From assembly GCA_019636195.1 (NCBI GenBank), contig JAHBYA010000017.1, positions 1 through 64,000 on the forward strand: 64,000 nucleotides of DNA. The letters are read 5' to 3'. Under the pieces are notes generated by a model. That model saw nothing but the letters and a program-made list of their open reading frames with translations. It ran no database searches and was not told the DNA's origin. This DNA is from Planctomycetota bacterium. GTDB lineage: Bacteria; Planctomycetota; UBA8742; UBA2392. Position numbers and translations under genes: made by a program. Positions 1-64,000 of this stretch are shown one piece after another; positions within the stretch are counted from its first letter, which is position 1; the number at the start of each line of letters is the position of its first letter.

Positions 1-526
1 CGATGTCGCAGATGCCGTACTGCGCGGTGCCCGCCGTGGTTCCGGGAAAGATCGGCGTGGTACTGGCTGAACCGTCCCACCTGGCGTTTACAAACGAAAC
101 TGTCCCAGTTGGCTGAAACGAGGTTGGGGCTGGAGAGAGGTAGTACCAATTGGTGTTAAAGCCGGACGGGATGAAAACGCACACCACATAATTTGTGCTG
201 ATTGAAAGTGCAACCGGGGTTGAGAGTTGAACGGATCGCCACTGGCCGGCTGTGCCGGCAGGCAAGTTAGCCTGTGCCAGCAACTGCTGGGTGTTCACCT
301 GGTAAAGAGAAATCACCCTAGACACAGCATCCGGCAACACAGCCGAAAGATGGGTAACGGTCACGTTGTTGGCATTGCAGGTGAACTCCCATCCCACTTG
401 TCGCGGAGACGCATTTGGGATGGAAAACGACGTGATCTGCTGATTCAAAGGATACGTTTGCCCGAACAAGTGAGGCGTGAAGCACGAAAGAAGCCCCAGC
501 AAGCACACTGCGCCAATCATCCTCAT
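1..526 (-). CDS. secreted DUF4082-like jelly-roll protein, 3' end outside window
   Basis: The minus-strand frame is open from an ATG at 526 to the window edge, giving 175 codons without a stop. The start is preceded by AAAGGTG and opens with a signal peptide (MRMIGAVCLLGLLSC, cleavage likely after FGQ near residue 23). The mature part is rich in Ser, Thr, Val and aromatic residues. It has the pattern of DUF4082-type beta-sandwich domains: an 'LYQVNTQQLLAQANL' strand, then 'GQWRSVQL' and 'TNYVVCVF'. Such domains are usually exported carbohydrate- or surface-binding modules. Codons end in A or T more often than in neighbouring genes, which may mean recent acquisition. Export is well supported; the fold assignment is by pattern only. 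Confidence 0.62.
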   Translation of the reverse strand, partial: MRMIGAVCLLGLLSCFTPHLFGQTYPLNQQITSFSIPNASPRQVGWEFTCNANNVTVTHLSAVLPDAVSRVISLYQVNTQQLLAQANLPAGTAGQWRSVQLSTPVALSISTNYVVCVFIPSGFNTNWYYLSPAPTSFQPTGTVSFVNARWDGSASTTPIFPGTTAGTAQYGICDI

Positions 527-754
527 AAGTACGCACCTTTCAGAGAGGTCGAAGCCTAAGCTGAATCCTTAGGAGCCTTGCGGCTTGAATGCCACGCACG
601 AAAGCCCACCCGCCAAGCCATGACGATCGTCGGTTTACAAGTTGATCCCGTTCAAAGTGGTAGCTTGGGATTGTACGCCGTGACACGAATGTGACAAGAG
701 AAATGTGGCGCATTGCACAACGTGCACCGACCTAATGTTGAGAAACATGCTGCC
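527..754. other. intergenic spacer of lower GC
   Basis: No frame with coding character is visible here. The stretch holds a small inverted repeat (CCTAAG/CTTAGG near 555-573) and is visibly richer in A+T than the rest of the window. It must carry the leader of the secreted protein to its left and the 3' end of the TPR protein gene to its right. No strong terminator was found. Confidence 0.4.
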
Positions 755-1765
755 CTACTTCTGGGTGGGGTCGTACATGTCGTCGATATCGACCTTCAGG
801 CTCAGCAGCCGGCGGTCGTTGGGCGCGAGCTTCAGCGCCGTGTTGCAGACCTGTGCAGCGACGTCGTAACGCGCGTTGCGATACAGGTAGAACACCCAGC
901 GCTCGTAGATATCGACCATAAGCGACTTGGCTGACTGGTCGATGCTGTCGGCCTGCTCAATCTGTCCGCGGTACTTGTAATGCTGACGGTTCTTTTCAAT
1001 CAACTGACGCACGTTATCGAGCGACTTTACCGCGTTCTCGTACATCGGCATGCCTTTGTGGATGCGCCCCTGCACGCACTCAGTGTCGGCCTCACGCTTG
1101 GTGGCCGCGTTGCTGTCAACCACGGCGGCTTGCTCGTTCAGCCAGTCGTCCACCGGCTTGCGCTTCTTGCGCTCGTCGGCGTCGGCAGCCTCCTGGGCTT
1201 TGCGGGCGGCTTCTTCCAGTTCGCGGGCCTTCAACTCCAGGGCCACGCGGTCAAGCGTGCCCAGCAGCACTTCGGCCTTGGTGCGCGCCGGCGTTTCCGG
1301 AAACAGTTCAATCACCTGCGTGAACAGCTTGCGGGCTTCTTCAACCTGCTGTGCATCCAGCGCGGTGTTGCCCCTGTCCAGCAGCGCGTCGGCCTGCAGG
1401 AAGCGCACGTTGCCCTTGATGCGCTCGGCCTGCGGCGCCAGCTTTTCGTCCAGCTTGACGGCGGCCACAGCCGTGTCGTGGGCCTGCACGTACAGGCCGC
1501 GGTGCAGGGCCCAACGCGAAAGCTCAAGCCATGACAAGCCATTGGCGGGCGTAAACTGCTTCTTGATCTCAAAGCCGCTGGCGTACTCGAAGTCGTCAAG
1601 CCGGGCCGTGAACTCGCGCCGACCCTTGCGATACACCACGGACTCGCCGTCGAAAGACAGGACGGTGGCGTCAAACTCGGCTTCTTCGGCCTTGAGTTTG
1701 AGCTTCACCGCAAACAGCGGCGCGGCAGCCATCAGCAGCACAAGCAACATTGCTATGTAACGCAT
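755..1765 (-). CDS. secreted TPR-like protein of unknown function
   Basis: This 336-residue protein starts with a signal peptide (MRYIAMLLVLLMAAAPLFA) and is predicted to be exported. Residues about 25-60 form a small beta-rich domain with 'SFDGESVVYRKGRREF', a pattern seen in Planctomycete proteins that pair an SHD1/SLA1-like beta module with TPRs. The rest is helical, with two TPR-like blocks (about 80-170 and 270-330) separated by an Ala/Glu/Lys-rich coiled coil (about 175-215). No catalytic motif is visible. It diverges from the lipoprotein gene at 1828, with about 60 bases between starts. A second Met five codons in (1750) is possible and would still leave a signal peptide. A scaffolding role is inference. 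Confidence 0.7.
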   Translation of the reverse strand: MRYIAMLLVLLMAAAPLFAVKLKLKAEEAEFDATVLSFDGESVVYRKGRREFTARLDDFEYASGFEIKKQFTPANGLSWLELSRWALHRGLYVQAHDTAVAAVKLDEKLAPQAERIKGNVRFLQADALLDRGNTALDAQQVEEARKLFTQVIELFPETPARTKAEVLLGTLDRVALELKARELEEAARKAQEAADADERKKRKPVDDWLNEQAAVVDSNAATKREADTECVQGRIHKGMPMYENAVKSLDNVRQLIEKNRQHYKYRGQIEQADSIDQSAKSLMVDIYERWVFYLYRNARYDVAAQVCNTALKLAPNDRRLLSLKVDIDDMYDPTQK

Positions 1766-1827
1766 GGCGCCAGCATAGCACCGCGCGGGCCGTTGACGCA
1801 GCGCATTGGCGACCTAGCGTTGCGGAA

Positions 1828-2364
1828 ATGCGAAGGCTGGCATTGTGCGTGACAATCCTGATGGCCCTGGCTGGGTGCGCCACGCCGGGCACGGGCGAGA
1901 TTCAGGTGGACGTAATGTTTCGCAAGACCGGCGCGCCGGAAAGCGGCGTGGTGGAGATCACGACGCCGGGGCTGGTCAATGAAATCAACGGCGCGTTCAC
2001 GATTGAGTCGGTGGGATGGTACACCGGCGCCGAACTTGACGAACAGGGCAAGATCAAGCGCGGCGATAACCGCGTGTTCTTGCTCGAGTTCCTGGACCGG
2101 GGCGACATCTCGCTCTTGCAGACCGACGACCAGCGGGTATCGTTGCGCGCCGAATTGGCGGCAAACGGCAAGGTCCGCACCGCGCTGCTGGGGTCGTTGA
2201 CCGGCACAGTGGTCAGCGGGTTTACCGCAAGCCGCAACGACACATTCGAGTCGGGCACGTACGAGTTGATCTACGACGGGCCGGACATGGTGGTAGGGCG
2301 GATTGACCTGCAGTTCCGGAAGTACCGGGTGCAGGGCAACTTCCGGGCCCCGCGCGTGAGGTGA
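1828..2364 (+). CDS. lipoprotein of unknown function
   Basis: The chosen ATG (1828) begins a classical lipoprotein signal, MRRLALCVTILMALAGCATPG, with lipobox LAGC and acylated Cys at residue 17. The frame is open further upstream, but that part has no signal character. The mature 160 residues are mostly beta, with alternating polar strands ('EIQVDVMFRKTG', 'VGRIDLQFRKYRV'), and resemble no family I can name. The stop is followed after one base by the next start (2366), so the two are probably co-translated as an operon with the thioredoxin-fold gene. A periplasmic or outer-membrane location is predicted from the signal only. Confidence 0.72.
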   Translation: MRRLALCVTILMALAGCATPGTGEIQVDVMFRKTGAPESGVVEITTPGLVNEINGAFTIESVGWYTGAELDEQGKIKRGDNRVFLLEFLDRGDISLLQTDDQRVSLRAELAANGKVRTALLGSLTGTVVSGFTASRNDTFESGTYELIYDGPDMVVGRIDLQFRKYRVQGNFRAPRVR

Positions 2365-2365
2365 C

Positions 2366-2884
2366 ATGAAGTCAGCGGCGACGATCCTTGTGCTGGTGCT
2401 TGCGCTTACCGCCATCAGCGTTACGTCCGGCGATGCCGGGGCCGATGCCGCGCGCAAACTGCCCAGCTTTGAGATGAAAGACCTGCAGGAAGTCGAGTTC
2501 CGCCTGACCGACGAGCGCTTCAAGGGCAAAAAGCTGCTGGTCGCCGCGTTCGGTACCTGGCAGCAGCCCAGCATCGCCCAGGCCCGCGAACTTCAGAAGT
2601 TTCACAAGGCAAACCCCGACGTTGAAATCATCGCCTTCGTCGTGGACAGCCTGGCGGAGGCCCGCGACTTCGTGGCGCGTGAGCAGTTGACCTACCCGTG
2701 CTACAAGAGCGACCCGGCCACGCGCATCGGCCCCGGCTTCAACCGCCTGTTCAAGACCCGCAAGGGTAAGGTGCTTACACTGAACAAGGCGCCCTTTGTG
2801 ATGCTGGCCGATGCCGACCGCAACGTGTACTACGCCGAGCTGGGTACGGTCAGCGCCGAGACGCTGGGCAAAGAACTGAAGTAG
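2366..2884 (+). CDS. secreted thioredoxin-fold protein lacking the CxxC pair
   Basis: The protein has 172 residues with an N-terminal signal peptide (cleavage near residue 22-26). The body has the order of a TlpA/AhpC-type thioredoxin fold: 'KKLLVAAFGTWQQPSIAQA' takes the place of the usual active-site W-C-x-x-C segment, and 'APFVMLADADRNVYYA' matches the cis-Pro strand and following beta-hairpin. Both catalytic cysteines are replaced (W-Q-Q-P), so dithiol exchange of the usual kind is not possible. It starts one base after the lipoprotein stop. A binding or chaperone role in the periplasm, perhaps next to the cytochrome encoded downstream, is inference. Confidence 0.7.
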   Translation: MKSAATILVLVLALTAISVTSGDAGADAARKLPSFEMKDLQEVEFRLTDERFKGKKLLVAAFGTWQQPSIAQARELQKFHKANPDVEIIAFVVDSLAEARDFVAREQLTYPCYKSDPATRIGPGFNRLFKTRKGKVLTLNKAPFVMLADADRNVYYAELGTVSAETLGKELK

Positions 2885-3033
2885 CCCCCGCAAAACCCCT
2901 GCCCGCTGTTGCCAATCCGCGCCGCTGCCAAGGTTTGTGCCAGCGCGTGCTTGCCTTATCAGTCGCGGGGGTGTTAAATCAGGCCCTAGGGACTGGCAGA
3001 TCCCACCCCGACGTCACCCCCTGGAAAGCTGCC

Positions 3034-3552
3034 ATGAATCAACCGCATACCCAGGAAGCCAGGGCTGCTCGCATGTCTCAGGCGGATCAACTATTGATCC
3101 AGATTGTCCTGAAGAACACCAAGGTCAAACAAGACCAGGTCGATCAGGCATTTGCCGACGTGCAAGCCGCCAAGTCAGAAGGCCGCGAGCTTGACCTTGC
3201 CCACGCCATTCTTGAGCGCAACCTGCTTTCACGGGCCGAGCTGTACAAGCTGGTCAAGGCGCGCAACTACGCGCTGATCCGCCAAGAGGACAAGCGGCTG
3301 GGCAAACGGCTGTTCCGCAAAAACTTCATCACCAAGACGCAGCTGGACGAGGCGCTGGCTTTTCAGCGGCAATTGTTCAAGGCCCTTGGCGACATCAAGC
3401 GCGTCGAAAGCATATTGATGGACGACGGCCACGTGACGCCCGAGCAGGTGCGTGAGGTCTGGTCTGAGTACACCAGCTACCTCAAGCGTCGCGGCGACCG
3501 GCCCGTAGAGCCCAAAACCGACCCCAGCCTGATGAAGCGCGGCCAGGCCTAA
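3034..3552 (+). CDS. small helical protein with two GspE/MshEN-like repeats
   Basis: The start at 3034 (MNQPHTQEARAARM) follows GGAAAG at a good distance; Met codons at 2935 and 3073 are alternatives. There is no signal peptide. Two similar helical units are visible, about residues 25-85 ('VKQDQVDQAFADVQAAKSEG') and 95-150 ('ITKTQLDEALAFQRQLFKALG'). The pattern 'x(2)qLdeAL..q...g..i..iL...G.vt.eqv' recalls the N-terminal MshEN/GspE domains that bind cyclic di-GMP or partner proteins in type II secretion and pilus systems. The key Arg-rich loop of MshEN is not clear, so nucleotide binding should not be assumed. It lies in the cluster that ends with the cytochrome. Confidence 0.6.
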   Translation: MNQPHTQEARAARMSQADQLLIQIVLKNTKVKQDQVDQAFADVQAAKSEGRELDLAHAILERNLLSRAELYKLVKARNYALIRQEDKRLGKRLFRKNFITKTQLDEALAFQRQLFKALGDIKRVESILMDDGHVTPEQVREVWSEYTSYLKRRGDRPVEPKTDPSLMKRGQA

Positions 3553-3567
3553 CCCGAGCCCGGCGCC

Positions 3568-4782
3568 ATGAAGGGCATCAAACTCGCCAACGTCATGATC
3601 CTGGTCAGCGGCTTGGCGCTGTGCGTGCTTGGCATTGTGCTGTTGATGGTCGATGGCGCGCGGCAGCGTGGCGACCCGCCGCAGGTGATGCCCCAGACCA
3701 CAGAGGAGTTCCTCGCAGTCGGGGACGAGCTGGCGGGCAAACACAACTGCAACTTCTGCCACCGCACCGAGGCGCCGGCGACCCACCCGCCTGATCGCGC
3801 CAACTGCCAGCAGTGCCACCAGCTGCGCGACCGCGTGGAAAACCTTGCGCCGCCCTTGAAGCACATCGCCGAGCGTCGCAGTGAAGAGTGGATCCGGCGC
3901 TATCTGCGCTACCCGTACCCGGTTCGCGAGAACAGCCGCGACCGCATGCCGGACCTGCTGCTATCCGACTACGAAGTCGAGGTGTTCACCGGCTATCTGC
4001 TGGCGCTGGCCGGCGACCGTATTGCCGAATTGCCGATCTTCGGGCCCGCCCGCGAAGCTGAGCCCGACGCAGCCCGGCTGGCCAGAGGCAAAGACCTGTG
4101 GGACAAGCACCAGTGCGGAACGTGCCACAGCCTCGGCGAACACATCGTCAAGCCGATGTACCACGACAACGGCAAGCCGGTTACGCCCGCGCAGGTGTTC
4201 GCGCCGCGCCTTGATCTTGTGCATGCACGGGTTCGGCCCAACTGGCTGGCGGCGGCGATCCGCGACCCCGACAAGTGGCTGCCATGGGCGGCCATGGCAA
4301 CAGGCGCAATCACAGACACCGAAGCCAACGAGCTGGCGTGGTACGTGATGAACGCCGTGCCGGACCCCAAGACCGGCGTTACGCACGACCACGTCATGGC
4401 GATCCTGATGGCCAACTGCAACGGCTGCCATTACGGGCCGCAGGGCAACGCACCCGAGGCCACCAACCCCGCCGGCGGCGCGGGCTGGCTCGGCACCTGG
4501 GGCGCCCAGCCGCGAAGGCTGGACTTGATGACGCTTGAGGGCCTGACGCGCGGCGCGCTGGACGACCTGGGCAAGCCGCGACCGACAGTCGTGCCCTACG
4601 CCGAAAACAGCCCGCTGCTGATGCACCTCAACGGGCGCAAGCAGCCGCACATGCCCATGGACACGCACCCGCTGCGCGCCGACGAGGTCGCGAAGATCCG
4701 TGAATGGATCATGGCCGGTGCCAAAGGCCCCAAATCGCAGGGCGGGATCAAGGTCAACCCGCCCATCGAAATGGGCGACTGA
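3568..4782 (+). CDS. membrane-anchored tetraheme c-type cytochrome
   Basis: This 404-residue protein has one N-terminal membrane anchor (about 8-28) and four haem c sites CxxCH at residues 61-65 (CNFCH), 80-84 (CQQCH), 183-187 (CGTCH) and 284-288 (CNGCH). The first two sit close together, and the second half has two mono-haem cytochrome c-like domains; candidate axial Met residues lie in 'MATGAITD' and 'PHMPMD'. It should be exported by Sec and matured by a cytochrome c system, and would pass electrons at the outer face of the inner membrane. No oxidase or reductase subunit is adjacent, so the redox partner is unknown. The gene lies 15 bases after the preceding gene. Confidence 0.82.
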   Translation: MKGIKLANVMILVSGLALCVLGIVLLMVDGARQRGDPPQVMPQTTEEFLAVGDELAGKHNCNFCHRTEAPATHPPDRANCQQCHQLRDRVENLAPPLKHIAERRSEEWIRRYLRYPYPVRENSRDRMPDLLLSDYEVEVFTGYLLALAGDRIAELPIFGPAREAEPDAARLARGKDLWDKHQCGTCHSLGEHIVKPMYHDNGKPVTPAQVFAPRLDLVHARVRPNWLAAAIRDPDKWLPWAAMATGAITDTEANELAWYVMNAVPDPKTGVTHDHVMAILMANCNGCHYGPQGNAPEATNPAGGAGWLGTWGAQPRRLDLMTLEGLTRGALDDLGKPRPTVVPYAENSPLLMHLNGRKQPHMPMDTHPLRADEVAKIREWIMAGAKGPKSQGGIKVNPPIEMGD

Positions 4783-4787
4783 TCATT

Positions 4788-4867
4788 ACACGGAGAAACG
4801 GAGTAACAGAGAAAATCCGCTTTGCCGAAACTTCAAGACTCTGTTTCTCTGTTACTCTGTGTTCAGA
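4788..4867. repeat. octamer-periodic inverted repeat (ACGGAG family)
   Basis: The left arm is built of 8-nt units of the type ACACGGAG / AAACGGAG / TAACAGAG. The right arm reads as similar units on the other strand. A perfect 14-bp inverted repeat (GAGTAACAGAGAAA at 4801-4814 and its complement at 4844-4857) joins them. The element fills the gap between the cytochrome gene and rluA, and related units recur near 12845, 37455 and 38808. Confidence 0.75.
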
Positions 4868-4882
4868 TCGGTCGTACCCACC

Positions 4883-6088
4883 ATGTCGAACAACCCCGGC
4901 TGGCACATCGCGCGCAAGCGCCGCAAACAGAAAGACCAGCCCGCCGACTTGAGCGAGGTAGAGACCGCGCGTGTGTACAAGGTCGAGTTGCCGCAGGACG
5001 GCATGCGGGCGGACAAGTTCGTCGCCAAGCGCACGCCCTGGATGTCGCGCACCAAGGTGCAAGCCGCCTTTGAAGAAGGTCGCATCCGCCGCGCCGGCGC
5101 CGCAATTGACGCCGGCAAGAAGCTGCGCACCGGCGACGTCGTTGAGCTTATCCTGCCGCCGCCCCACGAAGACATCACTGAAATGGCGCGCATCCCCTAC
5201 GACATCATCTTTGAAGACGAGCACATGTTTGTGGTAAGCAAGCCGCCGCACCTGATTGTCCACCCCACCGGCGGCTACCGCTACACGACACTACTGAATG
5301 CCCTGCACCTGCGCTTCAAGGATAGCGGAGTGTTTCCAAAACTGGTCAATCGCATCGACAAGGAAACCAGCGGACTGATCCTGTGCGGCAAAGACGCCGC
5401 GGCCACCGGCAAGCTGGGCAAAGCGCTGGAAGACAAGACCGTCGTCAAAGAGTACCTGGCGCTGGTGGAAGGCGCGGTGCAGGTGCAGCACCAGCTGATC
5501 GACAAACCCATCGACCAGGACGCCGACGCCGAAGTCAGCATGCTGCGCCGGATAGACCCCAACGGGCAGGAAGCGCGCACCGAGGTGTGGGTCGAAAAGC
5601 AGCTTGGGCGCTTTACGCTGGTGCGCTGCCGGTTGCACACCGGCCGCATGCACCAGATTCGCGTGCACATGCAAAGCATCGGGCATCCGCTGGTTTGCGA
5701 CCACCACTATGGCATACGCGATGAGCTGCTTGAAAGCGACTTGCAAGACCCGCCGCCGCCGCCCACACGCATGGAAAGCCCCTACGGCTACCGCGATGGC
5801 GACAGCGACGCCGATGTAAGCGACCGCATTCGCGCCGTCGATACGCAAAAGCGCCACGAGTATGAAGCGCTGGCCAAAGGCGAGCGCGTGCCAAGGGGCG
5901 ACAACGACGCGCTGTTGCTGGGCCGCTGCGCCCTGCACAGCCACCTGCTGCGGTTCACGCACCCATACACAGGGCAAGAACTCGAGCTGACAGCGCCGCT
6001 GCCGCCCGACATCGCCGGTGCAGTGGCAAGACTGGACGCAGGCCGCTTTCAGCCCGGCACGCCAGTGCCGGGCCCCAACGGCGCCTGA
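4883..6088 (+). CDS. RluA-family 23S rRNA/tRNA pseudouridine synthase
   Basis: The enzyme converts specific uridines in structured RNA to pseudouridine in the cytoplasm. From the ATG at 4883 the protein has 401 residues. An S4 RNA-binding domain (about 33-95: 'GMRADKFVAKRTPWMSRTKVQAAFEEGRI') is followed by the catalytic domain with motif 'NRIDKETSGLIL', whose Asp159 is the expected nucleophile, and 'CRLHTGRMHQIRVH' near the C-terminal half. The long insertion after 'CDHHYG', about 50 residues of charged sequence, is unusual. The frame runs upstream to 4700, but that part overlaps the cytochrome gene and the repeat, so 4883 is preferred. RluA, RluC and RluD specificities cannot be separated from sequence alone. 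Confidence 0.88.
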   Translation: MSNNPGWHIARKRRKQKDQPADLSEVETARVYKVELPQDGMRADKFVAKRTPWMSRTKVQAAFEEGRIRRAGAAIDAGKKLRTGDVVELILPPPHEDITEMARIPYDIIFEDEHMFVVSKPPHLIVHPTGGYRYTTLLNALHLRFKDSGVFPKLVNRIDKETSGLILCGKDAAATGKLGKALEDKTVVKEYLALVEGAVQVQHQLIDKPIDQDADAEVSMLRRIDPNGQEARTEVWVEKQLGRFTLVRCRLHTGRMHQIRVHMQSIGHPLVCDHHYGIRDELLESDLQDPPPPPTRMESPYGYRDGDSDADVSDRIRAVDTQKRHEYEALAKGERVPRGDNDALLLGRCALHSHLLRFTHPYTGQELELTAPLPPDIAGAVARLDAGRFQPGTPVPGPNGA

Positions 6089-6100
6089 CCAGACGCCGGG

Positions 6101-6129
6101 CCCCGGACTCGCGTCCGGGGCTGTACGCG
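6101..6129. repeat. hairpin with 4-nt loop and GGGCTGTACGCG flank
   Basis: An 8-bp stem CCCCGGAC/GTCCGGGG (6101-6108, 6113-6120) closes a TCGC loop and runs into GGGCTGTACGCG (6118-6129). It lies between the convergent rluA and hemB genes, so it may end both transcripts, though neither side has a long T-run. A second hairpin with a different stem but the same flank lies at 46266-46294. Confidence 0.6.
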
Positions 6130-6140
6130 AATCAAACACT

Positions 6141-7118
6141 TTAAAGCCATTCCGCGATCTGCGGCGCGTGGTACGTCAGCACCATGTCGGCGCCTGCGCG
6201 TACGATGCCTGTCACGCTTTCCAGCACGCAGGCTTTTTCGTCAAGCCAGCCGCTTTGGGCGGCGGCCTTGAGCATCAAGTACTCGCCGCTGACTTGATAC
6301 GCCGCCACCGGCAGCGTGGTGCTGTCGCGCACGGCGCTGATGACGTCAAGGTACGGCCCGGCGGGTTTCACCATCAGCATGTCCGCGCCCTCGGCTTCGT
6401 CGAGTTGTGCTTCGCGCACGGCTTCGCGAATGTTGGCGGGGTCCATCTGGTAGGTTTTTTTGTCGCCGGCTTTGGGCGCTGAATCCAGCGCGCCGCGAAA
6501 GGGGCCGTAAAACGCGCTGGCGTACTTTGCGGTGTACGCGAGAATGCTGACCTCGCTGTGGCCTTCGTCGTCAAGGGCGCCGCGAATGGCAGCCACGCGG
6601 CCGTCCATCATGTCGCTGGGCGCCACGATGTCTGCGCCGGCAGCCGCGTGAATCAGGGCTTGCCGGCAAAGCACTTCTACTGTCTCGTCGTTGACCACTT
6701 TGCCCTCGCGCACAATGCCGTCGTGGCCATCGCTGTTGTAAGGGTCCAGTGCAATGTCTGTGATCACGCACAGCCCGGGCAGCTTGTCTTTGATCGCCTT
6801 GATCGCGCGCGGTATCAAGCCGTCTCGGTTCAGGGCCTCGCTGGCATCAGGCGTTTTGCTGCCGTCGGGCACTTTCGGAAACAGGACAATCGCGTTGATG
6901 CCCAGCTTGTGCGCCCGCCCAGCCTCTGCCAGCAGGCCTTTCAGCCCCCAGCGCGTGACGCCGGGCAGGCTGGCCAGGGGGGTGTCGCCCTCATCCTCGT
7001 GCAGAAACACCGGGTAGATAAGCTGTTCGCGCGACAGGCGTGTTTCACGCACCAGTCCCCGCACAGCCGCGGACTTGCGGTTGCGGCGCGGGCGGATCGG
7101 CAGGTTGGCGTCGTCCAT
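6141..7118 (-). CDS. hemB: delta-aminolevulinic acid dehydratase (porphobilinogen synthase)
   Basis: HemB joins two 5-aminolevulinate molecules into porphobilinogen, the second common step of haem synthesis. The 325 residues match the family's length. The two Schiff-base lysines are present: K198 in 'YTAKYASAFYGPFR' and K251 in 'MLMVKPAGPYLD'. At the catalytic metal site the protein has 'DIALDPYNSDGHDG' (121-134), with Asp in place of the Cys triad of zinc enzymes. This marks it as the magnesium-type HemB. The allosteric-type 'REAVREAQLDEAEGAD' helix is present. It is convergent with rluA. HemL, which supplies the substrate, is encoded far away at 40026. Confidence 0.96.
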   Translation of the reverse strand: MDDANLPIRPRRNRKSAAVRGLVRETRLSREQLIYPVFLHEDEGDTPLASLPGVTRWGLKGLLAEAGRAHKLGINAIVLFPKVPDGSKTPDASEALNRDGLIPRAIKAIKDKLPGLCVITDIALDPYNSDGHDGIVREGKVVNDETVEVLCRQALIHAAAGADIVAPSDMMDGRVAAIRGALDDEGHSEVSILAYTAKYASAFYGPFRGALDSAPKAGDKKTYQMDPANIREAVREAQLDEAEGADMLMVKPAGPYLDVISAVRDSTTLPVAAYQVSGEYLMLKAAAQSGWLDEKACVLESVTGIVRAGADMVLTYHAPQIAEWL

Positions 7119-7165
7119 AGCGCCATGATTGCCCGCCGCTGCAGCCCGTCAAGCGTGTGGGGTGA

Positions 7166-7171
7166 TACAAT
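7166..7171 (+). promoter_or_regulatory. candidate -10 box TACAAT, leaderless spacing
   Basis: TACAAT lies six bases before the ATG at 7178, so transcription would begin at or next to the start codon. No Shine-Dalgarno sequence is present. The same box and spacing occurs before the gene at 41348. No clear -35 element is visible. Confidence 0.4.
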
Positions 7172-7177
7172 GCGACA

Positions 7178-8053
7178 ATGATCAGGTGTTCAGGACACAG
7201 CCTGCGATTGACGTTGGGGGTGCTGCTCTTGCTTGCGGGCTCGCTGTCGGCGCATCCGCTGGATGACAACGCCGAACTGATCGTGCGCTTGCGCGTGGCC
7301 GACGAGCGCAGCTACGAATTGACCCTGGAGTTTCGCTACAAGGGCGTGATCGCCAGCTACACCGAGTTCCGTAACGGCCTTGACCGCAACCTCGACGGCC
7401 GCGTCACGCGCAACGAAATGAAGGCGCGCTTCGTTGAACTTGCCGACGAAATCGCGCTTGGCCTGCAACTGTCGCTGGACGGCAATCGGCTGCAACTTGA
7501 GCCGCAGCTTGAGCGCTTTGCCCTGCACCACGCCGACGACCCCAACGGCAAACCGTGGGACGAAATCGAAACCGCCACCGCCAACATCTTCTATCGCTTC
7601 GTTTACATCGCGCGCGGCGACCCCGCGCCCGGCGAACGCGTCCTGGCCTTTTCATTCATCAGCCCGCAGACAGTCGTGCACACCCCGCGCGACCAGTTGC
7701 TCGCGTTCAGCGCCGCAAATGAGCCGCTGCCCGTCGTGCACGATGTCGAAAGCGGCGTGTTTCCGCGCATGACCGCTAGGTTCAAGGTCGCTGCGCCGGC
7801 TGTGCAGCCCAAGCCGCCGGCCCCGGAGCTGCCGCTCCCTGACCCGCTGCCCGCCCCGCGCGGCTTCGGCGAGTTGCCGGGCTGGCTGGCGTTGGGTGCA
7901 GGCGGTGGGCTGAGCCTGCTGGGCCTGTTGCTGCTGGCGCGGCGGATGCTGCGCAAGCAGGGCAGCATCGCGGTTTCCCTGACTGTGGTCGTTGCGGGCC
8001 TGCTGTCACTGCTGGGCGCGCTGGTGCGGCTGGGACTGATCAAGCTGGTGTAA
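7178..8053 (+). CDS. secreted membrane-anchored protein with one EF-hand-like loop
   Basis: The protein has 291 residues with a signal peptide ending near 'SLSAHPLDD'. The luminal part is beta-rich and holds one calcium-loop-like stretch, DRNLDGRVTRNE (about residues 69-80), which fits the EF-hand pattern D-x-N-x-D-G-x-V-x-x-x-E. After a Pro-rich linker (about 205-225) come two C-terminal membrane segments (about 235-252 and 263-288) separated by a short basic loop. The N-terminal pattern (HPLDDNAELIVRL) recalls proteins found beside HupE/UreJ- or nickel/cobalt-type transporters, but no such transporter is adjacent. The function is unknown. Confidence 0.65.
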   Translation: MIRCSGHSLRLTLGVLLLLAGSLSAHPLDDNAELIVRLRVADERSYELTLEFRYKGVIASYTEFRNGLDRNLDGRVTRNEMKARFVELADEIALGLQLSLDGNRLQLEPQLERFALHHADDPNGKPWDEIETATANIFYRFVYIARGDPAPGERVLAFSFISPQTVVHTPRDQLLAFSAANEPLPVVHDVESGVFPRMTARFKVAAPAVQPKPPAPELPLPDPLPAPRGFGELPGWLALGAGGGLSLLGLLLLARRMLRKQGSIAVSLTVVVAGLLSLLGALVRLGLIKLV

Positions 8054-8057
8054 AGAA

Positions 8058-8078
8058 GCCCCCGGCGGGGCCGGGGGC
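8058..8078 (-). terminator. hairpin terminator of tRNA-Pro
   Basis: A perfect 9-bp stem GCCCCCGGC/GCCGGGGGC with a 3-nt loop lies 7 bases beyond the tRNA 3' end. Read on the minus strand it is followed by TTCTTT. It also lies just after the stop of the plus-strand gene and may serve both. Confidence 0.7.
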
Positions 8079-8085
8079 AGCAGGG

Positions 8086-8162
8086 TGGTCGGGGCGACTG
8101 GATTTGAACCAGCGGCTTCCACGTCCCAAACGTGGCGCTCTACCAGGCTGAGCTACGCCCCG
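8086..8162 (-). tRNA. tRNA-Pro (UGG)
   Basis: The minus strand folds as a complete cloverleaf of 77 nt. The acceptor stem CGGGGCG pairs with CGCCCCG, the D-arm is regular, and the anticodon stem CCACG/CGTGG closes the loop TTTGGGA with anticodon TGG. The T-arm contains GGTTCAAATCC. The discriminator A and the 3' CCA are encoded in the DNA (8089-8086). It reads proline CCA and probably other CCN codons. Confidence 0.95.
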
Positions 8163-8266
8163 GTGCCGTCATGGTAGCGTCATTGTTGCCCGTGCCAACA
8201 ACGGGACGTTGTTGCAGTCGAAACGGCGGGCTACAATCTTGAGGGGGCAATACCCGGCGGTGGTGC

Positions 8267-9148
8267 ATGTCTCGGTTGGCGGCATCCATACTCAAGCGTG
8301 ACCAGATTGTTGAGCGCATGGCGGCGCACCCGCTGACGCTTTCGCTGGGCGCGGTGATGGTGTTCGCGCAGGCCGCGATCTATGTGTGCGAGATTGCCAG
8401 CTTTCCGTTCAGCAGCATGCTCGCGCTGAATTGGGCCAACTTGAACCCGGGCGCGATCATGTTTCCGTTTACGCACTACGCGCCGCTTTCGCCCGACGAA
8501 CTTGGTGTTCCCTTCAGCCCGTTTGATTTCCTGGTCAGCGTGACGCTGTTCCTGGTCTGCGGCATGAGCCTGCTGTCCAGCGGCCCGGTCGTGGAGCAGT
8601 ACTACGGCACCCGCAAAACCGCGGCGGCCTTTTTCGTGTGCATGGTGGGCCACGCCGCGGTCGCAAGCGCGCTGCCCGACAAGTTCGCGTTCAGCACGCT
8701 TGCATTTGCGACCTTCCTGATCGTCACTTCGCTGCTGGTGCAGCTTGAGCGCCGCGAGACCCGCGTCGAGACCCAGAATGATTTCCGCATGGCGGTGCTG
8801 ATGGCGGCGCTGGTGCTGGCCGCCATGGGCGCGGCCTTCCTGGGCAAGAGCTACGTCAGCCTGCTGGCCGCGGTTGCGGTCGGGCCGGCGTTTGCCGTGC
8901 TGGGCTTTGTCCTGAACTGGAAGCTGCAGATGCGCGCCGTACGCCTGAACGGGCAAGGCAAGGTCGGCAACCTTTACTTTGTAGAAGAAATCGACCTGTT
9001 GACGCGCCACGAAGTCGAAGAGCGCATGGACCGCCTGCTCGACAAGATCGCCGGCGGCGGCATGGAAAGCCTCGACCCCGACGAGCAGCGCTTTCTGAAA
9101 AGTGCCAGCCGCAGGCTCAAGCACACCGAATCCGACCAGTCGCGCTAG
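8267..9148 (+). CDS. rhomboid-like membrane protein without catalytic residues, DUF6576-like tail
   Basis: The protein has 293 residues and about six hydrophobic segments between residues 20 and 225, in the layout of a rhomboid fold. The catalytic GxSG serine is absent: the matching region reads 'ALPDKFAFSTLAFATFL'. No His follows in the expected helix. The C-terminal cytosolic part (about 240-285: 'LLTRHEVEERMDRLLDKIAGGGMESLDPDEQRFLKSAS') matches the DUF6576 pattern often found at the end of bacterial rhomboids. It is therefore best read as a pseudo-rhomboid. A TACAAT box lies at 8232-8237. An active rhomboid is encoded at 39030. Confidence 0.7.
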   Translation: MSRLAASILKRDQIVERMAAHPLTLSLGAVMVFAQAAIYVCEIASFPFSSMLALNWANLNPGAIMFPFTHYAPLSPDELGVPFSPFDFLVSVTLFLVCGMSLLSSGPVVEQYYGTRKTAAAFFVCMVGHAAVASALPDKFAFSTLAFATFLIVTSLLVQLERRETRVETQNDFRMAVLMAALVLAAMGAAFLGKSYVSLLAAVAVGPAFAVLGFVLNWKLQMRAVRLNGQGKVGNLYFVEEIDLLTRHEVEERMDRLLDKIAGGGMESLDPDEQRFLKSASRRLKHTESDQSR

Positions 9149-9154
9149 GCCCCG

Positions 9155-9514
9155 CTAATAGCTCTTCTTGCGGTAGGTAAAGCCCATCGGCAGGCGCACG
9201 ATTTCAAGGCCCTCGGTGGCCATGGTCTGGCATGCCAGCATGCTGAGGCGCCCCTCCTCGCCGGGGCGCTTGATGCGGCTCTTGCAGTTCTTGCAGGTGC
9301 CCGCGATGCAGAACAATGAAAAGTCGATGCTGATCTCGCCGGTCATCAGTCCCCAGAACTGCATGCCGCGCCACAGCGAGTTGTTTTCAGGCAGCATTAC
9401 CTGGTTGCCTTCAATGATGATCGGCACCAGCTTGTCGTAGGGACGCAGGATATCGTTCGCTTCGGCGACCGTGGCGTCGTCCACGTTGAAGATGGCCTTG
9501 AGATCTACGGGCAC
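9155..9514 (-). CDS. plant-type [2Fe-2S] ferredoxin domain protein
   Basis: The preferred start is a GTG at 9514, with GAGGAG five bases upstream. The frame is open to 9703, but the added part is basic, Cys-rich and uncharacteristic. The 119-residue product has the ferredoxin cluster ligands in the order C-x4-C-x2-C (CIAGTCKNC) and a fourth Cys about 20 residues later (MLACQT), as in plant-type [2Fe-2S] ferredoxins and 2Fe-2S domains of oxidoreductases. It should be a soluble one-electron carrier. It diverges from the VWA gene at 9716. No partner reductase is nearby, so its electron donor is unknown. Confidence 0.78.
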   Translation of the reverse strand: MPVDLKAIFNVDDATVAEANDILRPYDKLVPIIIEGNQVMLPENNSLWRGMQFWGLMTGEISIDFSLFCIAGTCKNCKSRIKRPGEEGRLSMLACQTMATEGLEIVRLPMGFTYRKKSY

Positions 9515-9715
9515 TGCGCTCCTCGTTACCTGCCGGTTGCTGTATGGTTCGGCAAAGCAGCGCCCGAACTTGATTCCATATCGTAACATCGGCTGACAAC
9601 CCGCCAATGCGGCGCGATTGAGGGCGATGACCAATCGTGCCGGAAAACTGGCACAGCAAGTGCTCGTGCTCCGCCGAGGCTTGGAGGCCTTACAACCAAC
9701 CAAACGGAGGAGGAT

Positions 9716-10513
9716 ATGAACAAGCTTGTTCTAGTGGTCGCGCTTTGCCTGTTCACGGGCGGTATCTGCGCGCAAACCAGCATCACCAGCCCCGACAGCG
9801 GTAAAGACACCACCCACGACCGGCCCGCCGGGCACGTGGTCGTGAAGGTGCCCGACGCCAGCGGCGGCACCGGCGGACCCGGCGAGCCTACCTCGCCCGT
9901 TGACCCCACCCCGCCCAGTGACGGCGAAGACATTCCGCCCAGCGAACCCGGCGACACGGATCCGCCCGAGGAAGACGACCGCCCCCCATACTATGGCGAG
10001 CCCGTACGCGGCAAGGTTGTGTTCCTGCTTGATGCCAGCGGCAGCATGTACGGCAGCCGCGTGGCTTCAATGCGCGCCGAAACAACCACCGTCATCCAGA
10101 AGCTGAACGAGCACGATGAGATTGACGCGGTGGCGTACGGCAGCCAGTTCCCGGCTGCGCAGCACTACAGCGTGTTCATGTGGGGCGCGCTGCTGCCTTG
10201 CACCGACGGCAACAAGAGCAGCGCGATCGCGTGGGTCAACGGCCCCGCCACCAACCCCGGCGGCGGCACGCCGACTTATGCCTGCCTCAAGCGCAGCTGC
10301 GAAGTCTATCCCGCCAACCTTGACCAGATGTTCCTGATCACCGACGGCTACCCCAACGTCAGCGGCTCGGCCAGCCAGATTTTGGCTGACTTCCCGAGCT
10401 GGTGGGGCAAGTTCACGAAAGCGCGCTTCTTTGCCGTGTGCATCGGCGGCGGCGGCGCCAGCTTCATGCAGCAACTGGCGACGCTGGCCGGCGGCACCTA
10501 CATTGCGGCGTAG
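9716..10513 (+). CDS. secreted von Willebrand factor A domain protein
   Basis: A strong GGAGGAGG site precedes the ATG. A signal peptide (MNKLVLVVALCLFTGGICAQ) is followed by an acidic Pro-rich linker (about 35-97) and a VWA domain (about 98-265). The MIDAS motif D-A-S-G-S lies at residues 106-110, with the Thr of the second loop in 'GGGTPTYA' and the Asp in 'LITDGYP'. VWA domains bind metal and protein ligands; here they would do so outside the inner membrane. The linker probably holds the domain away from the surface. The gene ends in a strong terminator, so it seems to be a single-gene unit. Its ligand is unknown. Confidence 0.82.
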   Translation: MNKLVLVVALCLFTGGICAQTSITSPDSGKDTTHDRPAGHVVVKVPDASGGTGGPGEPTSPVDPTPPSDGEDIPPSEPGDTDPPEEDDRPPYYGEPVRGKVVFLLDASGSMYGSRVASMRAETTTVIQKLNEHDEIDAVAYGSQFPAAQHYSVFMWGALLPCTDGNKSSAIAWVNGPATNPGGGTPTYACLKRSCEVYPANLDQMFLITDGYPNVSGSASQILADFPSWWGKFTKARFFAVCIGGGGASFMQQLATLAGGTYIAA

Positions 10514-10527
10514 CAATTGGGCCTGTC

Positions 10528-10552
10528 ACAACCCCCGCACTGCGGGGGTTGT
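10528..10552 (+). terminator. rho-independent terminator after VWA gene
   Basis: A 12-bp inverted repeat ACAACCCCCGCA/TGCGGGGGTTGT is followed by TGCTTTGG. It lies 14 bases after the VWA stop codon and before the zinc-ribbon gene. Confidence 0.78.
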
Positions 10553-10586
10553 TGCTTTGGCGGGCGGCGCATCCTAGGCTCGCGGC

Positions 10587-10877
10587 ATGAGCACATGGAC
10601 CCAGCAAGACCGCAACGACATCGTCAAACGCCTGCACGATCGCGGCGTTAACCGCCCCTGCCCGCGCTGCGGCAGCGAACAGTTCAGCCTGCTGGACGGC
10701 TACGCGGTGTTCGGGCTGGTGGACCGGCTTGACGATGAAGGCGTGCGGCACCTGGCGCCCAGCGTTTGCGTGGCGTGCTCGCGCTGCGGGTACCTGACGT
10801 TTCACGCCATGGGCGCGCTGGGCCTGCTGAACAAGGACCAGCCGCTGCCGCCCAACGACGCCGAAAAACCGGAGTAG
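10587..10877 (+). CDS. small zinc-ribbon protein
   Basis: The product has 96 residues with two Cys pairs, CPRCG at about residue 25 and CVACSRCGY at about 63-71, the arrangement of a zinc ribbon. The segment between them is hydrophobic and aromatic. There is no signal peptide, so the protein should be cytoplasmic. It may bind nucleic acid or another protein. It is convergent with ispG and only two bases separate the two ends, so the genes may share termination signals. I do not recognise a named family. Confidence 0.65.
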   Translation: MSTWTQQDRNDIVKRLHDRGVNRPCPRCGSEQFSLLDGYAVFGLVDRLDDEGVRHLAPSVCVACSRCGYLTFHAMGALGLLNKDQPLPPNDAEKPE

Positions 10878-10879
10878 GG

Positions 10880-12016
10880 CTAGGCCTTCACGGTCTCTGA
10901 CTCGGCGCGTTCGCGTTCCATTTTCCAGAGTTCGAGCATCAGCTCGTCCACCAGCTTTTCGTTGGGCACGCGGCGCAGAATCGTTTCGCCCTTGAACAGG
11001 TAGCCCGCATCTTTTGCGCCTGCAATGCCTAAATCCGCTTCGGCGGCTTCGCCGGGGCCGTTTACGATGCAGCCCAGCACGCTGACCACAATGTTGCCCT
11101 TGTAATCCTTTAAACGTTCCTGCACCTGCCGCGCCAGCGTTTCGACGCCGCCGTCAACTTCGTCGCGGCCGCAACTGGGGCAGGCAACGATCTCGACATT
11201 CTTGCGGCGCAGGCGCAGGCCGCTGAGAATCTCAAAGCCCACATCCACTTCGTCCAAGGGGTCGCCGGTAATGCTTACGCGAATCGTGTCGCCGATTCCT
11301 TCGGCGAGCAGTGTGCCCAGCCCCATGGATGACTTGACCGTGCTGGCTTGCAGCATGCCGGCTTCAGTGACGCCAAGGTGCAGGGGCACGTCGGTTTGGC
11401 GGGCGAACTCGCGGTTGGTGTAGATGGTGGTCAGCACGTCGCTGGATTTCAGCGAGACTTTGAAATTGTGCATGCCCCATTTGTCGAACTGCTCGCACCA
11501 CTGCACAGCCGTCTCGACCATGATGTCGGCCATTTCAAGTTCCATGTCGCCGCGCACTTCAAGGCCTTTGCGGGGCATGATCGAGCCCGAGTTCACGCCG
11601 ATGCGGATGGCCGCGCCCTTGTCTTTGGCCAGCGCGACAATTTTCTGCACCAGATCAAGCTTGATGTTGCCGGGGTTGATGCGCACGCAATGCACGCCGG
11701 CCTCCAGGGCCTTGATCGCAAGGCCGGGCGCGAAGTGAATGTCGGCAATAATCGGCACGCGCGAGCCCGCAATGATTTCAGGCAATGCCGCTGCGGATTT
11801 GTCGTCGGGACATGCGACACGCACGATATCGACGCCCTTTTCCTGCGCCGCGTGGATTGTGGCCAAAGTGCCCGCCACGTCGTGCGTCTTGGTCTTGGTC
11901 ATCGTCTGCACAGCCACAAGGTGGTCGCCGCCGACGGGGCGGTTGCCCACCATGCATGTGCGTGTTTTGCGTCTGGTTACCTGAAAGCCCACGGTCGCTC
12001 CAGCTTGAGTCTTCAC
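10880..12016 (-). CDS. ispG: 4-hydroxy-3-methylbut-2-en-1-yl diphosphate synthase
   Basis: IspG (GcpE) reduces methylerythritol cyclodiphosphate to HMBPP, the penultimate step of the MEP isoprenoid route. The 378-residue protein has the TIM-barrel N-terminal part ('VPIIADIHFAPGLAIKALEAGVHCVRINPGN') and the C-terminal [4Fe-4S] domain with Cys279, Cys282 and Cys316 ('CPSCGR' and 'LGCIVNGPGE') and the conserved Glu323. It is the short bacterial form without the central insertion of plant and Chlamydia-type enzymes. The start is a GTG. It diverges from the methyltransferase gene at 12055, leaving about 38 bases for two promoters. Confidence 0.96.
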   Translation of the reverse strand: MKTQAGATVGFQVTRRKTRTCMVGNRPVGGDHLVAVQTMTKTKTHDVAGTLATIHAAQEKGVDIVRVACPDDKSAAALPEIIAGSRVPIIADIHFAPGLAIKALEAGVHCVRINPGNIKLDLVQKIVALAKDKGAAIRIGVNSGSIMPRKGLEVRGDMELEMADIMVETAVQWCEQFDKWGMHNFKVSLKSSDVLTTIYTNREFARQTDVPLHLGVTEAGMLQASTVKSSMGLGTLLAEGIGDTIRVSITGDPLDEVDVGFEILSGLRLRRKNVEIVACPSCGRDEVDGGVETLARQVQERLKDYKGNIVVSVLGCIVNGPGEAAEADLGIAGAKDAGYLFKGETILRRVPNEKLVDELMLELWKMERERAESETVKA

Positions 12017-12054
12017 AAGAATACATTGCGCTGGGATAATCCCACATAACCCGT

Positions 12055-12825
12055 TTGTTGCAACGGGCGGCGCCGCCGGAAACCTGTACGCGTACCATCA
12101 AGCGCATCTTTGTTGCCTTTGTCGGCATGCTGGGCCTGCGGCTGGACCAGGCGGCGTGGTCGCCGACGTTCATTATCTGGGCATCGCTGTTTGTTGCCAC
12201 GGCGCTTTTGTACGGGCACCTGTTTTACTGGGGCGGCATCAAGGCCGCGCGCGCATTGCCTTGGGCCATGGCCTACGCGGCCGTCATGTGGGTGCTGTAC
12301 TACGGCGGGCTGTGCGTCGTGCTGGGCACGCGGGTGCGGCGCTGGATGATCGCACGCTGGGGCGAACGTGAAACGCAGCGCAACTTCAATGCGGTGATGG
12401 GCATCGTGTTCATGCACCAGGGGCTGGCCCAGGGCGCCGTGGCCGATTGCAGCATTGGGCAAATCGCCGGGCCGCCGGGCTGGCTTATGCTGGGCGGCGC
12501 AATTGTGCTGATCGCGCTGGGCACAGGCGTGAAGCTGTGGGCCACCGTCACCAGCTCGCTGGATATCTACTACTACAACGACATGCTGCTGGGCCGGCCA
12601 TTGAGTGACAGCGGCGACGCCATCAAGCACGGGCCCTTTAAGTACTTCAAGAACCCCATGTACGGCGTGGGCAACCTGCAGGGCTACGGCAGCGCGCTGC
12701 TGATCGGGTCGTGGTACGGGCTTGCCGTCGCGGCGCTGTATCACGCCAGCCTCTACGTGTTCTACTTCGTGTTTGAGCGCCCGTTTGTCATGCGCACGTA
12801 CGCGTCGCGCCCGGCAAAGGCGTGA
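12055..12825 (+). CDS. PEMT/ICMT-type membrane methyltransferase
   Basis: An integral membrane protein with about six hydrophobic segments. The C-terminal part 'HGPFKYFKNPMYGVGN' (about residues 194-209) followed by a helix ending 'FYFVFERPFVMR' matches the SAM-binding region of phospholipid N-methyltransferases and isoprenylcysteine carboxyl methyltransferases, where G-P/I-Y-R-x-x-R-N-P-x-Y is typical. It probably methylates a membrane lipid. The start is uncertain: TTG at 12055 extends the protein to 256 residues, while the ATG at 12127 gives 232 and keeps all membrane segments. Neither has a convincing ribosome site. The substrate cannot be told from sequence. Confidence 0.7.
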   Translation: MLQRAAPPETCTRTIKRIFVAFVGMLGLRLDQAAWSPTFIIWASLFVATALLYGHLFYWGGIKAARALPWAMAYAAVMWVLYYGGLCVVLGTRVRRWMIARWGERETQRNFNAVMGIVFMHQGLAQGAVADCSIGQIAGPPGWLMLGGAIVLIALGTGVKLWATVTSSLDIYYYNDMLLGRPLSDSGDAIKHGPFKYFKNPMYGVGNLQGYGSALLIGSWYGLAVAALYHASLYVFYFVFERPFVMRTYASRPAKA

Positions 12826-12844
12826 ATGGCCGGCATGGACTGAA

Positions 12845-12868
12845 AACGGAGTAACTGAGCAACGGAGT
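12845..12868. repeat. three 8-nt units of the ACGGAG family
   Basis: The units AACGGAGT, AACTGAGC and AACGGAGT follow one another, and a more degenerate stretch (CAATGACCGAG) continues the series. It lies in the spacer between two convergent genes. Confidence 0.65.
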
Positions 12869-12930
12869 CAATGACCGAGTTGCATGACCGCCCACTGCGA
12901 TGCAAGCAAGAATCCCCGCCTGAACAAAAG

Positions 12931-12973
12931 CCCCGGCAGAAACGCCGGGGGGTCGCGGACAAATGTCCGCGAC
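12931..12973 (-). terminator. double hairpin ending the kinase gene
   Basis: Two adjacent stems are present. The first is CCCCGGC/GCCGGGG (12931-12950), with CTTTTGTT beyond it on the minus strand. The second is a perfect 10-bp stem, GTCGCGGACA (12952-12961) and its complement (12964-12973), with a 2-nt centre. Together they probably stop transcripts of the minus-strand kinase gene. Confidence 0.65.
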
Positions 12974-13028
12974 ATGTTGTTGACTCAGGACATTTTGCCG
13001 CTTCGCGAAAGCCCGTCGGGCCGTTCGG

Positions 13029-14936
13029 CTAAAGGTTCAGCAATTGCGCGAGGTAGCCTTCGCGGGCGGCGTACAGCAGGCCGCCGATGATGCCCAACAC
13101 CACAATCAGCACGCACAGCAGCACGATCAGCACCAGCGTACCGGGCCCTACCATGCGCTTTTCGGCCTTTTCAAGGCGGCTGCTGATCTGCTTCAGCAAC
13201 ACCGAGATCTGCGCGTTTTCGTCCGCCGGTTCGTGCTGGTCGGCAGCCAGGCGCGCCGTGCTGTGGCGCGCGCCCATCCGGCTGGTGCTGTGGGCCGGCA
13301 GCGGCGCCTGTCCGGACTCGCGGGCGCCCTCGGGTTGCTCGGCGTAGAAGTCCACTTCGCCTTGCGCCGGGGCAAGCTCGACTTTGCCGTAGCGTTTGAC
13401 GGGCCCATGCGGCGGGCTGCGCAAAAAGTTCTCAGGATCGGCCTGCGCAAGCTCAATGTCGCGCAGCATGGCCTTCATGTCGGGGTAGCGATCCGCAGGC
13501 TTGATCTCCATCATCTTGCCGATGATGTAGCTGAGCCATGCCGGGATGTCGCGCTGGATATGGCTTGGCGGCAGGATTTCGCGGCTGCGCTGCTGCTCAA
13601 GAATGTCCATGACGTTGCTGCCTTCAACGTGGCGCTGGCCTGTCAGCAGGTAGTAAAGCGTTGCGCCAAAGCTGTACACGTCGCTGCGGCCATCGAGCGG
13701 CTTGCCGCTGACTTGCTCCGGGCTCATGTAGTGGGGCGTGCCGACGACCATGCCGGTGCGCGTCATGTGCACTTCGGTTTCGTCGCCGTAGATGCGCGCC
13801 AGCCCGAAGTCCACCAGCTTCATGACGCTGCTGCGCTCGGACCACAGAATGTTGTCGGGCTTGATGTCGCGGTGGATCACGCCGCTTTCGTGGGCGTACT
13901 GCAACGCCGCGCCGATCTCGGTGAGAATCCGCACGCCGAACTCCCAGTTCATGCGCCGGCCCGCGCCGATTTCGTGGTCCAAGGGCAAGCCATCGATGTA
14001 CTCCATGACGATGGCACTGCCGCGCTGGAACTTCATCAGGTCATAGACCTTTACGATGCCGGGGTGGTCGAGCTTCTTCAGCAGGTTGGCCTCATGTTCA
14101 ACGCGCTGCTCGACCTTCATGCCAGGCTTCATCTCCGCGCGGATATCCTTGACCGCAAAGATGCGCCCGGCGCGGCGCGGGTCCCGGCACAGGTACACGA
14201 CGGCCATGCCGCCCTTGCCCAGTTGCAGGATCACGTCAAAGCGCTTGGCGACTTCGGGGCTTGGCGGAATCTCGCCTTCTTCGGCCTGGTAGCTTTGCAG
14301 CGCGCGCTTTTCTTCTTTTTCGATCTCCGCCTGCAGGGCCGCCCTGGCCAGCTCTTTGGCGGCTTCGCTCACCGCCGTAAACTCCGGCTTGGTGTTGCGC
14401 GGCTTGGGCGACGGCACCACCGGCACGCTGGTCGTGTTGTCTTCAACAGGCGTAAGCGCCGGGCCTTCCATGTCGGGCGGCGTGTAATCGTGCGGGATTG
14501 AAGCCAGGTTGGGCACGCTGGCGGGCTCAAGTTCGGGTGCACTTTCCGGGCGGTGTCGCGGCTTGGCTTCTTCGCGCGTGCGATATGCCGACTGGTCCCA
14601 GCCGGGGGCGCGCACACTGGAGAGTTTTCCGGGGTACAGGCTGCCGCCGGTTTCGGTCGGCGCATCGACGGCGGTGGCGTCTTCCGTAACACGCTCAGGC
14701 TCAAGTTCGGTGGCGGGCTGGGTTACGGTTTCGGTTTCGTCAACGGCGTTCAGGCGTTCACTGTCGCGCTCTAGGCGATCGCTGTCGCGTTCAATGGCTG
14801 CGTGGGGTTCGCGGTCGGTCGGCTCGGCTTCAATGGCCTGGGGCTGCTCAAACATGTCGGGGTCAAGCTCCGGCACCAGCGCTTCGCGCGTCGGCGGCGC
14901 CGGCAACTCGTCCGGGGTTGACGTGTCGGATGGCAA
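13029..14936 (-). CDS. Ser/Thr protein kinase, PknB-like, with C-terminal membrane anchor
   Basis: The preferred start is TTG at 14936, with GGAG six bases upstream; the frame stays open much further, but only as antisense of the ppiC genes. The 635-residue product has an acidic, Pro-rich N-terminal arm (1-225) and a Hanks-type kinase domain (about 232-490). The glycine loop is 'LGKGGMAVVY', the ATP lysine K263 is in 'FAVKDI', the catalytic loop is HRDIKPDN (355-362), the DFG is at 376-378, and the activation segment ends in 'GTPHYMSPEQ'. A linker is followed by one membrane segment near the C-terminus (about 600-622). The kinase domain should face the cytoplasm with almost no outside sensor. 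It diverges from two ppiC genes. Confidence 0.9.
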   Translation of the reverse strand: MPSDTSTPDELPAPPTREALVPELDPDMFEQPQAIEAEPTDREPHAAIERDSDRLERDSERLNAVDETETVTQPATELEPERVTEDATAVDAPTETGGSLYPGKLSSVRAPGWDQSAYRTREEAKPRHRPESAPELEPASVPNLASIPHDYTPPDMEGPALTPVEDNTTSVPVVPSPKPRNTKPEFTAVSEAAKELARAALQAEIEKEEKRALQSYQAEEGEIPPSPEVAKRFDVILQLGKGGMAVVYLCRDPRRAGRIFAVKDIRAEMKPGMKVEQRVEHEANLLKKLDHPGIVKVYDLMKFQRGSAIVMEYIDGLPLDHEIGAGRRMNWEFGVRILTEIGAALQYAHESGVIHRDIKPDNILWSERSSVMKLVDFGLARIYGDETEVHMTRTGMVVGTPHYMSPEQVSGKPLDGRSDVYSFGATLYYLLTGQRHVEGSNVMDILEQQRSREILPPSHIQRDIPAWLSYIIGKMMEIKPADRYPDMKAMLRDIELAQADPENFLRSPPHGPVKRYGKVELAPAQGEVDFYAEQPEGARESGQAPLPAHSTSRMGARHSTARLAADQHEPADENAQISVLLKQISSRLEKAEKRMVGPGTLVLIVLLCVLIVVLGIIGGLLYAAREGYLAQLLNL

Positions 14937-15068
14937 AGTCTGCTCCTGTGGGCCCCCACTGTACCCGGAATGGGGATTGCAGGAAAGTCGCCCCGGCCCA
15001 TGGTTGGCGCGGGGTCTGTCAGCCGCTACCATCGCTGCGGGCCCCGACAGTTTCCCCGGGAGAGATTC

Positions 15069-16046
15069 ATGCGTACGCAACTGATTCGCGCCGCCGTGGT
15101 CGCGCTGGCGGTGGGCGCCGGCATTGCCGCAGGCTACAGCGCCGGCGCGCAACCCGTGCCGGAAAAGGGCGAGCAGACTTCGCTCAAGCCTAACCAGGTG
15201 ATGCGCGTCGGCGAAAAGGTCATCACCGCCGAGCAACTGTTGGCCCGCATCTGGGACTTCGAAAACATGCTTGAGCCCAAAGACCGCGTGCTGGCGCCTT
15301 CGCTGGCGTACTTGCGCGACACAGCGCTGCTTGAGCTTGAAAGCAAGCGGCTGGGATTCGCGCTGACGACACAGGAAATCGACGCCGAGACCAAGCTGCA
15401 GATTGAACGCGTGAAGAAGCAGGTGCACGACCAGACTCGCGGCATGGTGCCCTTTGAGAAGTGGCTGGAACGACAGGGCCTGACCTCTGAACAGTTTGAG
15501 GCCTACATCCGCGAAAGGGCCTACCTGATCCTGGCCAAACGCGTGCTGGTGCACTACTTCGAGCAGACCACGCCCAGCGTCGAAAGCAGCCACATCCTTC
15601 ACAAGACGCTGGCCGAAGCGCAGGCGACGCACAAAATCCTGAAAGAAACGGATGCAAAGAAACTGCGCGAGAAGTTTGAAGACCTTGCGGTGCAGCGCAG
15701 CACTGACCCCGGCGCCGGTGTCAGCAAGGGCGGCCTGCCCCGCCTGTACGAAAACGACGATACGCTGGTGCGGCCGGTGGCGGACGCGATCTGGGCCCTG
15801 AAAGACGGCCAGTTCAGTGAGCCCGTGAAGTCCGAGTTCGGGTGGCATGTGGTGGTGCGCTGGCGCACGATTGTGCCGCCGGTGCGGACTGTCGCCGAGA
15901 TGCGCGCGCAATTGCTCAAAGAGCCCGACCGCGACCGCGACGTTGAGTACTTCAACCGCTGGGTGCGCTGGGTGTTCAACACGCAAAAGTACCCGCTGGA
16001 AAGAAGGCTGCCGGGATTTGACTGCCCGCCGGACAAGCAGGGTTGA
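15069..16046 (+). CDS. parvulin-type peptidyl-prolyl isomerase (SurA/PpiC-like), paralog 1
   Basis: The ATG at 15069 follows GGGAGAG and opens a signal peptide or anchor (MRTQLIRAAVVALAVGAGIAAGYSAGA). The 325-residue protein has a SurA-like helical N-terminal part (about 45-185) and a PpiC rotamase domain (about 186-285: 'SSHILHKTLAEAQATHKIL' to 'EFGWHVVVRWR'). Such proteins fold exported and outer-membrane proteins by isomerising Xaa-Pro bonds and by chaperone action. It is followed at 50 bases by a second copy, and both are divergent from the Ser/Thr kinase. Outer-membrane assembly is supported by the LptD-like gene in the same window. Confidence 0.85.
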   Translation: MRTQLIRAAVVALAVGAGIAAGYSAGAQPVPEKGEQTSLKPNQVMRVGEKVITAEQLLARIWDFENMLEPKDRVLAPSLAYLRDTALLELESKRLGFALTTQEIDAETKLQIERVKKQVHDQTRGMVPFEKWLERQGLTSEQFEAYIRERAYLILAKRVLVHYFEQTTPSVESSHILHKTLAEAQATHKILKETDAKKLREKFEDLAVQRSTDPGAGVSKGGLPRLYENDDTLVRPVADAIWALKDGQFSEPVKSEFGWHVVVRWRTIVPPVRTVAEMRAQLLKEPDRDRDVEYFNRWVRWVFNTQKYPLERRLPGFDCPPDKQG

Positions 16047-16055
16047 AGTGCCCGG

Positions 16056-16090
16056 TGCTTTGAGTCTTGTGCTTTGTGCGTAGTGCGGAG
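16056..16090 (+). repeat. heptamer-periodic spacer, unit TGCTTTG
   Basis: Five imperfect 7-nt units run in phase, the first and third being TGCTTTG and the last TGCGGAG. The last unit supplies the GGAG used as ribosome site for the ppiC paralog at 16097. Confidence 0.75.
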
Positions 16091-16096
16091 ACAGAG

Positions 16097-17089
16097 ATGA
16101 ATACATTGCTTACTCGACTGCTGCCCGCCTTGCTGATCGCGCTGGTCGCCGGCGCCGCCGGCTACGGCATGGGCGCGCAGGACAAGCCCAAACCGGCCCC
16201 GGTGCCGACGCTCAAGGTCAACGAAGTCGCCCGCGTGGGCCAGAGCGTAATCACAGCCGAGGACTTCATTGAGCGGCTGCTGCAGTTCGAAAAGATCCTG
16301 ATCCCGGACCGTCGCAACGGCGGCATGGTGTACGACGACCTGATTGCCGAACGCATGCTGCAACTTGAGGCCGAGCGGATTGAGCTCACGATCAAGCCCC
16401 GCGAAATCGGCAACGAGCAGGAAGTGCTGGACAAGGCCTTCAAGGGCGAGTTCCAGCGCTGGAATGATGACCTGCTGAAGCAGCAGCGCGAGCGCGGCAT
16501 CCCCGAATCTCCGCGCACCTGGCTTGAGTTCCTGCGTGACCGCTTCAACATGAATGACGGGCAGTACCGCGGCTTTCTGCAGCGCATGGCGCGCCTGAAC
16601 CTGCTGATGCGCCTGCTGGTCAACCATTGGGAAGAATCGACCGAATGCGCCGACGCCATGGGCCTGCGCGTTGAGTCCAAACAGGCCGCCGCCGACCTGC
16701 TGGCCCGCGCCAAGCGCGGCGAGTCGCTGGCCAACCTTGCCCGCAACAACAGCAACGACACCCGCACCCGCGACTTTGCCGGACGCATCGGCACCGTGTG
16801 GCCCAAAGACGGCCGGCTGGACGCCGAGGTTGACGCCGCCTTCTGGAAACTCAACAAGGGCCAGTACTCCGAGCCGATTGAAACCCGCGAAGGCTGGTGG
16901 ATCGTGCTGCGCGGCGAAGGCCGGCTGCCCAACGAGGCCGCGATCTGGGACGTGCGCGATGAATTGCTCAAGCGCCCCAATGTTGACCGCAACCGCTTCC
17001 AGGCATGGCGCAACGCATTGGCGGCCAGCGGGCGGTACGCTTACGAGCGCCGAATGCCCGGCTGGGACGTCGCCGCCAATGAACCGTAG
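16097..17089 (+). CDS. parvulin-type peptidyl-prolyl isomerase (PpiC-like), paralog 2
   Basis: The ATG at 16097 has GGAG seven bases upstream. The 330-residue product begins with a hydrophobic signal or anchor (about 1-27). It shares with its upstream neighbour the 'VNEVARVGQSVITAEDFIERLLQFE' opening and the ending 'ERRMPGWD', so the two arose by duplication. The rotamase domain (about 195-280) is more divergent: the usual 'HIL' strand entrance reads 'ECADAMGLRVES', while 'YSEPIETREGWWIVLRGEGR' is kept. Isomerase activity is therefore less certain than chaperone function. Both copies form an operon opposite the kinase gene. Confidence 0.8.
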   Translation: MNTLLTRLLPALLIALVAGAAGYGMGAQDKPKPAPVPTLKVNEVARVGQSVITAEDFIERLLQFEKILIPDRRNGGMVYDDLIAERMLQLEAERIELTIKPREIGNEQEVLDKAFKGEFQRWNDDLLKQQRERGIPESPRTWLEFLRDRFNMNDGQYRGFLQRMARLNLLMRLLVNHWEESTECADAMGLRVESKQAAADLLARAKRGESLANLARNNSNDTRTRDFAGRIGTVWPKDGRLDAEVDAAFWKLNKGQYSEPIETREGWWIVLRGEGRLPNEAAIWDVRDELLKRPNVDRNRFQAWRNALAASGRYAYERRMPGWDVAANEP

Positions 17090-17099
17090 GGCAGGGGGC

Positions 17100-17134
17100 G
17101 TTGACCGTTGACTGTGAACCATAAACCTTGAACA
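17100..17134 (+). repeat. heptamer-periodic spacer, unit GTTGACC
   Basis: Five imperfect 7-nt units in phase: GTTGACC, GTTGACT, then units of the type GTGAACC and ATAAACC. The series ends eight bases before the preferred scpB start. Confidence 0.75.
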
Positions 17135-17142
17135 TCCACGCC

Positions 17143-17826
17143 ATGGACGAACACGACATCCCCGAAGACACAGCCAGCGACGAAACCGCCGCCGGACACG
17201 TAATCGCCATGGGTGCGATCCCGCAAGACGCCCTGATGGCCAAGCTGGAGGCGTTGCTGTTTGTTCACGCCAGGCCGGTCAGCGCCCGCCGGCTGGCTGA
17301 GCTTGTGGGGCTTGCAAGCGTGATCCCTGTGAAGCAGGCGCTGGAAGCGTTGCAGAAGCGCTATGACTCGGTTGGCAGCGCGTTCAGCCTTCAGGAGCTT
17401 GCCAAGGGCTACACCCTGACCACGCGGCCCGAACACGACGACCTTCTGAAGCAACTGGTGCGCGAGCGCGAAGCCCAGAAGCTTTCGCCAGCCACGCTGG
17501 AGGCGCTGGCGATCATCGCCTACAAGCAGCCTATCGGCCGAGGGGAGTTGGAGAACATCCGCGGCGCCGGCAGCGACCACCTGGTGCGCGCGCTGATGGA
17601 CCGCGGCCTGGTAAAGGTAACAGAGCGCGACACCAGCAAGCCCGGCAACCCCGCGCTGTACGGCACGACGGCTGAATTCCTGCGGGTGTTCGGCTTGCGC
17701 AGCCTGAGCGAGCTGCCGACCGAAGGCGACTTGGCCGCACCGGCCGACAGCAACGGCGATGACGAAGAACCGGCGATTGAGCAAACCGAAGTCACCGCAC
17801 CCGAAACCACGTCTGACGAAGAATGA
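17143..17826 (+). CDS. scpB: segregation and condensation protein B
   Basis: ScpB is a dimeric winged-helix kleisin partner that, with ScpA, loads the SMC complex for chromosome condensation. The 227-residue product has the two winged-helix domains: about 25-110 ('KLEALLFVHARPVSARRLAELVG') and about 115-195, with the family signature 'SPATLEALAIIAYKQPIGRGELENIRG' and 'LVRALMDRGLVKV'. The acidic tail (about 196-227) is disordered. The start ATG at 17143 is preferred over a TTG at 17128 that lies inside the repeat. No scpA is adjacent. Its stop overlaps the start of the hydrolase gene (ATGA at 17823). Confidence 0.93.
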   Translation: MDEHDIPEDTASDETAAGHVIAMGAIPQDALMAKLEALLFVHARPVSARRLAELVGLASVIPVKQALEALQKRYDSVGSAFSLQELAKGYTLTTRPEHDDLLKQLVREREAQKLSPATLEALAIIAYKQPIGRGELENIRGAGSDHLVRALMDRGLVKVTERDTSKPGNPALYGTTAEFLRVFGLRSLSELPTEGDLAAPADSNGDDEEPAIEQTEVTAPETTSDEE

Positions 17827-18671
17827 AGGCGCCGGACGAGCGGTTCACTCTCACCGGCGCTGACGGCGCGCCGATCCGGGGTGATGTTTACCTGCCTGAC
17901 GTCGACCGCCCGCCGCTTGTGCTGGTGCTGCACGGCTTCAAGGGCTTCAAGGACTGGGGCTTCTTTCCGTGGCTTGGCCGCGCACTGGCCAACGAGGGGC
18001 TGGCCGCCGCCTGCGTGAATTTTTCTCACTGCGGCGTGGCGGAGAACTTCAACACCTTTGAGCGACTTGACCTGTTTGAAGCCGACACATGGAGCAAGCG
18101 CCTGTACGACATTCAACAGGTGATCGACGCCGCGCAGCACGGCCTGCTGGCAAACAAGGCTCAGCCGAATCCCGCGCGGCTGGGCCTGCTGGGCCACAGC
18201 ATGGGCGGCGGCGTCGCGGTGCTGGCGGCGGCCAAGGACGCGCGCGTGCGCAGCGTGGTCACGCTGGCGGGCGTGGCGCACCCCAACCGTATCCCAGAAG
18301 ACATTGCGCGGCTGCAGCTTGAAGCGCTGGGCCACGTCGCGGTCGAAAACGTGCGCACCCGGCAGGTGATGCGCATTGGCTGCGCGTTCTTTGACGAGTT
18401 GTGGGCCAACCCCCGCGCGTTTGACATCAAGGCGGCGGCGCGCGCGGTCAGGGTGCCGTGGCTGCTGATCCACGGGGCGGACGATGAGACCGTGCCGCTC
18501 AGCGAAGCACAGGAGCTGCTTGAAGCCGCTGCCGACAGCGAACACGTCCGGATGCTCACACTTGAGGGCACAGGCCACACATTCGGCGCCGGCCATCCGT
18601 TCGCGGGCCCGACCCCGGAACTTGAGCGTGCGGTGTCAGCCGCGGCGGCGCATTTCAAGCGCACGCTTTAG
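17823..18671 (+). CDS. alpha/beta hydrolase, dienelactone/prolyl-oligopeptidase type
   Basis: The product has 282 residues with no signal peptide. The nucleophile elbow is 'GLLGHSMGGGVA' (about residues 121-132), the oxyanion region is 'LVLHGFKGFKDWG', the acid is in 'LLIHGADDETVPLSEA', and the catalytic His is in 'LEGTGHTFG'. This is the order of a serine hydrolase acting on esters or small peptides in the cytoplasm. It begins inside the scpB stop (ATGA overlap), so the two are co-translated. No link in function is evident, and substrate preference cannot be read from sequence. Confidence 0.85.
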   Translation: MKAPDERFTLTGADGAPIRGDVYLPDVDRPPLVLVLHGFKGFKDWGFFPWLGRALANEGLAAACVNFSHCGVAENFNTFERLDLFEADTWSKRLYDIQQVIDAAQHGLLANKAQPNPARLGLLGHSMGGGVAVLAAAKDARVRSVVTLAGVAHPNRIPEDIARLQLEALGHVAVENVRTRQVMRIGCAFFDELWANPRAFDIKAAARAVRVPWLLIHGADDETVPLSEAQELLEAAADSEHVRMLTLEGTGHTFGAGHPFAGPTPELERAVSAAAAHFKRTL

Positions 18672-18734
18672 GAGTTCCGCGCTTCGAGTTCGCGGGTTCA
18701 GGTACGGCCTTTCCTATGAATCACCCCTCGACCT

Positions 18735-18762
18735 CCGAACTTGGAACTCGGAACTCGGGACT
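18735..18762 (+). repeat. heptamer-periodic spacer, unit CGGAACT
   Basis: Four imperfect 7-nt units in phase: CCGAACT, TGGAACT, CGGAACT and CGGGACT. A weaker series with a GTTC core precedes it (about 18674-18700). The next gene starts 75 bases downstream. Confidence 0.72.
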
Positions 18763-18837
18763 GTTTATTGCACAATATGCCCTTGTGATGCTTCGTTGTG
18801 GAACTAGTCTCTCCGCCCTGTCACATTGCGAACTGCC

Positions 18838-19176
18838 ATGATTCGGTTCTCGTACGATCCGCCCAAAGACGCCGGCAATGCCTTCGAGCACTACTCGCTT
18901 GAGGGCGACAACGAGCGCGGCTACGTGCTGCTGGCGTGGACCACCACGCCGGGCGAAGACGGCGAGCCGCGCATGATGCAGGCGTGGTTTGAGACCTTGG
19001 GCGAGGCGCTGAACCACTGCGTCTCTGAGCACTGCATTCTGCGCGAAGACTGGCACGCGCCCACCGTTGCCCCGCCAGTCGGGAAATTTGAACGCACCGA
19101 CCGCGGCCGCCGCAAAGGCGTCAGCAACGTGCTGAACGAAGACAACGTCAAGAACCGCGAAGACAAGAAGAAGTAA
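18838..19176 (+). CDS. small hypothetical protein
   Basis: The product has 112 residues from the ATG at 18838; a TTG four codons earlier is possible. The N-terminal two-thirds looks like a small alpha/beta domain with 'GYVLLAWTTTPGEDGEPRMMQAWFETLGEALNHC'. The last 35 residues are highly charged (Arg, Lys, Asn, Asp), ending NREDKKK. No signal peptide or membrane segment is present. I do not recognise a family. The basic tail could bind nucleic acid, but this is inference. Confidence 0.6.
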   Translation: MIRFSYDPPKDAGNAFEHYSLEGDNERGYVLLAWTTTPGEDGEPRMMQAWFETLGEALNHCVSEHCILREDWHAPTVAPPVGKFERTDRGRRKGVSNVLNEDNVKNREDKKK

Positions 19177-19216
19177 CCCACTGCGCTGTCCCCCGGTTCA
19201 ATGCCGCGCCTCGCCG

Positions 19217-19903
19217 ATGTATCTAGTCGGCATGACCGCGAACCCCTGGTTGCTGTCCATCCATGTCATCTCGCTGATTGTCTGGATCGGCAACCTGCTG
19301 GCCCTTTCCGGCCTGATGGCCTTTGCCGCGCGCCAGGAGGCGCCGCACACCCTGTTTGCGTTCGCGAGTCGCGGATACCGCACAGCCGTCATGCCGGCTG
19401 GCGCGCTTGCGATTCTGACCGGCCTGCTGATGCTGCATGGCGTAGGCTCGACCAACTTCGCGAGTGTCGGCGAAGCGATTCGCCACCACCTGTTTCCGCG
19501 CACGCCGCAGGCCGAGCCCTCGTTCTGGTACGTCACGTTTCACGTCAAGCTGGTCGCGGTGACGGTGCTGTTCCTGGCGGACTTGTGGCTTGGCATCAGC
19601 ATTGGCCGCATGGCCCGGGGACGCAACGCCCCGGCGTGGCCGCTGGGGCCGTTGCTGGCGCTGACCTGCGTGCTGGTGGCGATGACCACCACCTGGCTGC
19701 TGCTTTCGTCGCTGGGCATGCCGCAGGGGCGGCAGGTCGGGTTTGCGCTGGGGTTTGCGCTGGCTGTACCGGCCTTCTGGTACGGGCGGCGCATGCACAG
19801 CCCGGCGCGCTTTGACCTGGCGGGCGTGCTGATCGGCGCGCTGGCGCTGCTGATTGTAGTGCTTGTGGTGGCTAAGCCGCTGGCTTACGGCGCGCCGCTG
19901 TAG
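19217..19903 (+). CDS. HemJ/CopD-like membrane protein
   Basis: This 228-residue integral membrane protein has about six membrane segments. The first has 'SIHVISLIVWIG' with a His, and the third begins 'FWYVTFHVKLVAVTVLFLADLW' with a Lys. A His in helix 1 and a Lys at the start of helix 3 are the conserved pair of the HemJ (UPF0093) family of protoporphyrinogen IX oxidases, and CopD-like proteins share the fold. Given HemB and HemL in the window, a HemJ role is attractive. The protein is longer than typical HemJ (about 140-200 residues), so CopD-type copper transport remains an alternative. Confidence 0.55.
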   Translation: MYLVGMTANPWLLSIHVISLIVWIGNLLALSGLMAFAARQEAPHTLFAFASRGYRTAVMPAGALAILTGLLMLHGVGSTNFASVGEAIRHHLFPRTPQAEPSFWYVTFHVKLVAVTVLFLADLWLGISIGRMARGRNAPAWPLGPLLALTCVLVAMTTTWLLLSSLGMPQGRQVGFALGFALAVPAFWYGRRMHSPARFDLAGVLIGALALLIVVLVVAKPLAYGAPL

Positions 19904-20525
19904 TATGGATGCACAGGTGGCGCTGGGTGTCGGGCAGGCCGGGCACGGCAAACGGGACAACGGCCCACTCGCGCTGGGCGGGCAGGCATGCGGCGATCTC
20001 GGCGTCAATTGTTTCGCGGCGACCCTTCCATGCCAGCAGGCGGCAACCGGGGGCCCGCATGCGCGAGGTACCCGAAAGCAGCTTCTCAAGGCTGCCATAG
20101 GCTGAGCTGACGATCTGGACAAACTTGCGGGTCACGGTGTTCACGTCGGCGTGCAGCACATCAACCTGCGGCGCAAATCGCTCGCAGGCGGCCTTCAAAA
20201 ACTCGCACTTCTTGCGCTTACTTTCTATCAACGCGACCTTGGGCATGCCCAGCGCAATTGCCAGCGGCAAGCCCGGCATGCCGCCGCCCGTGCCGACATC
20301 GGCGGTGGATGAAAGCGGCAGCACATGCTTGTGCGGCGCCAGCGAGTTCAACAGGTTGTTAATCACCGATTCGCGCTCGTCGCGATAGCCCGTCAGGTTG
20401 AACTGCGCGTTCGTTTCCAGCAGGAAGTCATGATACCCGATCAGGCGTTCCACGCGGTCTTGAGGCACGGCCAGGCCGATCTCAGCCAGCCCTGCCACCA
20501 GCAGTTGTCGGTTCTCGTCGCGCAT
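19872..20525 (-). CDS. rsmG: 16S rRNA (guanine527-N7)-methyltransferase
   Basis: RsmG (GidB) methylates G527 in 16S rRNA with SAM. The 217 residues match the family, with the opening 'LIGYHDFLLETNAQFNLTGYRDERESVINNLLNSLAP' and the SAM motif 'ADVGTGGGMPGLPLAIALG', followed by 'VALIESKRKKCEFLKAA' and 'CRLLAWKGR'. The 3' end overlaps the end of the HemJ-like gene by 32 bases, tail to tail. In many bacteria rsmG lies with mnmG or parA/parB; none is present here, so it is a relocated single gene. Confidence 0.93.
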   Translation of the reverse strand: MRDENRQLLVAGLAEIGLAVPQDRVERLIGYHDFLLETNAQFNLTGYRDERESVINNLLNSLAPHKHVLPLSSTADVGTGGGMPGLPLAIALGMPKVALIESKRKKCEFLKAACERFAPQVDVLHADVNTVTRKFVQIVSSAYGSLEKLLSGTSRMRAPGCRLLAWKGRRETIDAEIAACLPAQREWAVVPFAVPGLPDTQRHLCIHTTAARRKPAA

Positions 20526-20576
20526 GGCAGGACGATACGTTGCCGTCGCCGCCGCGAGTAGTGGCGCGCGCGGCGG

Positions 20577-21206
20577 CTAATACTCGCGGCGGAAGACAAG
20601 GGCGGCTTCCGGGCCGGGCAGGTCGCGCATCTCAAGCAGTGAAAAGTCCAGCGCCGCCAGCGTCTGCTCAAACTGCCGGGCGTCCCAGCGGACGCGATAG
20701 ATGGGCCCATCGGGCGTGTCTTCAAAGCCCTCGTCGTCGCCCAGCGGCAGGCGCACGTACAGCAGGCCGCCCGGGCGCAGCGCGCCATGGACAGACGCCA
20801 TTGCCGTCGATACGTCCTTGCGCGGGACATGTGAGAACACGCTTTCCGTCCACGCGCCGTCAAAGGCGTTGGTGTCAACCGGCAGCGCGCGCGCGTCGCC
20901 GACAAGGAACTCGCCTTGCGGGTACAGGCGCCGCGCAAGCTCAATCACTGTTTCTACGCCATCTACACCGACTGCCCGTCCGCCGGCGCGGTCAACCTGC
21001 ATGCAACGCAGCGCGAGGTTTCCGCCCAGCACAACCACGGTCGGCAAGGGCCGCCCCGTGCGCATCAGAAAGGACTCAACTGCCGCCATGTCAGCCTGCG
21101 GGTCCAGCGGCTGCAAAGCAGCGGCCAGCCGCGCCCGGGCGATGCGGCCATATGTTGCAAGGGTCTCGGCAATGATGTCCGGCATGGCGCATGGATTATC
21201 ACCCAT
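20577..21206 (-). CDS. class I SAM-dependent methyltransferase
   Basis: The protein has about 209 residues. The SAM site is weakly conserved: 'PTVVVLGGNLALRCMQVDRAGGRAVGVDGV' in place of a canonical D-x-G-x-G-x-G, then 'DARALPVDTNAFDGAWTESVFSHVPRKD' and 'GGLLYVRLPLG', as in Methyltransf_11/25 proteins. Two starts are possible, ATG at 21206 and ATG at 21185; the shorter form begins MPDIIAETLATYGRIA and looks typical. A 13-bp inverted repeat covers both. It is followed by rsmG on the same strand. The substrate is unknown. Confidence 0.72.
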   Translation of the reverse strand: MGDNPCAMPDIIAETLATYGRIARARLAAALQPLDPQADMAAVESFLMRTGRPLPTVVVLGGNLALRCMQVDRAGGRAVGVDGVETVIELARRLYPQGEFLVGDARALPVDTNAFDGAWTESVFSHVPRKDVSTAMASVHGALRPGGLLYVRLPLGDDEGFEDTPDGPIYRVRWDARQFEQTLAALDFSLLEMRDLPGPEAALVFRREY

Positions 21207-21215
21207 GCGCCATGC
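21182..21215. promoter_or_regulatory. 13-bp inverted repeat over the methyltransferase start codons
   Basis: The arms 21182-21194 and 21203-21215 (core CATGGCGCATGG) are exact complements separated by 8 bases. The dyad covers both candidate ATG codons of the minus-strand methyltransferase gene. It could act as an operator or as an RNA hairpin that hides the start; no protein binder can be named. Confidence 0.5.
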
Positions 21216-21221
21216 GGCAAG

Positions 21222-21818
21222 TTAAGATTGCGAGGGCGCGGCGTCGTAGGCGCCAAAGTAATCGCGCAGGAACGATTTGGCGCGCGACAGCCGGGACATG
21301 ACCGTGCCCACGGGCACGCTCAGCACGCCGGCAATGTCTTTGTAGCTCTTTTCGGCAACCACGTTCATCAGCAGCACGTCGCGATAGCGGTGATCCATCT
21401 CGCCAAGGCCGCGGCGCAGCTCGGCGGGCAGGCTGTCCATGAACGCCGGGTCGTGCAGGATCTGCTCGGGCGAAGCCTCCAGCAGGTCAGGCCGAACGTC
21501 GTAATGCGCGCGGTCATGGACCGTTTCTTCAATGCCGTTGATCGTCGCGCCGTCCGGGCGCTTGGTGCGGCGCCGGTACTGCGAGATGTACAGATTGAAC
21601 TGCAGGCGGGTCAGCCAGGCCTTGAGGTTGGTGCCGGGCTGATACAGGTGCCACTTGCGCAGCCCCAGGGTGTAGGTGTCCTGAACCAGATCCTCGGCGT
21701 CGTTCTGGTTGCGCGTGAGTTTGATCGCCTTGCCATACAGGTAGTTCATCAGTGGGATGGCAGCGCGCTCGAAATCGCTCTGTGTGTCGCAAGCTTCGTG
21801 TCTGATATCACTGATCAT
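21222..21818 (-). CDS. RNA polymerase ECF sigma factor
   Basis: The ATG at 21818 follows AAGGGAG; upstream Met codons lack such a site. The 198-residue product has sigma region 2 ('LMNYLYGKAIKLTRNQNDAEDLVQDTYTLGLRKWHLYQPG', about 24-65, with 'LKAWLTRLQFNLYISQYRR') and region 4 ('YRDVLLMNVVAEKSYKDIAGVLSVPVGTVMSRLSRAKSFL', about 144-183). These direct RNA polymerase to alternative promoters. No anti-sigma gene lies beside it, though 'DIAGVLSVPVGTVMSRL' is a standard region 4.2 helix-turn-helix. It diverges from the thiolase gene across a spacer with strong palindromes. Confidence 0.9.
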   Translation of the reverse strand: MISDIRHEACDTQSDFERAAIPLMNYLYGKAIKLTRNQNDAEDLVQDTYTLGLRKWHLYQPGTNLKAWLTRLQFNLYISQYRRRTKRPDGATINGIEETVHDRAHYDVRPDLLEASPEQILHDPAFMDSLPAELRRGLGEMDHRYRDVLLMNVVAEKSYKDIAGVLSVPVGTVMSRLSRAKSFLRDYFGAYDAAPSQS

Positions 21819-21857
21819 GGCTCGCTCCCTTCGTATAGGCATCGGTCGCTTGTGACC

Positions 21858-21869
21858 AACCGTCCGGTT
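21858..21869. promoter_or_regulatory. candidate operator AACCG-N2-CGGTT
   Basis: Five-base arms AACCG and CGGTT flank a two-base centre. It lies 40 bases upstream of the ECF sigma start and shares the ACCG/CGGT core with the perfect palindrome at 21935. Confidence 0.35.
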
Positions 21870-21934
21870 AGTTGCTTTATACGACCTTTGCATGCCAAGT
21901 CACAGTGATTTCTGACTAATTTGTAAAAAATTTT

Positions 21935-21948
21935 TGACCGATCGGTCA
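21935..21948. promoter_or_regulatory. perfect palindromic operator TGACCGATCGGTCA
   Basis: This 14-bp perfect palindrome lies in an A+T-rich stretch in the divergent spacer. ACCGA/TCGGT cores are typical of TetR-family repressors, several of which control fatty-acid or acyl-CoA genes. That fits the thiolase gene downstream. The regulator is not encoded in this window. Confidence 0.5.
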
Positions 21949-22013
21949 TTCTGGACTTCTGTCAATTCAATGAACATCGAACGACTTTGGGCACTTTATT
22001 GGACATGCACATC

Positions 22014-22025
22014 CTGTGATCACAG
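22014..22025. promoter_or_regulatory. 12-bp palindrome CTGTGATCACAG
   Basis: A perfect palindrome about 100 bases upstream of the thiolase start. It contains TGTGA/TCACA half-sites without the 6-base spacing needed by CRP, so the binder is unknown. The whole spacer 21819-22125 is visibly less GC-rich than the genes around it. Confidence 0.35.
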
Positions 22026-22125
22026 CCATGGCTTGGCGCACCGCCCGAAAAACTCCGGCTGATCCCTTGCGGCGGGAGCGTTCTTTCATTGCTACATTGC
22101 CGCTTTCGGACCACAGGAACTGATC

Positions 22126-23307
22126 ATGCGCAACGCCGTCATCTGCGAAGCTCTACGCACGCCCACCGGAAAGTTTCAGGGCACACTCGCATCGTTCGAA
22201 GCACCCAAGCTTGGCGCCCACGTCATTGCCGCGCTGGTCAAGCGCAGCGGCATTGACCCCGCCCGCATTGACGAAGTCATCATGGGCAACGTGCTGCAAG
22301 CCGGCCTAGGCCAGAACCCCGCCCGCCAAGCCGCCATCTTCGGCGGCTTGCCCGACAGGATTCCAGCCATGACCATCAACAAGGTTTGCGGCAGCGGCCT
22401 CAAGTCCGTGGTACTGGCTGCCCAGGCGATTCGCGCCGGTGACGCCGACTGCATTGTCGCGGGCGGCTTCGAAAGCATGAGTAATGCGTTGTACGCCCTG
22501 CCGCAGGCCCGCGCCGGCGCACGCCTTGGCCATGTGCAGATGCTGGACCTGATGATCCATGACGGCCTGTGGGACAAGTACAACGACTTTCACATGGGCA
22601 TGACCGGCGAACTGGTCGCTGAAGAATACAAGGTAAGCCGCGCCGACCAGGACGAGTTCGCGTACCAGAGCCACATGAAGGCCGCCGCAGCGATCAAGTC
22701 CGGTGCCTTTAAGTCCGAAATCGCGCCGCTTGAGATCAAGGGCAAGAAGGGCGAAGTCACAGTGTTTGACACCGACGAAACCGTCCGCGCCGACAGCACG
22801 GTAGAGGCGCTGGGCAAACTGAAGCCCGCGTTCAAGAAGGACGGCACCGTCACCGCCGGCAACGCCCCCAGCGTCAACGACGGCGCCAGCGCCGTGCTGG
22901 TCTGCGCCGAAGACAAGGCCAAAGAGCTTGGCGTCAAGCCCCTCGCGCGCATCACCGGCTACGCCTCGGGCGGCGTTGAGCCCAAGTGGGTCATGATGGC
23001 GCCGCTGGAAGCCGTGAAAAACCTCGAAAAGAAGACCGGCGTGAACGCAGGCGCGTACGACCTGGTGGAGTTCAATGAAGCGTTCAGCGTTGCCGCGGTC
23101 GCGCTGACCCGCACCCTGAAACTAGACCCGTCAAAGGTAAACGTCAACGGCGGCGCGGTCGCGCTGGGCCACGCCATCGGCAGCAGCGGCAGCCGGATCC
23201 TGACCACGCTGATCTACGCGCTCAAGGCCCGGAACCTGAAGAAGGGACTCGCCGGCCTGTGTCTGGGCGGCGGCAATGCCGTGGCTGTGAGCATTGAAGT
23301 GCTGTAA
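22126..23307 (+). CDS. acetyl-CoA acetyltransferase (thiolase)
   Basis: Thiolases condense two acetyl-CoA to acetoacetyl-CoA or cleave 3-ketoacyl-CoA. The 393-residue protein has all the catalytic residues in the expected places: Cys88 in 'INKVCGSGLKS', His349 in 'GGAVALGHAIGSSGSR' and Cys379 in 'GLCLGGGNAVA'. Length and motif positions match the biosynthetic (PhaA/AtoB) type. It is a single-gene unit: a 30-bp perfect palindrome terminates it, and a spacer with TetR-type palindromes precedes it, suggesting control by acyl-CoA-related signals. Whether it acts in synthesis or degradation cannot be told without its partners. Confidence 0.93.
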   Translation: MRNAVICEALRTPTGKFQGTLASFEAPKLGAHVIAALVKRSGIDPARIDEVIMGNVLQAGLGQNPARQAAIFGGLPDRIPAMTINKVCGSGLKSVVLAAQAIRAGDADCIVAGGFESMSNALYALPQARAGARLGHVQMLDLMIHDGLWDKYNDFHMGMTGELVAEEYKVSRADQDEFAYQSHMKAAAAIKSGAFKSEIAPLEIKGKKGEVTVFDTDETVRADSTVEALGKLKPAFKKDGTVTAGNAPSVNDGASAVLVCAEDKAKELGVKPLARITGYASGGVEPKWVMMAPLEAVKNLEKKTGVNAGAYDLVEFNEAFSVAAVALTRTLKLDPSKVNVNGGAVALGHAIGSSGSRILTTLIYALKARNLKKGLAGLCLGGGNAVAVSIEVL

Positions 23308-23330
23308 TGCTGCGGGCACCCCGCGCGCAT

Positions 23331-23360
23331 CAACACCCCCGCCAATTGGCGGGGGTGTTG
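23331..23360 (+). terminator. 30-bp perfect palindrome terminator
   Basis: CAACACCCCCGCCAA is followed directly by its exact complement. It lies 24 bases after the thiolase stop. The T-run is poor (GCGTTG), but the stem is very strong and probably acts as terminator or 3' barrier. Confidence 0.7.
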
Positions 23361-23431
23361 CGTTGACGCTGCAACAACTCGGCTCTCTGGTGCGTTCTTG
23401 CCCGTACGCGATTGCCCGTTGGGCGAAAACC

Positions 23432-23773
23432 ATGGCTGAAGGTGACCGCAAAACTCTAGTGTTCCGAACCAGCGCCGCTTTCACGGCCGCATGGCGTGAT
23501 CTTGACGCAGCAATCGATCGTATCGCCGCAGAGAAAGAAGTTCTCACACGCTGCCGGAAGACTGAAGACGCAGGCAAGTCGGCCGCCGAAATGGCTCGGC
23601 TTTACCAGCAGCTCAGTGACCTGGTCCTGGATGAGCTTGAGCGCCACTGGGGACCGCAACTGCTTGAGGCAGACCCAACTGTTCCGGAATTCCCCGACGG
23701 ATGGAACCTGCTGCTGCACGGCCGCATCCTGCGCATGGACTACCACGAGCGCGCGGCGTTCAGGGGCAGGTAA
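23432..23773 (+). CDS. small hypothetical protein, paralog of the 23823-24161 gene
   Basis: The product has 113 residues from the ATG at 23432; there is no signal peptide. An N-terminal beta-helix pair is followed by a helical middle and a conserved C-terminal block 'DELERHWGPQLLE', then 'VPEFPDGWNLLLHGRILRMDYHERAAF'. The gene on the opposite strand 49 bases downstream encodes a 112-residue protein with the same block (DELERHWGPKLLE). The family is not one I recognise. The fold may be a small alpha/beta domain with a conserved 'DELERHWGP' helix. Synonymous choices look slightly less GC-rich than those of the thiolase gene. Confidence 0.65.
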   Translation: MAEGDRKTLVFRTSAAFTAAWRDLDAAIDRIAAEKEVLTRCRKTEDAGKSAAEMARLYQQLSDLVLDELERHWGPQLLEADPTVPEFPDGWNLLLHGRILRMDYHERAAFRGR

Positions 23774-23777
23774 ACAA

Positions 23778-23808
23778 AGCCCCCGGCTTGCGCCGGCGCT
23801 ACTTTTTT
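23778..23808 (+). terminator. terminator between the paralog pair
   Basis: An imperfect stem AGCCCCCGGC/GCCGGCGCT with loop TTGC is followed by ACTTTTTTG. It ends the plus-strand paralog and lies just before the stop of the minus-strand paralog. Confidence 0.72.
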
Positions 23809-23822
23809 GTCAGCGGCTCGAG

Positions 23823-24161
23823 TTAACGGTCTTCGAAGATCTCGCGCTCTTCGTACTCGATTTGCAGAAAGCGGCCGCGCACGAACGTGCGCCAGTCGTC
23901 GGGCACGTTCGGCAGGCGGCTGTCTTCCAGAAGCTTCGGGCCCCAGTGGCGCTCAAGCTCGTCGTAGATCAGGTCCTGGATGTCGCAACCCAGCTTGCTC
24001 ACCAGCCGGGCGGCTTCTTCGGCGCCCTTGGGGTCGCCGCCGCGGATGCACGCCTCTTTGCGGGCCATCAGCGAGTCGTACTCGCTGTCCATCGCCCGGA
24101 ACTTGTCCAGAAAGCCCGGCGAAGTGCGCACAATGAAGTTGACCTTGTCTCCAGCCGCCAT
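23823..24161 (-). CDS. small hypothetical protein, paralog of the 23432-23773 gene
   Basis: The product has 112 residues; the ATG at 24161 follows GGAGGCAACC. It matches its tail-to-tail neighbour over most of its length: 'FIVRTSPGFLDKFRAMDSEYD' against 'LVFRTSAAFTAAWRDLDAAID', and 'DELERHWGPKLLE' against 'DELERHWGPQLLE', then 'VPDDWRTFVRGRFLQIEYEEREIF'. It is more acidic. The middle contains a helix rich in Ala and Lys. Neither copy has a signal peptide. Function is unknown; an inverted duplication of the gene is the simplest origin. Confidence 0.68.
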   Translation of the reverse strand: MAAGDKVNFIVRTSPGFLDKFRAMDSEYDSLMARKEACIRGGDPKGAEEAARLVSKLGCDIQDLIYDELERHWGPKLLEDSRLPNVPDDWRTFVRGRFLQIEYEEREIFEDR

Positions 24162-24209
24162 GGTTGCCTCCGCTTTTCAACGTAGCCACGCGCGCATTTG
24201 TTTCAAGTC

Positions 24210-24257
24210 GTAGCATCGGCCTCCGGCCGATGTCGTTACATCGCCGTCCCGGCGATG
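24210..24257. repeat. two TCC-loop hairpins with GTAGCAT flank
   Basis: After GTAGCAT come two hairpins of identical design: 8-bp stems with a TCC loop, CATCGGCC/GGCCGATG (24214-24232) and CATCGCCG/CGGCGATG (24239-24257), joined by TCGTTA. The second hairpin is identical to the first one at 31328. The pair lies at the 3' end of the minus-strand phosphodiesterase gene. Confidence 0.8.
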
Positions 24258-24292
24258 GCCAAGGCCGGGGCGGCATTGGCGACACGCCTGTG

Positions 24293-26653
24293 CTATCGCA
24301 CCTTCCACGGCTCGCCGTCGAACTTGCCGCGGCCTTGCGGCATCGGCACGCCCAGCCAGTCTATCGCCGTCAACCCAGCATCCCACAGCCGATATGCCGG
24401 CGCGTCCAGCTTGCGATTGCTGAACACCACGCCCGGCACCAGCTTCGGGTCAAAGCTGCAATGGTCGCCCGACCAGTTCTTGAGGTTATCGAAAACCACG
24501 GGCTCGCTCGCGCCGCCAAGGCTGGTCTGCCAGCTTACGCGGTAGCCCCATGCGTAGCCCAGTTGCAGGTCGCCGGCTTCGCCCAGCCGGTCGCCTTCCC
24601 AGATTTGTTCGCGCTTCCATACGCCCGAAAACACCGGCGCAAAGCCGTGGGCTTCGTCGTCGCGCAGGTTTTTCAGCTTGCCGATGATTTCGTCTTTCAG
24701 GGCTTCCGCCTCGGACTCTTCGACAATGCCCTCAGGCTCGCGGCCTTTCAGGTTGATGTAAATCTGGTTCAAGCCAAGGGCGTACGCGCGGGTCTTGCTC
24801 CAGTCGTAGGGGTCGTAGTAGCCGCCTTTGGTGTTGAACATGCCGTCCATGCCGACCTGCCCCGTCTCGCGCTTCAGCACAAGGTAGCCGTTGTCAGCAA
24901 GCCAGCGGTTGACGTTGACCGCGCGATAAAACGGCGCAAAGCCGTGGTCGCTGCACACGATCAGCAGTGCGCCCACGGGCAACTTTGCAAGCACTTCGCC
25001 AACCAGCTTGTCGTAGCGCACATAGAAGTCGCGAATGGCTGTGCGCCAGTGGGCGGGCGCGGTCGGGTCGTGGTTGGGGTGCGCGGTGTCCATGTGCCGC
25101 CACATCATGTGGCACACGCGGTCCACCTCGTAGGTGAATGCCACCAGCAGGTCCCAGTCAGCGGGTGTATCCAGCAGGCCCAGTATCTGCGCGCGCTTTT
25201 CGTCAAAGCTTTGCACGCAGGTCTCGAGAAATGTTTCGTCCTCGATGATGCCGTCGTTCAGCGCGCTGGTGGCTTCGGCCCAGCCCATGGTCTGGTACAT
25301 GCCGAACTCGCGGGCAAGCCACGGCGCAAACGTCAGCGGCTCGCTGATGGCAAAGCGGTTGTTCGGCTCCAACGGGTCAAACTGCACCGGCGTGGCGTAC
25401 AGCCGCATCTGTTGCGGGCCAGCCAGCAGCTTGAAGCTGACCGTACCGTGCAGCCTGGCCACGCCGCCAAGGTCGTACACGACGCGAATGTGGCGCTTCC
25501 ATTCCCCCACCGCCAGCTCATGGGTTGCGCCTTCAACGGCGACGCGTTGTTCAAGGTCAATGCGCGCGCCCCTTTCGGTGCGCGTGACCGTAAACGGCAG
25601 TTCCATGCGCGGCATGCGCTCAAGCCTGCCCTCTTCCCACTCTTTCCAGCGCGGGGTGTTGAACTTGTCGGGCGGGCCCAGCAGCTTTGCGCGCGCGACA
25701 TCGTCTTTGAACTCAAGGCGCTCGACGCGGCCCGACATCTCGGTAATGCCGCCCGCGAGCTCGTGGTGCGGCTCGGTAAACAGCGTGTACGTGTGGTATG
25801 TGCCCATGGCGTCGGGCGTGGCCAGCCCCGTGGTGGTACGCGTGAACTCAAGGTCTTCGCGGGCGGGCCAGTTTACCGGCGCGCCGATCACGCGCGCGCG
25901 CAGGCCGTGCTGATCGGCCATCTTCCAGAAGGTCGTGCCGCCGCGGGCGCTGACGGGCGCCGGCAAAGTCTCCGGTATCCATGAAAGCGCCATGTACGCG
26001 CCGACGACCAGCACCAGCGCCGGGAAGATAAACGTGCCGGGCTTGAGCTTGTTGCGAAACACAAAGTACCCGAAGGCCGCCGCGCACACGCCCATCGCCG
26101 CCAGCGCCCCCAGCGCGTGGCCCAGCGACTCGACCACGCCCGGCACCGGCGTCAGCAGCACCATGATGATCACGCACAGGCCCGCAAAGACGTTGCTGAC
26201 CTCACGCCCGCGCAGCACCAGTTGCAGCACCTTGCCCAGCACCAGCCCAGCCGCGAACAACAGCCCGCCCGCGATCAGCGCCAGCCCCACGCGCCCCGGC
26301 GTGCGGCCGGGAAGCAGCGGCTGCTCGTTCACGTCCGCCAGCGCAATCTCGGGGTCATAGGTGCCCTGCTTGCGGCGTAGAAAACCGAAAATGCCGGTCT
26401 TGCCCGGGTTCAGGCCCGTGACCATCGTGGACCATGCCGTGGGCGACATGGGCGGATAGCTGGTTTCAAGGGCGGAGTAATGGCCCTGCTCAGCCAGCTT
26501 TTGCAGATTTGGCAGGTGGCCCTCCGCCATGTACTGCTCCATCAGCCGTTGATCCAGCGCGTCGATGCCCAGCACGACGGCCTTGGGCTTATCTTCGGCT
26601 GCAAGCGGCGCCGATGCGACGGCAAGAATCAGCAGAATGCAAACGTTGCGCAT
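24293..26653 (-). CDS. membrane-inserted alkaline phosphatase superfamily phosphodiesterase
   Basis: The preferred ATG at 26653 begins a signal-anchor-like segment (MRNVCILLILAVASAPLAAE); ATGs at 26668 and 26731 add residues without signal character. Soon after comes the type I phosphodiesterase/nucleotide pyrophosphatase start: 'AVVLGIDALDQRLMEQYMAEGHLPNLQKLAEQG' and nucleophile region 'YPPMSPTAWSTMVTGLNPGKTGIFGF'. The other metal ligands follow later: 'FTYEVDRVCHMMWRHMD', 'CSDHGF'. About four hydrophobic membrane segments (roughly residues 120-230) are inserted between the nucleophile and the metal-binding part. The enzyme would cleave a phosphodiester, phosphonate or similar bond outside the inner membrane. 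Substrate unknown. Confidence 0.82.
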   Translation of the reverse strand: MRNVCILLILAVASAPLAAEDKPKAVVLGIDALDQRLMEQYMAEGHLPNLQKLAEQGHYSALETSYPPMSPTAWSTMVTGLNPGKTGIFGFLRRKQGTYDPEIALADVNEQPLLPGRTPGRVGLALIAGGLLFAAGLVLGKVLQLVLRGREVSNVFAGLCVIIMVLLTPVPGVVESLGHALGALAAMGVCAAAFGYFVFRNKLKPGTFIFPALVLVVGAYMALSWIPETLPAPVSARGGTTFWKMADQHGLRARVIGAPVNWPAREDLEFTRTTTGLATPDAMGTYHTYTLFTEPHHELAGGITEMSGRVERLEFKDDVARAKLLGPPDKFNTPRWKEWEEGRLERMPRMELPFTVTRTERGARIDLEQRVAVEGATHELAVGEWKRHIRVVYDLGGVARLHGTVSFKLLAGPQQMRLYATPVQFDPLEPNNRFAISEPLTFAPWLAREFGMYQTMGWAEATSALNDGIIEDETFLETCVQSFDEKRAQILGLLDTPADWDLLVAFTYEVDRVCHMMWRHMDTAHPNHDPTAPAHWRTAIRDFYVRYDKLVGEVLAKLPVGALLIVCSDHGFAPFYRAVNVNRWLADNGYLVLKRETGQVGMDGMFNTKGGYYDPYDWSKTRAYALGLNQIYINLKGREPEGIVEESEAEALKDEIIGKLKNLRDDEAHGFAPVFSGVWKREQIWEGDRLGEAGDLQLGYAWGYRVSWQTSLGGASEPVVFDNLKNWSGDHCSFDPKLVPGVVFSNRKLDAPAYRLWDAGLTAIDWLGVPMPQGRGKFDGEPWKVR

Positions 26654-26721
26654 GCGGCTTGGAATCATTACAACAGGCGGGGTCCGGGGCTTGCTCACAA
26701 CGCTATCACGAAGCAGGAAGC

Positions 26722-27717
26722 ATGTCAGCACCAGAACAACCGACGATCACCAGCGCTTACCGCTCGGTCGGTGTGACCTTCCAGTCGCTGGTGTGTAACA
26801 GCGACGTGTTTCGCAAGACGCTGTCGCTTGCGGCCAGCGCCGCCACCAAGGACGTGGCCATATTGCTGCTGGGCGAGACCGGCACCGGCAAGAACCTGAT
26901 TGCCCAGGCGATTCACAACGCCAGCCGCCGCCGCGAAAAGCCCTTTGTCAGCGTGAATTGCAGCGCCATCCCCGACACGCTGCTTGAGGCTGAATTGTTC
27001 GGCAGCGAAAAGGGCGCCTACACCAGCGCCGACAAGCTGCGCAAGGGCAAGTTTGAGCTGGCCCACGGCGGCACGCTGTTTCTGGACGAAATCGGCGACA
27101 TGAGCCCGGTGGCACAGGCCAAAGTGCTGCGCGCCTTTGAATACAAGCAGTTCGAGCGCGTGGGCGGCGAAGAGACCCTGCACGCCGACGTGCGCATCAT
27201 TGCCGCCACCAACCGCCCGCTGGAGCAACTGCTTGGCGGCGGGCGCTTTCGCGAAGACCTGTTTTACCGCATGAACGAGTTCACGATCGAGGTGCCGCCG
27301 CTGCGCGCGCGCCGCGAAGAAATTGAGCCGCTGGTGCAGGCCTTTATCCGCGAATGCAACGAACGCTTCGGCACGCGCATCCGCGGTGTGGACGCGCCCG
27401 CGCTGATACGCCTGAAGGCGCACCCCTGGCCCGGCAATGTGCGCGAGCTACGCGCCGTCATCAAGCGCGCCTGCGTGTCGGCGGGCGGCGAAACGATCCG
27501 CGCCGAAGACCTGCGCCTTTCGCCCACACCAACCAGCAGCGACGAGATTGTGCCCGTGGGCAGCGACGCGACACTGGCCGGCGTGGAAGCCCGGCACATC
27601 GAAAAAGTGCTGAACCAGACCGGCTGGAACAAGAAAGAAACCAGCAACCTGCTGGGCATAAGCCGCCCCACGCTGGACCGCAAAATCAGCGAGTACAATT
27701 TGAGAAAGCCGTCGTAG
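26722..27717 (+). CDS. sigma-54-type AAA+ transcriptional activator with GAYTSA loop
   Basis: The ATG at 26722 follows AGGAAG; upstream extension is antisense to the phosphodiesterase gene. The 331-residue product has no receiver or PAS domain. The AAA+ core spans about 18-250: Walker A GETGTGKN (51-58), the sigma-54 contact loop reads GAYTSA (98-103) instead of GAFTGA, Walker B 'GTLFLDEIGD' (117-126), and 'NVRELRAVIKRA' near the end. A Fis-type helix-turn-helix closes the protein ('ETSNLLGISRPTLDRKI', about 306-322). The missing sensor domain and altered loop suggest that activity is set by its level or a partner. Whether it contacts sigma-54 is open. Confidence 0.85.
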   Translation: MSAPEQPTITSAYRSVGVTFQSLVCNSDVFRKTLSLAASAATKDVAILLLGETGTGKNLIAQAIHNASRRREKPFVSVNCSAIPDTLLEAELFGSEKGAYTSADKLRKGKFELAHGGTLFLDEIGDMSPVAQAKVLRAFEYKQFERVGGEETLHADVRIIAATNRPLEQLLGGGRFREDLFYRMNEFTIEVPPLRARREEIEPLVQAFIRECNERFGTRIRGVDAPALIRLKAHPWPGNVRELRAVIKRACVSAGGETIRAEDLRLSPTPTSSDEIVPVGSDATLAGVEARHIEKVLNQTGWNKKETSNLLGISRPTLDRKISEYNLRKPS

Positions 27718-27756
27718 CAGAGCGCGAGATCGCAGACGTTTCGCGCACGATGAAAC

Positions 27757-27775
27757 CGCGGGCCGGAGGCCTGCG
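27757..27775. repeat. GGA-loop hairpin at 3' end of the TldE/PmbA gene
   Basis: An 8-bp stem (one G-T pair), CGCGGGCC/GGCCTGCG, closes a GGA loop. Read on the minus strand it has the TCC loop and follows the TAG stop of the tldE/pmbA-like gene by four bases. The design matches the hairpins at 24214 and 31328. Confidence 0.6.
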
Positions 27776-27778
27776 CTC

Positions 27779-29131
27779 CTAGAACCCCGTGGGGCTGCTG
27801 AAGCGGAAGCGTTTGAGCTTGATGGCCGGCACGACGAAATTACCGCCGAACAACGCGCCGCCAGAGGCGTGCGCTTCGTTGCCGATGGCTTCGATCTCGG
27901 CGAATGCGCTCAGCAGGCTTTGCGTGAAGCGCATGTTTTTCACCGCGTGCTTCAGCTTGCCGTCCTCGATCAGAAACGTGCCCGCGCGCGTCATGCCCGT
28001 GATGCTCACGTCCTGCTGGTTCACGACGTTCGTGTAATGCAGCTTCGTGATCAGCAAACCGCGCGGCGTGTTCGCGATCATCTGCTCAAGAGTCTGGTCG
28101 CCGGTCTGCACCACCAGGCTGCCCGGCGTGGCGCCGCGCGCATCGGGCTGCTGGTTGGCGTGGCCGGTGTTGCGCTGCCCGCACAGGGCCGCGCTGCGCC
28201 GGTCGTGGCACAGGGCTTTGAATGTGCCCTTTTCAACCAGCGTCACGCGCTGCGTCGGCGTGCCTTCCATGTCAAAGGGCGTGCCGCCAAGCTCGGGGTG
28301 GTACGGGTCTTCGACCAGCGTGAACCTTTCGTCCAGCAGCTTCTGGCCCAGCTCGCCCTTGTGAAAGCTGCGGCCTTCCGCAAACGCAAGGCCGTTGGCC
28401 GTCAGCCAGCCGAAAAACAGCATCAGCTCAGCCACCGCCGCGGGCTCAAAGACCACGGTGTATTCGCCGGGTTCAATGGCTTGCGGGTTGCGGCCGGTCT
28501 CAACCTTTCGGGCGGCGATTGCGCCGACCTTGGCTGGATCAAGCTTGTTCACGTCCAGCGCAAATGCCTCTGACCAGCCCTCGATGCTGCCGTTGTCCAT
28601 GAAGGCCGAGATGCTGAACTCGGCTTTGCTGCCGGCTTTGTACGCGAACAAGCCACGATTGCTGCCGTAGGCCACGGCGCCTTCGTCGGTGTCGAAGATG
28701 CCGGCGCCCTCAATGCCGCGCTTGTCGTAGTCGCGCAGCACGGCGCCAATTTTTTCGGCGCGCTGGGCGGGCGTGAACTTGCTGGTGCTTTCAAACCACG
28801 CGTTGACGGCCTGGTACTCGGGCTGCTTGTCCAGCAGCGGCAGCATCTCTTTGTCTTCGGCGGCGACGCGGGCCACGGCCAGCGCGCTTTGGGCGCAGCG
28901 TTTAAGGCTTTCGTCGTCAAACTGGTTGACCGTGGCGATGCCCTGCCGTTTGCCATTGATGACGCGCAGGCGCAGGGATTCATTGGTAAGCCCCACGTTC
29001 TGGGTGATTACGTTGTTCGAAAAGCGCGTGCTGTTGGTGCTGGACGAATGCAGGATCACTTCCACCTGCTCAGCATCGGCAAACTTGATGGCCTTTGCGA
29101 TCAACGCCTGCGCCTGTTCACGGTTCAGCAT
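27779..29131 (-). CDS. TldE/PmbA-family metalloprotease subunit or relative
   Basis: The product has 450 residues, the usual length of the TldD/TldE (PmbA) family, whose heterodimer degrades unfolded peptides and matures some peptide products such as microcins. The N-terminal part has 'VEVILHSSSTNSTRFSNNVITQNVGLTNESLRLRVINGKRQG'; the C-terminal domain has 'EYTVVFEPAAVAELMLFFGWLTANG' and 'GTPTQRVTLVEKGTFKALCHDR'. The HExxxH zinc motif of TldD is absent, so this is the TldE-like partner. No tldD lies beside it. The ATG follows GGAG. Function in this organism is unknown. Confidence 0.85.
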   Translation of the reverse strand: MLNREQAQALIAKAIKFADAEQVEVILHSSSTNSTRFSNNVITQNVGLTNESLRLRVINGKRQGIATVNQFDDESLKRCAQSALAVARVAAEDKEMLPLLDKQPEYQAVNAWFESTSKFTPAQRAEKIGAVLRDYDKRGIEGAGIFDTDEGAVAYGSNRGLFAYKAGSKAEFSISAFMDNGSIEGWSEAFALDVNKLDPAKVGAIAARKVETGRNPQAIEPGEYTVVFEPAAVAELMLFFGWLTANGLAFAEGRSFHKGELGQKLLDERFTLVEDPYHPELGGTPFDMEGTPTQRVTLVEKGTFKALCHDRRSAALCGQRNTGHANQQPDARGATPGSLVVQTGDQTLEQMIANTPRGLLITKLHYTNVVNQQDVSITGMTRAGTFLIEDGKLKHAVKNMRFTQSLLSAFAEIEAIGNEAHASGGALFGGNFVVPAIKLKRFRFSSPTGF

Positions 29132-29313
29132 TTCTACTCCGGTTGGTAAACGGACTTCTCGAATCCGGCAAACCCGCCTTCACCTTTGCAGGATGAATCG
29201 GCGACGTCGCCAAAACCACCAAAAACCTTGAACCCTTTGGCCGCAACCACGGTATTACATACGAGGGCGCGCCTTTGGTCTCCGCAGTTGACATTAGCAC
29301 TTCCGCCGCAAGC

Positions 29314-29898
29314 ATGGCGCCTATGGCCCACGGCAAAGATGCGGAATTGGCCCTGATCGCCGCTGCCCGCGACGGTGACACCGACGCGTTTTCGCAGCTT
29401 GTGGCCGCCAACCAGGACCGCATATTCGCCAGCGTGCTGCGCCAGGTCCGCGACGAGCACAAAGCCGCCGACATCACCCAGGAAGCCTTTATCCAGGCCT
29501 ATCGTGCCCTGGACACTTACGAAGACCGGGCCCGCTTCAGTACATGGCTGTACCGCATTGCCATGAACCTGATTACCAGCCACTACCGGCACGAGCGCGC
29601 GCAAAAACGCGGCGGCGACAAGGGCAAAACCAGCCTGAACATTGAGGGTATGCCCGAGCCCGACGCCGGCGAACGCAGCCCCGACGAGCAGGTGGCCGCC
29701 GGCGACCTCGGCATGCAGGTGCGCGCCGCGATTGACGAGCTGGAAGACGAGTACAAGCAGGTCATCATCCTGCGCGACCTGCAGGACATGAGTTACGAAG
29801 AAATCGCCGAGCTGCTGGACATCCCGCCCGGCACGGTACGAAGCCGCCTGCACCGTGGCCGCGATCGCCTGAAGGAAAAGCTCGCACACTTGATGTAA
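29314..29898 (+). CDS. RNA polymerase ECF sigma factor
   Basis: The product has about 194 residues. Region 2 spans about 10-85 ('DAFSQLVAANQDRIFASVLRQVRDEHKAADITQEAFIQAYRALDTYE', then 'FSTWLYRIAMNLITSHYRHERAQ'). A charged linker precedes region 4 (about 135-190: 'YKQVIILRDLQDMSYEEIAELLDIPPGTVRSRLHRGRDRLKEKL'). It is close to the classical RpoE/SigW group. The start is uncertain: ATG at 29314 gives the usual short lead, ATG at 29323 is near, and TTG at 29275 has GAGG upstream. The gene diverges from the tldE-like gene. No anti-sigma gene is seen. Confidence 0.88.
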   Translation: MAPMAHGKDAELALIAAARDGDTDAFSQLVAANQDRIFASVLRQVRDEHKAADITQEAFIQAYRALDTYEDRARFSTWLYRIAMNLITSHYRHERAQKRGGDKGKTSLNIEGMPEPDAGERSPDEQVAAGDLGMQVRAAIDELEDEYKQVIILRDLQDMSYEEIAELLDIPPGTVRSRLHRGRDRLKEKLAHLM

Positions 29899-29903
29899 TT
29901 CGA

Positions 29904-29924
29904 GTTCGGTGTTCGGCGTTAGAC
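29904..29924 (+). repeat. heptamer-periodic spacer, unit GTTCGGT
   Basis: Three imperfect 7-nt units in phase: GTTCGGT, GTTCGGC and GTTAGAC. They lie between the sigma-factor stop and the next gene, 26 bases before its start. Confidence 0.6.
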
Positions 29925-29950
29925 TTGTAAACCGTTACACGGAGATCGCC

Positions 29951-30163
29951 ATGGAACGTTTTGAGTACGCAACCCTGGAATGGCTGTGGGACGTCGGCGC
30001 CCTGCGCGCCGACCTGCCCGGCGGCCGCACAGAAAACGCCTCCGGCAACTATGCCGCAGTGGTTGACATGCTGACCAAGCTGGGCCGCGACGGCTGGGAA
30101 GTGGCGACCTGCGTAGCCGCAGCCAACTGGCTGTTCTGGACACTGAAACGCAAAGCGCGATAG
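29951..30163 (+). CDS. small DUF4177-like protein
   Basis: The product has 70 residues from the ATG at 29951, with GGAG seven bases upstream. The pattern 'YATLEWLWD... MLTKLGRDGWEVATCV... FWTLKRKAR' has the features of DUF4177-type small proteins, which have a beta-hairpin, a helix with 'LG.dGWELV' and a last beta strand. It is probably cytoplasmic. Its place between an ECF sigma factor and a cupin suggests co-transcription, with gaps of about 50 and 25 bases. Function is unknown for the family. Confidence 0.65.
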   Translation: MERFEYATLEWLWDVGALRADLPGGRTENASGNYAAVVDMLTKLGRDGWEVATCVAAANWLFWTLKRKAR

Positions 30164-30187
30164 ACACTCCAAGGCGTCATACAACCC

Positions 30188-30556
30188 ATGGACAAAGTAA
30201 ACCTGAAACAGAAGTTCGGACTGATCCTGCAACCGTGGTCGCCCGCGATCGTCGGCGAACTCAACGGCCAATACGTGAAACTGGCCAAGTTCGAGGGCGA
30301 GTACGTCTGGCACGCCCACGAGCACGAAGACGAGCTGTTTTACGTGGTCAGCGGCAAACTCAACATTGAGTTGCGCGACCGCACGATTGAGCTTGCACCC
30401 GGCGAGTTCTTTGTCGTCCGGCGCGGCGTTGAGCATAAGCCCGTTGCCCTGCCCAATGCCGACGTGCTGCTGTTTGAGCCCGCCGGCACTATCAACACCG
30501 GCAACGCCGCCCCCAACCAGTACACCCGCAAACCGCAAGACCTCGACCGGCTTTGA
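30188..30556 (+). CDS. cupin-domain protein
   Basis: The product has 122 residues forming one cupin barrel. Motif 1 'WHAHEHEDELFYVVSGKLNIEL' supplies His, His and Glu metal ligands; motif 2 'PGEFFVVRRGVEHKPVA' supplies the last His. Such proteins bind a divalent metal and act as isomerases, dioxygenases, or sensors. The closest pattern is the small stand-alone cupin_2 group of unknown activity. It is probably co-transcribed with the preceding small gene (25 bases) and the following methyltransferase. Confidence 0.83.
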   Translation: MDKVNLKQKFGLILQPWSPAIVGELNGQYVKLAKFEGEYVWHAHEHEDELFYVVSGKLNIELRDRTIELAPGEFFVVRRGVEHKPVALPNADVLLFEPAGTINTGNAAPNQYTRKPQDLDRL

Positions 30557-30598
30557 AAACAGGAGCCCGGAGCGCAAGCGACGGGTAAGCACAAGGCA

Positions 30599-31327
30599 TT
30601 GGCCGATCCCTTCGAGCACTGGATGGAAAGCTCATTCGCGCGCTGGACGCGCGAGCTTACGCACGCCGAAATCGCGCGGGCACTCAAGGCCCTTACCCGC
30701 GACTATGTGCAGCGGCGCAGCCGCCTGCGCGGCGAAGCCTTGACCGGCAAGGGCAAGCAGGCCGCCTTTGCCCTGTACTACGGGCCGCGCCACTTTGTGA
30801 TCACCCGTGAGGTTCTGGCCGCGCTGGATGCGCCGACACCGGCGACAATCATTGACCTCGGTTGCGGCACCGGCGTGGCGGGCGCGGCGTGGGCCCTGCG
30901 CGGCGGCGGCAGTGTTGTCGGCGTAGATCTTGACGCAAACGTGCTGGCGCAAGCCGTGCACACCTGGCGCGAAACGGGCGTGCGCGGCGGCGGCGTGCGC
31001 GCGCACATTGCAAAGTATCGCTGGCCCAAGCCGCCCGTGGGCATCGTCGCCGCGTTCACGATCAACGAGCTCGACGAGGCAGATCGTGAAAAACTGTGGC
31101 GCGAACTCGAGCGACAGGTGCAGGGCGGCAGCCGCCTGCTGGTACTTGAGCCGCTGGCCACCCGCATCGCGCCCTGGTGGCAGGATTGGGCCGGGCGTGT
31201 GGCGGCGCTGGGCGGCCGCGCCGACGAGTGGCACTTTGACAACGAGCTGCCGGAGCGCGTGCACTTGCTGGGCAAGTCCGCCGGCCTGCGCCCCGAAAGG
31301 CTTGGGGCAAAGTCACTCTGGGCGTAG
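30599..31327 (+). CDS. class I SAM-dependent methyltransferase, Rsm22-like
   Basis: The product has about 242 residues. The SAM-binding motif 'IIDLGCGTGVAGAAWALRGGGSVVGVDLDANVL' spans about 81-115, and motif 'FTINELDE' sits where the catalytic loop lies. The N-terminal helical part with 'FALYYGPRHFVITREVL' recalls the Rsm22 family of ribosomal RNA methyltransferases, though the cysteines of Rsm22 are absent. The start is TTG at 30599 or ATG at 30623; the ribosome sites are weak. The TAG stop is formed by the GTAG end of the hairpin repeat that follows. The substrate is unknown. Confidence 0.7.
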   Translation: MADPFEHWMESSFARWTRELTHAEIARALKALTRDYVQRRSRLRGEALTGKGKQAAFALYYGPRHFVITREVLAALDAPTPATIIDLGCGTGVAGAAWALRGGGSVVGVDLDANVLAQAVHTWRETGVRGGGVRAHIAKYRWPKPPVGIVAAFTINELDEADREKLWRELERQVQGGSRLLVLEPLATRIAPWWQDWAGRVAALGGRADEWHFDNELPERVHLLGKSAGLRPERLGAKSLWA

Positions 31328-31422
31328 CATCGCCGTCCCGGCGATGTCGTACTCTCGGGCCGCCGGCCCATGCCATCGGCCGGAGGCCGATGGGTACTAC
31401 ATGCGCGGGACGCGCATGCTAC
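31324..31422. repeat. array of four hairpins bounded by GTAGCAT and ATGCTAC
   Basis: The element starts GTAGCAT and ends ATGCTAC. Inside are CATCGCCG-TCC-CGGCGATG (31328-31346), a shorter GGGCC-GCC-GGCCC (31357-31369), CATCGGCC-GGA-GGCCGATG (31374-31392) and CATGCGCG-GGA-CGCGCATG (31400-31418). Loops are TCC on the left and GGA on the right, so the halves face each other. The element fills the gap between two convergent genes and supplies both of their TAG stop codons. Confidence 0.85.
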
Positions 31423-32288
31423 TTCTTGAGGGCAGCGGCGCCGCCGACGATTTCGGCGATTTCCTGCGTGATCTGGGCCTGGCGCGCGCGGTTGAGTGTG
31501 CGGGTCAGGTACGTGATCATTTCCTGCGCGTTGTCGGTCGCGCTCTTCATGGCTGTGCGGCGCGCCACCTGCTCGCCGGCGTGGCTCATGACAAGCATGG
31601 TGTACATGCTTTGCGTGACATAGCGCGGAAGCAGGTCGTTCAGGATTTCTTTGGCGTCCGGGCTGAAAATGAAGTCCAGCACGCGGCCTGACTTCCCGCC
31701 CTTCGGCGGCTCAATCGGCAGCAGCTTCTTTACGGTTGGCGGCTGGCTGCCGACGCTTTGCCAGTGCGGATAGACCACCAGCACTTCGTCGATCTCGCCT
31801 TTCAGAAACGCTTCTACCAGCGGGTCGGTCACGCGGCGCGCGTCGGCAAAGCCGGGCTTGTCGCCCATGTCCACAATCGCGCGCGTGATTTCGTAACCCT
31901 GGAAGCGCAGGGTGGCCATGCCCTTCTTGCCCACGCAGTGCAGCCTCACGCCGCGGCCGCGCTCGGACTGGTTCTTGTGCTCAATCTTGGCCATCTTGAT
32001 CAGGTTGGCGTTGAAGCCGCCGCACAAGCCGCGGTTGGCGGTCAGCACGACCAGCGCGACATTCTTGACTTCCGTGCGGCTTTGCAACAGCGGGTGGTCA
32101 ACGCTGCCGCCGCCCGCGATCGCGCTGATGATTTCCTGCAACTTTGCCGCGTACGGGCCAGCCGCCTGCACGCGATCTTGCGCGCGCTTCATTTTGCTGG
32201 TGGCGACAAGCTCCATCGTCTTGGTGATCTTCTTGGTGCTGGTCACCGACTTGATGCGCTTGCGGATTTCCTTGGGCGATACAGCCAC
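31419..32288 (-). CDS. atpG: F-type ATP synthase subunit gamma
   Basis: Subunit gamma is the central shaft of F1. The 289 residues match the family. Conserved ends are present: N-terminal 'IRKRIKSVTSTKKITKTMELVATSKMKRAQ' and C-terminal 'MSHAGEQVARRTAMKSATDNAQEMI', with 'TANRGLCGGFNANL' in the middle. A GTG start at 32288 has AGGAG five bases upstream. The genes for alpha, beta and epsilon are not next to it: the gene upstream is the divergent DNA polymerase delta' gene. The stop codon lies in the hairpin element. It is either a relocated single atpG or the last gene of a split operon. Confidence 0.94.
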   Translation of the reverse strand: MAVSPKEIRKRIKSVTSTKKITKTMELVATSKMKRAQDRVQAAGPYAAKLQEIISAIAGGGSVDHPLLQSRTEVKNVALVVLTANRGLCGGFNANLIKMAKIEHKNQSERGRGVRLHCVGKKGMATLRFQGYEITRAIVDMGDKPGFADARRVTDPLVEAFLKGEIDEVLVVYPHWQSVGSQPPTVKKLLPIEPPKGGKSGRVLDFIFSPDAKEILNDLLPRYVTQSMYTMLVMSHAGEQVARRTAMKSATDNAQEMITYLTRTLNRARQAQITQEIAEIVGGAAALKK

Positions 32289-32390
32289 GGCTGCTCCTGT
32301 CCGGGGCGCGGAGTCTGTGTTTGGCGCGCATTTGGGTCAAGAGGGTGCAGGCCATTGATCATTGCACCGTGATCATCAATCATCGTCCCG

Positions 32391-33347
32391 ATGCTGATCG
32401 GCCATGACAATGTTCGCAAATGGCTCGGGACTGCCATTGCCGGGGGCCGGGTATCCGGCGCGTACCTTTTCATGGGGCCCGACGGCATCGGCAAAGCCGG
32501 CGTTGCCCTTGAGTTTGCGGCCAGTCTGCGCTGCGAAACGGGCGGCTGGGCGTGCGGCGACTGCGGGCAGTGCCGGCGGGTGTTCAAGGGAGTGCACCCC
32601 AGCGTGCGCACGTTTGCCAAGCCCGCCGACAAGTCCGCGTTTCCCGTTGAGCTGGTGCGTGAAATCGTCGATGAAGCGGGCGTCAAGGCGCTTGAGCCGG
32701 GGCGGCGCGTCTTCATCGTCGCCGACGCTGACCGCTTCAATGAAAGCAGCGCCAACGCGTTTCTCAAAACGCTTGAAGAGCCGCCGCGCGACTTCACGTT
32801 TGTGCTGCTGGCGGGCAACGCCGCGCAGGTACTGCCCACTATCCTGTCGCGCTGCCAGGCCGTGCGCTTCGCGCCGCTGGACGAGCAGCAGATGAAGCAG
32901 GCCACGGAAGGCTGGGAGGGCCTGCCCGTGAACCCCGATGCCCGCGCGATCCTGACCCGCGCGGCACAGGGCAGCCCCGGCAACCTGCGCCGGATGGCCG
33001 ACCGCAAAGTCATGGACACAGCGCGCGAATTCCTGAAGGCCGTGGCCGGCGACCCGTTTCACGCATCGGAAGTGCTGGCGGCATCCCTGACCGCAGACGA
33101 AAGCGAGGGCAAGCGCGACCAGTTGCGCGACGTGCTGGCGCTGCTGACGGCGGCTTTACGCGACCGCATGGCCGGCGCGCTGGCCGCCGACGTAAAGCCC
33201 CTGACCCGCGAGATCAGCGCCGAGCAACGCAGCCCCGACGCCATGGCGCAGGCGATTCTGCGCCTTGACGACCTGCGCGAGCGCATCGACGGCAACGCCA
33301 ACCTGAAGCTGGCCTGCGACGCCATCGCACTGGGCTGGCCGGCTTGA
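32391..33347 (+). CDS. holB: DNA polymerase III subunit delta'
   Basis: Delta' is part of the clamp loader that opens the beta clamp. The 318-residue product has the AAA+ layout: 'AYLFMGPDGIGKAGVALEFAASL' (a Walker A with altered last residues, as usual in delta'), a zinc module 'CETGGWACGDCGQCRRVF', 'VFIVADADRFNESSANAFLKTLEEPP' and the arginine-finger SRC motif 'ILSRCQAVRF'. The C-terminal helical domain is divergent. It diverges from atpG. The zinc module, shared with the DnaX type, is complete, and the Walker A (GPDGIGKA) keeps Lys but not the following Ser/Thr, so ATP is probably not hydrolysed. Confidence 0.9.
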   Translation: MLIGHDNVRKWLGTAIAGGRVSGAYLFMGPDGIGKAGVALEFAASLRCETGGWACGDCGQCRRVFKGVHPSVRTFAKPADKSAFPVELVREIVDEAGVKALEPGRRVFIVADADRFNESSANAFLKTLEEPPRDFTFVLLAGNAAQVLPTILSRCQAVRFAPLDEQQMKQATEGWEGLPVNPDARAILTRAAQGSPGNLRRMADRKVMDTAREFLKAVAGDPFHASEVLAASLTADESEGKRDQLRDVLALLTAALRDRMAGALAADVKPLTREISAEQRSPDAMAQAILRLDDLRERIDGNANLKLACDAIALGWPA

Positions 33348-33422
33348 TTCAGACCCGGCGTTGCGGCTGACGAAATCGTTTCACTTGCTACCTTGGGCAA
33401 ACCCCGATAAGCCTTGCGCCGC

Positions 33423-36044
33423 ATGGTTGACGTTCGCGCGTTGCTGGTATGCCTGCTTGCCGCCGTTTGCGGTATAGCGCTGCACGCGCAGGACAAACCC
33501 CAGATCGAAATCGGCTTTGTCGTAGCCGAAGACCAGGAGACCTTCTGGGAAATCTGGCGCGAAGGCGACAACGGCCCGTGGGTGCTGGCCCTGCCCTACG
33601 CCGTGGAGATGACGTACATCGACTACACCGAGCCTGACGCGCTGGGCCGCAGGCAGGAGAAGAAACTGCGCCTGCTGGCTGACCGCGCGCTGCTGTGGTT
33701 TGAGCCCGAAGATGAAAAGGCCGACGTCAACGACCCGTTCATGGCGCTCAGCAAGGGCATCAAGAACCTTCAATTCTACGGGGAAGGCAACGTCTGGATG
33801 AAGTACAGCGTCGGGCGCGACTCCGTGACCGTGCGCTCTGACCTGATCTTTCTCGACTTCAGCAAGGGGCGCATTGTCCGTTACAACTCCAGGGGACAGG
33901 CCGATTTCGTCAACGGCATGCGGCTTTCAGGCCATGCCACCAACCCCAAGGTCCACAGCGAACTGCAGGGCGACGGCGAAGACGAGCTGTTGCCGATTCG
34001 GCCGGGCTTCGGAGTAGGCGACACCGGCACCGACACCGAAAGACCGGATGAAGGCGTCAGCGGCCCAGCCAGCGGCGACGCGGTGCCCACCCCGCGCGGC
34101 ACGCCCAAGTCGTTGCCGCAGGAGCGGGGGCTGCGCCTGTTTGCGCGCGCCAAGTACCTGAAGATCGTAAGCCTGACCCAGTACGAGCAGGAAATCGAAC
34201 TTGAAGACGGCAGCATCAGCTCAAGCAGCCTGGCCGTCGCCAGCTATTCCATTGCCAGCCAGTTCCTGACGCTGCGCCTTACCCGCCTGCGCAGCACCGC
34301 CTACATCACGCGGCCCAGCGTGCGCGTGCTGGACTTTCCGTTGTTCACGCTGCCCGTAATCGACTATGCATTTGACCTCGATTCCCAGCCGCCGATCCGG
34401 CAACTTGAGTTCTTTTCCAACCAGCGCTTCGGCCTTGGCATGCGGCTGTACATTGACGCAATTGCCAGCTACGACTTTCTTGTCGATCCCGACCCGCCGT
34501 TCAAGCCACTGCAACTGGGCCCGCAGATTGACCTGTTCACCAAGCGCGGGATGGCGCTTGGCCTGAACCTGGACTGGGGCACCGTTGATGCCTTCGGCAC
34601 CTTCGGGCGCGCCACCCTGCGCAGCACCTACATCAGCGACGCCGGCGACGACCGCGACCGCGCCCGCGACCTTGGCTGGTTCCCGCTGGAAAAGCACGAC
34701 CGCGGCCGAATCATGGGCGCCTACAGCCAGAACTTCGGGGCGGGCATCCAGCTGGACCACATGTTCAGCTATGAAAGCGACCGCAACTACCGCCGCGAGT
34801 TCTATGAGCCCGAGTACCGCAACGGCGACCCTAACACTACCTTTGCGATGCTGACCAAGCGCAACGGCGCGCTGAACTACTTTCTGTACATTGAGCCGCG
34901 GGTGCACCCCTGGCACAGCAAGACCGAGTACCTGCCCACGCTGGGCTTTGACGCGCAGCGCGCCGACGTCGGCGATTTCGGGTTGCAGCTTTCAAGCCAC
35001 ACCGAAGCAAGCATCGTGCGCTTTTCGCCGGGCGACCGTGACCAGCGCAACGTGACGTACAACCCGCGCGCCGACTCGGTGACGTGGTTCAACCTGCCCT
35101 TTGAGCTTGGGCCGCTTGCGATTGACCCGTACGCCGGCGCGCGCGTAACGGTGGCAAACCACTTTCTCAAAATCCCGGAAGGGTCAAAGCGGCCGGGGCT
35201 TGCGTCGGACGGCACCTACCCCGGCTTGCAGCGAGACCACGAAGAGCGCTGGGGCGTGCTGTACCGCATCATGCCGGTTGTCGGCGTGAACGTGCAGACC
35301 TTCTTTGTCGGGACATTCCCTGATGTGGACATCCCGGGACTTGGCATCCAGGGCCTTCGCCATGTGGTGGCGCCCTATGTGCGCTACTACAACGTGCCGT
35401 ACAACAGCCTGGACGACGTGCCGGAACGCGCGTTCATACCGCTGGACCGCACCGACGTGGCGGACCGCATACACGAAATCCGCTTCGGGTTGCGCAACCG
35501 GCTGCAGACCCGCGAAGGCCGCGACGAAAAGCGGCGCACCGTGGACTACTTTGAAGTATTGGCCGAGATGGCGTTTTATCCCAACCGCCGGCGCGACAAC
35601 AACGGGCGCTTTTTCAGCGACCTAGAACTGGCGGCGACATGGCGGCCCGCGCCCGGGTTTGCGCTTTCGGGCAACATGTTCCTGGACATTTACACGGGCT
35701 TTTTCCAGCGCGTGTCGGCGGACTTCCGCTTTGACATTCTCAGCTTCGGCAAGGCGCGGATGTACTACCGCTCGTTCAAAGACCGCCACCATATCGTCGG
35801 GGCCGAGTTTGAACTTACGCTTGGCCAGCTCAGCGCCTCGTACGGCATCAAGGTCAAGCAGGAGTTCGACCTGCGCACCCTGCGCCTGCGCGACACGCGC
35901 ATCGAGATTCATCGCCAGGTCCTTGAGGCCCTGGACTTGGGATTCATGTTCCGGCGCGACGCCATTGACGGCAACATCGGCTTTCACTTCAGCCTGGGCC
36001 TTGCCTTCCGGGCGCCCCGCGGCAGCACCAGCCTGCTGCGCTGA
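33423..36044 (+). CDS. LptD-like outer-membrane lipopolysaccharide-assembly barrel
   Basis: The ATG at 33423 starts a signal peptide (MVDVRALLVCLLAAVCGIALHAQ). The 873-residue protein has an N-terminal beta-rich part (about 24-230) with a low-complexity stretch (about 190-235) and a long C-terminal region of alternating aromatic strands. 'RVLDFPLFTLPVIDYAFDLD' matches the LptD signature around 'P.fYlP', and 'MFSYESDRNYRREFYEPEYRNG' matches the 'D..Y..df' strands. LptD inserts lipopolysaccharide into the outer leaflet. The usual cysteines are lacking. It supports a didermic cell. The gene precedes ugd, whose product feeds surface sugars. Confidence 0.68.
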   Translation: MVDVRALLVCLLAAVCGIALHAQDKPQIEIGFVVAEDQETFWEIWREGDNGPWVLALPYAVEMTYIDYTEPDALGRRQEKKLRLLADRALLWFEPEDEKADVNDPFMALSKGIKNLQFYGEGNVWMKYSVGRDSVTVRSDLIFLDFSKGRIVRYNSRGQADFVNGMRLSGHATNPKVHSELQGDGEDELLPIRPGFGVGDTGTDTERPDEGVSGPASGDAVPTPRGTPKSLPQERGLRLFARAKYLKIVSLTQYEQEIELEDGSISSSSLAVASYSIASQFLTLRLTRLRSTAYITRPSVRVLDFPLFTLPVIDYAFDLDSQPPIRQLEFFSNQRFGLGMRLYIDAIASYDFLVDPDPPFKPLQLGPQIDLFTKRGMALGLNLDWGTVDAFGTFGRATLRSTYISDAGDDRDRARDLGWFPLEKHDRGRIMGAYSQNFGAGIQLDHMFSYESDRNYRREFYEPEYRNGDPNTTFAMLTKRNGALNYFLYIEPRVHPWHSKTEYLPTLGFDAQRADVGDFGLQLSSHTEASIVRFSPGDRDQRNVTYNPRADSVTWFNLPFELGPLAIDPYAGARVTVANHFLKIPEGSKRPGLASDGTYPGLQRDHEERWGVLYRIMPVVGVNVQTFFVGTFPDVDIPGLGIQGLRHVVAPYVRYYNVPYNSLDDVPERAFIPLDRTDVADRIHEIRFGLRNRLQTREGRDEKRRTVDYFEVLAEMAFYPNRRRDNNGRFFSDLELAATWRPAPGFALSGNMFLDIYTGFFQRVSADFRFDILSFGKARMYYRSFKDRHHIVGAEFELTLGQLSASYGIKVKQEFDLRTLRLRDTRIEIHRQVLEALDLGFMFRRDAIDGNIGFHFSLGLAFRAPRGSTSLLR

Positions 36045-36100
36045 ACACTCCGCCTTGCCATTGCGCGGCGCGTTGCCAAACTCCGCGCCCGGAGGGTTGC

Positions 36101-37411
36101 ATGAAACTCAGTGTCATCGGCGCGGGCCACGTCGGGCTTGTGACCGCCGCCTGCTTTGCCGAAAAAGGCCACGAAATCCTGGTCGCCGAGCACAACGTCG
36201 AACGCCTTGCCGGTCTTAACCGCGGCGAAATCTGGTTCTATGAGCCCGGCCTCAAGGAACTGCTGCACAAGCACGTCGCCGCAAAGCGCGTGCGCTTTAC
36301 CTCAAAGACCGAAGAAGCCGTGGACTTCGGGCAGGCCATCTTTATCTGCGTGCACACCCCGCCCGACCCGCAGGGTCGCCCGGACATGACCTACGTCGAG
36401 GCCGTGGCGCGCACGATTGCCGAAAACCTGAAGGACTACCGGCTGGTCGTCGAGAAGAGCACCGTGCCGATCAAGACCGCCGAGCGCATCAAGCGCACGA
36501 TCGGGCGTTACGTTAAAGGTGACGTCCACTTTGACGTAGCAAGCAACCCTGAATTCCTGCGCGAAGGCAGCGCCGTCGAGGACACCCTCAAGCCTGACCG
36601 CGTCGTGTGCGGCGTGGACAGCGCCAAGGCCGAAAGCCTGATGCGCGAGGTTTACAAGGGCTTCGATTGCCCGATCGTCGTCACCAGCGTCGGCAGCAGC
36701 GAGCTGATCAAGCACGCCAGCAACAGCTTTCTGGCCCTCAAGATCACGTTTGCCAACTGGCTGGCCCGCCTGTGTGAAGCCAGCGGCGCAGATGTAGAGC
36801 AGGTTGTGCACGGCATGGGGCTGGACCACCGCATCAGCCACCACTTTTTGGGCGCGGGCATCGGCTACGGCGGAAGCTGCTTTCCCAAGGATGTCGATGC
36901 GCTGGCGCACATCAGTGAAGAACTGGGCGTGGCCGCGCCGATCATCCGCGTCATCAGTGAAACCAACAAGAGCCAGCTTGAGCGCTTTTACGCGACCATT
37001 GAGCGCGAACTGTGGGTATTGAACGAAAAGACCTTGGCGATCTGGGGCCTTGCCTTCAAACCCAACACCGACGACCTGCGCGAGGCGCCGGCGCTGCGCC
37101 TGATCGACATGCTGAAAAAGGCGGGCGCGAAGCTGCGCGTGCACGACCCGGTGGCCATGCCCAACACGCGCAAGGTGCACCCGGACCTGTACTACGCCAA
37201 CGACCCGATTGACGCCTGCAACGGGGCCGATGCGCTGATCGTGTGTACGGAATGGGCGCCATACAAGCAGGCCGATCTGGCCAAGGTCAAAGCCACGCTG
37301 AAGGTGCCGATGATTTTCGACGGGCGCAACTGCATCGACCGCAAACGGGCCGGCGAGCTGGGTATGACCCTGTTCGGCATCGGCAAGGCGCCGATCAAGC
37401 CGGGCGAATGA
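36101..37411 (+). CDS. ugd: UDP-glucose 6-dehydrogenase
   Basis: Ugd oxidises UDP-glucose twice to UDP-glucuronate, a precursor of capsule and lipid sugars. The 436-residue product has the N-terminal Rossmann motif 'VIGAGHVGLVTAACFAEKGHE' (5-25), 'EKSTVPIKTAERI', the substrate loop 'ASNPEFLREGSAVEDTLKPDRVV' (147-169), the catalytic Cys260 in 'GYGGSCFPKDVDAL', and a C-terminal UDP-binding domain ('WGLAFKPNTDDLREAPA'). The ribosome site is GGAGG. It lies 56 bases after the LptD-like gene and is probably co-transcribed, so the two may both serve the outer surface. Confidence 0.95.
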   Translation: MKLSVIGAGHVGLVTAACFAEKGHEILVAEHNVERLAGLNRGEIWFYEPGLKELLHKHVAAKRVRFTSKTEEAVDFGQAIFICVHTPPDPQGRPDMTYVEAVARTIAENLKDYRLVVEKSTVPIKTAERIKRTIGRYVKGDVHFDVASNPEFLREGSAVEDTLKPDRVVCGVDSAKAESLMREVYKGFDCPIVVTSVGSSELIKHASNSFLALKITFANWLARLCEASGADVEQVVHGMGLDHRISHHFLGAGIGYGGSCFPKDVDALAHISEELGVAAPIIRVISETNKSQLERFYATIERELWVLNEKTLAIWGLAFKPNTDDLREAPALRLIDMLKKAGAKLRVHDPVAMPNTRKVHPDLYYANDPIDACNGADALIVCTEWAPYKQADLAKVKATLKVPMIFDGRNCIDRKRAGELGMTLFGIGKAPIKPGE

Positions 37412-37454
37412 GTTTCGATCGGATGCACAGTTACTGACCGCTGCAATAGACATG

Positions 37455-37567
37455 AAGCAGCCACGGAGTTCACGGAGAAAGGAAACAGGACGAACAGGAT
37501 GCGGAGCCCAATCCTGTCTATCCTGTTGCTGTTCTCAGTGAAACTCGGTGTTACTCCGTGGCTGCTT
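37455..37567. repeat. long imperfect palindrome with CACGGAG units
   Basis: Outer arms AAGCAGCCACGGAGT (37455-37469) and its exact complement (37553-37567) bound a 113-bp element. Inside, 9-10-nt units of the type CACGGAGTT and AACAGGACG repeat in both arms with mismatches. It lies downstream of ugd and belongs with the octamer elements at 4788 and 12845. Confidence 0.75.
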
Positions 37568-37614
37568 TTCGATGTTTCGCCGTTGAATCAATTGGCGACA
37601 AACGGCGCCGGGCA

Positions 37615-37649
37615 GTTCCATTCCATAATCTAGAATCCAGAATCCTCAG
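37615..37649 (+). repeat. heptamer-periodic spacer, unit TCCAGAA
   Basis: Five imperfect 7-nt units in phase (TCCATAA, TCTAGAA and TCCAGAA among them) end two bases before the tsaD start. A CATAAT hexamer inside could serve as -10. No Shine-Dalgarno sequence fits in the remaining space. Confidence 0.75.
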
Positions 37650-37651
37650 TC

Positions 37652-38770
37652 ATGCTCATCCTTGGCATTGAAACTTCTTGTGATGACACCGGCGTGGCGC
37701 TGGTGGAAGACGGCTTTAAGATCCGCGCCGGCGCGCGTTCAAGCCAGGAAAAGCTGCACGCCCAGTATGGCGGCATCGTGCCTGAGGCCGCGTGCCGCGT
37801 GCACCTTGAGACGCTGCTGCCGCTGCTGGAAAAAGTTCGCACGCAGGCCGGCATTGAACTGCACGACATTGACGCTATTGCCGCCACCAACCAGCCGGGC
37901 CTGGTCGGCAGTTTGTATGTGGGCTTTTCGGCGGCCAAGGCGCTGGCGTGGTCGCTGGGCAAGCCGCTTGTCGCCGTCGATCACATTGAAGCGCACATCT
38001 ACGCCGCCCACATGGCCGAAAAAGACCTGAGCTACCCGCACGTCAGCGTGGTTGTCAGCGGCGGCCACACCGACATTTTTTTCTCGACCGGGCCCACGGA
38101 ACACAAGTTGATCACCCGCACGCTCGATGACGCCGCGGGCGAGTGCTTTGACAAGGTCGCCGCGCTGCTTGGCATCGGCTACCCCGGCGGGCCGGCGATC
38201 CAGATGACGAGCCTTGGCGGCAACCGCGACGCCATACAGTTCCCGCGCGGCGAAGGCGGGCCCGAAGGGTTGCAGCTCAGTTTCAGCGGGCTGAAAACCG
38301 CTGTGCTGAACGACCTGCGCAAGCGCGGGTTTGTGTTTCAGGCGGAGAAGAACTCCGGCCGCATGATTTCGGCACGGGCGCCGGAAACGCCGGTGCCGAA
38401 GTCCGAGACGCGCACGCTGTCGGTGCGGTTGCCGCTGGCGGACATCGCCGCAAGCTTTCAGGAAGCGGCGGTGGACATCCTGATCCGCGCCACACTGGCG
38501 GCCACACGAAAGACACGCTGCAAAAGCGTGGTGCTGGCGGGCGGTGTCGCAGCCAACAAAAGGCTGCGCGAGAAAATGGCTGAGGCCTGCAAGGCGCAAC
38601 GCAACACGCGCTTTTGCGCGGCGCCGCTGAACCTGTGCACTGACAACGCCGAGATGATCGCCGGTTTGGGCTTTCACAAGCTGCTGTCGGGCCAGACGGC
38701 GACACTCGAAACGGACGTGCTGCCAAACAAGGACGAAAAGAAAGCCCGCGAAGAAGTGCCGGCCGCATAG
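37652..38770 (+). CDS. tsaD: tRNA N6-adenosine threonylcarbamoyltransferase
   Basis: TsaD transfers threonylcarbamoyl to A37 of tRNAs that read ANN codons, with TsaB and TsaE. The 372-residue protein opens 'MLILGIETSCDDTGVALVEDG' and has the metal pair H111 and H115 in 'VAVDHIEAHIYAAH', 'VVSGGHTDIFF', 'LDDAAGECFDKVAALLGIGYPGGP' and 'VVLAGGVAANKRLR', with the acidic ligand in 'CTDNAEMIAG'. An inserted segment (about residues 230-255, 'AEKNSGRMISARAPETPVP') separates the two lobes and looks like a surface loop. The start is fixed by homology. The preceding repeat leaves no room for a ribosome site. Confidence 0.95.
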   Translation: MLILGIETSCDDTGVALVEDGFKIRAGARSSQEKLHAQYGGIVPEAACRVHLETLLPLLEKVRTQAGIELHDIDAIAATNQPGLVGSLYVGFSAAKALAWSLGKPLVAVDHIEAHIYAAHMAEKDLSYPHVSVVVSGGHTDIFFSTGPTEHKLITRTLDDAAGECFDKVAALLGIGYPGGPAIQMTSLGGNRDAIQFPRGEGGPEGLQLSFSGLKTAVLNDLRKRGFVFQAEKNSGRMISARAPETPVPKSETRTLSVRLPLADIAASFQEAAVDILIRATLAATRKTRCKSVVLAGGVAANKRLREKMAEACKAQRNTRFCAAPLNLCTDNAEMIAGLGFHKLLSGQTATLETDVLPNKDEKKAREEVPAA

Positions 38771-38807
38771 CGTGCCGCGGCCGCGCGCAAACAGCGGCAA
38801 GGGCTGT

Positions 38808-38981
38808 CCACAGATTCACACAGACGGACGCGGATACTGCAAAGAACGGCATACCCTTGTGTCGTTGCGCTCGTGGCGTCGTCGCGTGTTGCAGTTCAGC
38901 GACTGGCACGGGGCGATCACAGACTTCATCGAGCGCTTGTGTTTCGGTGCGGTTCTCTGCGCTCTTTGTGGCCTCTGTGCG
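38808..38981. repeat. degenerate CACAGA/GGAC repeat units flanking a spacer
   Basis: The left part (38808-38834) contains CCACAGAT and TCACACAG units; the right part (38952-38981) reads on the minus strand as CACAGAGG, CCACAAAG and similar. It resembles a worn member of the inverted octamer family and fills the tsaD to rhomboid gap (38771-39029), where no gene is seen. Confidence 0.5.
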
Positions 38982-39029
38982 CGACAGCTGTTAAGCAGTG
39001 TCTGAAGCTGTTACTGCGCAGGCAGAACT

Positions 39030-40016
39030 ATGGCCATCCAGCGCTACAACCCCAGCCACATCCAATCCACGACGTTTGCGCTGGTCGGCCTTAACGTGGC
39101 AATCGCCATCGCCGACATCTCAACCGGCGGACTGCTTGAGCGTTACGGCTGGGCGCGCGGCATTGACGTGCAGTACGGCGAATACTGGCGCATCTTCACC
39201 AGCGGTTGGGTGCACGCCAGCATCATGCACATCGCGTTCAACGCCTATGGGATTTATGTGCTCGGCACGATCACGGAGCGGCTGTATGGCGTGAAGCCGC
39301 TGCTGGTGATCTACATGGCCGCGTTGCTGGGCGGCAGCGGGCTGTCGATGGTGTTTTACGATCCCAACATCCCGACACTGGGGGCGTCCGGGGCAGCCTA
39401 CGGCCTGTTCGGCGCTGTGCTTGGCTTCTTCTATGTGCGCACCGGCAGCATCAAGGGAATCATGCAGGTGCCGATGGGACGGCAGTTGCTGCTGTGGCTG
39501 GGCATTGGCGTGTTCATCAGTTTGCAGCCGGGCATCAGCTTTCTTGGCCACCTTGGCGGGTTTGTGCCCGGTGTGTTCTTGGGAGTGTTCTTTGAAAAGC
39601 TCTACATGCGGCACGTGGACGTCTGGTACTGGGTTGGGCTCGGCCTTGTCGCGGCGATGATCGCGGGCGCGTGCGTGTACGGCAGCTTCCCGTACAATCG
39701 CGCAAGCTGGCATGCGGTGCAGGCATTGCGAGCCTATGAACAGGGCGACCTGGCACGCGGAGATGAGTACCTTGCCAACGCCCGCAGGCGCAGCATGCGC
39801 AACGACGGGACACAGAAACTGATGACGCACCTTAATGCCTGGCGCGCGGGCCACGCCGAGGCGCCAGAAAGGTTCAACCTGTCCGTGTTGCGCCTGCCGC
39901 TGACGCACCCGCGCGGCGTGACCTTCAAGGGCGAGCATATGCCGGACTTGCCGTTCACGTTTCTCAAAGGCCCCGGCTCGGCGGAGCCGCTTGAATCATC
40001 CGGCGACGCACCCTAG
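39030..40016 (+). CDS. rhomboid-family intramembrane serine protease
   Basis: The product has 328 residues with about six to seven membrane segments in the first 225. Catalytic Ser120 lies in 'TLGASGAAYGLFGAV' (GxSG) and His174 in 'ISFLGHLGGFVPG', as required for the dyad, with 'GSWVHASIMHIAFN'-like entry 'TSGWVHASIMHIAFNAYG' at 58-74. It cleaves membrane proteins within the bilayer. The C-terminal 100 residues are cytosolic and contain a helix pair 'HAVQALRAYEQGDLARGDEYLANARR' like one TPR. The gene is followed after 9 bases by hemL. Substrates are unknown. Confidence 0.92.
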   Translation: MAIQRYNPSHIQSTTFALVGLNVAIAIADISTGGLLERYGWARGIDVQYGEYWRIFTSGWVHASIMHIAFNAYGIYVLGTITERLYGVKPLLVIYMAALLGGSGLSMVFYDPNIPTLGASGAAYGLFGAVLGFFYVRTGSIKGIMQVPMGRQLLLWLGIGVFISLQPGISFLGHLGGFVPGVFLGVFFEKLYMRHVDVWYWVGLGLVAAMIAGACVYGSFPYNRASWHAVQALRAYEQGDLARGDEYLANARRRSMRNDGTQKLMTHLNAWRAGHAEAPERFNLSVLRLPLTHPRGVTFKGEHMPDLPFTFLKGPGSAEPLESSGDAP

Positions 40017-40025
40017 AACACCGCC

Positions 40026-41306
40026 ATGGCCACCAACCGTGAAGCCTTTGACGAAGCGCGCGGCCTGATTGCCGGCGGCGTGAACAGCCCCGTGCGTGCC
40101 TTCAAGGCAGTGGGCGACACGCCCGTCTTCTTCGCATCAGGCTACGGCAGCAAGGTCACCGACATCGAAGGCCGCGAGTACGTCGATTACGTGGGCTCAT
40201 GGGGCCCACTGATTCTCGGCCACGCCCCCGAGCCCGTGATCAACGCCATCGCCCGCGCCGCCAAGGCCGGCACCACCTTCGGCGCCCCCACCGTCAGCGA
40301 AACCGCGCTCGCGCGACTGATCGTTGACGCCGTACCGGGCATTGAGCGCGTGCGCCTTACCAGCAGCGGCACGGAAGCTTCCATGGGCGCGTTGCGCCTC
40401 GCGCGTGGCTTTACCGGCCGCAACCTGGTCGTAAAGTTTGCCGGCTGTTACCACGGCCACGTCGATAGCCTGCTGGTCAACGCCGGCAGCGGCGCCCTGA
40501 CACTGGGCAACCCCGACAGCGCGGGCGTCAGCCATGAAGTAGCGAGTGAAACGATCGTGCTGCCCTTCAACGACGTAGGCGCCATGGAGCATGCTTTCCA
40601 GAAATTCGGCGACCGCATCGCGGCCACAATCCTTGAGCCCATTGCCGGCAACATGGGCGTGGTCATGCCCGTGCGCGGCTACCTTGAAAGTGTGGCGGCC
40701 ATTACAAGCGAAGCCGGCGCCCTGTTCATCATGGACGAGGTAATGACCGGCTTTCGCGTCGCGTGGGGCGGCGCGCAACGCCTGCTGGACCTGCAGCCGG
40801 ACCTTACCGTGCTGGGCAAAATTGTCGGCGGCGGCATGCCGCTGGCCGCGTTCGGCGGCCGCGCCGACATCATGGCAAAGCTCGCGCCCGATGGGCCGGT
40901 CTATCAGGCCGGCACACTTTCCGGCAACCCCGTTGCGGTGGCCGCAGGCATCGCGACGCTGACGCAGCTTCGCAACAACCCCGCCATTTATCGACGCCTT
41001 GAGGTCATGGCAGCCCGGCTGGAACACGGTCTGCGCAGCGCCGCCGGGCGCTGCGAAGTGCCCGTGTACATCGCCCGCTGCGGCAGCATGCTGACGCTGT
41101 TTTTCCAGGAAGGCCCGGTCCGCAACCTTGAAGACGCCAAGCGCAGCGACACCAGGCGCTTTGCCCTGTTCCACAAGCAGATGCTTGAACAGTGCCACTA
41201 CCTGCCGCCCAGCCAGTTTGAGGCGTGGTTCATCAGCAATGCGCACACCTTCAAGGACATAGACAGCACGGTCGATGCCGCCGAGCGCGCGTTTGCGGGC
41301 CTGTAG
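40026..41306 (+). CDS. hemL: glutamate-1-semialdehyde 2,1-aminomutase
   Basis: HemL makes 5-aminolevulinate from glutamate-1-semialdehyde using pyridoxal phosphate, the last step of the C5 route. The 426-residue protein has 'GGVNSPVRAFKAVG', 'LTSSGTEASMGALRLARGFTGRN', 'MDEVMTGFRVAWGGAQ' and the PLP lysine K265 in 'TVLGKIVGGGMPLAAFGGRADIM'. Length and motifs are typical. It starts 9 bases after the rhomboid gene. Together with HemB it shows that tetrapyrroles are made from glutamate, not by ALA synthase. HemA is not in the window. Confidence 0.96.
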   Translation: MATNREAFDEARGLIAGGVNSPVRAFKAVGDTPVFFASGYGSKVTDIEGREYVDYVGSWGPLILGHAPEPVINAIARAAKAGTTFGAPTVSETALARLIVDAVPGIERVRLTSSGTEASMGALRLARGFTGRNLVVKFAGCYHGHVDSLLVNAGSGALTLGNPDSAGVSHEVASETIVLPFNDVGAMEHAFQKFGDRIAATILEPIAGNMGVVMPVRGYLESVAAITSEAGALFIMDEVMTGFRVAWGGAQRLLDLQPDLTVLGKIVGGGMPLAAFGGRADIMAKLAPDGPVYQAGTLSGNPVAVAAGIATLTQLRNNPAIYRRLEVMAARLEHGLRSAAGRCEVPVYIARCGSMLTLFFQEGPVRNLEDAKRSDTRRFALFHKQMLEQCHYLPPSQFEAWFISNAHTFKDIDSTVDAAERAFAGL

Positions 41307-41335
41307 GCTCGATTCCGTCAAGGCCCGATTCAGGC

Positions 41336-41341
41336 TACAAT
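41336..41341 (+). promoter_or_regulatory. candidate -10 box TACAAT, leaderless spacing
   Basis: TACAAT is followed by six bases and the ATG at 41348. Spacing is identical to that before the gene at 7178. There is no ribosome site, so transcripts would begin at the start codon. Confidence 0.45.
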
Positions 41342-41347
41342 ACCACG

Positions 41348-43318
41348 ATGACCTCCGTGGCGCTGATCCCGTTTTCGACGCGCCTTGAACAGGACCAGGC
41401 CGCGCATATCGCGCGCGGTCTTACGCTTGAACTTTCCGACTGGCTGAAGGCCCGCGGCGCGGACCCGATGGTGCTGACCAGCGCCCAGACCGACGAAGAC
41501 GGCGCTTGGCGGCGGCTGGTCAGTTTCGCCGACGAGCTGTCCGCCGAAACAGTCACCGAGTTCGTGACCGGGCTAGCCCGCGACGGCGAAAACGTCAGCG
41601 GCGATTTCAAGGTTGCTGTCAGCGGGCTGATTGAGGCACTGGGCGCCGAGCCCAGCCTCGACCGCGGCCTTGCCGTCACCGTCAGCGTCACCGACCTGGG
41701 CGGGGCCTTCAGCCGCGGGCGCTTCACAGCCGAAGCCACCCAGACCACTTTTCGTGAAGCCGTGCCCGCCCTGTTCCGGAAGGTGGCGGGTGCGCTGGGG
41801 CTTGAGGTCGCCAGCGAGTATGACCCGGGCACCAAGCACTTTCAGGTGTGGCTGAACCTGCTGGTCACGCGCGCGCTGATACTGGCCGCCGAAGTGGGCG
41901 CCGTGCCGCGCGACGCGACCGGGCTGTTTGAGCCTGCCCTGGAGGCCGCCAGCCTGGACCCCGCCTGCCAGCTGGTACGTGACCGGCTGGGCGAGTTGTG
42001 CCAGGTGCTGGTACTTGAGCGCGGCTTTGAAGCAAAGGATGCAGCCGGCGCCCTGGAAACCGTGATGCGCAAGGTCGGCCCGGACTGGAAAAGCCACCGC
42101 GTGCGCGGGCAGCTGATGCTCGCGGCAGGCCAGCCCAGCGACGCAGCCAAGGCCTTTTGCCAACTGTTGCAGGGCCGCTACGAGGCCCCTGACCCCCGCG
42201 AAAAACAGCAGGCCGCCCTGATGGCCGGCCGCGCCTTCAACATGGCAGAACGGCACCTTGAGGCCCAGCGCGTGCTGCGCCTTGCGATGGATGCTGAGAC
42301 CCTGAAGGTCGAAGCCATCGTCGAAAGCGCCGCAAGCAGCGCCGGCCTTGGCGAAGCGGCGATTGCCGAGCGGCTGTGGCGCCGCGCCCTTGAGCTTGAG
42401 CCCAACAGTATCAGCGCCCGGCTGCACCTTGCCCGCCACTATCGCGCGCGCGGTGAGGCCGAAAAGGCCGCCGAGCAATACAGTGCACTGGTGCGGCTGC
42501 CCGCGCTGCCGCGCGAAGTGTTCGCGGATGCCGCCGAGTACTTCGTGGTCAACCAGTTGCCCAAGGAGGCGCTGGACGCCGCGGAGCGCTACGCCGCCGA
42601 GTTCCCCGGCGACGCGATCGCGCATCTGCTGCTTGCCAGCGCGCTCAACACCGAGGGCCGCCACAAGCGAGCCATGGAGGCGCTGGACCGCGCCGAGCTG
42701 TGCGTCGGTGTAAGCGAAATGGAAGACCTGGTGCGCCGCCAGCGCCGCTTTGCCAGCCACCCGGACACTGAGCACCGCTTTCGCAAGCTGGCAGGCGAGG
42801 CGCTGGATGGCGACGCAAAGGCTACCGAGGCCGCGCTGCGCGAACTGCTGGAGAAGCACCCCGATTTCATAGAAGCCCGGATGTTCCTGGGCATCACGCT
42901 GCGCCGCCAGCAGCGCTGGGCAGAGGCGCGCGACGTGTTTGAAGACCTGCGCAGCCGGTCCAGCCTGCCCGGCATCGACAAGGAACTCACCGGCATCTAC
43001 TCGCAGCTGAACAATCCCGCCAAGGCGCTGGAGTGCGCCAGGCGCGCCATGGAAGCCGCACCCGAAGACGCCACCCTGATCACCAACTATGCAGCCGCGC
43101 TGCTCGAAAACGGCGAAATCGACGATGCCATGCGTTACGCCCAGCGCGCCGACATGCTGATGCCCGGCGATGAACCGACTCGCAAGCTGCTGGATTTGAT
43201 TGAGCTGCGCATGCGCAAACGCGGGTTGATCGGCAACTTCCGGGCCGTGTTCAAGGAGGCCACGGGCTGGTGGAAGGCCACGCGGCGGCGCAAAGGGCCG
43301 GATCAGCCCGGAAAATAG
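41348..43318 (+). CDS. large TPR-repeat protein of unknown function
   Basis: The ATG at 41348 is preferred; the frame is open into hemL but not in coding character. The 656-residue product has no signal peptide. An N-terminal alpha/beta part (about 1-160) opens 'MTSVALIPFSTRLEQDQAAHIARG' and looks like the N-terminal domain of TolB- or guanylate-cyclase-linked TPR proteins. At least eight TPR-like helix pairs follow (about 210-640), for example 'IAERLWRRALELEPNSISARLHLARHY' and 'AEARDVFEDLRSRSSLPGIDKELTGIYSQLNNPAKALECARRAME'. It is a cytoplasmic scaffold by appearance. Partners are unknown. Confidence 0.75.
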   Translation: MTSVALIPFSTRLEQDQAAHIARGLTLELSDWLKARGADPMVLTSAQTDEDGAWRRLVSFADELSAETVTEFVTGLARDGENVSGDFKVAVSGLIEALGAEPSLDRGLAVTVSVTDLGGAFSRGRFTAEATQTTFREAVPALFRKVAGALGLEVASEYDPGTKHFQVWLNLLVTRALILAAEVGAVPRDATGLFEPALEAASLDPACQLVRDRLGELCQVLVLERGFEAKDAAGALETVMRKVGPDWKSHRVRGQLMLAAGQPSDAAKAFCQLLQGRYEAPDPREKQQAALMAGRAFNMAERHLEAQRVLRLAMDAETLKVEAIVESAASSAGLGEAAIAERLWRRALELEPNSISARLHLARHYRARGEAEKAAEQYSALVRLPALPREVFADAAEYFVVNQLPKEALDAAERYAAEFPGDAIAHLLLASALNTEGRHKRAMEALDRAELCVGVSEMEDLVRRQRRFASHPDTEHRFRKLAGEALDGDAKATEAALRELLEKHPDFIEARMFLGITLRRQQRWAEARDVFEDLRSRSSLPGIDKELTGIYSQLNNPAKALECARRAMEAAPEDATLITNYAAALLENGEIDDAMRYAQRADMLMPGDEPTRKLLDLIELRMRKRGLIGNFRAVFKEATGWWKATRRRKGPDQPGK

Positions 43319-43320
43319 TT

Positions 43321-43343
43321 CGCCCCCGGCTTGGCCGGGGGCG
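43321..43343 (-). terminator. hairpin between TPR gene and tRNA-Leu
   Basis: A perfect 10-bp stem CGCCCCCGGC/GCCGGGGGCG with a 3-nt loop separates the plus-strand TPR gene from the minus-strand tRNA-Leu. The layout (gene end, GC hairpin, opposing tRNA) repeats that at 8058-8162. On the minus strand it is followed by AACTATTTT. Confidence 0.65.
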
Positions 43344-43348
43344 GGCTT

Positions 43349-43432
43349 TGGTGCGCAGGGCGGGACTCGAACCCGCACGGGTTACCCCACTGGCTCCTTA
43401 GACCAGCGCGTATGCCATTCCGCCACCTGCGC
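43349..43432 (-). tRNA. tRNA-Leu with AAG anticodon
   Basis: The minus strand folds as an 84-nt type II tRNA. The acceptor stem GCGCAGG/CCTGCGC is complete and the D-arm contains GGCGGAATGG. The anticodon stem CTGGT/GCCAG closes the loop CTAAGGA, giving anticodon AAG. A long variable arm (about TGGGGTAACCCG) and T-arm GCGGG/CCCGC follow. The 3' CCA is encoded. A34 would need deamination to inosine (by TadA-like activity) to read CUC; in most bacteria this slot is GAG. The identity as Leu rests on the anticodon and long variable arm. Confidence 0.85.
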
Positions 43433-43589
43433 AGAAACGGTGCGGGAAAGGTAGCAGCACATGCCACACTGTCAACGAGGCGAGGTTTCGTTGAAGCAGC
43501 CAACGGTCAGCAGGTCCTGGCCTGCCGCGTGCGCCGCCACGCCGCTTGACCCGACTGTTTCAAATGAGTGTTTCCGCCCGCGCTATCGC

Positions 43590-43619
43590 TTGACGCGCCA
43601 ATCCATGCCAAACTAGAGT
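43590..43619 (+). promoter_or_regulatory. candidate sigma-70-type promoter of the ABC ATPase gene
   Basis: TTGACG (43590-43595) and TAGAGT (43614-43619) are separated by 18 bases, 22 bases before the GTG start. The region between the tRNA and this promoter (43433-43589) has no other visible feature. Confidence 0.45.
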
Positions 43620-43641
43620 CCGGCCTTTCAAGGAGTCAGCC

Positions 43642-45585
43642 GTGGGCGAAACGCACATGCACCCTGCACCCAAAGAAACCATCGGCGTGCGCGCCATGGA
43701 AATGCAGATCGTGCATGACTCGGTTAAAGACGAGATCATCGCCCACCCGCTGCTCGAGATCGCCAACCTGCGCACATACTTCCACACCGACGACGGCGTG
43801 GTCAAAGCCATTGACGACATCAGCCTGCGCATCGGCGAGGGCGAAACGCTGGGCGTCGTCGGCGAGTCCGGCAGCGGCAAGTCGATGACCGCGTACTCGA
43901 TGCTCAAGCTGCTGCCCAGCGCCAGCGGCCGCATTGAAGGCGGCATGATCAAGTGGCGCAACGAAGCCGGCCAGGACGTTGACCTGACGCAGATGTCCGA
44001 GGCCGAGTTGCGCAAGGTGCGCGGCGGCGACATCGCCATGATCTTCCAGGAGCCGATGACCAGCCTGAACCCCGTGTTCACGTGCGGCTCTCAGGTTGTG
44101 GAAGCGCTGACCCTGCACCTGGGCATGACCAAGCAGGAAGCCTGGAAGCGCACCATCGAGCTGTTTGACGAAGTCGGCATCCCCGACCCCGCCACGCGCG
44201 TCAAGCAATACCCGTTTGAACTTTCGGGCGGCATGAAGCAGCGCGTGATGATCGCGATGGCGCTGGCCTGCAACCCGCGCATGCTGATCTGCGACGAGCC
44301 CACGACCGCGCTGGACGTGACCATCCAGGCCCAGATTCTGCGCCTGATCAAGAAACTGCAAGCCGAGCGCAGAATGGCTGTGCTGTTCATTACCCACGAC
44401 CTTGGCGTGGTCGCCGAAGTCACCGACAAGGTCGCGGTAATGTACCGCGGCAAGATTGTCGAGTACGGCCGCGTGCTGGATATCTTTGCCAACCCGCACC
44501 ACCCGTACACCAAGGGCCTGCTGGCGTGCCGACCGCGCCTGACCACCAAGGCCGAACGCCTGCCCACGGTGGAAGACTTTGTTGAAGCCGAAAAGCGCGG
44601 CATCAGCCTTGACCCGACCGACCCGAACCTCGAGATCCCCGGCAAGAAGCGCCCTGAAAAACGCCGTGAAGACCTGCCGGATTTTGACAGCCCGCTGCTG
44701 CGCATTGAGGGCATGAAGACGTACTTCCCGATCCGCAAGGGCGTGTTCCGCCGCACGGTCGGCTACGTCAAGGCGGTGGACGATGTGACCCTGACCGTCA
44801 AGAAGGGCCGCACCATCGGGCTGGTCGGCGAGTCCGGCTGCGGCAAGACCACGCTCGGCCGCACGCTGCTGCGGCTGATTGAGCCGACCGAGGGCCGCGT
44901 CTATTACGGCGACAAGGAAATCACCGGCATGCCCGCCGCCGAGTTGCGCAGCATGCGGCGCAAGATGCAGATCATTTTCCAGGACCCGTTCAGTTCCCTC
45001 AACCCGCGCATGACCATCGGCGCCGCGATCATGGAGCCGATGATGGTGCACGGCCTGCAGGGCAACCGCCGCGAGCGTGAAGACCGCGCCGCCTGGCTGC
45101 TGGAGAAGGTGGGCCTGCCCGCCGACCACCTGCGCCGCTACCCGCACGAGTTTTCGGGCGGCCAGCGCCAGCGCGTGGGCATTGCGCGCACACTGGCCGT
45201 TGAGCCCGAGTTTATTGTGTGCGACGAGTCGGTCAGCGCGCTGGATGTAAGCGTGCAAGCCGGCGTTCTGAACCTGCTGCTGGATTTGCAGGACGAGTTC
45301 GGGTTGACGTACATTTTCATTTCTCACGACCTGAGTGTGGTGAAGTTCATCGCCGACGAAATCGCGGTGATGTGCCCCGGCAAGACGCTCAAGGAACTGT
45401 GGGACGAAGGCAAGCGCGACGGCGTAAAAGAAGAAGACTTCGCGCGCGGCGGCCACATCGTCGAGTACGCCACCAGCGACGAAATCTACCGCAACCCGCA
45501 GCACGCCTACACCAAGCGCCTGACCGAGGCCATCCCCGACCCCGACATCGAAGACATCCGCAAACGCGTCGAAGCCAGCGTTTAG
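43642..45585 (+). CDS. fused oligopeptide ABC transporter ATPase (OppD-OppF type)
   Basis: The GTG start has AGGAG six bases upstream. The 647-residue product carries two ABC ATPase domains in tandem. The first has Walker A 'GESGSGKS' (74-81), signature 'ELSGGMKQR' (193-201) and 'CDEPTTALD'; the second has 'GESGCGKT' (397-404), 'EFSGGQRQR' (503-511) and 'CDESVSALD' (528-536), with Ser where Pro is usual. Each is followed by the oligopeptide/dipeptide tail 'NPxHxYTKxL'. An unusual insertion (about 580-604) splits the second tail, where 'AVMCPGK' should run directly into 'HIVEY'. It would power peptide import, but no permease or binding protein is nearby. Confidence 0.92.
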
Positions 45586-45601
45586 CGACGCCCTGTTTAC
45601 G

Positions 45602-45623
45602 GCCCGGCCGATCACGGCCGGGC
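45602..45623 (+). terminator. rho-independent terminator of the ABC ATPase gene
   Basis: A 9-bp stem GCCCGGCCG/CGGCCGGGC with loop ATCA is followed by TTTGCGTTTT. It lies 16 bases after the stop codon. Confidence 0.85.
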
Positions 45624-45688
45624 TTTGCGTTTTGGCGGGATTGCGCCAAACTGTTGGCCTGCTGGTCGTTACATAGCAGGAGGATCTC

Positions 45689-46237
45689 ATGCTGACCCGC
45701 CTTTCCCTGCTCGCGGCGCTTGCCGTGCTGCCTTGTGCTGCCTGCGCCACGATGGCTGTGAAGCTGGATCTGGCTGCCCTGGCTGACAACTCGGCGCTGG
45801 TCGTGGTCGCAAAGCTTGATTCCAAGCAGGCTCGCTGGGATGCCGCGGGCGCGGGCATCTGGACGCATCACAGCCTCACGGTCAGCGAAACCCTGAAAGG
45901 CGAACACAAGGCCAGCCGTGAGTTCGTCACGCGCGGCGGCGTGGTGGGCGATCGCGGCCAGCATGTGGCGGGCAGCGGAACCTTCGACGTGGGCAGCGAG
46001 TACGTCTTCTTTCTCTGGAAGGACGACGACGGGCGCTTTCAGTTGACCGGCATGGTACAGGGCGCGTTTGCCGTCACGGACGACAACGGCATCAAGCGGG
46101 CAAAAAACAGCTTCAGCGGCCTGACCATTGTTGACGCGTCAACACTCAAGCCGGTGGTCGAAAAGTCAGCGCTGGAGTTCACGCTGGCGGACCTGAAAAA
46201 GCAGGTTGCGGCCCGCGCGCGGGAGGGCAAGGAATGA
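45689..46237 (+). CDS. secreted hypothetical protein upstream of matrixin
   Basis: AGGAGGATCT precedes the ATG. The 182-residue product opens MLTRLSLLAALAVLPCAACA, a signal peptide with a possible lipobox at PCAAC. The mature part is a beta-rich domain ('SLTVSETLKGEHKASREFVTRGG' and 'GSEYVFFLWKDDDGRFQLTGMVQGAFAV'). Such a pattern, with 'GeeYvlFL', is common in secreted proteins of myxobacteria and planctomycetes. The stop overlaps the start of the matrixin gene (ATGA at 46234), so the two are made together. It may help fold, bind or inhibit the protease, but this is inference. Confidence 0.7.
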   Translation: MLTRLSLLAALAVLPCAACATMAVKLDLAALADNSALVVVAKLDSKQARWDAAGAGIWTHHSLTVSETLKGEHKASREFVTRGGVVGDRGQHVAGSGTFDVGSEYVFFLWKDDDGRFQLTGMVQGAFAVTDDNGIKRAKNSFSGLTIVDASTLKPVVEKSALEFTLADLKKQVAARAREGKE

Positions 46238-48564
46238 TCACGCCCCGCCCGATTTCGCAGGCAAACCCGGCCCTTGCGGGCCGGGCTGTACGCGCGGGTG
46301 TGCTGTTGGCGTGCGTCAGCGCACTGCTGGCTGTCAGCGGCGGCGACGTGCGGGGCTACGCCAGTATCCGCGTGCCGGCTGGCCCTTCCGGGCAGGGGCT
46401 GCCCGTGCGCTGGGATTTGAACAACGTGGCCAATCGTCCGAACATCGCCAACCGCCGCGTGCGCTACGAAATCGCAGACAAGGGCTGCGCCGACGCGAAG
46501 AATTTCCTGGGGCCGATCAACGAGTTTCAAGCGGTCCAGGACGCTTTTTCGCGCTGGCGGGCGGTCGCCGAAAGCGACATCGACTTCGAGTTCGCAGGCG
46601 CCACGACCAACGCCGTCACCAGTGCCAGCGACAACCGCAACGTAGTCCGCTGGGTCAACAGCAACATATCCACCGGCGTGTTTGCCGTGACGATCACGAC
46701 CTTCGACACCACGACCGGCCAGATCGTCGATGCCGACCTTGAACTGAACGACCGCGACTTCACGTGGGACACGCTGGGCCCCAACGGCACACAGGGCGTC
46801 ATCGGCCGCGCGATGATTGAAAACGTCGTGACCCACGAAATCGGCCACTTCATTGGCCTTGACCACTCGCAGGTCGCCCACGGCGCCATGTACTTCGCCT
46901 CGGCGCCCGGCATCATCCGCCAGACAGTCATTGACCCCGACAGCCGCGCGCCGGTCATTCGCGACTACACCAACGCCGACGTCACCGACCCCAGCCTCGG
47001 TATCGTGCAGGGCCTGGTAACCACAGGCGGCGGACCGGCCTTCGGCGCAGAAGTGCTGCTGCTCAATTACTCCACTGGCCGCGTGATCATCGGCAGCATC
47101 AGTGAAGGCAGCGCGGGGCCGTTTGCGGCGGGCAGCTACGAGATCGTGAACGTGCCGCCGGGCGTGTACATGGCGCTGGCTGTGCCGGTCAACAAGTCCA
47201 ACCTGGGCAGCTACTACGGCTCGGCGTTCACGAGCTTTTACCCGGTGCTGCGCGGGATCACGGCAGGCAGCACGGGCGCGCCGTCGCTGGTGCGGGTCGG
47301 CCCCGGCCAGACTGTGACGGGCATAGACATTGCGCTGCCCGCGACCGTCAACCCATTTGAGCCCGACAACAGCAGCGCCAATGCGACCGCGCTTACGAGC
47401 GGCCATGCCGCCGTTTCAAGCATCAGTCCCGCCACCGACGAAGACTGGTACAGCTTCACGACCACGACGGCCGGCCAAAGCGCGACCATCCGGGTGATCG
47501 CGGACGGATTCGGCAGCGGCCTGAATCCGACGCTGACGGTGTACGGCACCAACGGCAGCACGGTGCTGGTCAGCCCCACGTTTGGGCACGCGGCCTATGT
47601 GCCCAGCGCCAACGACATCGACGAGCTGGCGTTTGACCTGAGCGGCCCGAACTTCGACGCCGAAGTGACGCGCGCATTCGCCACGCCGGGCACGTACTTC
47701 TTCAAGGTCGCAAGCCGCGCCGTCGCCACCACCGGGCGCTATGTGGTGCTGCTGGAACTGGAGGGCGCGGACACCACGCCCGACCCCGCCGCCAGCATCA
47801 TTGAAAGCAGCGTACCGGGCATAGCGGCGGGCGGCGGGGGAAACTTCACGGTTACGGTCACGCCGCGCAACGCCTTCGGGCGTGACTTGAACGCGCCCGG
47901 CACTTTCACGGTCGAGCTGCTGGACGTGACGACCGGCAGCCCGGTGGTCTTGCAGACGATCACGGGCGGCACGACGCCGTTCGCGTTTACGGAAAGCGCG
48001 CTGGGCACGGCCCAACTCAAGCGCTACAGCGCGCGCATCGACAGCGTGCCGATCGCGGCAGGCGTGCAGGTGTCGCACTACGGTACACTCTCGCTGACCA
48101 ACAGCCGCATGATCCCGATGCAGAAAACGCTCAGTGCCAACGGCTACGACAAGACACTGGTGCGCATTGAACTGCGTGACGGCGGCAACAACCGCCTGGC
48201 CGACAGCACCGTCGCGGTAACCGTTGACACGTCAAGAGGCACATTGAGCAGCGGCACCTTGAGCGGCACGACCGGGGTTGCGGCGGCCTTTGACGCCGAC
48301 ACCGGCTACTGGTGGATCACCCTGACCGCCGGCAGCACCACCGGCGCGGCCAACCTGGTTGCCTACGCCAACAGCCAGCAGATCGACACCGCAACCGTGA
48401 ACATCCTGGCCCGCGCCAACGGCACCGGCGGCGGCGGGACCACCACCGACGACAAGAAAAAAGAAGATGATGACGGCGGATGCACGATTTCCCGCGGCGG
48501 CAGCGTGTTCGTGCTGGGCCTGCTGCTGCTGTTCGCCCGCCGGCGCAGGTTCAGCGCCGGTTAG
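46234..48564 (+). CDS. secreted matrixin-like metalloprotease with C-terminal sorting tail
   Basis: The 776-residue product has a long signal region (cleavage near GYA, residue 43). The zinc motif H-E-I-G-H-F-I-G-L-D-H at residues 201-211 (HExxHxxGxxH) and a Met-turn (HGAMY, near 219) mark a metzincin of the matrixin group. Beta domains follow: a transthyretin-like part (about 255-370), a pre-peptidase C-terminal-like domain (about 372-510, 'DEDWYSFTTTTAGQSATIRV') and an Ig-like part. The end is a Gly/Asp/Lys-rich linker, 'GGCTISRGG', a membrane segment and RRRR, like MYXO- or GlyGly-CTERM sorting tails. The ATG overlaps the previous stop. Confidence 0.82.
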   Translation: MITPRPISQANPALAGRAVRAGVLLACVSALLAVSGGDVRGYASIRVPAGPSGQGLPVRWDLNNVANRPNIANRRVRYEIADKGCADAKNFLGPINEFQAVQDAFSRWRAVAESDIDFEFAGATTNAVTSASDNRNVVRWVNSNISTGVFAVTITTFDTTTGQIVDADLELNDRDFTWDTLGPNGTQGVIGRAMIENVVTHEIGHFIGLDHSQVAHGAMYFASAPGIIRQTVIDPDSRAPVIRDYTNADVTDPSLGIVQGLVTTGGGPAFGAEVLLLNYSTGRVIIGSISEGSAGPFAAGSYEIVNVPPGVYMALAVPVNKSNLGSYYGSAFTSFYPVLRGITAGSTGAPSLVRVGPGQTVTGIDIALPATVNPFEPDNSSANATALTSGHAAVSSISPATDEDWYSFTTTTAGQSATIRVIADGFGSGLNPTLTVYGTNGSTVLVSPTFGHAAYVPSANDIDELAFDLSGPNFDAEVTRAFATPGTYFFKVASRAVATTGRYVVLLELEGADTTPDPAASIIESSVPGIAAGGGGNFTVTVTPRNAFGRDLNAPGTFTVELLDVTTGSPVVLQTITGGTTPFAFTESALGTAQLKRYSARIDSVPIAAGVQVSHYGTLSLTNSRMIPMQKTLSANGYDKTLVRIELRDGGNNRLADSTVAVTVDTSRGTLSSGTLSGTTGVAAAFDADTGYWWITLTAGSTTGAANLVAYANSQQIDTATVNILARANGTGGGGTTTDDKKKEDDDGGCTISRGGSVFVLGLLLLFARRRRFSAG
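46266..46294. repeat. hairpin with GGGCTGTACGCG flank inside the matrixin gene
   Basis: An 8-bp stem CCCGGCCC/GGGCCGGG (46266-46273, 46278-46285) closes a TTGC loop and runs into GGGCTGTACGCG (46283-46294). The loop context and 12-nt flank match the element at 6101-6129 while the stem differs. Here it codes for residues of the signal region (about 11-20). Confidence 0.55.
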
Positions 48565-49445
48565 CGCAGGCGTTCCATTGCGTTATGGATTTCGGGCAGG
48601 GCGTCCTGCATCAGCGACTTGCGGCAGGCCGCCAATGCCTCAGCCTTGGTGTCGTAGCGGACATCTTTGGCCTTTTCCGTGCCCTCGGCCACCGGCTTGG
48701 TTTCGCCCTTCTTGAAGACTTTCCAGCCCAGCGTGCCGTCATAGATCGCGTACAGCTCGGCGCCCATGAACTTGGGGTTCTTGGTCAGCGTCAGCTTCAG
48801 GTCAAGCTCAACGCGGATTTCATGGTCGGCCTTGGCGCCGATCTTGTAGTTCAGGTTCTTGAGCTCGGTCTTGAACCACTCGTCGGCCACCGCGTCTTCG
48901 GTCTTGTGTTCAAGCCATACCTTGAAGGTGCCGCGGGTCGGCGGCGGCAGCGGGTCTTCGGGCTTGGGGTCCGGCTTCGGGTCCGGCTTCGGATCAGGCT
49001 TGGGGTCCGGCCTGGGCTCTTCGCCGCCGATCGGTGGAATCGGTGTGCCCTCAACCTTCGGCAGTTTGCTGATACGCTCACGCGCTTCACGGTGTGTGGG
49101 ATCAAGCTTGAGGGCAGCCACCAGCGTCAGGTATTCCTGCTCGTCCATTGCAAAGTCGTGGCAGAAGTCAGCCAGCTTCAGCACGGACTGAATCTTCGTG
49201 AAGTCGGTGGCTTTCTTGCGCAGGTCAAAGTGCTTGTCGCCGCGCGTGTATGTCCAGCGAACGAACAGGTCGATGCCGTCACCGATGTCCAGCCGCAGCC
49301 CGTCTTCGTCCACGGCCTTGATCTTGCCCTCAAGGACTTCGCCGCTTTTCAGCGACAGCTTCAGGTTCTCCCCGACCGCGCTTTGGCCTTGGGCGGTCGC
49401 GATCATCAGCAGCAGCAGCATGCTTGCACTGAGTACCCGTGTCAT
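48561..49445 (-). CDS. secreted protein with SHD1-like domain and DPKP repeats
   Basis: The 294-residue product has a signal peptide (MTRVLSASMLLLLMIATAQGQ). Residues about 25-70 form a small beta module ('LKLSLKSGEVLEGKIKAVDEDGLRLDIGDGIDLFVRW'), a middle helical part resembles one TPR, and a hydrophilic spacer of four D-P-K-P units follows (about 145-165). The C-terminal domain (about 170-290) ends in charged helices. The stop overlaps the matrixin stop region tail to tail by four bases, and the start overlaps the stop of thiE by four bases, so it is co-translated with thiE. The function is unknown. Confidence 0.7.
   Translation of the reverse strand: MTRVLSASMLLLLMIATAQGQSAVGENLKLSLKSGEVLEGKIKAVDEDGLRLDIGDGIDLFVRWTYTRGDKHFDLRKKATDFTKIQSVLKLADFCHDFAMDEQEYLTLVAALKLDPTHREARERISKLPKVEGTPIPPIGGEEPRPDPKPDPKPDPKPDPKPEDPLPPPTRGTFKVWLEHKTEDAVADEWFKTELKNLNYKIGAKADHEIRVELDLKLTLTKNPKFMGAELYAIYDGTLGWKVFKKGETKPVAEGTEKAKDVRYDTKAEALAACRKSLMQDALPEIHNAMERLR
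48961..49017. repeat. 12-bp tandem repeat coding PDPK
   Basis: Four full and one partial 12-nt units of the type GGCTTCGGGTCC run head to tail in the coding sequence. On the minus strand they encode Pro-Asp-Pro-Lys repeats. Such a repeat may change length by slippage. Confidence 0.75.
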
Positions 49446-50467
49446 GCGCCCTCGCTTCCCGGCAGCGCCTTGATCAGCGCCGCGTAAGCCGCCCCCGGCT
49501 GATCCGCCGAGAGCAGCGCGCCGCTTACCGCCACGCGTCCGCCGCCCGCCTGCCTGACCTGCCCGACATTCTCAGGCGTGATGCCGCCGATCGCAAACAC
49601 CGGCAACTGCACGCCCGACTGCACCGGGCCGATCATGGCTGGACCAGCCACGGATTGTACCTCTTTGGTTGCCGTTTCAAACATTGCACCCAGGCCAATA
49701 TAGTCCGCGCCGGCCTGCTGCGCGCGTAAAGCCTCTGTAACATTGTGGGTGCTGACCCCCACAATCGCACACGGCCCAGCCACTTCCCGGGCACTCTGCG
49801 GGTCCAGGTCGTCCTGGCCCACATGCACGCCCGCGCCGCAAAGCGCCGCAATATCCGCCCGGTCGTTGATGATAACGCAGGCGCCGGGGGCAAGTTCAAT
49901 GAAGGCATGCGCAAACTCCGCGAACTCGCGAGCCGAGGCATCCTTTTCGCGCAACTGAAAAAGGCAGGCGCCGGCCGCAAGCAGCTCTTGTAACACCTTC
50001 TGCCACGGCAACTTACACAGCTTGCGTGTCACCAACACCATGACCGCTGAGCTGTGCAGAACCGCCCTGCGCGGCGCTGCGACAAACAGCTGCTGCTCAG
50101 CCTCGTATGCCCCGTAGCGGGCCTTGGCCGCAAGCGCCGCCGCCTGCGGACTTTCGAGCTGGCTGAACTCCTCAATCACGCGCAACGCCTCTTGGGCGCG
50201 CTTGATGGCGGCCCTTGCGATGTCTGCGGCGCTGCCGCGTGTCACGTCGTCGGCATCGGGACGCAAGCCGGGGTCGGCGGCTACATTGCGCGCCGATAGC
50301 AGGCGCTCAAGGCCCAGCAGGTCGCTGACCTGCGCCAGCGTGCGCCGCACTGACTTGGCGCTTTCGGCTGCGCGGGCGTCATTGAGCACCAGCCGCGCAA
50401 ACTCTTCGCAGGTGCGCAGACCCTCACGAGCGCGGTTCAAGTTGGCATCCAGGATGCGCAGCGACAT
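49442..50467 (-). CDS. thiE: thiamine-phosphate synthase with N-terminal ThiD2 domain
   Basis: ThiE joins HMP-pyrophosphate and thiazole phosphate to thiamine phosphate. The C-terminal part (about 135-341) has all its motifs: 'LFQLREKDAS', 'CVIINDRADIAALCGAGVHVGQDDL', 'VGVSTHN', 'DYIGLGAMFET.TK' and 'FAIGGITPENV'. The N-terminal 130 residues ('LRILDANLNRAREGLRTCEEFARLVLND', 'AQEALRVIEEFSQL') match the ThiD2 domain often fused to ThiE. Its start overlaps no gene, but its stop overlaps the start of the following secreted-protein gene (49442-49445). No thiamine riboswitch is visible upstream. Confidence 0.93.
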   Translation of the reverse strand: MSLRILDANLNRAREGLRTCEEFARLVLNDARAAESAKSVRRTLAQVSDLLGLERLLSARNVAADPGLRPDADDVTRGSAADIARAAIKRAQEALRVIEEFSQLESPQAAALAAKARYGAYEAEQQLFVAAPRRAVLHSSAVMVLVTRKLCKLPWQKVLQELLAAGACLFQLREKDASAREFAEFAHAFIELAPGACVIINDRADIAALCGAGVHVGQDDLDPQSAREVAGPCAIVGVSTHNVTEALRAQQAGADYIGLGAMFETATKEVQSVAGPAMIGPVQSGVQLPVFAIGGITPENVGQVRQAGGGRVAVSGALLSADQPGAAYAALIKALPGSEGA

Positions 50468-50579
50468 GGCGGCAATGATCAGTGTTCAAGGCTGAATGCG
50501 CAATGCGGGGGCGGGGCGGGTTCCGATCTCCGTTTGAGTTGCGGCGTTGGCCCGACCGCTGGCCCATCTGAACCCCCGC

Positions 50580-50614
50580 CTCTATCCCCTATGCCCCATC
50601 CCCCATCCCCTATA
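50580..50614 (+). repeat. heptamer-periodic spacer, unit CCCCATC
   Basis: Five imperfect 7-nt units in phase, the third and fourth being exactly CCCCATC, the others CTCTATC, CCCTATG and CCCTATA. The last unit contributes to a TATAAT hexamer (50611-50616). Confidence 0.8.
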
Positions 50615-50616
50615 AT
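50611..50616 (+). promoter_or_regulatory. candidate -10 box TATAAT formed by the repeat
   Basis: TATAAT arises where the last heptamer unit meets unique sequence, 8 bases before the purB ATG. No ribosome site is present, so a leaderless transcript is likely if it is used. Confidence 0.5.
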
Positions 50617-50624
50617 CTGCCGCC

Positions 50625-52061
50625 ATGGCTAATGACCACAACACATTCCAGCACCCTTTGGCTGGGCGTTATGCCGCGCGCGAGATGCGCGAGCTTTTCG
50701 GGCAGCAGCGCCGGATCGGGGTCTGGCGCAGGCTTTGGCTTGCGCTGGCAGAGTCCGAGCGCGAACTTGGCCTTTCGCAGATTACCGAAGACGCGCTGGC
50801 GCAAATGCGCGCCAACCTCGACAACATCGACTTCGACAAGGCAGCCGATTACGAAAGGCAGTTTCGGCACGACGTGATGGCCCATGTGCACGCCTTCGGC
50901 GACGTGGCGCCCGCGGCCAAGGCCATCATCCACCTTGGCGCAACAAGCTGCTACGTCACCGACAACGCCGACCTGATCCTGATGCGCGACGGGCTGGACC
51001 TGCTGCTCAAGCGCCTGCGCGGAATGATTGCGGCGTTTGCCGACTTCGCCAAACGCGAAGCCGACACGGCCTGCGTCGGCGCCACACACTTTCAAGTCGC
51101 GCAGCTCACGACTGTCGGCAAACGCACGGCGCTGTGGCTGCAAGACCTTGTGGCCGACTACCACGAACTCAAGCGCATTCGCGACCAGATGCCGCTGCGC
51201 GGCGTGAAAGGCACCACCGGCACGCAGGCCAGCTTTCTGGAGCTGTTTGACGGCGATGCCGACAAGGTGCTTGAGCTTGACCGCCGCGTATGCAAGCGCA
51301 TGAGCTTTGAGCGCGCATTTGACGTCACCGGCCAGACCTACCCGCGCAAGTACGACTACAACTTGCTGTGCGCCGTGGCCGGCATCGGCGTCAGCGCGCA
51401 GAAGCTGGCGACCGACATAAGGCTGTTGATGGGCCTTGGCGAGCTGGACGAGCCCTTTGAAGAAAAACAAATCGGCAGCAGCGCCATGGCCTACAAGCGC
51501 AACCCGATGCGCAGCGAGCGCGTATGCGCCATCTCGCGCTGGCTGATCAACCTGCCCGCCAACGCAGCAACCACCGCCGCCGAACAATGGCTGGAGCGCA
51601 CGCTGGACGACAGCGCCAACCGGCGCATGAGCATCCCCGAAGCGTTTTTGTCCGCCGACGTGATCCTGAGCCTGCTGCACAACATCGGCAGCGGCCTGAA
51701 AGCCAATCATGCCGTCATCGCATCACGCGTCCGCCGCGAACTGCCGCTGATGGCCACCGAGGCGATCATCATGGCCGCCGTGCGCGCAGGCGGGGACCGC
51801 CAGCAGATCCATGAACAGATTCGCGTGCACAGCCACGCCGCCATCGCCCGGATGAAAGACGGCGCGGCTGACAACGACCTGCTGTCGCGCCTGAAAGCTG
51901 ACCCGGCCTTTGCCAAGGTGAAAGACACGCTGGACGGACTGATGGATCCCGCCCGCTTCGTCGGCATGGCGCCGATGCAGACGCGCGCCTATCTGCAAGG
52001 CGCGGTGGCGCACGCATTGGCAGAAGGCGAGTCCGCGGGCGGCGACAAGCTGGAAGTCTAG
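50625..52061 (+). CDS. purB: adenylosuccinate lyase
   Basis: PurB releases fumarate from SAICAR and from adenylosuccinate in purine synthesis. The 478-residue protein is of the longer eukaryote-like type. Motifs are 'TSCYVTDNADL' (107-117), the general acid His155 in 'GATHFQVAQLTT', and the fumarase/aspartase superfamily signature 'GSSAMAYKRNPM' (284-295), which holds the mobile serine loop. 'RTLDDSANRR' follows. No other purine gene is adjacent. It ends directly against the stop of the next minus-strand gene (52062). Confidence 0.95.
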   Translation: MANDHNTFQHPLAGRYAAREMRELFGQQRRIGVWRRLWLALAESERELGLSQITEDALAQMRANLDNIDFDKAADYERQFRHDVMAHVHAFGDVAPAAKAIIHLGATSCYVTDNADLILMRDGLDLLLKRLRGMIAAFADFAKREADTACVGATHFQVAQLTTVGKRTALWLQDLVADYHELKRIRDQMPLRGVKGTTGTQASFLELFDGDADKVLELDRRVCKRMSFERAFDVTGQTYPRKYDYNLLCAVAGIGVSAQKLATDIRLLMGLGELDEPFEEKQIGSSAMAYKRNPMRSERVCAISRWLINLPANAATTAAEQWLERTLDDSANRRMSIPEAFLSADVILSLLHNIGSGLKANHAVIASRVRRELPLMATEAIIMAAVRAGGDRQQIHEQIRVHSHAAIARMKDGAADNDLLSRLKADPAFAKVKDTLDGLMDPARFVGMAPMQTRAYLQGAVAHALAEGESAGGDKLEV

Positions 52062-53591
52062 CTACTCGGTGGCCGGCAGTTGCGCGTAGTTCTCGTTCAC
52101 GAACGTCCTGAACTGGTCGTGCAGCGCCTCGGGCGTAACGCCCAGCTCTTTCATCAGGCGGGCCAGCAGTTCTTCGCTGGTTTCCATCGCGCGCTTTTCC
52201 TTTATCCGCAGGCCCATCTCGGCGCGCGCGGAATCCAGAAACGCTCCCAGCGCTTCTTTGTGCCGGCTGATCATGAACTCGGTGTACGCCAGCGCGTGGG
52301 CCATTTCGTCCTGGCCGTAGTCCGCCGGCCGGTGCTTGGACAACTGCGCCAGCGTCATTTCCTTACCGGCCGCCACGCGCATCGCCACCTCAAAGCGCCA
52401 GCCCGCTGCGCACTGGCCCAAGCCGGGCAGCGATTCGCGCCCGCCGCTGTCAATCACGCCGCTGGTCTTGACCGCGTACAGCCGCGTGGCTGTGCTGCCG
52501 TTCATCTGCGTGCTGGTCAGGTAGCCCATGCCGCGCACCAGCCAGTAGCAGTTCCAGCCGGTGTTGCGCACCACCGCCTTTGCGCCGAGGTCGTGGGCGA
52601 TGGCGTCGCGCAGCGACCAGTCGTTGTCCAGGCGCTCGTACAGAAAGACCGCGCCGTAGGGCCGATAGACTTCCGCGCCGTAGCCGACCTTGGCGTACTC
52701 GGCGCGCTGGGCTGCGTCGGTGATGTTGCTGCACGTCTCAATGAACTTGGCGTAGTGCTCGCGGTTGCGAAACACGGTGTAGTGCAGGCGATGCTCGTCG
52801 GTTTCAGGGGCCTTGGGCTCGGGCTGGCCCAGCAGTTCCAGGGTGCGTTTGCGGCTGGCATCCGCAAACTGGCAGATCACGCGCGTCCACTCAAGTCCCT
52901 TGTCGCTTTGCAGCAGCGTGTGCACGACAATCCACGGGCTGCGGCGCTTTTCCATGATCATGCCGCAGCCGCGTTCATAGTCGGTGCGGTCTTCAATGAC
53001 CTCGCCTTCGGGCGCGCCGGAAATCCACTTCTGGCGAAAGGTGTCGCCTTCGTCGTCCAGCGCGTGTTTGTACCACATGCTCGCGCTGCTGCTGCGCGCG
53101 GCGCGCTGTGCTTCGCGGCCTTCAGGGTGCAGGCGCACCACATGGTAAAGCGCAAGCATGCGCTGGGCGGGATTGAGTTCCTTACTGACAACAAAGGGCC
53201 ACAGCGCCTCGGCGGCCTTCTTGCGGATCGGCAGGGTGACTTCGGTAAGCTTGGCCTCAAGCTCGGGCCGCTTGCTTTCGTTGATCTTGTCGGTCAGCGG
53301 AATCAGGTCGTCTTCAAGCACCCATTGCTTGCCCTTCTTCTTGAAGCCCATCACCTTGCGGGTGTCGCGGTGCTCGGGGTTGTAGCGCAGGGCGTGGTCA
53401 AAGAAGCTGCGGGCGTAGGTGTACAGGCCCAGCTCTTTGGCCTTGTCGCCGCACTCAAAGCACGAGTCGGCGGTCTTCTCCAGCGCCTTGGCCAGCTTCT
53501 TGTCAGGAGTAATGCCGAAGGTATCGGCGCTCGCCGGCTGATGCGCAAGCAGCACAAGCAGAACCGGCGCAGCAAAGAGCATTCTGCGCAT
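52062..53591 (-). CDS. secreted peptidase-like or TPR-associated hypothetical protein
   Basis: The ATG at 53591 has GGAGGAC seven bases upstream and opens a signal peptide (MRRMLFAAPVLLVLLAHQPASA). The 509-residue protein has a helical N-terminal third with a possible TPR unit ('LGLYTYARSFFDHALRYNPEHRDTRKVMGF'), then a mixed domain with Cys residues and 'YTVFRNREHYAKFIETC', like proteins with a DUF1570/gluzincin-like fold, but no HExxH is present. The C-terminal third is helical. I do not recognise the family. It heads a minus-strand group of secreted proteins. Confidence 0.65.
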   Translation of the reverse strand: MRRMLFAAPVLLVLLAHQPASADTFGITPDKKLAKALEKTADSCFECGDKAKELGLYTYARSFFDHALRYNPEHRDTRKVMGFKKKGKQWVLEDDLIPLTDKINESKRPELEAKLTEVTLPIRKKAAEALWPFVVSKELNPAQRMLALYHVVRLHPEGREAQRAARSSSASMWYKHALDDEGDTFRQKWISGAPEGEVIEDRTDYERGCGMIMEKRRSPWIVVHTLLQSDKGLEWTRVICQFADASRKRTLELLGQPEPKAPETDEHRLHYTVFRNREHYAKFIETCSNITDAAQRAEYAKVGYGAEVYRPYGAVFLYERLDNDWSLRDAIAHDLGAKAVVRNTGWNCYWLVRGMGYLTSTQMNGSTATRLYAVKTSGVIDSGGRESLPGLGQCAAGWRFEVAMRVAAGKEMTLAQLSKHRPADYGQDEMAHALAYTEFMISRHKEALGAFLDSARAEMGLRIKEKRAMETSEELLARLMKELGVTPEALHDQFRTFVNENYAQLPATE

Positions 53592-53610
53592 GGGTATGTC
53601 CTCCGCGTGC

Positions 53611-53616
53611 ATTATA
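53611..53616 (-). promoter_or_regulatory. candidate -10 box TATAAT of the 53591 gene
   Basis: TATAAT on the minus strand lies 19 bases before the ATG and just after the terminator of the upstream gene. The place for a -35 element falls within that hairpin, so use of this promoter is uncertain. Confidence 0.35.
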
Positions 53617-53617
53617 G

Positions 53618-53649
53618 CGAAAACCCCGGCGTTTCCGCCGGGGTTTTCG
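53618..53649 (-). terminator. strong terminator of the HEAT-VWA gene
   Basis: A 14-bp perfect stem, CGAAAACCCCGGCG (53618-53631) and its complement (53636-53649), closes a TTTC loop. On either strand the stem ends in four T residues, so it can work in both directions. Confidence 0.85.
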
Positions 53650-53668
53650 GTGTTGGTGCAGCACTGCT

Positions 53669-55291
53669 TCAGTCGCCGCGGCGGGCTGCGCCGCTGCGGT
53701 CGATGTACTCGCCGCCGGTAAGCTGGGCCAGCGCGGCCATCAACCGGCCGTCGTGCGGGCCGATGCCAACCGTGTTGATCACCACCTTGCGGAAGGTGTT
53801 GAGGCGCTTGACGTCCAGCACGATGTTGTCGGGCTTGCAGAAACGCCCGTTACCGATCATCGGCCCGCCCGCGCGGCCGACCTGTCCGATGTCGGTGCTG
53901 TCGTCGCTGATGGTGGGGCTGCCGTCGGTCAGGAAGAACATGGTTGTGGCGCCCCCCATCAGGCAGTCAGGATCCCACGCCGGGTTGTTGGCGCTCTTGC
54001 CGATCTTCATGGGGTCGATGGTCTTCTTGCTGTTGACGCAGAAGCCGCGTACCAGCGCCCCGTGGATGTTGGTCAACGCAGCCCAGTTCAACTGATCGAC
54101 CTTTTTGATGAACAGGTCCTTGTTGGCCTTGGTCGCCTGCACGAACTCGCTGCGCGCGTTGTCGATCATCGCATGCGGCGTGTGGTAGATGACGATGTTG
54201 AACCAGTAGTCCTCAGGCAGGTAACGCAAGGTGTGGATCAGCTCAACCTTGGCAAGGTCCAGCTTGCTTTTGACCTTGCTGTAGTCGGGCGGCGGAATCT
54301 CTTCTTTCTTCTCCTCTTCGCCATCCTTGCCGCCCTTGCCGCTGCCCTTGCCCGTGACCGGGCCCTTTTCTTCCTTCTTGGGCGGGGGCGGCGGGTTGCG
54401 CATCTCAGGCGGCAGCTCAACCGGGTGCTGCATGCTGCCCGAAATGTCGATCACGAATACCACGCGCTTGCCAACTGCCGCGGCCTTGAAGAACTTCGGC
54501 ACGTCACGGCCGGCCACGGTCGCGCCGTCATGCTGGGCCTGCCCCTTCTTGCCGCCCATCTTGACCCACCAGCGCCAGAACTCGGGGTCGATGTAGGTGT
54601 CTTCGCCGGTGATCTCAGCCAGCGACTTGCACGTGAACCACTGGATGCGGTCGTCCTTGCTGGCGGCCAGCACGTCGGCCATCGCCATCACGCAGTCCAG
54701 GATCATCTGCTTGTCGGCGCCCTTGAGCAGCTTGGGCGCACCGTGCACGCAGGTAAGCGTGAGGATCGAGTACTCGTAATCCAGCTTCTTGGCATCCAGC
54801 GCGCCAAGCGGCTTCAAGGCGTGCAGCAGCAGGTCGGCCTGGTCGGCGCGTCCGGTGTAGGCCAGCGCCTCAATGGCGGCTGTGCGCACGTACCAGTCCT
54901 TTTCTTTGGTCTCGAGCACCGCCTTGCGGATGATGCTGGAGGCGCGCTCGCTGTTCTGGGCGGACAGGCCGATGAAGGCCCAGTACGCGCCGAACAGGTT
55001 TTCAGGTTTCGTAAAGCCAAGCACCGACTTCTCTACTACATCCAGCGCCTCGCTGGATGTCAGCTTGGCCACGCTGTCGGCCATGCGAAAGCCCGCTGGC
55101 CCGTCGTTCTCGGTCGCCAGCGCAGCCATGATCGCGGTGGCCGCGACCTTGTTGTTCTGGTTGGCCGCCAAGTCAACGGCCTCGGCGCGGCGGTCCGGGT
55201 TGGGGTCGTCCATTTTCTGTGCGTGCGGCAGGCTGCCCGCAAGCAGCAGGGTCACAGCCGCGACTGCAACACCCGAAATCACTTTCCTCAT
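53669..55291 (-). CDS. secreted HEAT-repeat and VWA-domain protein
   Basis: The 540-residue product has a signal peptide (about 1-24). HEAT-like helical repeats follow (about 30-235, for example 'DWYVRTAAIEALAYTGRADQADLLLHAL'), then a VWA domain (about 272-530) with MIDAS motif D-I-S-G-S at 282-286, Thr in 'ALTNIHGAL' and Asp in 'FFLTDGSPT'. A disordered insert rich in Lys, Glu, Gly and Pro (about 295-345) interrupts the VWA domain after the MIDAS. It should bind a protein ligand in a metal-dependent way at the cell surface. HEAT plus VWA is a combination common in planctomycetes. Confidence 0.82.
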   Translation of the reverse strand: MRKVISGVAVAAVTLLLAGSLPHAQKMDDPNPDRRAEAVDLAANQNNKVAATAIMAALATENDGPAGFRMADSVAKLTSSEALDVVEKSVLGFTKPENLFGAYWAFIGLSAQNSERASSIIRKAVLETKEKDWYVRTAAIEALAYTGRADQADLLLHALKPLGALDAKKLDYEYSILTLTCVHGAPKLLKGADKQMILDCVMAMADVLAASKDDRIQWFTCKSLAEITGEDTYIDPEFWRWWVKMGGKKGQAQHDGATVAGRDVPKFFKAAAVGKRVVFVIDISGSMQHPVELPPEMRNPPPPPKKEEKGPVTGKGSGKGGKDGEEEKKEEIPPPDYSKVKSKLDLAKVELIHTLRYLPEDYWFNIVIYHTPHAMIDNARSEFVQATKANKDLFIKKVDQLNWAALTNIHGALVRGFCVNSKKTIDPMKIGKSANNPAWDPDCLMGGATTMFFLTDGSPTISDDSTDIGQVGRAGGPMIGNGRFCKPDNIVLDVKRLNTFRKVVINTVGIGPHDGRLMAALAQLTGGEYIDRSGAARRGD

Positions 55292-55370
55292 CTCGACACT
55301 CCTTGTGGCCCAGCCTGACTCGCTTCGGCTCTGACTTCACGCCCGTGCTGCATTCCCGTCGGGCGTATGG

Positions 55371-56564
55371 CTACTGTCTGCTGCCCCCTGAAAAGTTCTG
55401 CGTCCAGTACACGCCGCTGTGGCCGACGCCGATGATGCTGTGGTTCGCGATCATGTTGCGATGGTGCTCGGCGGCGTTGTACCACTGCCACACCGCGGCG
55501 GCGCCGTCGGCGGCGCCCATCAGGCAGTTCTCGGCTACGCTGCCGGCAAAGCCCGCCCGGCGGGCGCGGTCTTGCGGGGTGCGGCCTTCGGGGTGGCCGT
55601 CAATGTTGTGGCCGATGCGCCCGATTTTCTCCTGGTACTTGCTGTGGCCGGTGCATGCCTGGCAGAGCTGAAGGTTGATGGCGAGACAGCCCTTGCCCAG
55701 CATCATGCGGTAGTCGTTCAGCACGCGCACATGGCGCTTGTCTTCTTCGGTAAGCGTGCCGCCCTGCATGGCATCGTTGGCGTCCAGCAGCTTGCGGTTG
55801 GCTTTGTACTCGCGCTCGCTGACGTTCAGGAACTCGCGGCCACGCGACTTCATGTATGCCTCGGCGTCGGTTACGTTTTCGCCCCAGCTTGCCAGCGCCG
55901 GGTCAAACTCGCCCAGCAGCGTCGCAAGCCCGTCCAGGCGCGCGCCCGGCGCCTTCAGGTCAAGCCCGAACTTGTCCACAGAGTAGCCCACGGGGTCGCG
56001 CCACACCGCAAACAGCGGCGCGCAGGCCTTGTCCACTTCCGGCTGCAATTTGCAGTTGTCGGCTTCAGTGTAGCGCGGGTTCATGATCGCCTTCAGCGCC
56101 AGCGGCCGGCTTTCGTCCAGCACCACGCGCAGCTTTTCAACTGTAACGCCGCTTTTGCGGATGGCGTCCTGCAGCTCGCGCTCGGCTTCCTTTTCTTTGA
56201 AGCCCTGGAAGTTCTTGACGACCTTCTCACGCAGCGCTTGCTCGGTGCCGATCGCTTCTTTCAACTTGTCGGCGGCTTCCCGCACCGTCTGCAACTCTTC
56301 GGGCTTTGTGCTGTTCCAGCGGCGCTGGATGTACGACATCCAGCCATCGGCGTCGGCGGGCAGCTTGGGCTTTTCGGGTGGCGGCTCGGGTTGCGCGTCG
56401 GGGTCTTTGCCCTCGGCAATGGCCTTTTCACGCGCCTTCTTCTTACGGACTTCCTTGTAGAAGTCGTCGTCGTCCTGGGCGCTGACTACCGGGAGGGCTA
56501 TGAACATGGCCATGACAGCCACAACGCCCACCCGGATCCACTTGAGGCGCTGGGGGCGCATCAT
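55371..56564 (-). CDS. secreted CAP/SCP-domain protein
   Basis: The preferred start is the first of two ATGs (56564) after CGGAG. A signal peptide (about 1-28) is followed by an acidic and basic coiled coil (about 29-70) and a helical middle. The C-terminal CAP domain (about 290-397) has 'CQACTGHSKYQEKIGRIGHN', 'AGFAGSVAENCLMG', 'EHHRNMIANHSIIGVGHSGVYWTQNF'. CAP domains act as proteases or lipid- or sterol-binding modules. The His/Glu pair of the cavity is present in 'TGHSKYQ' and 'SVAEN'. It lies with other secreted proteins on the same strand. Confidence 0.82.
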   Translation of the reverse strand: MMRPQRLKWIRVGVVAVMAMFIALPVVSAQDDDDFYKEVRKKKAREKAIAEGKDPDAQPEPPPEKPKLPADADGWMSYIQRRWNSTKPEELQTVREAADKLKEAIGTEQALREKVVKNFQGFKEKEAERELQDAIRKSGVTVEKLRVVLDESRPLALKAIMNPRYTEADNCKLQPEVDKACAPLFAVWRDPVGYSVDKFGLDLKAPGARLDGLATLLGEFDPALASWGENVTDAEAYMKSRGREFLNVSEREYKANRKLLDANDAMQGGTLTEEDKRHVRVLNDYRMMLGKGCLAINLQLCQACTGHSKYQEKIGRIGHNIDGHPEGRTPQDRARRAGFAGSVAENCLMGAADGAAAVWQWYNAAEHHRNMIANHSIIGVGHSGVYWTQNFSGGSRQ

Positions 56565-56685
56565 GCTGGCTCCGAATGGTCTTCTGGACGCAAATCGCGC
56601 CCTTTGATGATACCAAGTTACCCTGCCCAGTGATTGCACAAACGGATGTGGAACAGGCCGGTTCAAACTTTCGGCCAAAAGCCGG

Positions 56686-57432
56686 TTATGAGGTCCGGGT
56701 CTCGCGCTCCGGTTTGCCGGAAGGCCGCTGCGCCACGCACAGCAGGCTTACGCCCCACAGGCTCGGAACCCACGGCAACAGCAGCCGTTCCAGCGCGAAT
56801 GTCTGGTACAAAACCCAGTTAAGTGGACCAGCCGGCACTTTCTCGGTGTCCGATGCGTTGCCTTTGTCACGGCTGATCAACCGCACAGCCGCAATCAGCG
56901 GAAACAGGGCCGTATTGATGTAACGCAGCTTGCGAATCTGAAGGCCCGCGCCCAGCACGCGCTGCTTAAGCTCGCCGCGCCGGTACCTCCGCACGTGGTG
57001 TAACGCCCGGTCGTGGCTTGAAAACATCCACGGATGCGCCGGCACAGTTAGCAGCGCACAGCCGCCGGGCTTGAGGGCGCGAAAAATCTCGGCCAGCGCT
57101 TGGGTGTCTTGCTCAATGTGCTCCAGCGTGTCGAGGCAGGTAACTACGTCCAGCGTTGAGTCCCCCACCGGCAGGTGTCGCAGGTCGGCTTGAAACAGGC
57201 GTTTGTGGCCGCGGGTGGCGCTGGCCCTCAGTGCCAGTGTGTGCAGGTCAGCGCCCATCTGCACCCACTGCGGCAGGGCTTGCAAGGTAAGGCCGGTGCC
57301 GCACGAGACATCAAGGCCAACGCCCGGCGGCACGTAGCGGCGCAAAAACGTGCGCACAACCGCAAGCCGCCCCCGAAACCACCAGTGGCGGTCTTCCACG
57401 GCGGCCATGCGCGAGTATTCAGCGTCTTCCAC
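56686..57432 (-). CDS. class I SAM-dependent methyltransferase
   Basis: The product has about 248 residues. The N-terminal 'MAAVEDRHWWFRGRLAVV' is typical of methyltransferases of surface-sugar or quinone-like pathways. The SAM motif is 'GLDVSCGTGLTLQAL', followed by 'VVTCLDTLEHIEQDTQALAEIFRALKPGGCALLTVPAH'. The C-terminal part has hydrophobic helices that may sit at the membrane ('LFPLIAAVRLIS', 'ALERLLLPWVPSLWGVSLLCV'). The start is uncertain: GTG at 57432 or ATG at 57408; a TTG at 57459 lies in the T-run of the upstream terminator and is less likely. The substrate is unknown. Confidence 0.75.
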   Translation of the reverse strand: MEDAEYSRMAAVEDRHWWFRGRLAVVRTFLRRYVPPGVGLDVSCGTGLTLQALPQWVQMGADLHTLALRASATRGHKRLFQADLRHLPVGDSTLDVVTCLDTLEHIEQDTQALAEIFRALKPGGCALLTVPAHPWMFSSHDRALHHVRRYRRGELKQRVLGAGLQIRKLRYINTALFPLIAAVRLISRDKGNASDTEKVPAGPLNWVLYQTFALERLLLPWVPSLWGVSLLCVAQRPSGKPERETRTS

Positions 57433-57463
57433 ACGCGCAGAGTAGATTGCGCAGGACAAAAGT

Positions 57464-57488
57464 CAGCCCGGCCAAGGTGGCCGGGCTG
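57464..57488 (-). terminator. terminator of the DUF1579-like gene
   Basis: An 11-bp perfect stem CAGCCCGGCCA/TGGCCGGGCTG with a 3-nt loop is followed on the minus strand by ACTTTTGT. It lies 19 bases after the stop of the DUF1579-like gene. Confidence 0.85.
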
Positions 57489-57507
57489 AGATTGCGGGCA
57501 AGTCGCG

Positions 57508-58098
57508 CTACTTTTTGCGGGTGTACTTGACTTCGATTTCAAGGTACTCGGGAATCTTGCCGTCTTTGAACTCGTAGGCGCTGTAGATTTCCAGCTTCTG
57601 TTTGTCGGCGCTTTCGACCGTGAGCACGATGCGCGTCTTTACGTCGTACTCAACGCCTTCGTAGGTCATCTTGTAGGCTGAGCGCACGGTAAACGCCTTG
57701 GCCTTTTCGTCGTAGTCGCCCTCATAGATGTTCATGGCCGCTGAGCTTGAAACCAGCTGCACGTAGTTCACCTTGCTGGTTTCGGTGTTGTAGCCCCAAG
57801 TGATCTCGCCCTTGTGGTCAAAGGGTGTGCCCGTCACTTCATAGTTTTCGCGCAGGAACAAGCCGCCCATCAGCGCAGCGCGCTTGACGGCGCCCTTGCT
57901 CTCGACAGCCTCGGCGTCAGGCTTGAACCACATGCGCATTGCGGTGTCAAAGTCGCCGGCAAGGCTTGCCAGCAGCTTGTGTTGCGGCCCCTGCAACGAG
58001 GGCGCCTCAGGCTCTTTTTCCTGCGAAGCCGCGGGAATGATGCCGATCAAAGCCAGCGACAGCAGTGCCAGCAGGGCCACACGGATACGATTGGACAT
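57508..58098 (-). CDS. secreted DUF1579-like protein
   Basis: The ATG at 58098 follows AAGGAGAG. A signal peptide (about 1-25, ending in ASQ) precedes a beta-barrel-like domain with the DUF1579 pattern: 'HKLLASLAGDFDTAMRMWF', 'ALMGGLFLRENYEVTGTPFDHKGEITWGYNTETSKVNYVQLVSS' and 'YEGDYDEKAKAFTVRS'. The family is lipocalin-like and of unknown activity, often exported. The gene is a single-gene unit, closed by a strong terminator. Confidence 0.8.
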   Translation of the reverse strand: MSNRIRVALLALLSLALIGIIPAASQEKEPEAPSLQGPQHKLLASLAGDFDTAMRMWFKPDAEAVESKGAVKRAALMGGLFLRENYEVTGTPFDHKGEITWGYNTETSKVNYVQLVSSSAAMNIYEGDYDEKAKAFTVRSAYKMTYEGVEYDVKTRIVLTVESADKQKLEIYSAYEFKDGKIPEYLEIEVKYTRKK

Positions 58099-58176
58099 GG
58101 TCTCTCCTTGGTAGGCCAGTTTCGCGCAGTCTGCCAACATGAGGTTGCGCATACAACGGCCGCGTCAGTTCAACGG

Positions 58177-58920
58177 TCAACGCAAATCGCCCTGAACGCC
58201 CGGTGCCGGCTTGTCAGCCTGCCCATAGTGGCCTGCTTTCCAGCGTTGGCGGATTCTTTTTACCGCCCTCAGCATGCGCCAGCCGTCGCGGGCGAGCCTT
58301 ACCTTGCTGCCGGGAATCTCGGTCCAATTGACCGGCACCTCGGCGATGGGGATGCCCTGCTTTTGCGCCAGGTACAGCACTTCCACGTCAAAGGCAAAGC
58401 CGTCTTCCTTGGCCGCCCGAAACAGGCCGACCGCCCGCTCGGTCGCGAACAGTTTGAAACCGCACTGTGTGTCGCGAATGCCCTTCACCGCGCCCATGCG
58501 CACCGCGCGATTAAACCACCGGCCCAAAAAGCGCCGCAGCGCGCTGGCCTGCACGACCGTGCCCTTGCCTTCGCGGCTGGCAATGGCGATTTCGGCACCC
58601 TTGGCGATGGCTTGCTCGAGCGCAGCCAACTCGGTCATCTGGGTGGCGCCGTCCGCGTCAGCGAACAGGCGCCAGCGCCCGGTTGCGTCCAGCATGCCGC
58701 GCCGCACCGCGGCGCCCTTGCCGCTGTTGCGCTCCAGGCTGATTACCCGCGCCCCCGCCTGCGCAGCCAGATTGGCTGTGTCGTCGCTGCTGCCGTCGTT
58801 GACGACAATGATTTCGATGTCGCGGCCGTCGGCCTGCGCCCAGGCCTGCACATGGGCCAGAAACGCCGGCAGGCGCGCGGCTTCGTTGTAAGCCGGTATG
58901 ATGATCGAAAGGTCAGGCAT
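58177..58920 (-). CDS. family 2 glycosyltransferase, dolichyl-phosphate glucosyltransferase-like
   Basis: The ATG at 58920 begins MPDLSIIIPAYNEAARLP; upstream extension has no family character. The 247-residue protein has the GT-A motifs 'VVNDGSSDDT', 'NSGKGAAVRRGML' and 'FADADGATQ', as in the ALG5/DPG synthase-like group that transfers a sugar from a nucleotide to a polyprenyl phosphate. 'IRDTQCGFKLFA' is typical of that group. It has no membrane anchor. It lies opposite bshC. It probably serves envelope glycans; UDP-glucuronate or UDP-glucose is a likely donor, by inference. Confidence 0.87.
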   Translation of the reverse strand: MPDLSIIIPAYNEAARLPAFLAHVQAWAQADGRDIEIIVVNDGSSDDTANLAAQAGARVISLERNSGKGAAVRRGMLDATGRWRLFADADGATQMTELAALEQAIAKGAEIAIASREGKGTVVQASALRRFLGRWFNRAVRMGAVKGIRDTQCGFKLFATERAVGLFRAAKEDGFAFDVEVLYLAQKQGIPIAEVPVNWTEIPGSKVRLARDGWRMLRAVKRIRQRWKAGHYGQADKPAPGVQGDLR

Positions 58921-59078
58921 GCGTGTTTCTGGGGCAAAGGGGCCAGGTACCTCCGCAACGCTGCGCAGCCGGACCCCTTTGGGCAGGGTGCTAACAGGGA
59001 AAGCAGCCGCGGGCAAGACTCATGGCTGGGCCTGTGTCCCCGGCTTACGCTGCGGGCCGACGGGTGTAAGTTGCAGCC

Positions 59079-60656
59079 ATGAAGGCGATGGACCCCAACC
59101 TGTTTGACTCGGGCAACGACTTAGGCCGTCGCTACGTCACTGATTTTGCGCGCGTTGAAACCTTCTATGCCGGCGACTACCGCCGCCCGGAGCACCTGGC
59201 GGCTTTTGCCACGCGCCTGCTGAACCGCACCTGGAAACCGCGCTTTGACCGCAAGCTGGCGGCGCAACTTTTGCGCGACTACACCGCCCAGCACCACGCG
59301 CCGCAGGCGGTGCACGCCAACATCGACAAGCTTGAAGCGCCCGACTGCGTGTGCGTCGTCACCGGCCAGCAGGCCGGGCTCGGCGGCGGGCCGCTGCTGG
59401 CGCTGTACAAGGCGGTCACCGCCATCCGGCTGGCGCGCGAAGTTGAAAGCATCAGCGGCCAGCCCTGCGTGCCGGTGTTCTGGAACGCCAGCGACGACAG
59501 CGACGTCGAGGAAGTCAACCGGCTGCGCGGCATCAAAGACGGCAAGCTGACGCGCTTTCGCTTCAAGCTGAACGCCGGCAAGCGCCATGTGCGCGAGATT
59601 GTGCTGCCCAGCCGCGACGACCCGCAGTGGGGCGATGCCGCGGCGGCGCTGAATGACGGCCCGTACGCAGAGCGCGCGACGGTGCTGCTGCGCGACGCGG
59701 CAGGCCGCGATTTCGGCACAGCGTTCACGCGCCTGATGCTTGAGCTGCTGGGCGGGCGCGGCCTGGTGGTCATTGAGCCCAAGGCACTTGCCGCCCACCC
59801 GGCGTGGCGGCGCATCCACGCCGCGGAAATCGAAAACGCCGACGAGCACGCATACCAGGTGCTGCGCATGGCCGACCGGCTTGAAAGCAACGGCTTGCCG
59901 GCGGGCGTGAACATCACCAACCACCTGAACCTGTTTGTCACCGTCAACGGCGAGCGACGCCACGTCAGCAGCGACGGCAAGCGCTTCTTCATTGAGGGCC
60001 GGGAAGAGGGCCTTTCGCGCACCGCCCTGCTGAAAGAGCTCAAGGACAACCCGGCCGGCTTCACGCCCAACGTGCTGCTGCGGCCGCTGGTCCAGAACGC
60101 GATTTTTCCGACCGTCGCCTATGTCGGCGGCATGGCGGAGATCGCCTACCACGGCTTGCTCAAGCCGTTGCACCGCAGCCTATCCGTGTTCATGCCCGCG
60201 CTGTTCCCGCGGCTTTCGATGACCATTCTGCGCAACCAGGATGCGCGATTGTTTGACGAGGCGGTGGCGTTCCGGCGCCGGCTCAAGCGGCACCAGGCGG
60301 AAGCCGGCATCGTTGAAGAAAGCACCCGAGCGGGCATCAAGGAGGCCTTCGCCGCCCTGCGCACGGATTTGCTGGGGCTGGGCCGCGGCCTTGAACCGGA
60401 GTTGCAGCGCCTTGAGCAGCGCACCCAGCGCGGCGTAGCCGACGTGATGAACCGGGTGCAGCACGATGCGCTGGCCCTGATGGAGGGCGGCAGCAACCTT
60501 GAACCGATCCTCAACCGCTACTTCCCTGAGGACAAACCACAAGAGCGCGTGATCAGCCTGCTGAGCCTGTACGCCGAACTGGGCCCGCAACTGATTGAAC
60601 TGGCGGAAGACAGTGGCGACGTGTTTGACTTCCAGCACCGGGCGGCGGTGGTGTAG
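59079..60656 (+). CDS. bshC: bacillithiol biosynthesis cysteine-adding enzyme
   Basis: BshC is thought to add cysteine to glucosaminyl-malate in the last step of bacillithiol synthesis. The 525-residue protein has the family motifs 'CVVTGQQAGLGGGPLLALYKAVTAIRLA' (about 91-118), 'PVFWNASDDSDVEEVNRLRG', 'PNVLLRPLVQNAIFPTVAYVGGMAEIAYH', and the C-terminal coiled coil. Length is close to the usual 530-540. The fold is that of a class I tRNA-synthetase-like nucleotide-binding domain. Neither BshA nor BshB is in the window. An ATG three codons in (59088) is possible. Confidence 0.92.
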   Translation: MKAMDPNLFDSGNDLGRRYVTDFARVETFYAGDYRRPEHLAAFATRLLNRTWKPRFDRKLAAQLLRDYTAQHHAPQAVHANIDKLEAPDCVCVVTGQQAGLGGGPLLALYKAVTAIRLAREVESISGQPCVPVFWNASDDSDVEEVNRLRGIKDGKLTRFRFKLNAGKRHVREIVLPSRDDPQWGDAAAALNDGPYAERATVLLRDAAGRDFGTAFTRLMLELLGGRGLVVIEPKALAAHPAWRRIHAAEIENADEHAYQVLRMADRLESNGLPAGVNITNHLNLFVTVNGERRHVSSDGKRFFIEGREEGLSRTALLKELKDNPAGFTPNVLLRPLVQNAIFPTVAYVGGMAEIAYHGLLKPLHRSLSVFMPALFPRLSMTILRNQDARLFDEAVAFRRRLKRHQAEAGIVEESTRAGIKEAFAALRTDLLGLGRGLEPELQRLEQRTQRGVADVMNRVQHDALALMEGGSNLEPILNRYFPEDKPQERVISLLSLYAELGPQLIELAEDSGDVFDFQHRAAVV

Positions 60657-60904
60657 TCGCCTTGAGTCCCCTGTCTTATCTTGGGGCACGGTCCTGCAAC
60701 CCGTAGCCAAGCACCTAAAGCTTTTCTGCCATTGCACTTGCGTCGAATGCCATCGTTGCGTAACATCCATCCCACAATTCTGACTGAAAAACTGCTACTG
60801 GGCTGAACCGCACCCATTGCCTTCCGTTTATTGAGGGGTCGGGAGTATCTTCCCTTTATCAGTTCCCGGGGTGTTCCGAGGCACCCATACACCAGGAGGT
60901 CGCT
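60657..60904 (+). other. spacer and leader of the repeat-protein gene
   Basis: No gene is seen. The region is less GC-rich than its flanks and must contain the promoter of the following gene. The GTG start at 60905 has AGGAGG five bases upstream, the strongest ribosome site in this part. No hairpin with T-run follows bshC. Confidence 0.4.
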
Positions 60905-62587
60905 GTGGCAGGCCAACAGCAGCAGTACTACGAACAGCCGGCTGACCAGCAGTACTACGGGCAGGAAGAAGCACCGCCCGCAGGTGAGACCGGCGAAGAT
61001 CTTACCGCGCTGGCGTCGGTGCCCTGGGTGGCAATCGCGCTGGCAGTTCACGTGATCATGCTCGTGATCATGTGGTTCATCATTCCGGCTGGCCCGGCAC
61101 GGGTGAAGATCGACATCATCAAGGCCCAGCAGGAACAGATCGCTGAGCCGCCTCCGCCCGAGCAGAAGCCCGAGAACGAGACCGAGTTCCCGAAGGACGA
61201 GCCGGAGCAGGAAAACCCGACCGAAGACGAGAAGATCGTCGAGGAGGCCACGGACGACGTCAACGAGGACCCGACCGACAAGCCCAACGAAGACCTTGCC
61301 GAAAACCCGAACGACAACCCGTCGGACAACGAGTCACCGCACCCGAACCGCAACAGCACGACCAGCGCGGTCGGCTTGGGCGGCGGCGTGGGTGGCGGCG
61401 GTGGCCGCGGCGGCGCGGGCGGCTTTGCCTATCGCCGGGCGCGTGGCGGCGGCGGTCGTCCCCGTGAGGACCGCATGCGTGCCGCGCTTGAGTGGCTGAA
61501 GGACCACCAAAACGCGGAAGGCCACTGGAGCGCCACAACCTTCAGTGCCGACACCAAGCGCGTGAACGCCCAGAAGACCTACAACATCGACCACGTCGCA
61601 ATCGGCAACCCCGATGGCGACAAGGGCTGGGAGCAGACCACCGACATCGGCCTGACGGGCCTTGCCCTGCTGGCCTTCGTCGGCGCCGGCTACGACCACA
61701 AGGAAGGCGACTACCGCGCCACCTGCCGCCAGGCGATCCTTTACCTGCGCAAGGTCCAGAGCAACGACGGCTGCTTCGGCCCCAAGGAAGACGACCACTT
61801 CGTGTACAACCACAGCATCTGCGCCATGGCCATGGCCGAAGCCTACGGCCTGAGCCTTGACCCGGTGCTGAAGCCGATCGCCGACAAGGGCGTCGAGTTC
61901 ATCCTGCGCGCCCAGAACCCCGGCCTTGGCTGGCGCTACGGTGTGCAGCCGGGCATCAACGACAGCTCGGTGACGGGCTGGATGGTGCTTGCGCTCAAGT
62001 CGTGCAAGATGGCCGGTCTGGAGTTCGACAGCACCAAGTGCTACAGCGACGCGTTTGAGTGGTTCAAGATGGTGACCGTGGACGTCAACGGCTACCCCAA
62101 GTGCGGCTACGACAGCCCGGGCAGCAACAACGCCCGTCTGCGCACCGCCGACAGCTACGAGCACAACCCGGCCATGGACGCCATCTACGTCATGAGCGTG
62201 CTGTTCATGGACAAGGCTGACCTCAAGGACCGCACGGTGCAGACGCTGTCCAAGATCTGCGTCGATAAGGCCTACCTGCCGAGCTGGGAGAAGAACAAGA
62301 TTGACTACTACTACTGGTACTACGCCAGCCTGGCACTGTACCAGGTCGGCGGCAGCAACTGGGCGGCCTGGGAAAAGTCCATGGCCAAGACCCTGCTGGA
62401 CTACCAGCGCGGCTACCACGCCGAAGACGTCAAGAAGGGCCTTGTCAACAAGGAACTGCTCGACGAACACGGCAGCTGGGATGCCTGCGACGCCTGGAGC
62501 ACAGCCGGCGGCCGCGTGTACTCAACGGCCATCAACTGCCTGACGCTGCAGGTGTACTACCGCTACCAGAAGATGCACAAGGACTAG
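60905..62587 (+). CDS. membrane-anchored prenyltransferase/squalene-cyclase-type repeat protein
   Basis: The 560-residue product opens with a Gln/Tyr-rich arm, a single membrane segment (about 42-63, 'VAIALAVHVIMLVIMWFIIP') and an acidic Pro/Glu/Asn-rich linker (about 75-150), a layout like TonB. A Gly-rich hinge (about 155-190) follows. From about 195 the alpha/alpha-barrel pattern of prenyltransferase and squalene-oxidase repeats appears: 'ALEWLKDHQNAEGHWS', 'TGLALLAFVGAGYDH', 'AILYLRKVQSNDGCFG', 'GVEFILRAQNPGLGWRYG' and 'VTGWMVLALKSCKMAG'. The DxDD cyclase motif is absent. The barrel would sit outside the inner membrane and bind rather than cyclise. This architecture is frequent in planctomycetes. 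Confidence 0.82.
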   Translation: MAGQQQQYYEQPADQQYYGQEEAPPAGETGEDLTALASVPWVAIALAVHVIMLVIMWFIIPAGPARVKIDIIKAQQEQIAEPPPPEQKPENETEFPKDEPEQENPTEDEKIVEEATDDVNEDPTDKPNEDLAENPNDNPSDNESPHPNRNSTTSAVGLGGGVGGGGGRGGAGGFAYRRARGGGGRPREDRMRAALEWLKDHQNAEGHWSATTFSADTKRVNAQKTYNIDHVAIGNPDGDKGWEQTTDIGLTGLALLAFVGAGYDHKEGDYRATCRQAILYLRKVQSNDGCFGPKEDDHFVYNHSICAMAMAEAYGLSLDPVLKPIADKGVEFILRAQNPGLGWRYGVQPGINDSSVTGWMVLALKSCKMAGLEFDSTKCYSDAFEWFKMVTVDVNGYPKCGYDSPGSNNARLRTADSYEHNPAMDAIYVMSVLFMDKADLKDRTVQTLSKICVDKAYLPSWEKNKIDYYYWYYASLALYQVGGSNWAAWEKSMAKTLLDYQRGYHAEDVKKGLVNKELLDEHGSWDACDAWSTAGGRVYSTAINCLTLQVYYRYQKMHKD

Positions 62588-62604
62588 CCTGTGCAGCAAT
62601 CCTG

Positions 62605-62632
62605 ACCGGGGCGGCCGAACGGCCGCCCCGGT
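62605..62632 (+). terminator. terminator of the repeat-protein gene
   Basis: A 12-bp perfect stem ACCGGGGCGGCC/GGCCGCCCCGGT with loop GAAC is followed by TCATTT. It lies 17 bases after the stop codon. Confidence 0.8.
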
Positions 62633-62682
62633 TCATTTCGATGCATTTTTCCAACTGTCTTTCGCGCCGGCGGCGCCTGCCC

Positions 62683-62688
62683 TACAAT
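62683..62688 (+). promoter_or_regulatory. candidate -10 box TACAAT of the permease gene
   Basis: TACAAT lies ten bases before the ATG at 62699. There is no ribosome site. It repeats the pattern at 7166 and 41336. Confidence 0.4.
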
Positions 62689-62698
62689 CCGCCCACGC

Positions 62699-64000
62699 AT
62701 GTCCAAGAAAAAGAAGCAGCAAAGTCAGCGCAACGCGCCGCCGGCACCGCCGCCAGCACCCGAGGCGCCGTACCTGCCCGCGCCCATCCGGGCGCTGGAC
62801 GCCGACTATTCGCAGGTGCTGCGCATGCGCAACGTGCGCTGGCTGATCGTCATGGCCGCCGTGGTGGGCGCGCTGATCCTGGGCTGGTACCTGAGCGCGG
62901 TGTTTGTGCCGCTGCTGGTGGCGCTGGCAACGGCCTACATTCTGAACCCGCTGGTCGTGAAACTGCAAAAGAAGGGCATCTCGCGCACCCGCGCCGTGCT
63001 GTGGATCTTCATCATGTTCATTGTGCTGGGCGCAGCCGTCGGCAGCTGGGTGGCGCTCAGCGTCGTGCGCGACGTGCAGGAGATCTCGGCCCAGGCCCAG
63101 GACATGTGGGAGGACTTCAAGGCCAACAAGGACGAGTGGGTCGCCAGCTACAACGAGATCGTGCCCGGCGACATGCAGCTTGACCCCAAGGAAGACGCCA
63201 TCGGCAAGGTCGGTGAAGCCGTGGTCAAAGAGCTGTTTCCCAGCGCCAGCCAGGTCGAAGAGCCTGAGCGGGTGGCCGCCCGCGCCGCCATGACCAGCGC
63301 CCGCGCCGACCTGCTGGCTGCGTTTCAACAGGTGGACAAGAGCGGCGACATGGTGTTGACACCCGCCGAGGTGGATGCGCAGACCTTCAAGGCGATGGAC
63401 AAGGACGGCGACGAACGCGTCACCACCGACGAATGGTTCATCTACTTCGGGTCGTCGCCGCCCACCACAGAGGGCCGCGGCGTTTCACCCCAGACGCAGC
63501 AGGCCGTGGACAAGCTGGTGTCGTACATCGGCGACGGCCTTGCGGGCGTGTTGACCCTGCTGTTGTTCATAACGCTGGTGCCAATTTACACGTGGTACTT
63601 CATGGTCGGCTTCGACAAGGTCGTGGCCAAGGGTCGCGAATACCTGCCCGGCGCGCACCGCCCGCGCATAGAGAAGATCCTCACCGAAATCGACGCCATG
63701 ATGCGCGCCTTTTTCCGCGGCCGCATAGTCGTCGTCTTCATCATCACCGTGCTTACAACCATCGTCTATCTGGTCTTCGGCGTGAAGTACGCCGTGCTGC
63801 TGGGGCTAATGTCCGGCCTTGGCGTTCTGATCCCGTACTTTTCCATGGTCGCGGGCTGGATACCGGCCATCATCATCATGCTGATCAGCGGCGACAGCTG
63901 GGGCGCGATCATCGGCATGAGCATCGGATTTCATGTGATCCAGGCCTTCGAGCAGTACGTGCTGACGCCCAGGCTGCTGGGCAACGCCGTTGAGCTGCAC
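62699..64000 (+). CDS. AI-2E-family permease with an inserted EF-hand pair, 3' end outside window
   Basis: The frame is open from the ATG at 62699 to the window edge (434 codons). A Lys-rich, Pro-rich N-terminal arm (1-47) precedes membrane segments at about 48-87 and 99-123. A large extracytoplasmic or cytoplasmic domain (about 124-275) follows, then segments at about 280-303, 342-361 and 364-398. The order and 'RIEKILTEIDAMMRAFFRGR', 'YAVLLGLMSGLGVLIPYFSMVAGWIPA' fit AI-2E transporters (PerM/YdiK). Two consecutive calcium loops, DKSGDMVLTPAE (213-224) and DKDGDERVTTDE (234-245), form an EF-hand pair in the large domain. This is not usual for the family. Confidence 0.85.
   Translation, partial: MSKKKKQQSQRNAPPAPPPAPEAPYLPAPIRALDADYSQVLRMRNVRWLIVMAAVVGALILGWYLSAVFVPLLVALATAYILNPLVVKLQKKGISRTRAVLWIFIMFIVLGAAVGSWVALSVVRDVQEISAQAQDMWEDFKANKDEWVASYNEIVPGDMQLDPKEDAIGKVGEAVVKELFPSASQVEEPERVAARAAMTSARADLLAAFQQVDKSGDMVLTPAEVDAQTFKAMDKDGDERVTTDEWFIYFGSSPPTTEGRGVSPQTQQAVDKLVSYIGDGLAGVLTLLLFITLVPIYTWYFMVGFDKVVAKGREYLPGAHRPRIEKILTEIDAMMRAFFRGRIVVVFIITVLTTIVYLVFGVKYAVLLGLMSGLGVLIPYFSMVAGWIPAIIIMLISGDSWGAIIGMSIGFHVIQAFEQYVLTPRLLGNAVELH

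Follow-up and report, generated by a model that had tools for sequence, protein, structure and literature searches.

The AI-2E transporter gene and its neighbours

The window, by which is meant the whole 64-kb stretch of planctomycete DNA that was analysed, ends inside the gene of an AI-2E family transporter, the reading frame of which is still open at the last base; on the contig the gene occupies positions 62699-64180 and encodes a full-length protein of 493 amino acids (Table 1). The Pfam AI-2E_transport family (PF01594) is matched at 192.3 bits (cut-off 34.3) in two stretches that are separated by the region bearing the EF-hands, and the protein is an AI-2E/UPF0118-fold membrane transporter. 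AI-2E transporters are nearly universal and mostly functionally uncharacterised. With the full-length model of a same-genus homologue (L034), Foldseek returned Escherichia coli TqsA (YdgG; PDB 7nb6) as the top PDB match at 5.8e-6, with a TM-score by target of just 0.38, followed by YdiK. TqsA belongs to the same family (PF01594), but its chain of 344 residues carries no EF-hands, whereas the window protein has an EF-hand pair. The nearest NCBIfam models were YtvI and the chloramphenicol efflux protein CxpE, neither of which came near its cut-off.

Activities reported for the AI-2E family include AI-2 export (PMC9134010) and Na+(Li+)/H+ antiport (PMC7221264). LuxS (PF02664) was absent from all 16 genomes of the family to which the window's genome belongs, in a search whose controls detected it in E. 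coli, B. subtilis and others; export of AI-2 by the window transporter is therefore doubtful, and AI-2 is an unlikely substrate.

Upstream on the same strand, across a gap of 111 bp, lies a gene for a squalene-cyclase-like protein consisting of a single N-terminal transmembrane (TM) helix, a Pro/Glu-rich linker and squalene-cyclase-like repeats. Of 14 homologous loci, 13 have this gene upstream of the transporter gene; its protein is conserved at 62-89% and present as two or three tandem paralogues in some relatives. The two genes are possibly co-transcribed, the cyclase-like gene being context and not part of the EF-hand module.

Table 1. Positions in the window of the transporter, its parts and other genes discussed
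Feature	Position	Strand	Evidence or remark
Gene of unassigned family, secreted or membrane-anchored product (7178 protein)	7178-8053	+	single EF-hand loop DRNLDGRVTRNE
BshC (bacillithiol biosynthesis) gene	59079-60656	+	PF10079, 7.6e-73
Squalene-cyclase-like upstream neighbour	60905..62587	+	PF13243, 4.7e-7
AI-2E family transporter gene	62699..64000	+	first 434 of 493 codons in window; PF01594, E 1.6e-56
TM1-TM3 (residues 43-126)	62825..63076	+	hydropathy, charge count
TM3-TM4 domain (residues 127-272)	63077..63514	+	acidic; predicted extracytoplasmic
EF-hand pair with flanking helices (residues ~195-252)	63281..63454	+	modelled helix-loop-helix-loop-helix, block pLDDT ~78-88
EF-hand loop 1, DKSGDMVLTPAE (residues 213-224)	63335..63370	+	position 6 not Gly
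EF-hand loop 2, DKDGDERVTTDE (residues 234-245)	63398..63433	+	motif, Pfam, alignment
Conserved TM4-TM8 half, start	63515..64000	+	PF01594 positions 123-322; runs on past the window

An EF-hand pair between TM3 and TM4

The initial annotation had proposed two EF-hand calcium loops within the large domain of an AI-2E-type permease, and an EF-hand pair is confirmed between TM3 and TM4, in a domain of ~146-162 residues, at exactly the residues first named and with the loops spaced 21 residues apart. In Pfam searches of the window protein, EF-hand_1 and EF-hand_6 matched residues 228-248 at E ~1e-4, with bit scores under the curated cut-offs (22.1 vs 25.4 and 22.1 vs 25.0, respectively), and EF-hand_1 was reached at E 0.01 by nine of 15 family members. 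A profile of the TM3-TM4 domain searched against PDB sequences matched EF-hand proteins, the best at 6e-5. When the 146-residue stretch was shuffled 200,000 times, two EF loops at the 21-residue spacing never arose, and any two EF loops arose in a fraction of 2.5e-5.

Among 99 relatives searched, 15 genomes, all from the same family and counting that of the window, yielded a full-length homologue; besides the window's genome these are 14 unclassified Planctomycetota metagenome-assembled genomes (GenBank), with homologues 49-67% identical to the window transporter. In one order-level relative (L048/L111) the contig end truncates the gene ahead of the domain. The pair is present at the same spacing in all 15 homologues, ruling out a single-genome oddity or assembly artefact. 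Both loops carry oxygen ligands at positions 1, 3 and 5, a hydrophobic residue at 8 and Glu at 12 in every member: D213, E224, D234 and E245 (positions 1 and 12 of each loop) never vary, and positions 3 and 5 hold D, N or S in loop 1 and D or N in loop 2, such that all eight 1/3/5/12 columns are always D, N, S or E. Residues 127-272 contain just nine invariant columns, four of which are these loop positions 1 and 12. A side-chain oxygen is present in every sequence at 14 of the 146 columns, and all eight ligand columns fall within that set (hypergeometric 7e-10). Together with the shuffling, these statistics rule out a chance acidic motif. Mean pairwise identity is 41% in the TM3-TM4 domain vs 68% in the membrane part; the ligands are thus retained amid drifting surroundings. 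An insertion widespread with unconserved ligands, which would have argued against the original proposal, was not what the alignment contained: few residues of the domain are conserved as well as the ligands in this clade.

Typical AI-2E members had been expected to be free of such loops, which held for the AI-2E proteins of other phyla as represented by four outgroup sequences only, with 51-76 residues between TM3 and TM4 and no loop, and by TqsA. Recent capture from an EF-hand protein of the same genome was considered and rejected, the best matches there being weak (BLAST 2.7e-5 at best), and for this reason no donor is named.

Gly at position 6 of an EF loop is usual, not absolute. Loop 1 has Met or Leu at this position in all 15 members, and loop 2 has Gly in eight of 15, with Ala, Ser or Glu in the others. 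Since Met or Leu replaces the usual Gly in every member, loop 1 appears to be a non-canonical and possibly weaker site.

Models of the fold were generated with AlphaFold2 for the full-length same-genus homologue (18 sequences; mean pLDDT 65.5, pTM 0.41) and for residues 118-285 of the window protein (15 sequences; mean pLDDT 61.7). The EF region is the best-modelled part of the domain, with blocks at pLDDT 78-88, and much of the remaining domain is poorly modelled. Helices at positions 72-95, 110-116 and 126-132 (fragment numbering) and short strands in both loops make up a paired EF-hand fold. Foldseek searches with the domain model returned mainly EF-hand proteins, including calmodulin, centrin, troponin C and lanmodulin (8fnr, 8dq2); single-lobe matches had rmsd 2.0-2.5 over ~65 columns and probabilities up to 1.00, and were weak by E-value (0.07-0.2, no single match being under E 0.001).

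Membrane side and putative role of calcium

The side of the membrane on which the domain lies, which the initial annotation had left for a check, is answered as a prediction from hydropathy, charge and analogy. The N-terminus of the transporter is basic by charge count, and the TM2-TM3 loop is also basic (KLQKKGISRTR), fitting a cytoplasmic side; the TM3-TM4 domain is acidic (29 D/E vs 14 K/R). In a characterised AI-2E member, the UPF0118 Na+(Li+)/H+ antiporter of Halobacillus andaensis, PhoA fusion placed the N-terminus in the cytoplasm (PMC7221264); this protein has another proven activity and, unlike the planctomycete transporter, no reported EF-hand domain. A cytoplasmic N-terminus followed by three crossings would put the TM3-TM4 domain outside the cytoplasm, and the EF domain is probably extracytoplasmic, at the outer face of the inner membrane.

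Ligand conservation and the modelled fold make it very likely that the EF pair binds Ca2+ or a similar ion. The role favoured here, at a probability of about 0.55, is mainly structural, with periplasmic Ca2+ normally bound and the domain kept folded and in place. We infer Ca2+ as the ion, the periplasm as the side of binding, constitutive occupancy and a stabilising role: the pair, which resembles a calmodulin lobe, would take up Ca2+ from the periplasm and normally stay occupied, and the bound ion would keep the TM3-TM4 domain folded and positioned either above the membrane part or between protomers, acting as a structural cofactor such that activity or stability would be lost only at very low envelope Ca2+. 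Calcium loops of the Dx[DN]xDG type occur in diverse families, in which stabilisation and regulation are both common roles (PMC3123361). Periplasmic Ca2+ mirrors or exceeds the extracellular level, and EfhP of Pseudomonas aeruginosa, a bacterial two-EF-hand protein that is probably periplasmic, binds Ca2+ at 13.7 µM (PMC9132961). An EF-hand of micromolar affinity on the outer side would normally be saturated, which renders the gating of export by calcium, as put forward in the initial annotation, doubtful, and constitutive stabilising binding is the likelier role.

Gating nevertheless retains a minority share of the probability, since loop 1 is non-canonical: as a low-affinity sensor, the extracytoplasmic domain would open or close the transport path on loading with Ca2+, the missing Gly6 of loop 1 bringing the affinity down towards the range of Ca2+ in the envelope. 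The end of loop 2 lies ~38 residues ahead of TM4, close enough to couple, although the linker between the pair and TM4 is modelled at pLDDT under 50, suggesting a flexible tether rather than a rigid lever. EfhP shifts conformation upon Ca2+ binding (PMC9132961), although it is a stand-alone protein with Gly6 in both loops, whereas the planctomycete pair sits between the membrane helices of a transporter.

A further role, which we consider improbable, is that of a docking site at which the Ca2+-bound pair would bind cell-wall material or a periplasmic partner such as the upstream squalene-cyclase-like protein, whose linker and repeat domain would share a side of the membrane with the EF domain. 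The recurrence of the cyclase-like gene upstream of the transporter would fit such a partnership, but gene order alone is weak evidence inside one family, and the two genes are separated by others, mostly cyclase-like paralogues, in the four loci that are more distant.

In lanmodulin, a protein of the bacterial periplasm, the EF-hands lie close together and their loops are marked by Pro at position 2. The window domain matches this soluble lanthanide binder by sequence profile (6mi5, E 6.6e-4) as well as by fold, which would accord with a lanthanide, or else Mg2+ or Mn2+, being bound for metal handling; the hallmark Pro is, however, found in none of the 15 members and calmodulin-type matches are equally good, leaving another ion highly improbable. 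A non-functional relic or chance acidic stretch, to which the sub-threshold Pfam scores might point, is scarcely credible given the shuffling and invariance statistics, the conservation in 15 of 15 members and the predicted EF-hand fold.

The strongly conserved putative site offers a handle, through Ca2+ dependence and ligand mutants, on the role of the outer domain and of the transporter itself.

Calcium-type loops in other planctomycete proteins

Loops of the form Dx[DN]x[DNGS] ending in Glu were found between TM3 and TM4 in 21 of 86 other Planctomycetota AI-2E proteins, a set that is not random, proteins with long reading frames and members of family f14 having been picked deliberately; shuffling expects 0.7, and a single such loop lay outside TM3-TM4 in the same proteins. 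Because related sequences are included, the 21 proteins amount to some six lineages, not to 21 separate events. These loops mostly lie 19 residues after TM3 (some 20-51), as compared with 91 and 112 residues for the EF pair, and the EF-bearing family forms a separate branch in a quick tree (SH-aLRT 100). Common descent of the EF pair and the other loops is unsupported, given these differing positions and the separate branch; lying mostly nearer TM3, the loops appear to have been acquired separately within a single permissive stretch. Acquisition of calcium loops in TM3-TM4 of Planctomycetota AI-2E proteins thus looks recurrent in the sequences compared, suggesting that calcium chemistry was added repeatedly at one place in one transporter family. 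It is a tentative suggestion, which we hold to be less probable than its negation, that the Planctomycetota repeatedly built putative calcium modules into this stretch, as an EF-hand pair in the window's family and as one, two or twelve Dx[DN]xNG loops near TM3 in others, and so gave rise to a calcium-regulated branch of a family not known to be calcium-dependent. A search of the open-access literature found no paper joining AI-2E with EF-hands, nor AI-2E with Planctomycetes.

Among these proteins, those of family f14 (loci L117-L130) form a second clade with an additional long extracytoplasmic domain, most members having a DxNxNGxWDxGE loop ~19 residues after TM3. An AI-2E reading frame of 669 amino acids from another planctomycete family (L020; G051:C206) has twelve DxNGNGxxDxxE-type loops between TM3 and TM4, at residues ~153-358 and mostly 15 residues apart. 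The loops of L020, L025, L028, L029 and other Planctomycetota AI-2E proteins resemble the Dx[DN]xDG loops described by Rigden et al. (PMC3123361), and mostly lie nearer TM3 than the EF pair of the window.

Wider use of calcium in the envelope, raised in the initial annotation on the basis of a single EF-hand-like loop in the 7178 protein, gains support from the conservation of that loop. Its first Asp and final Glu (D1 and E12) are kept in homologues from 63% down to ~26% identity, which include paralogues of 500-600 amino acids, with N or D at position 3 and D or N at position 5; this retention suggests that the loop, too, is under constraint. PF13499 matches 24 places in the genome, spread over about ten reading frames. 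With several other putative EF-hand proteins encoded in its genome, the organism probably makes broad use of calcium binding. Further EF-hand proteins lie on contigs C20, C21, C8, C23 and C12 of the window's genome (G000), some of them many-handed.
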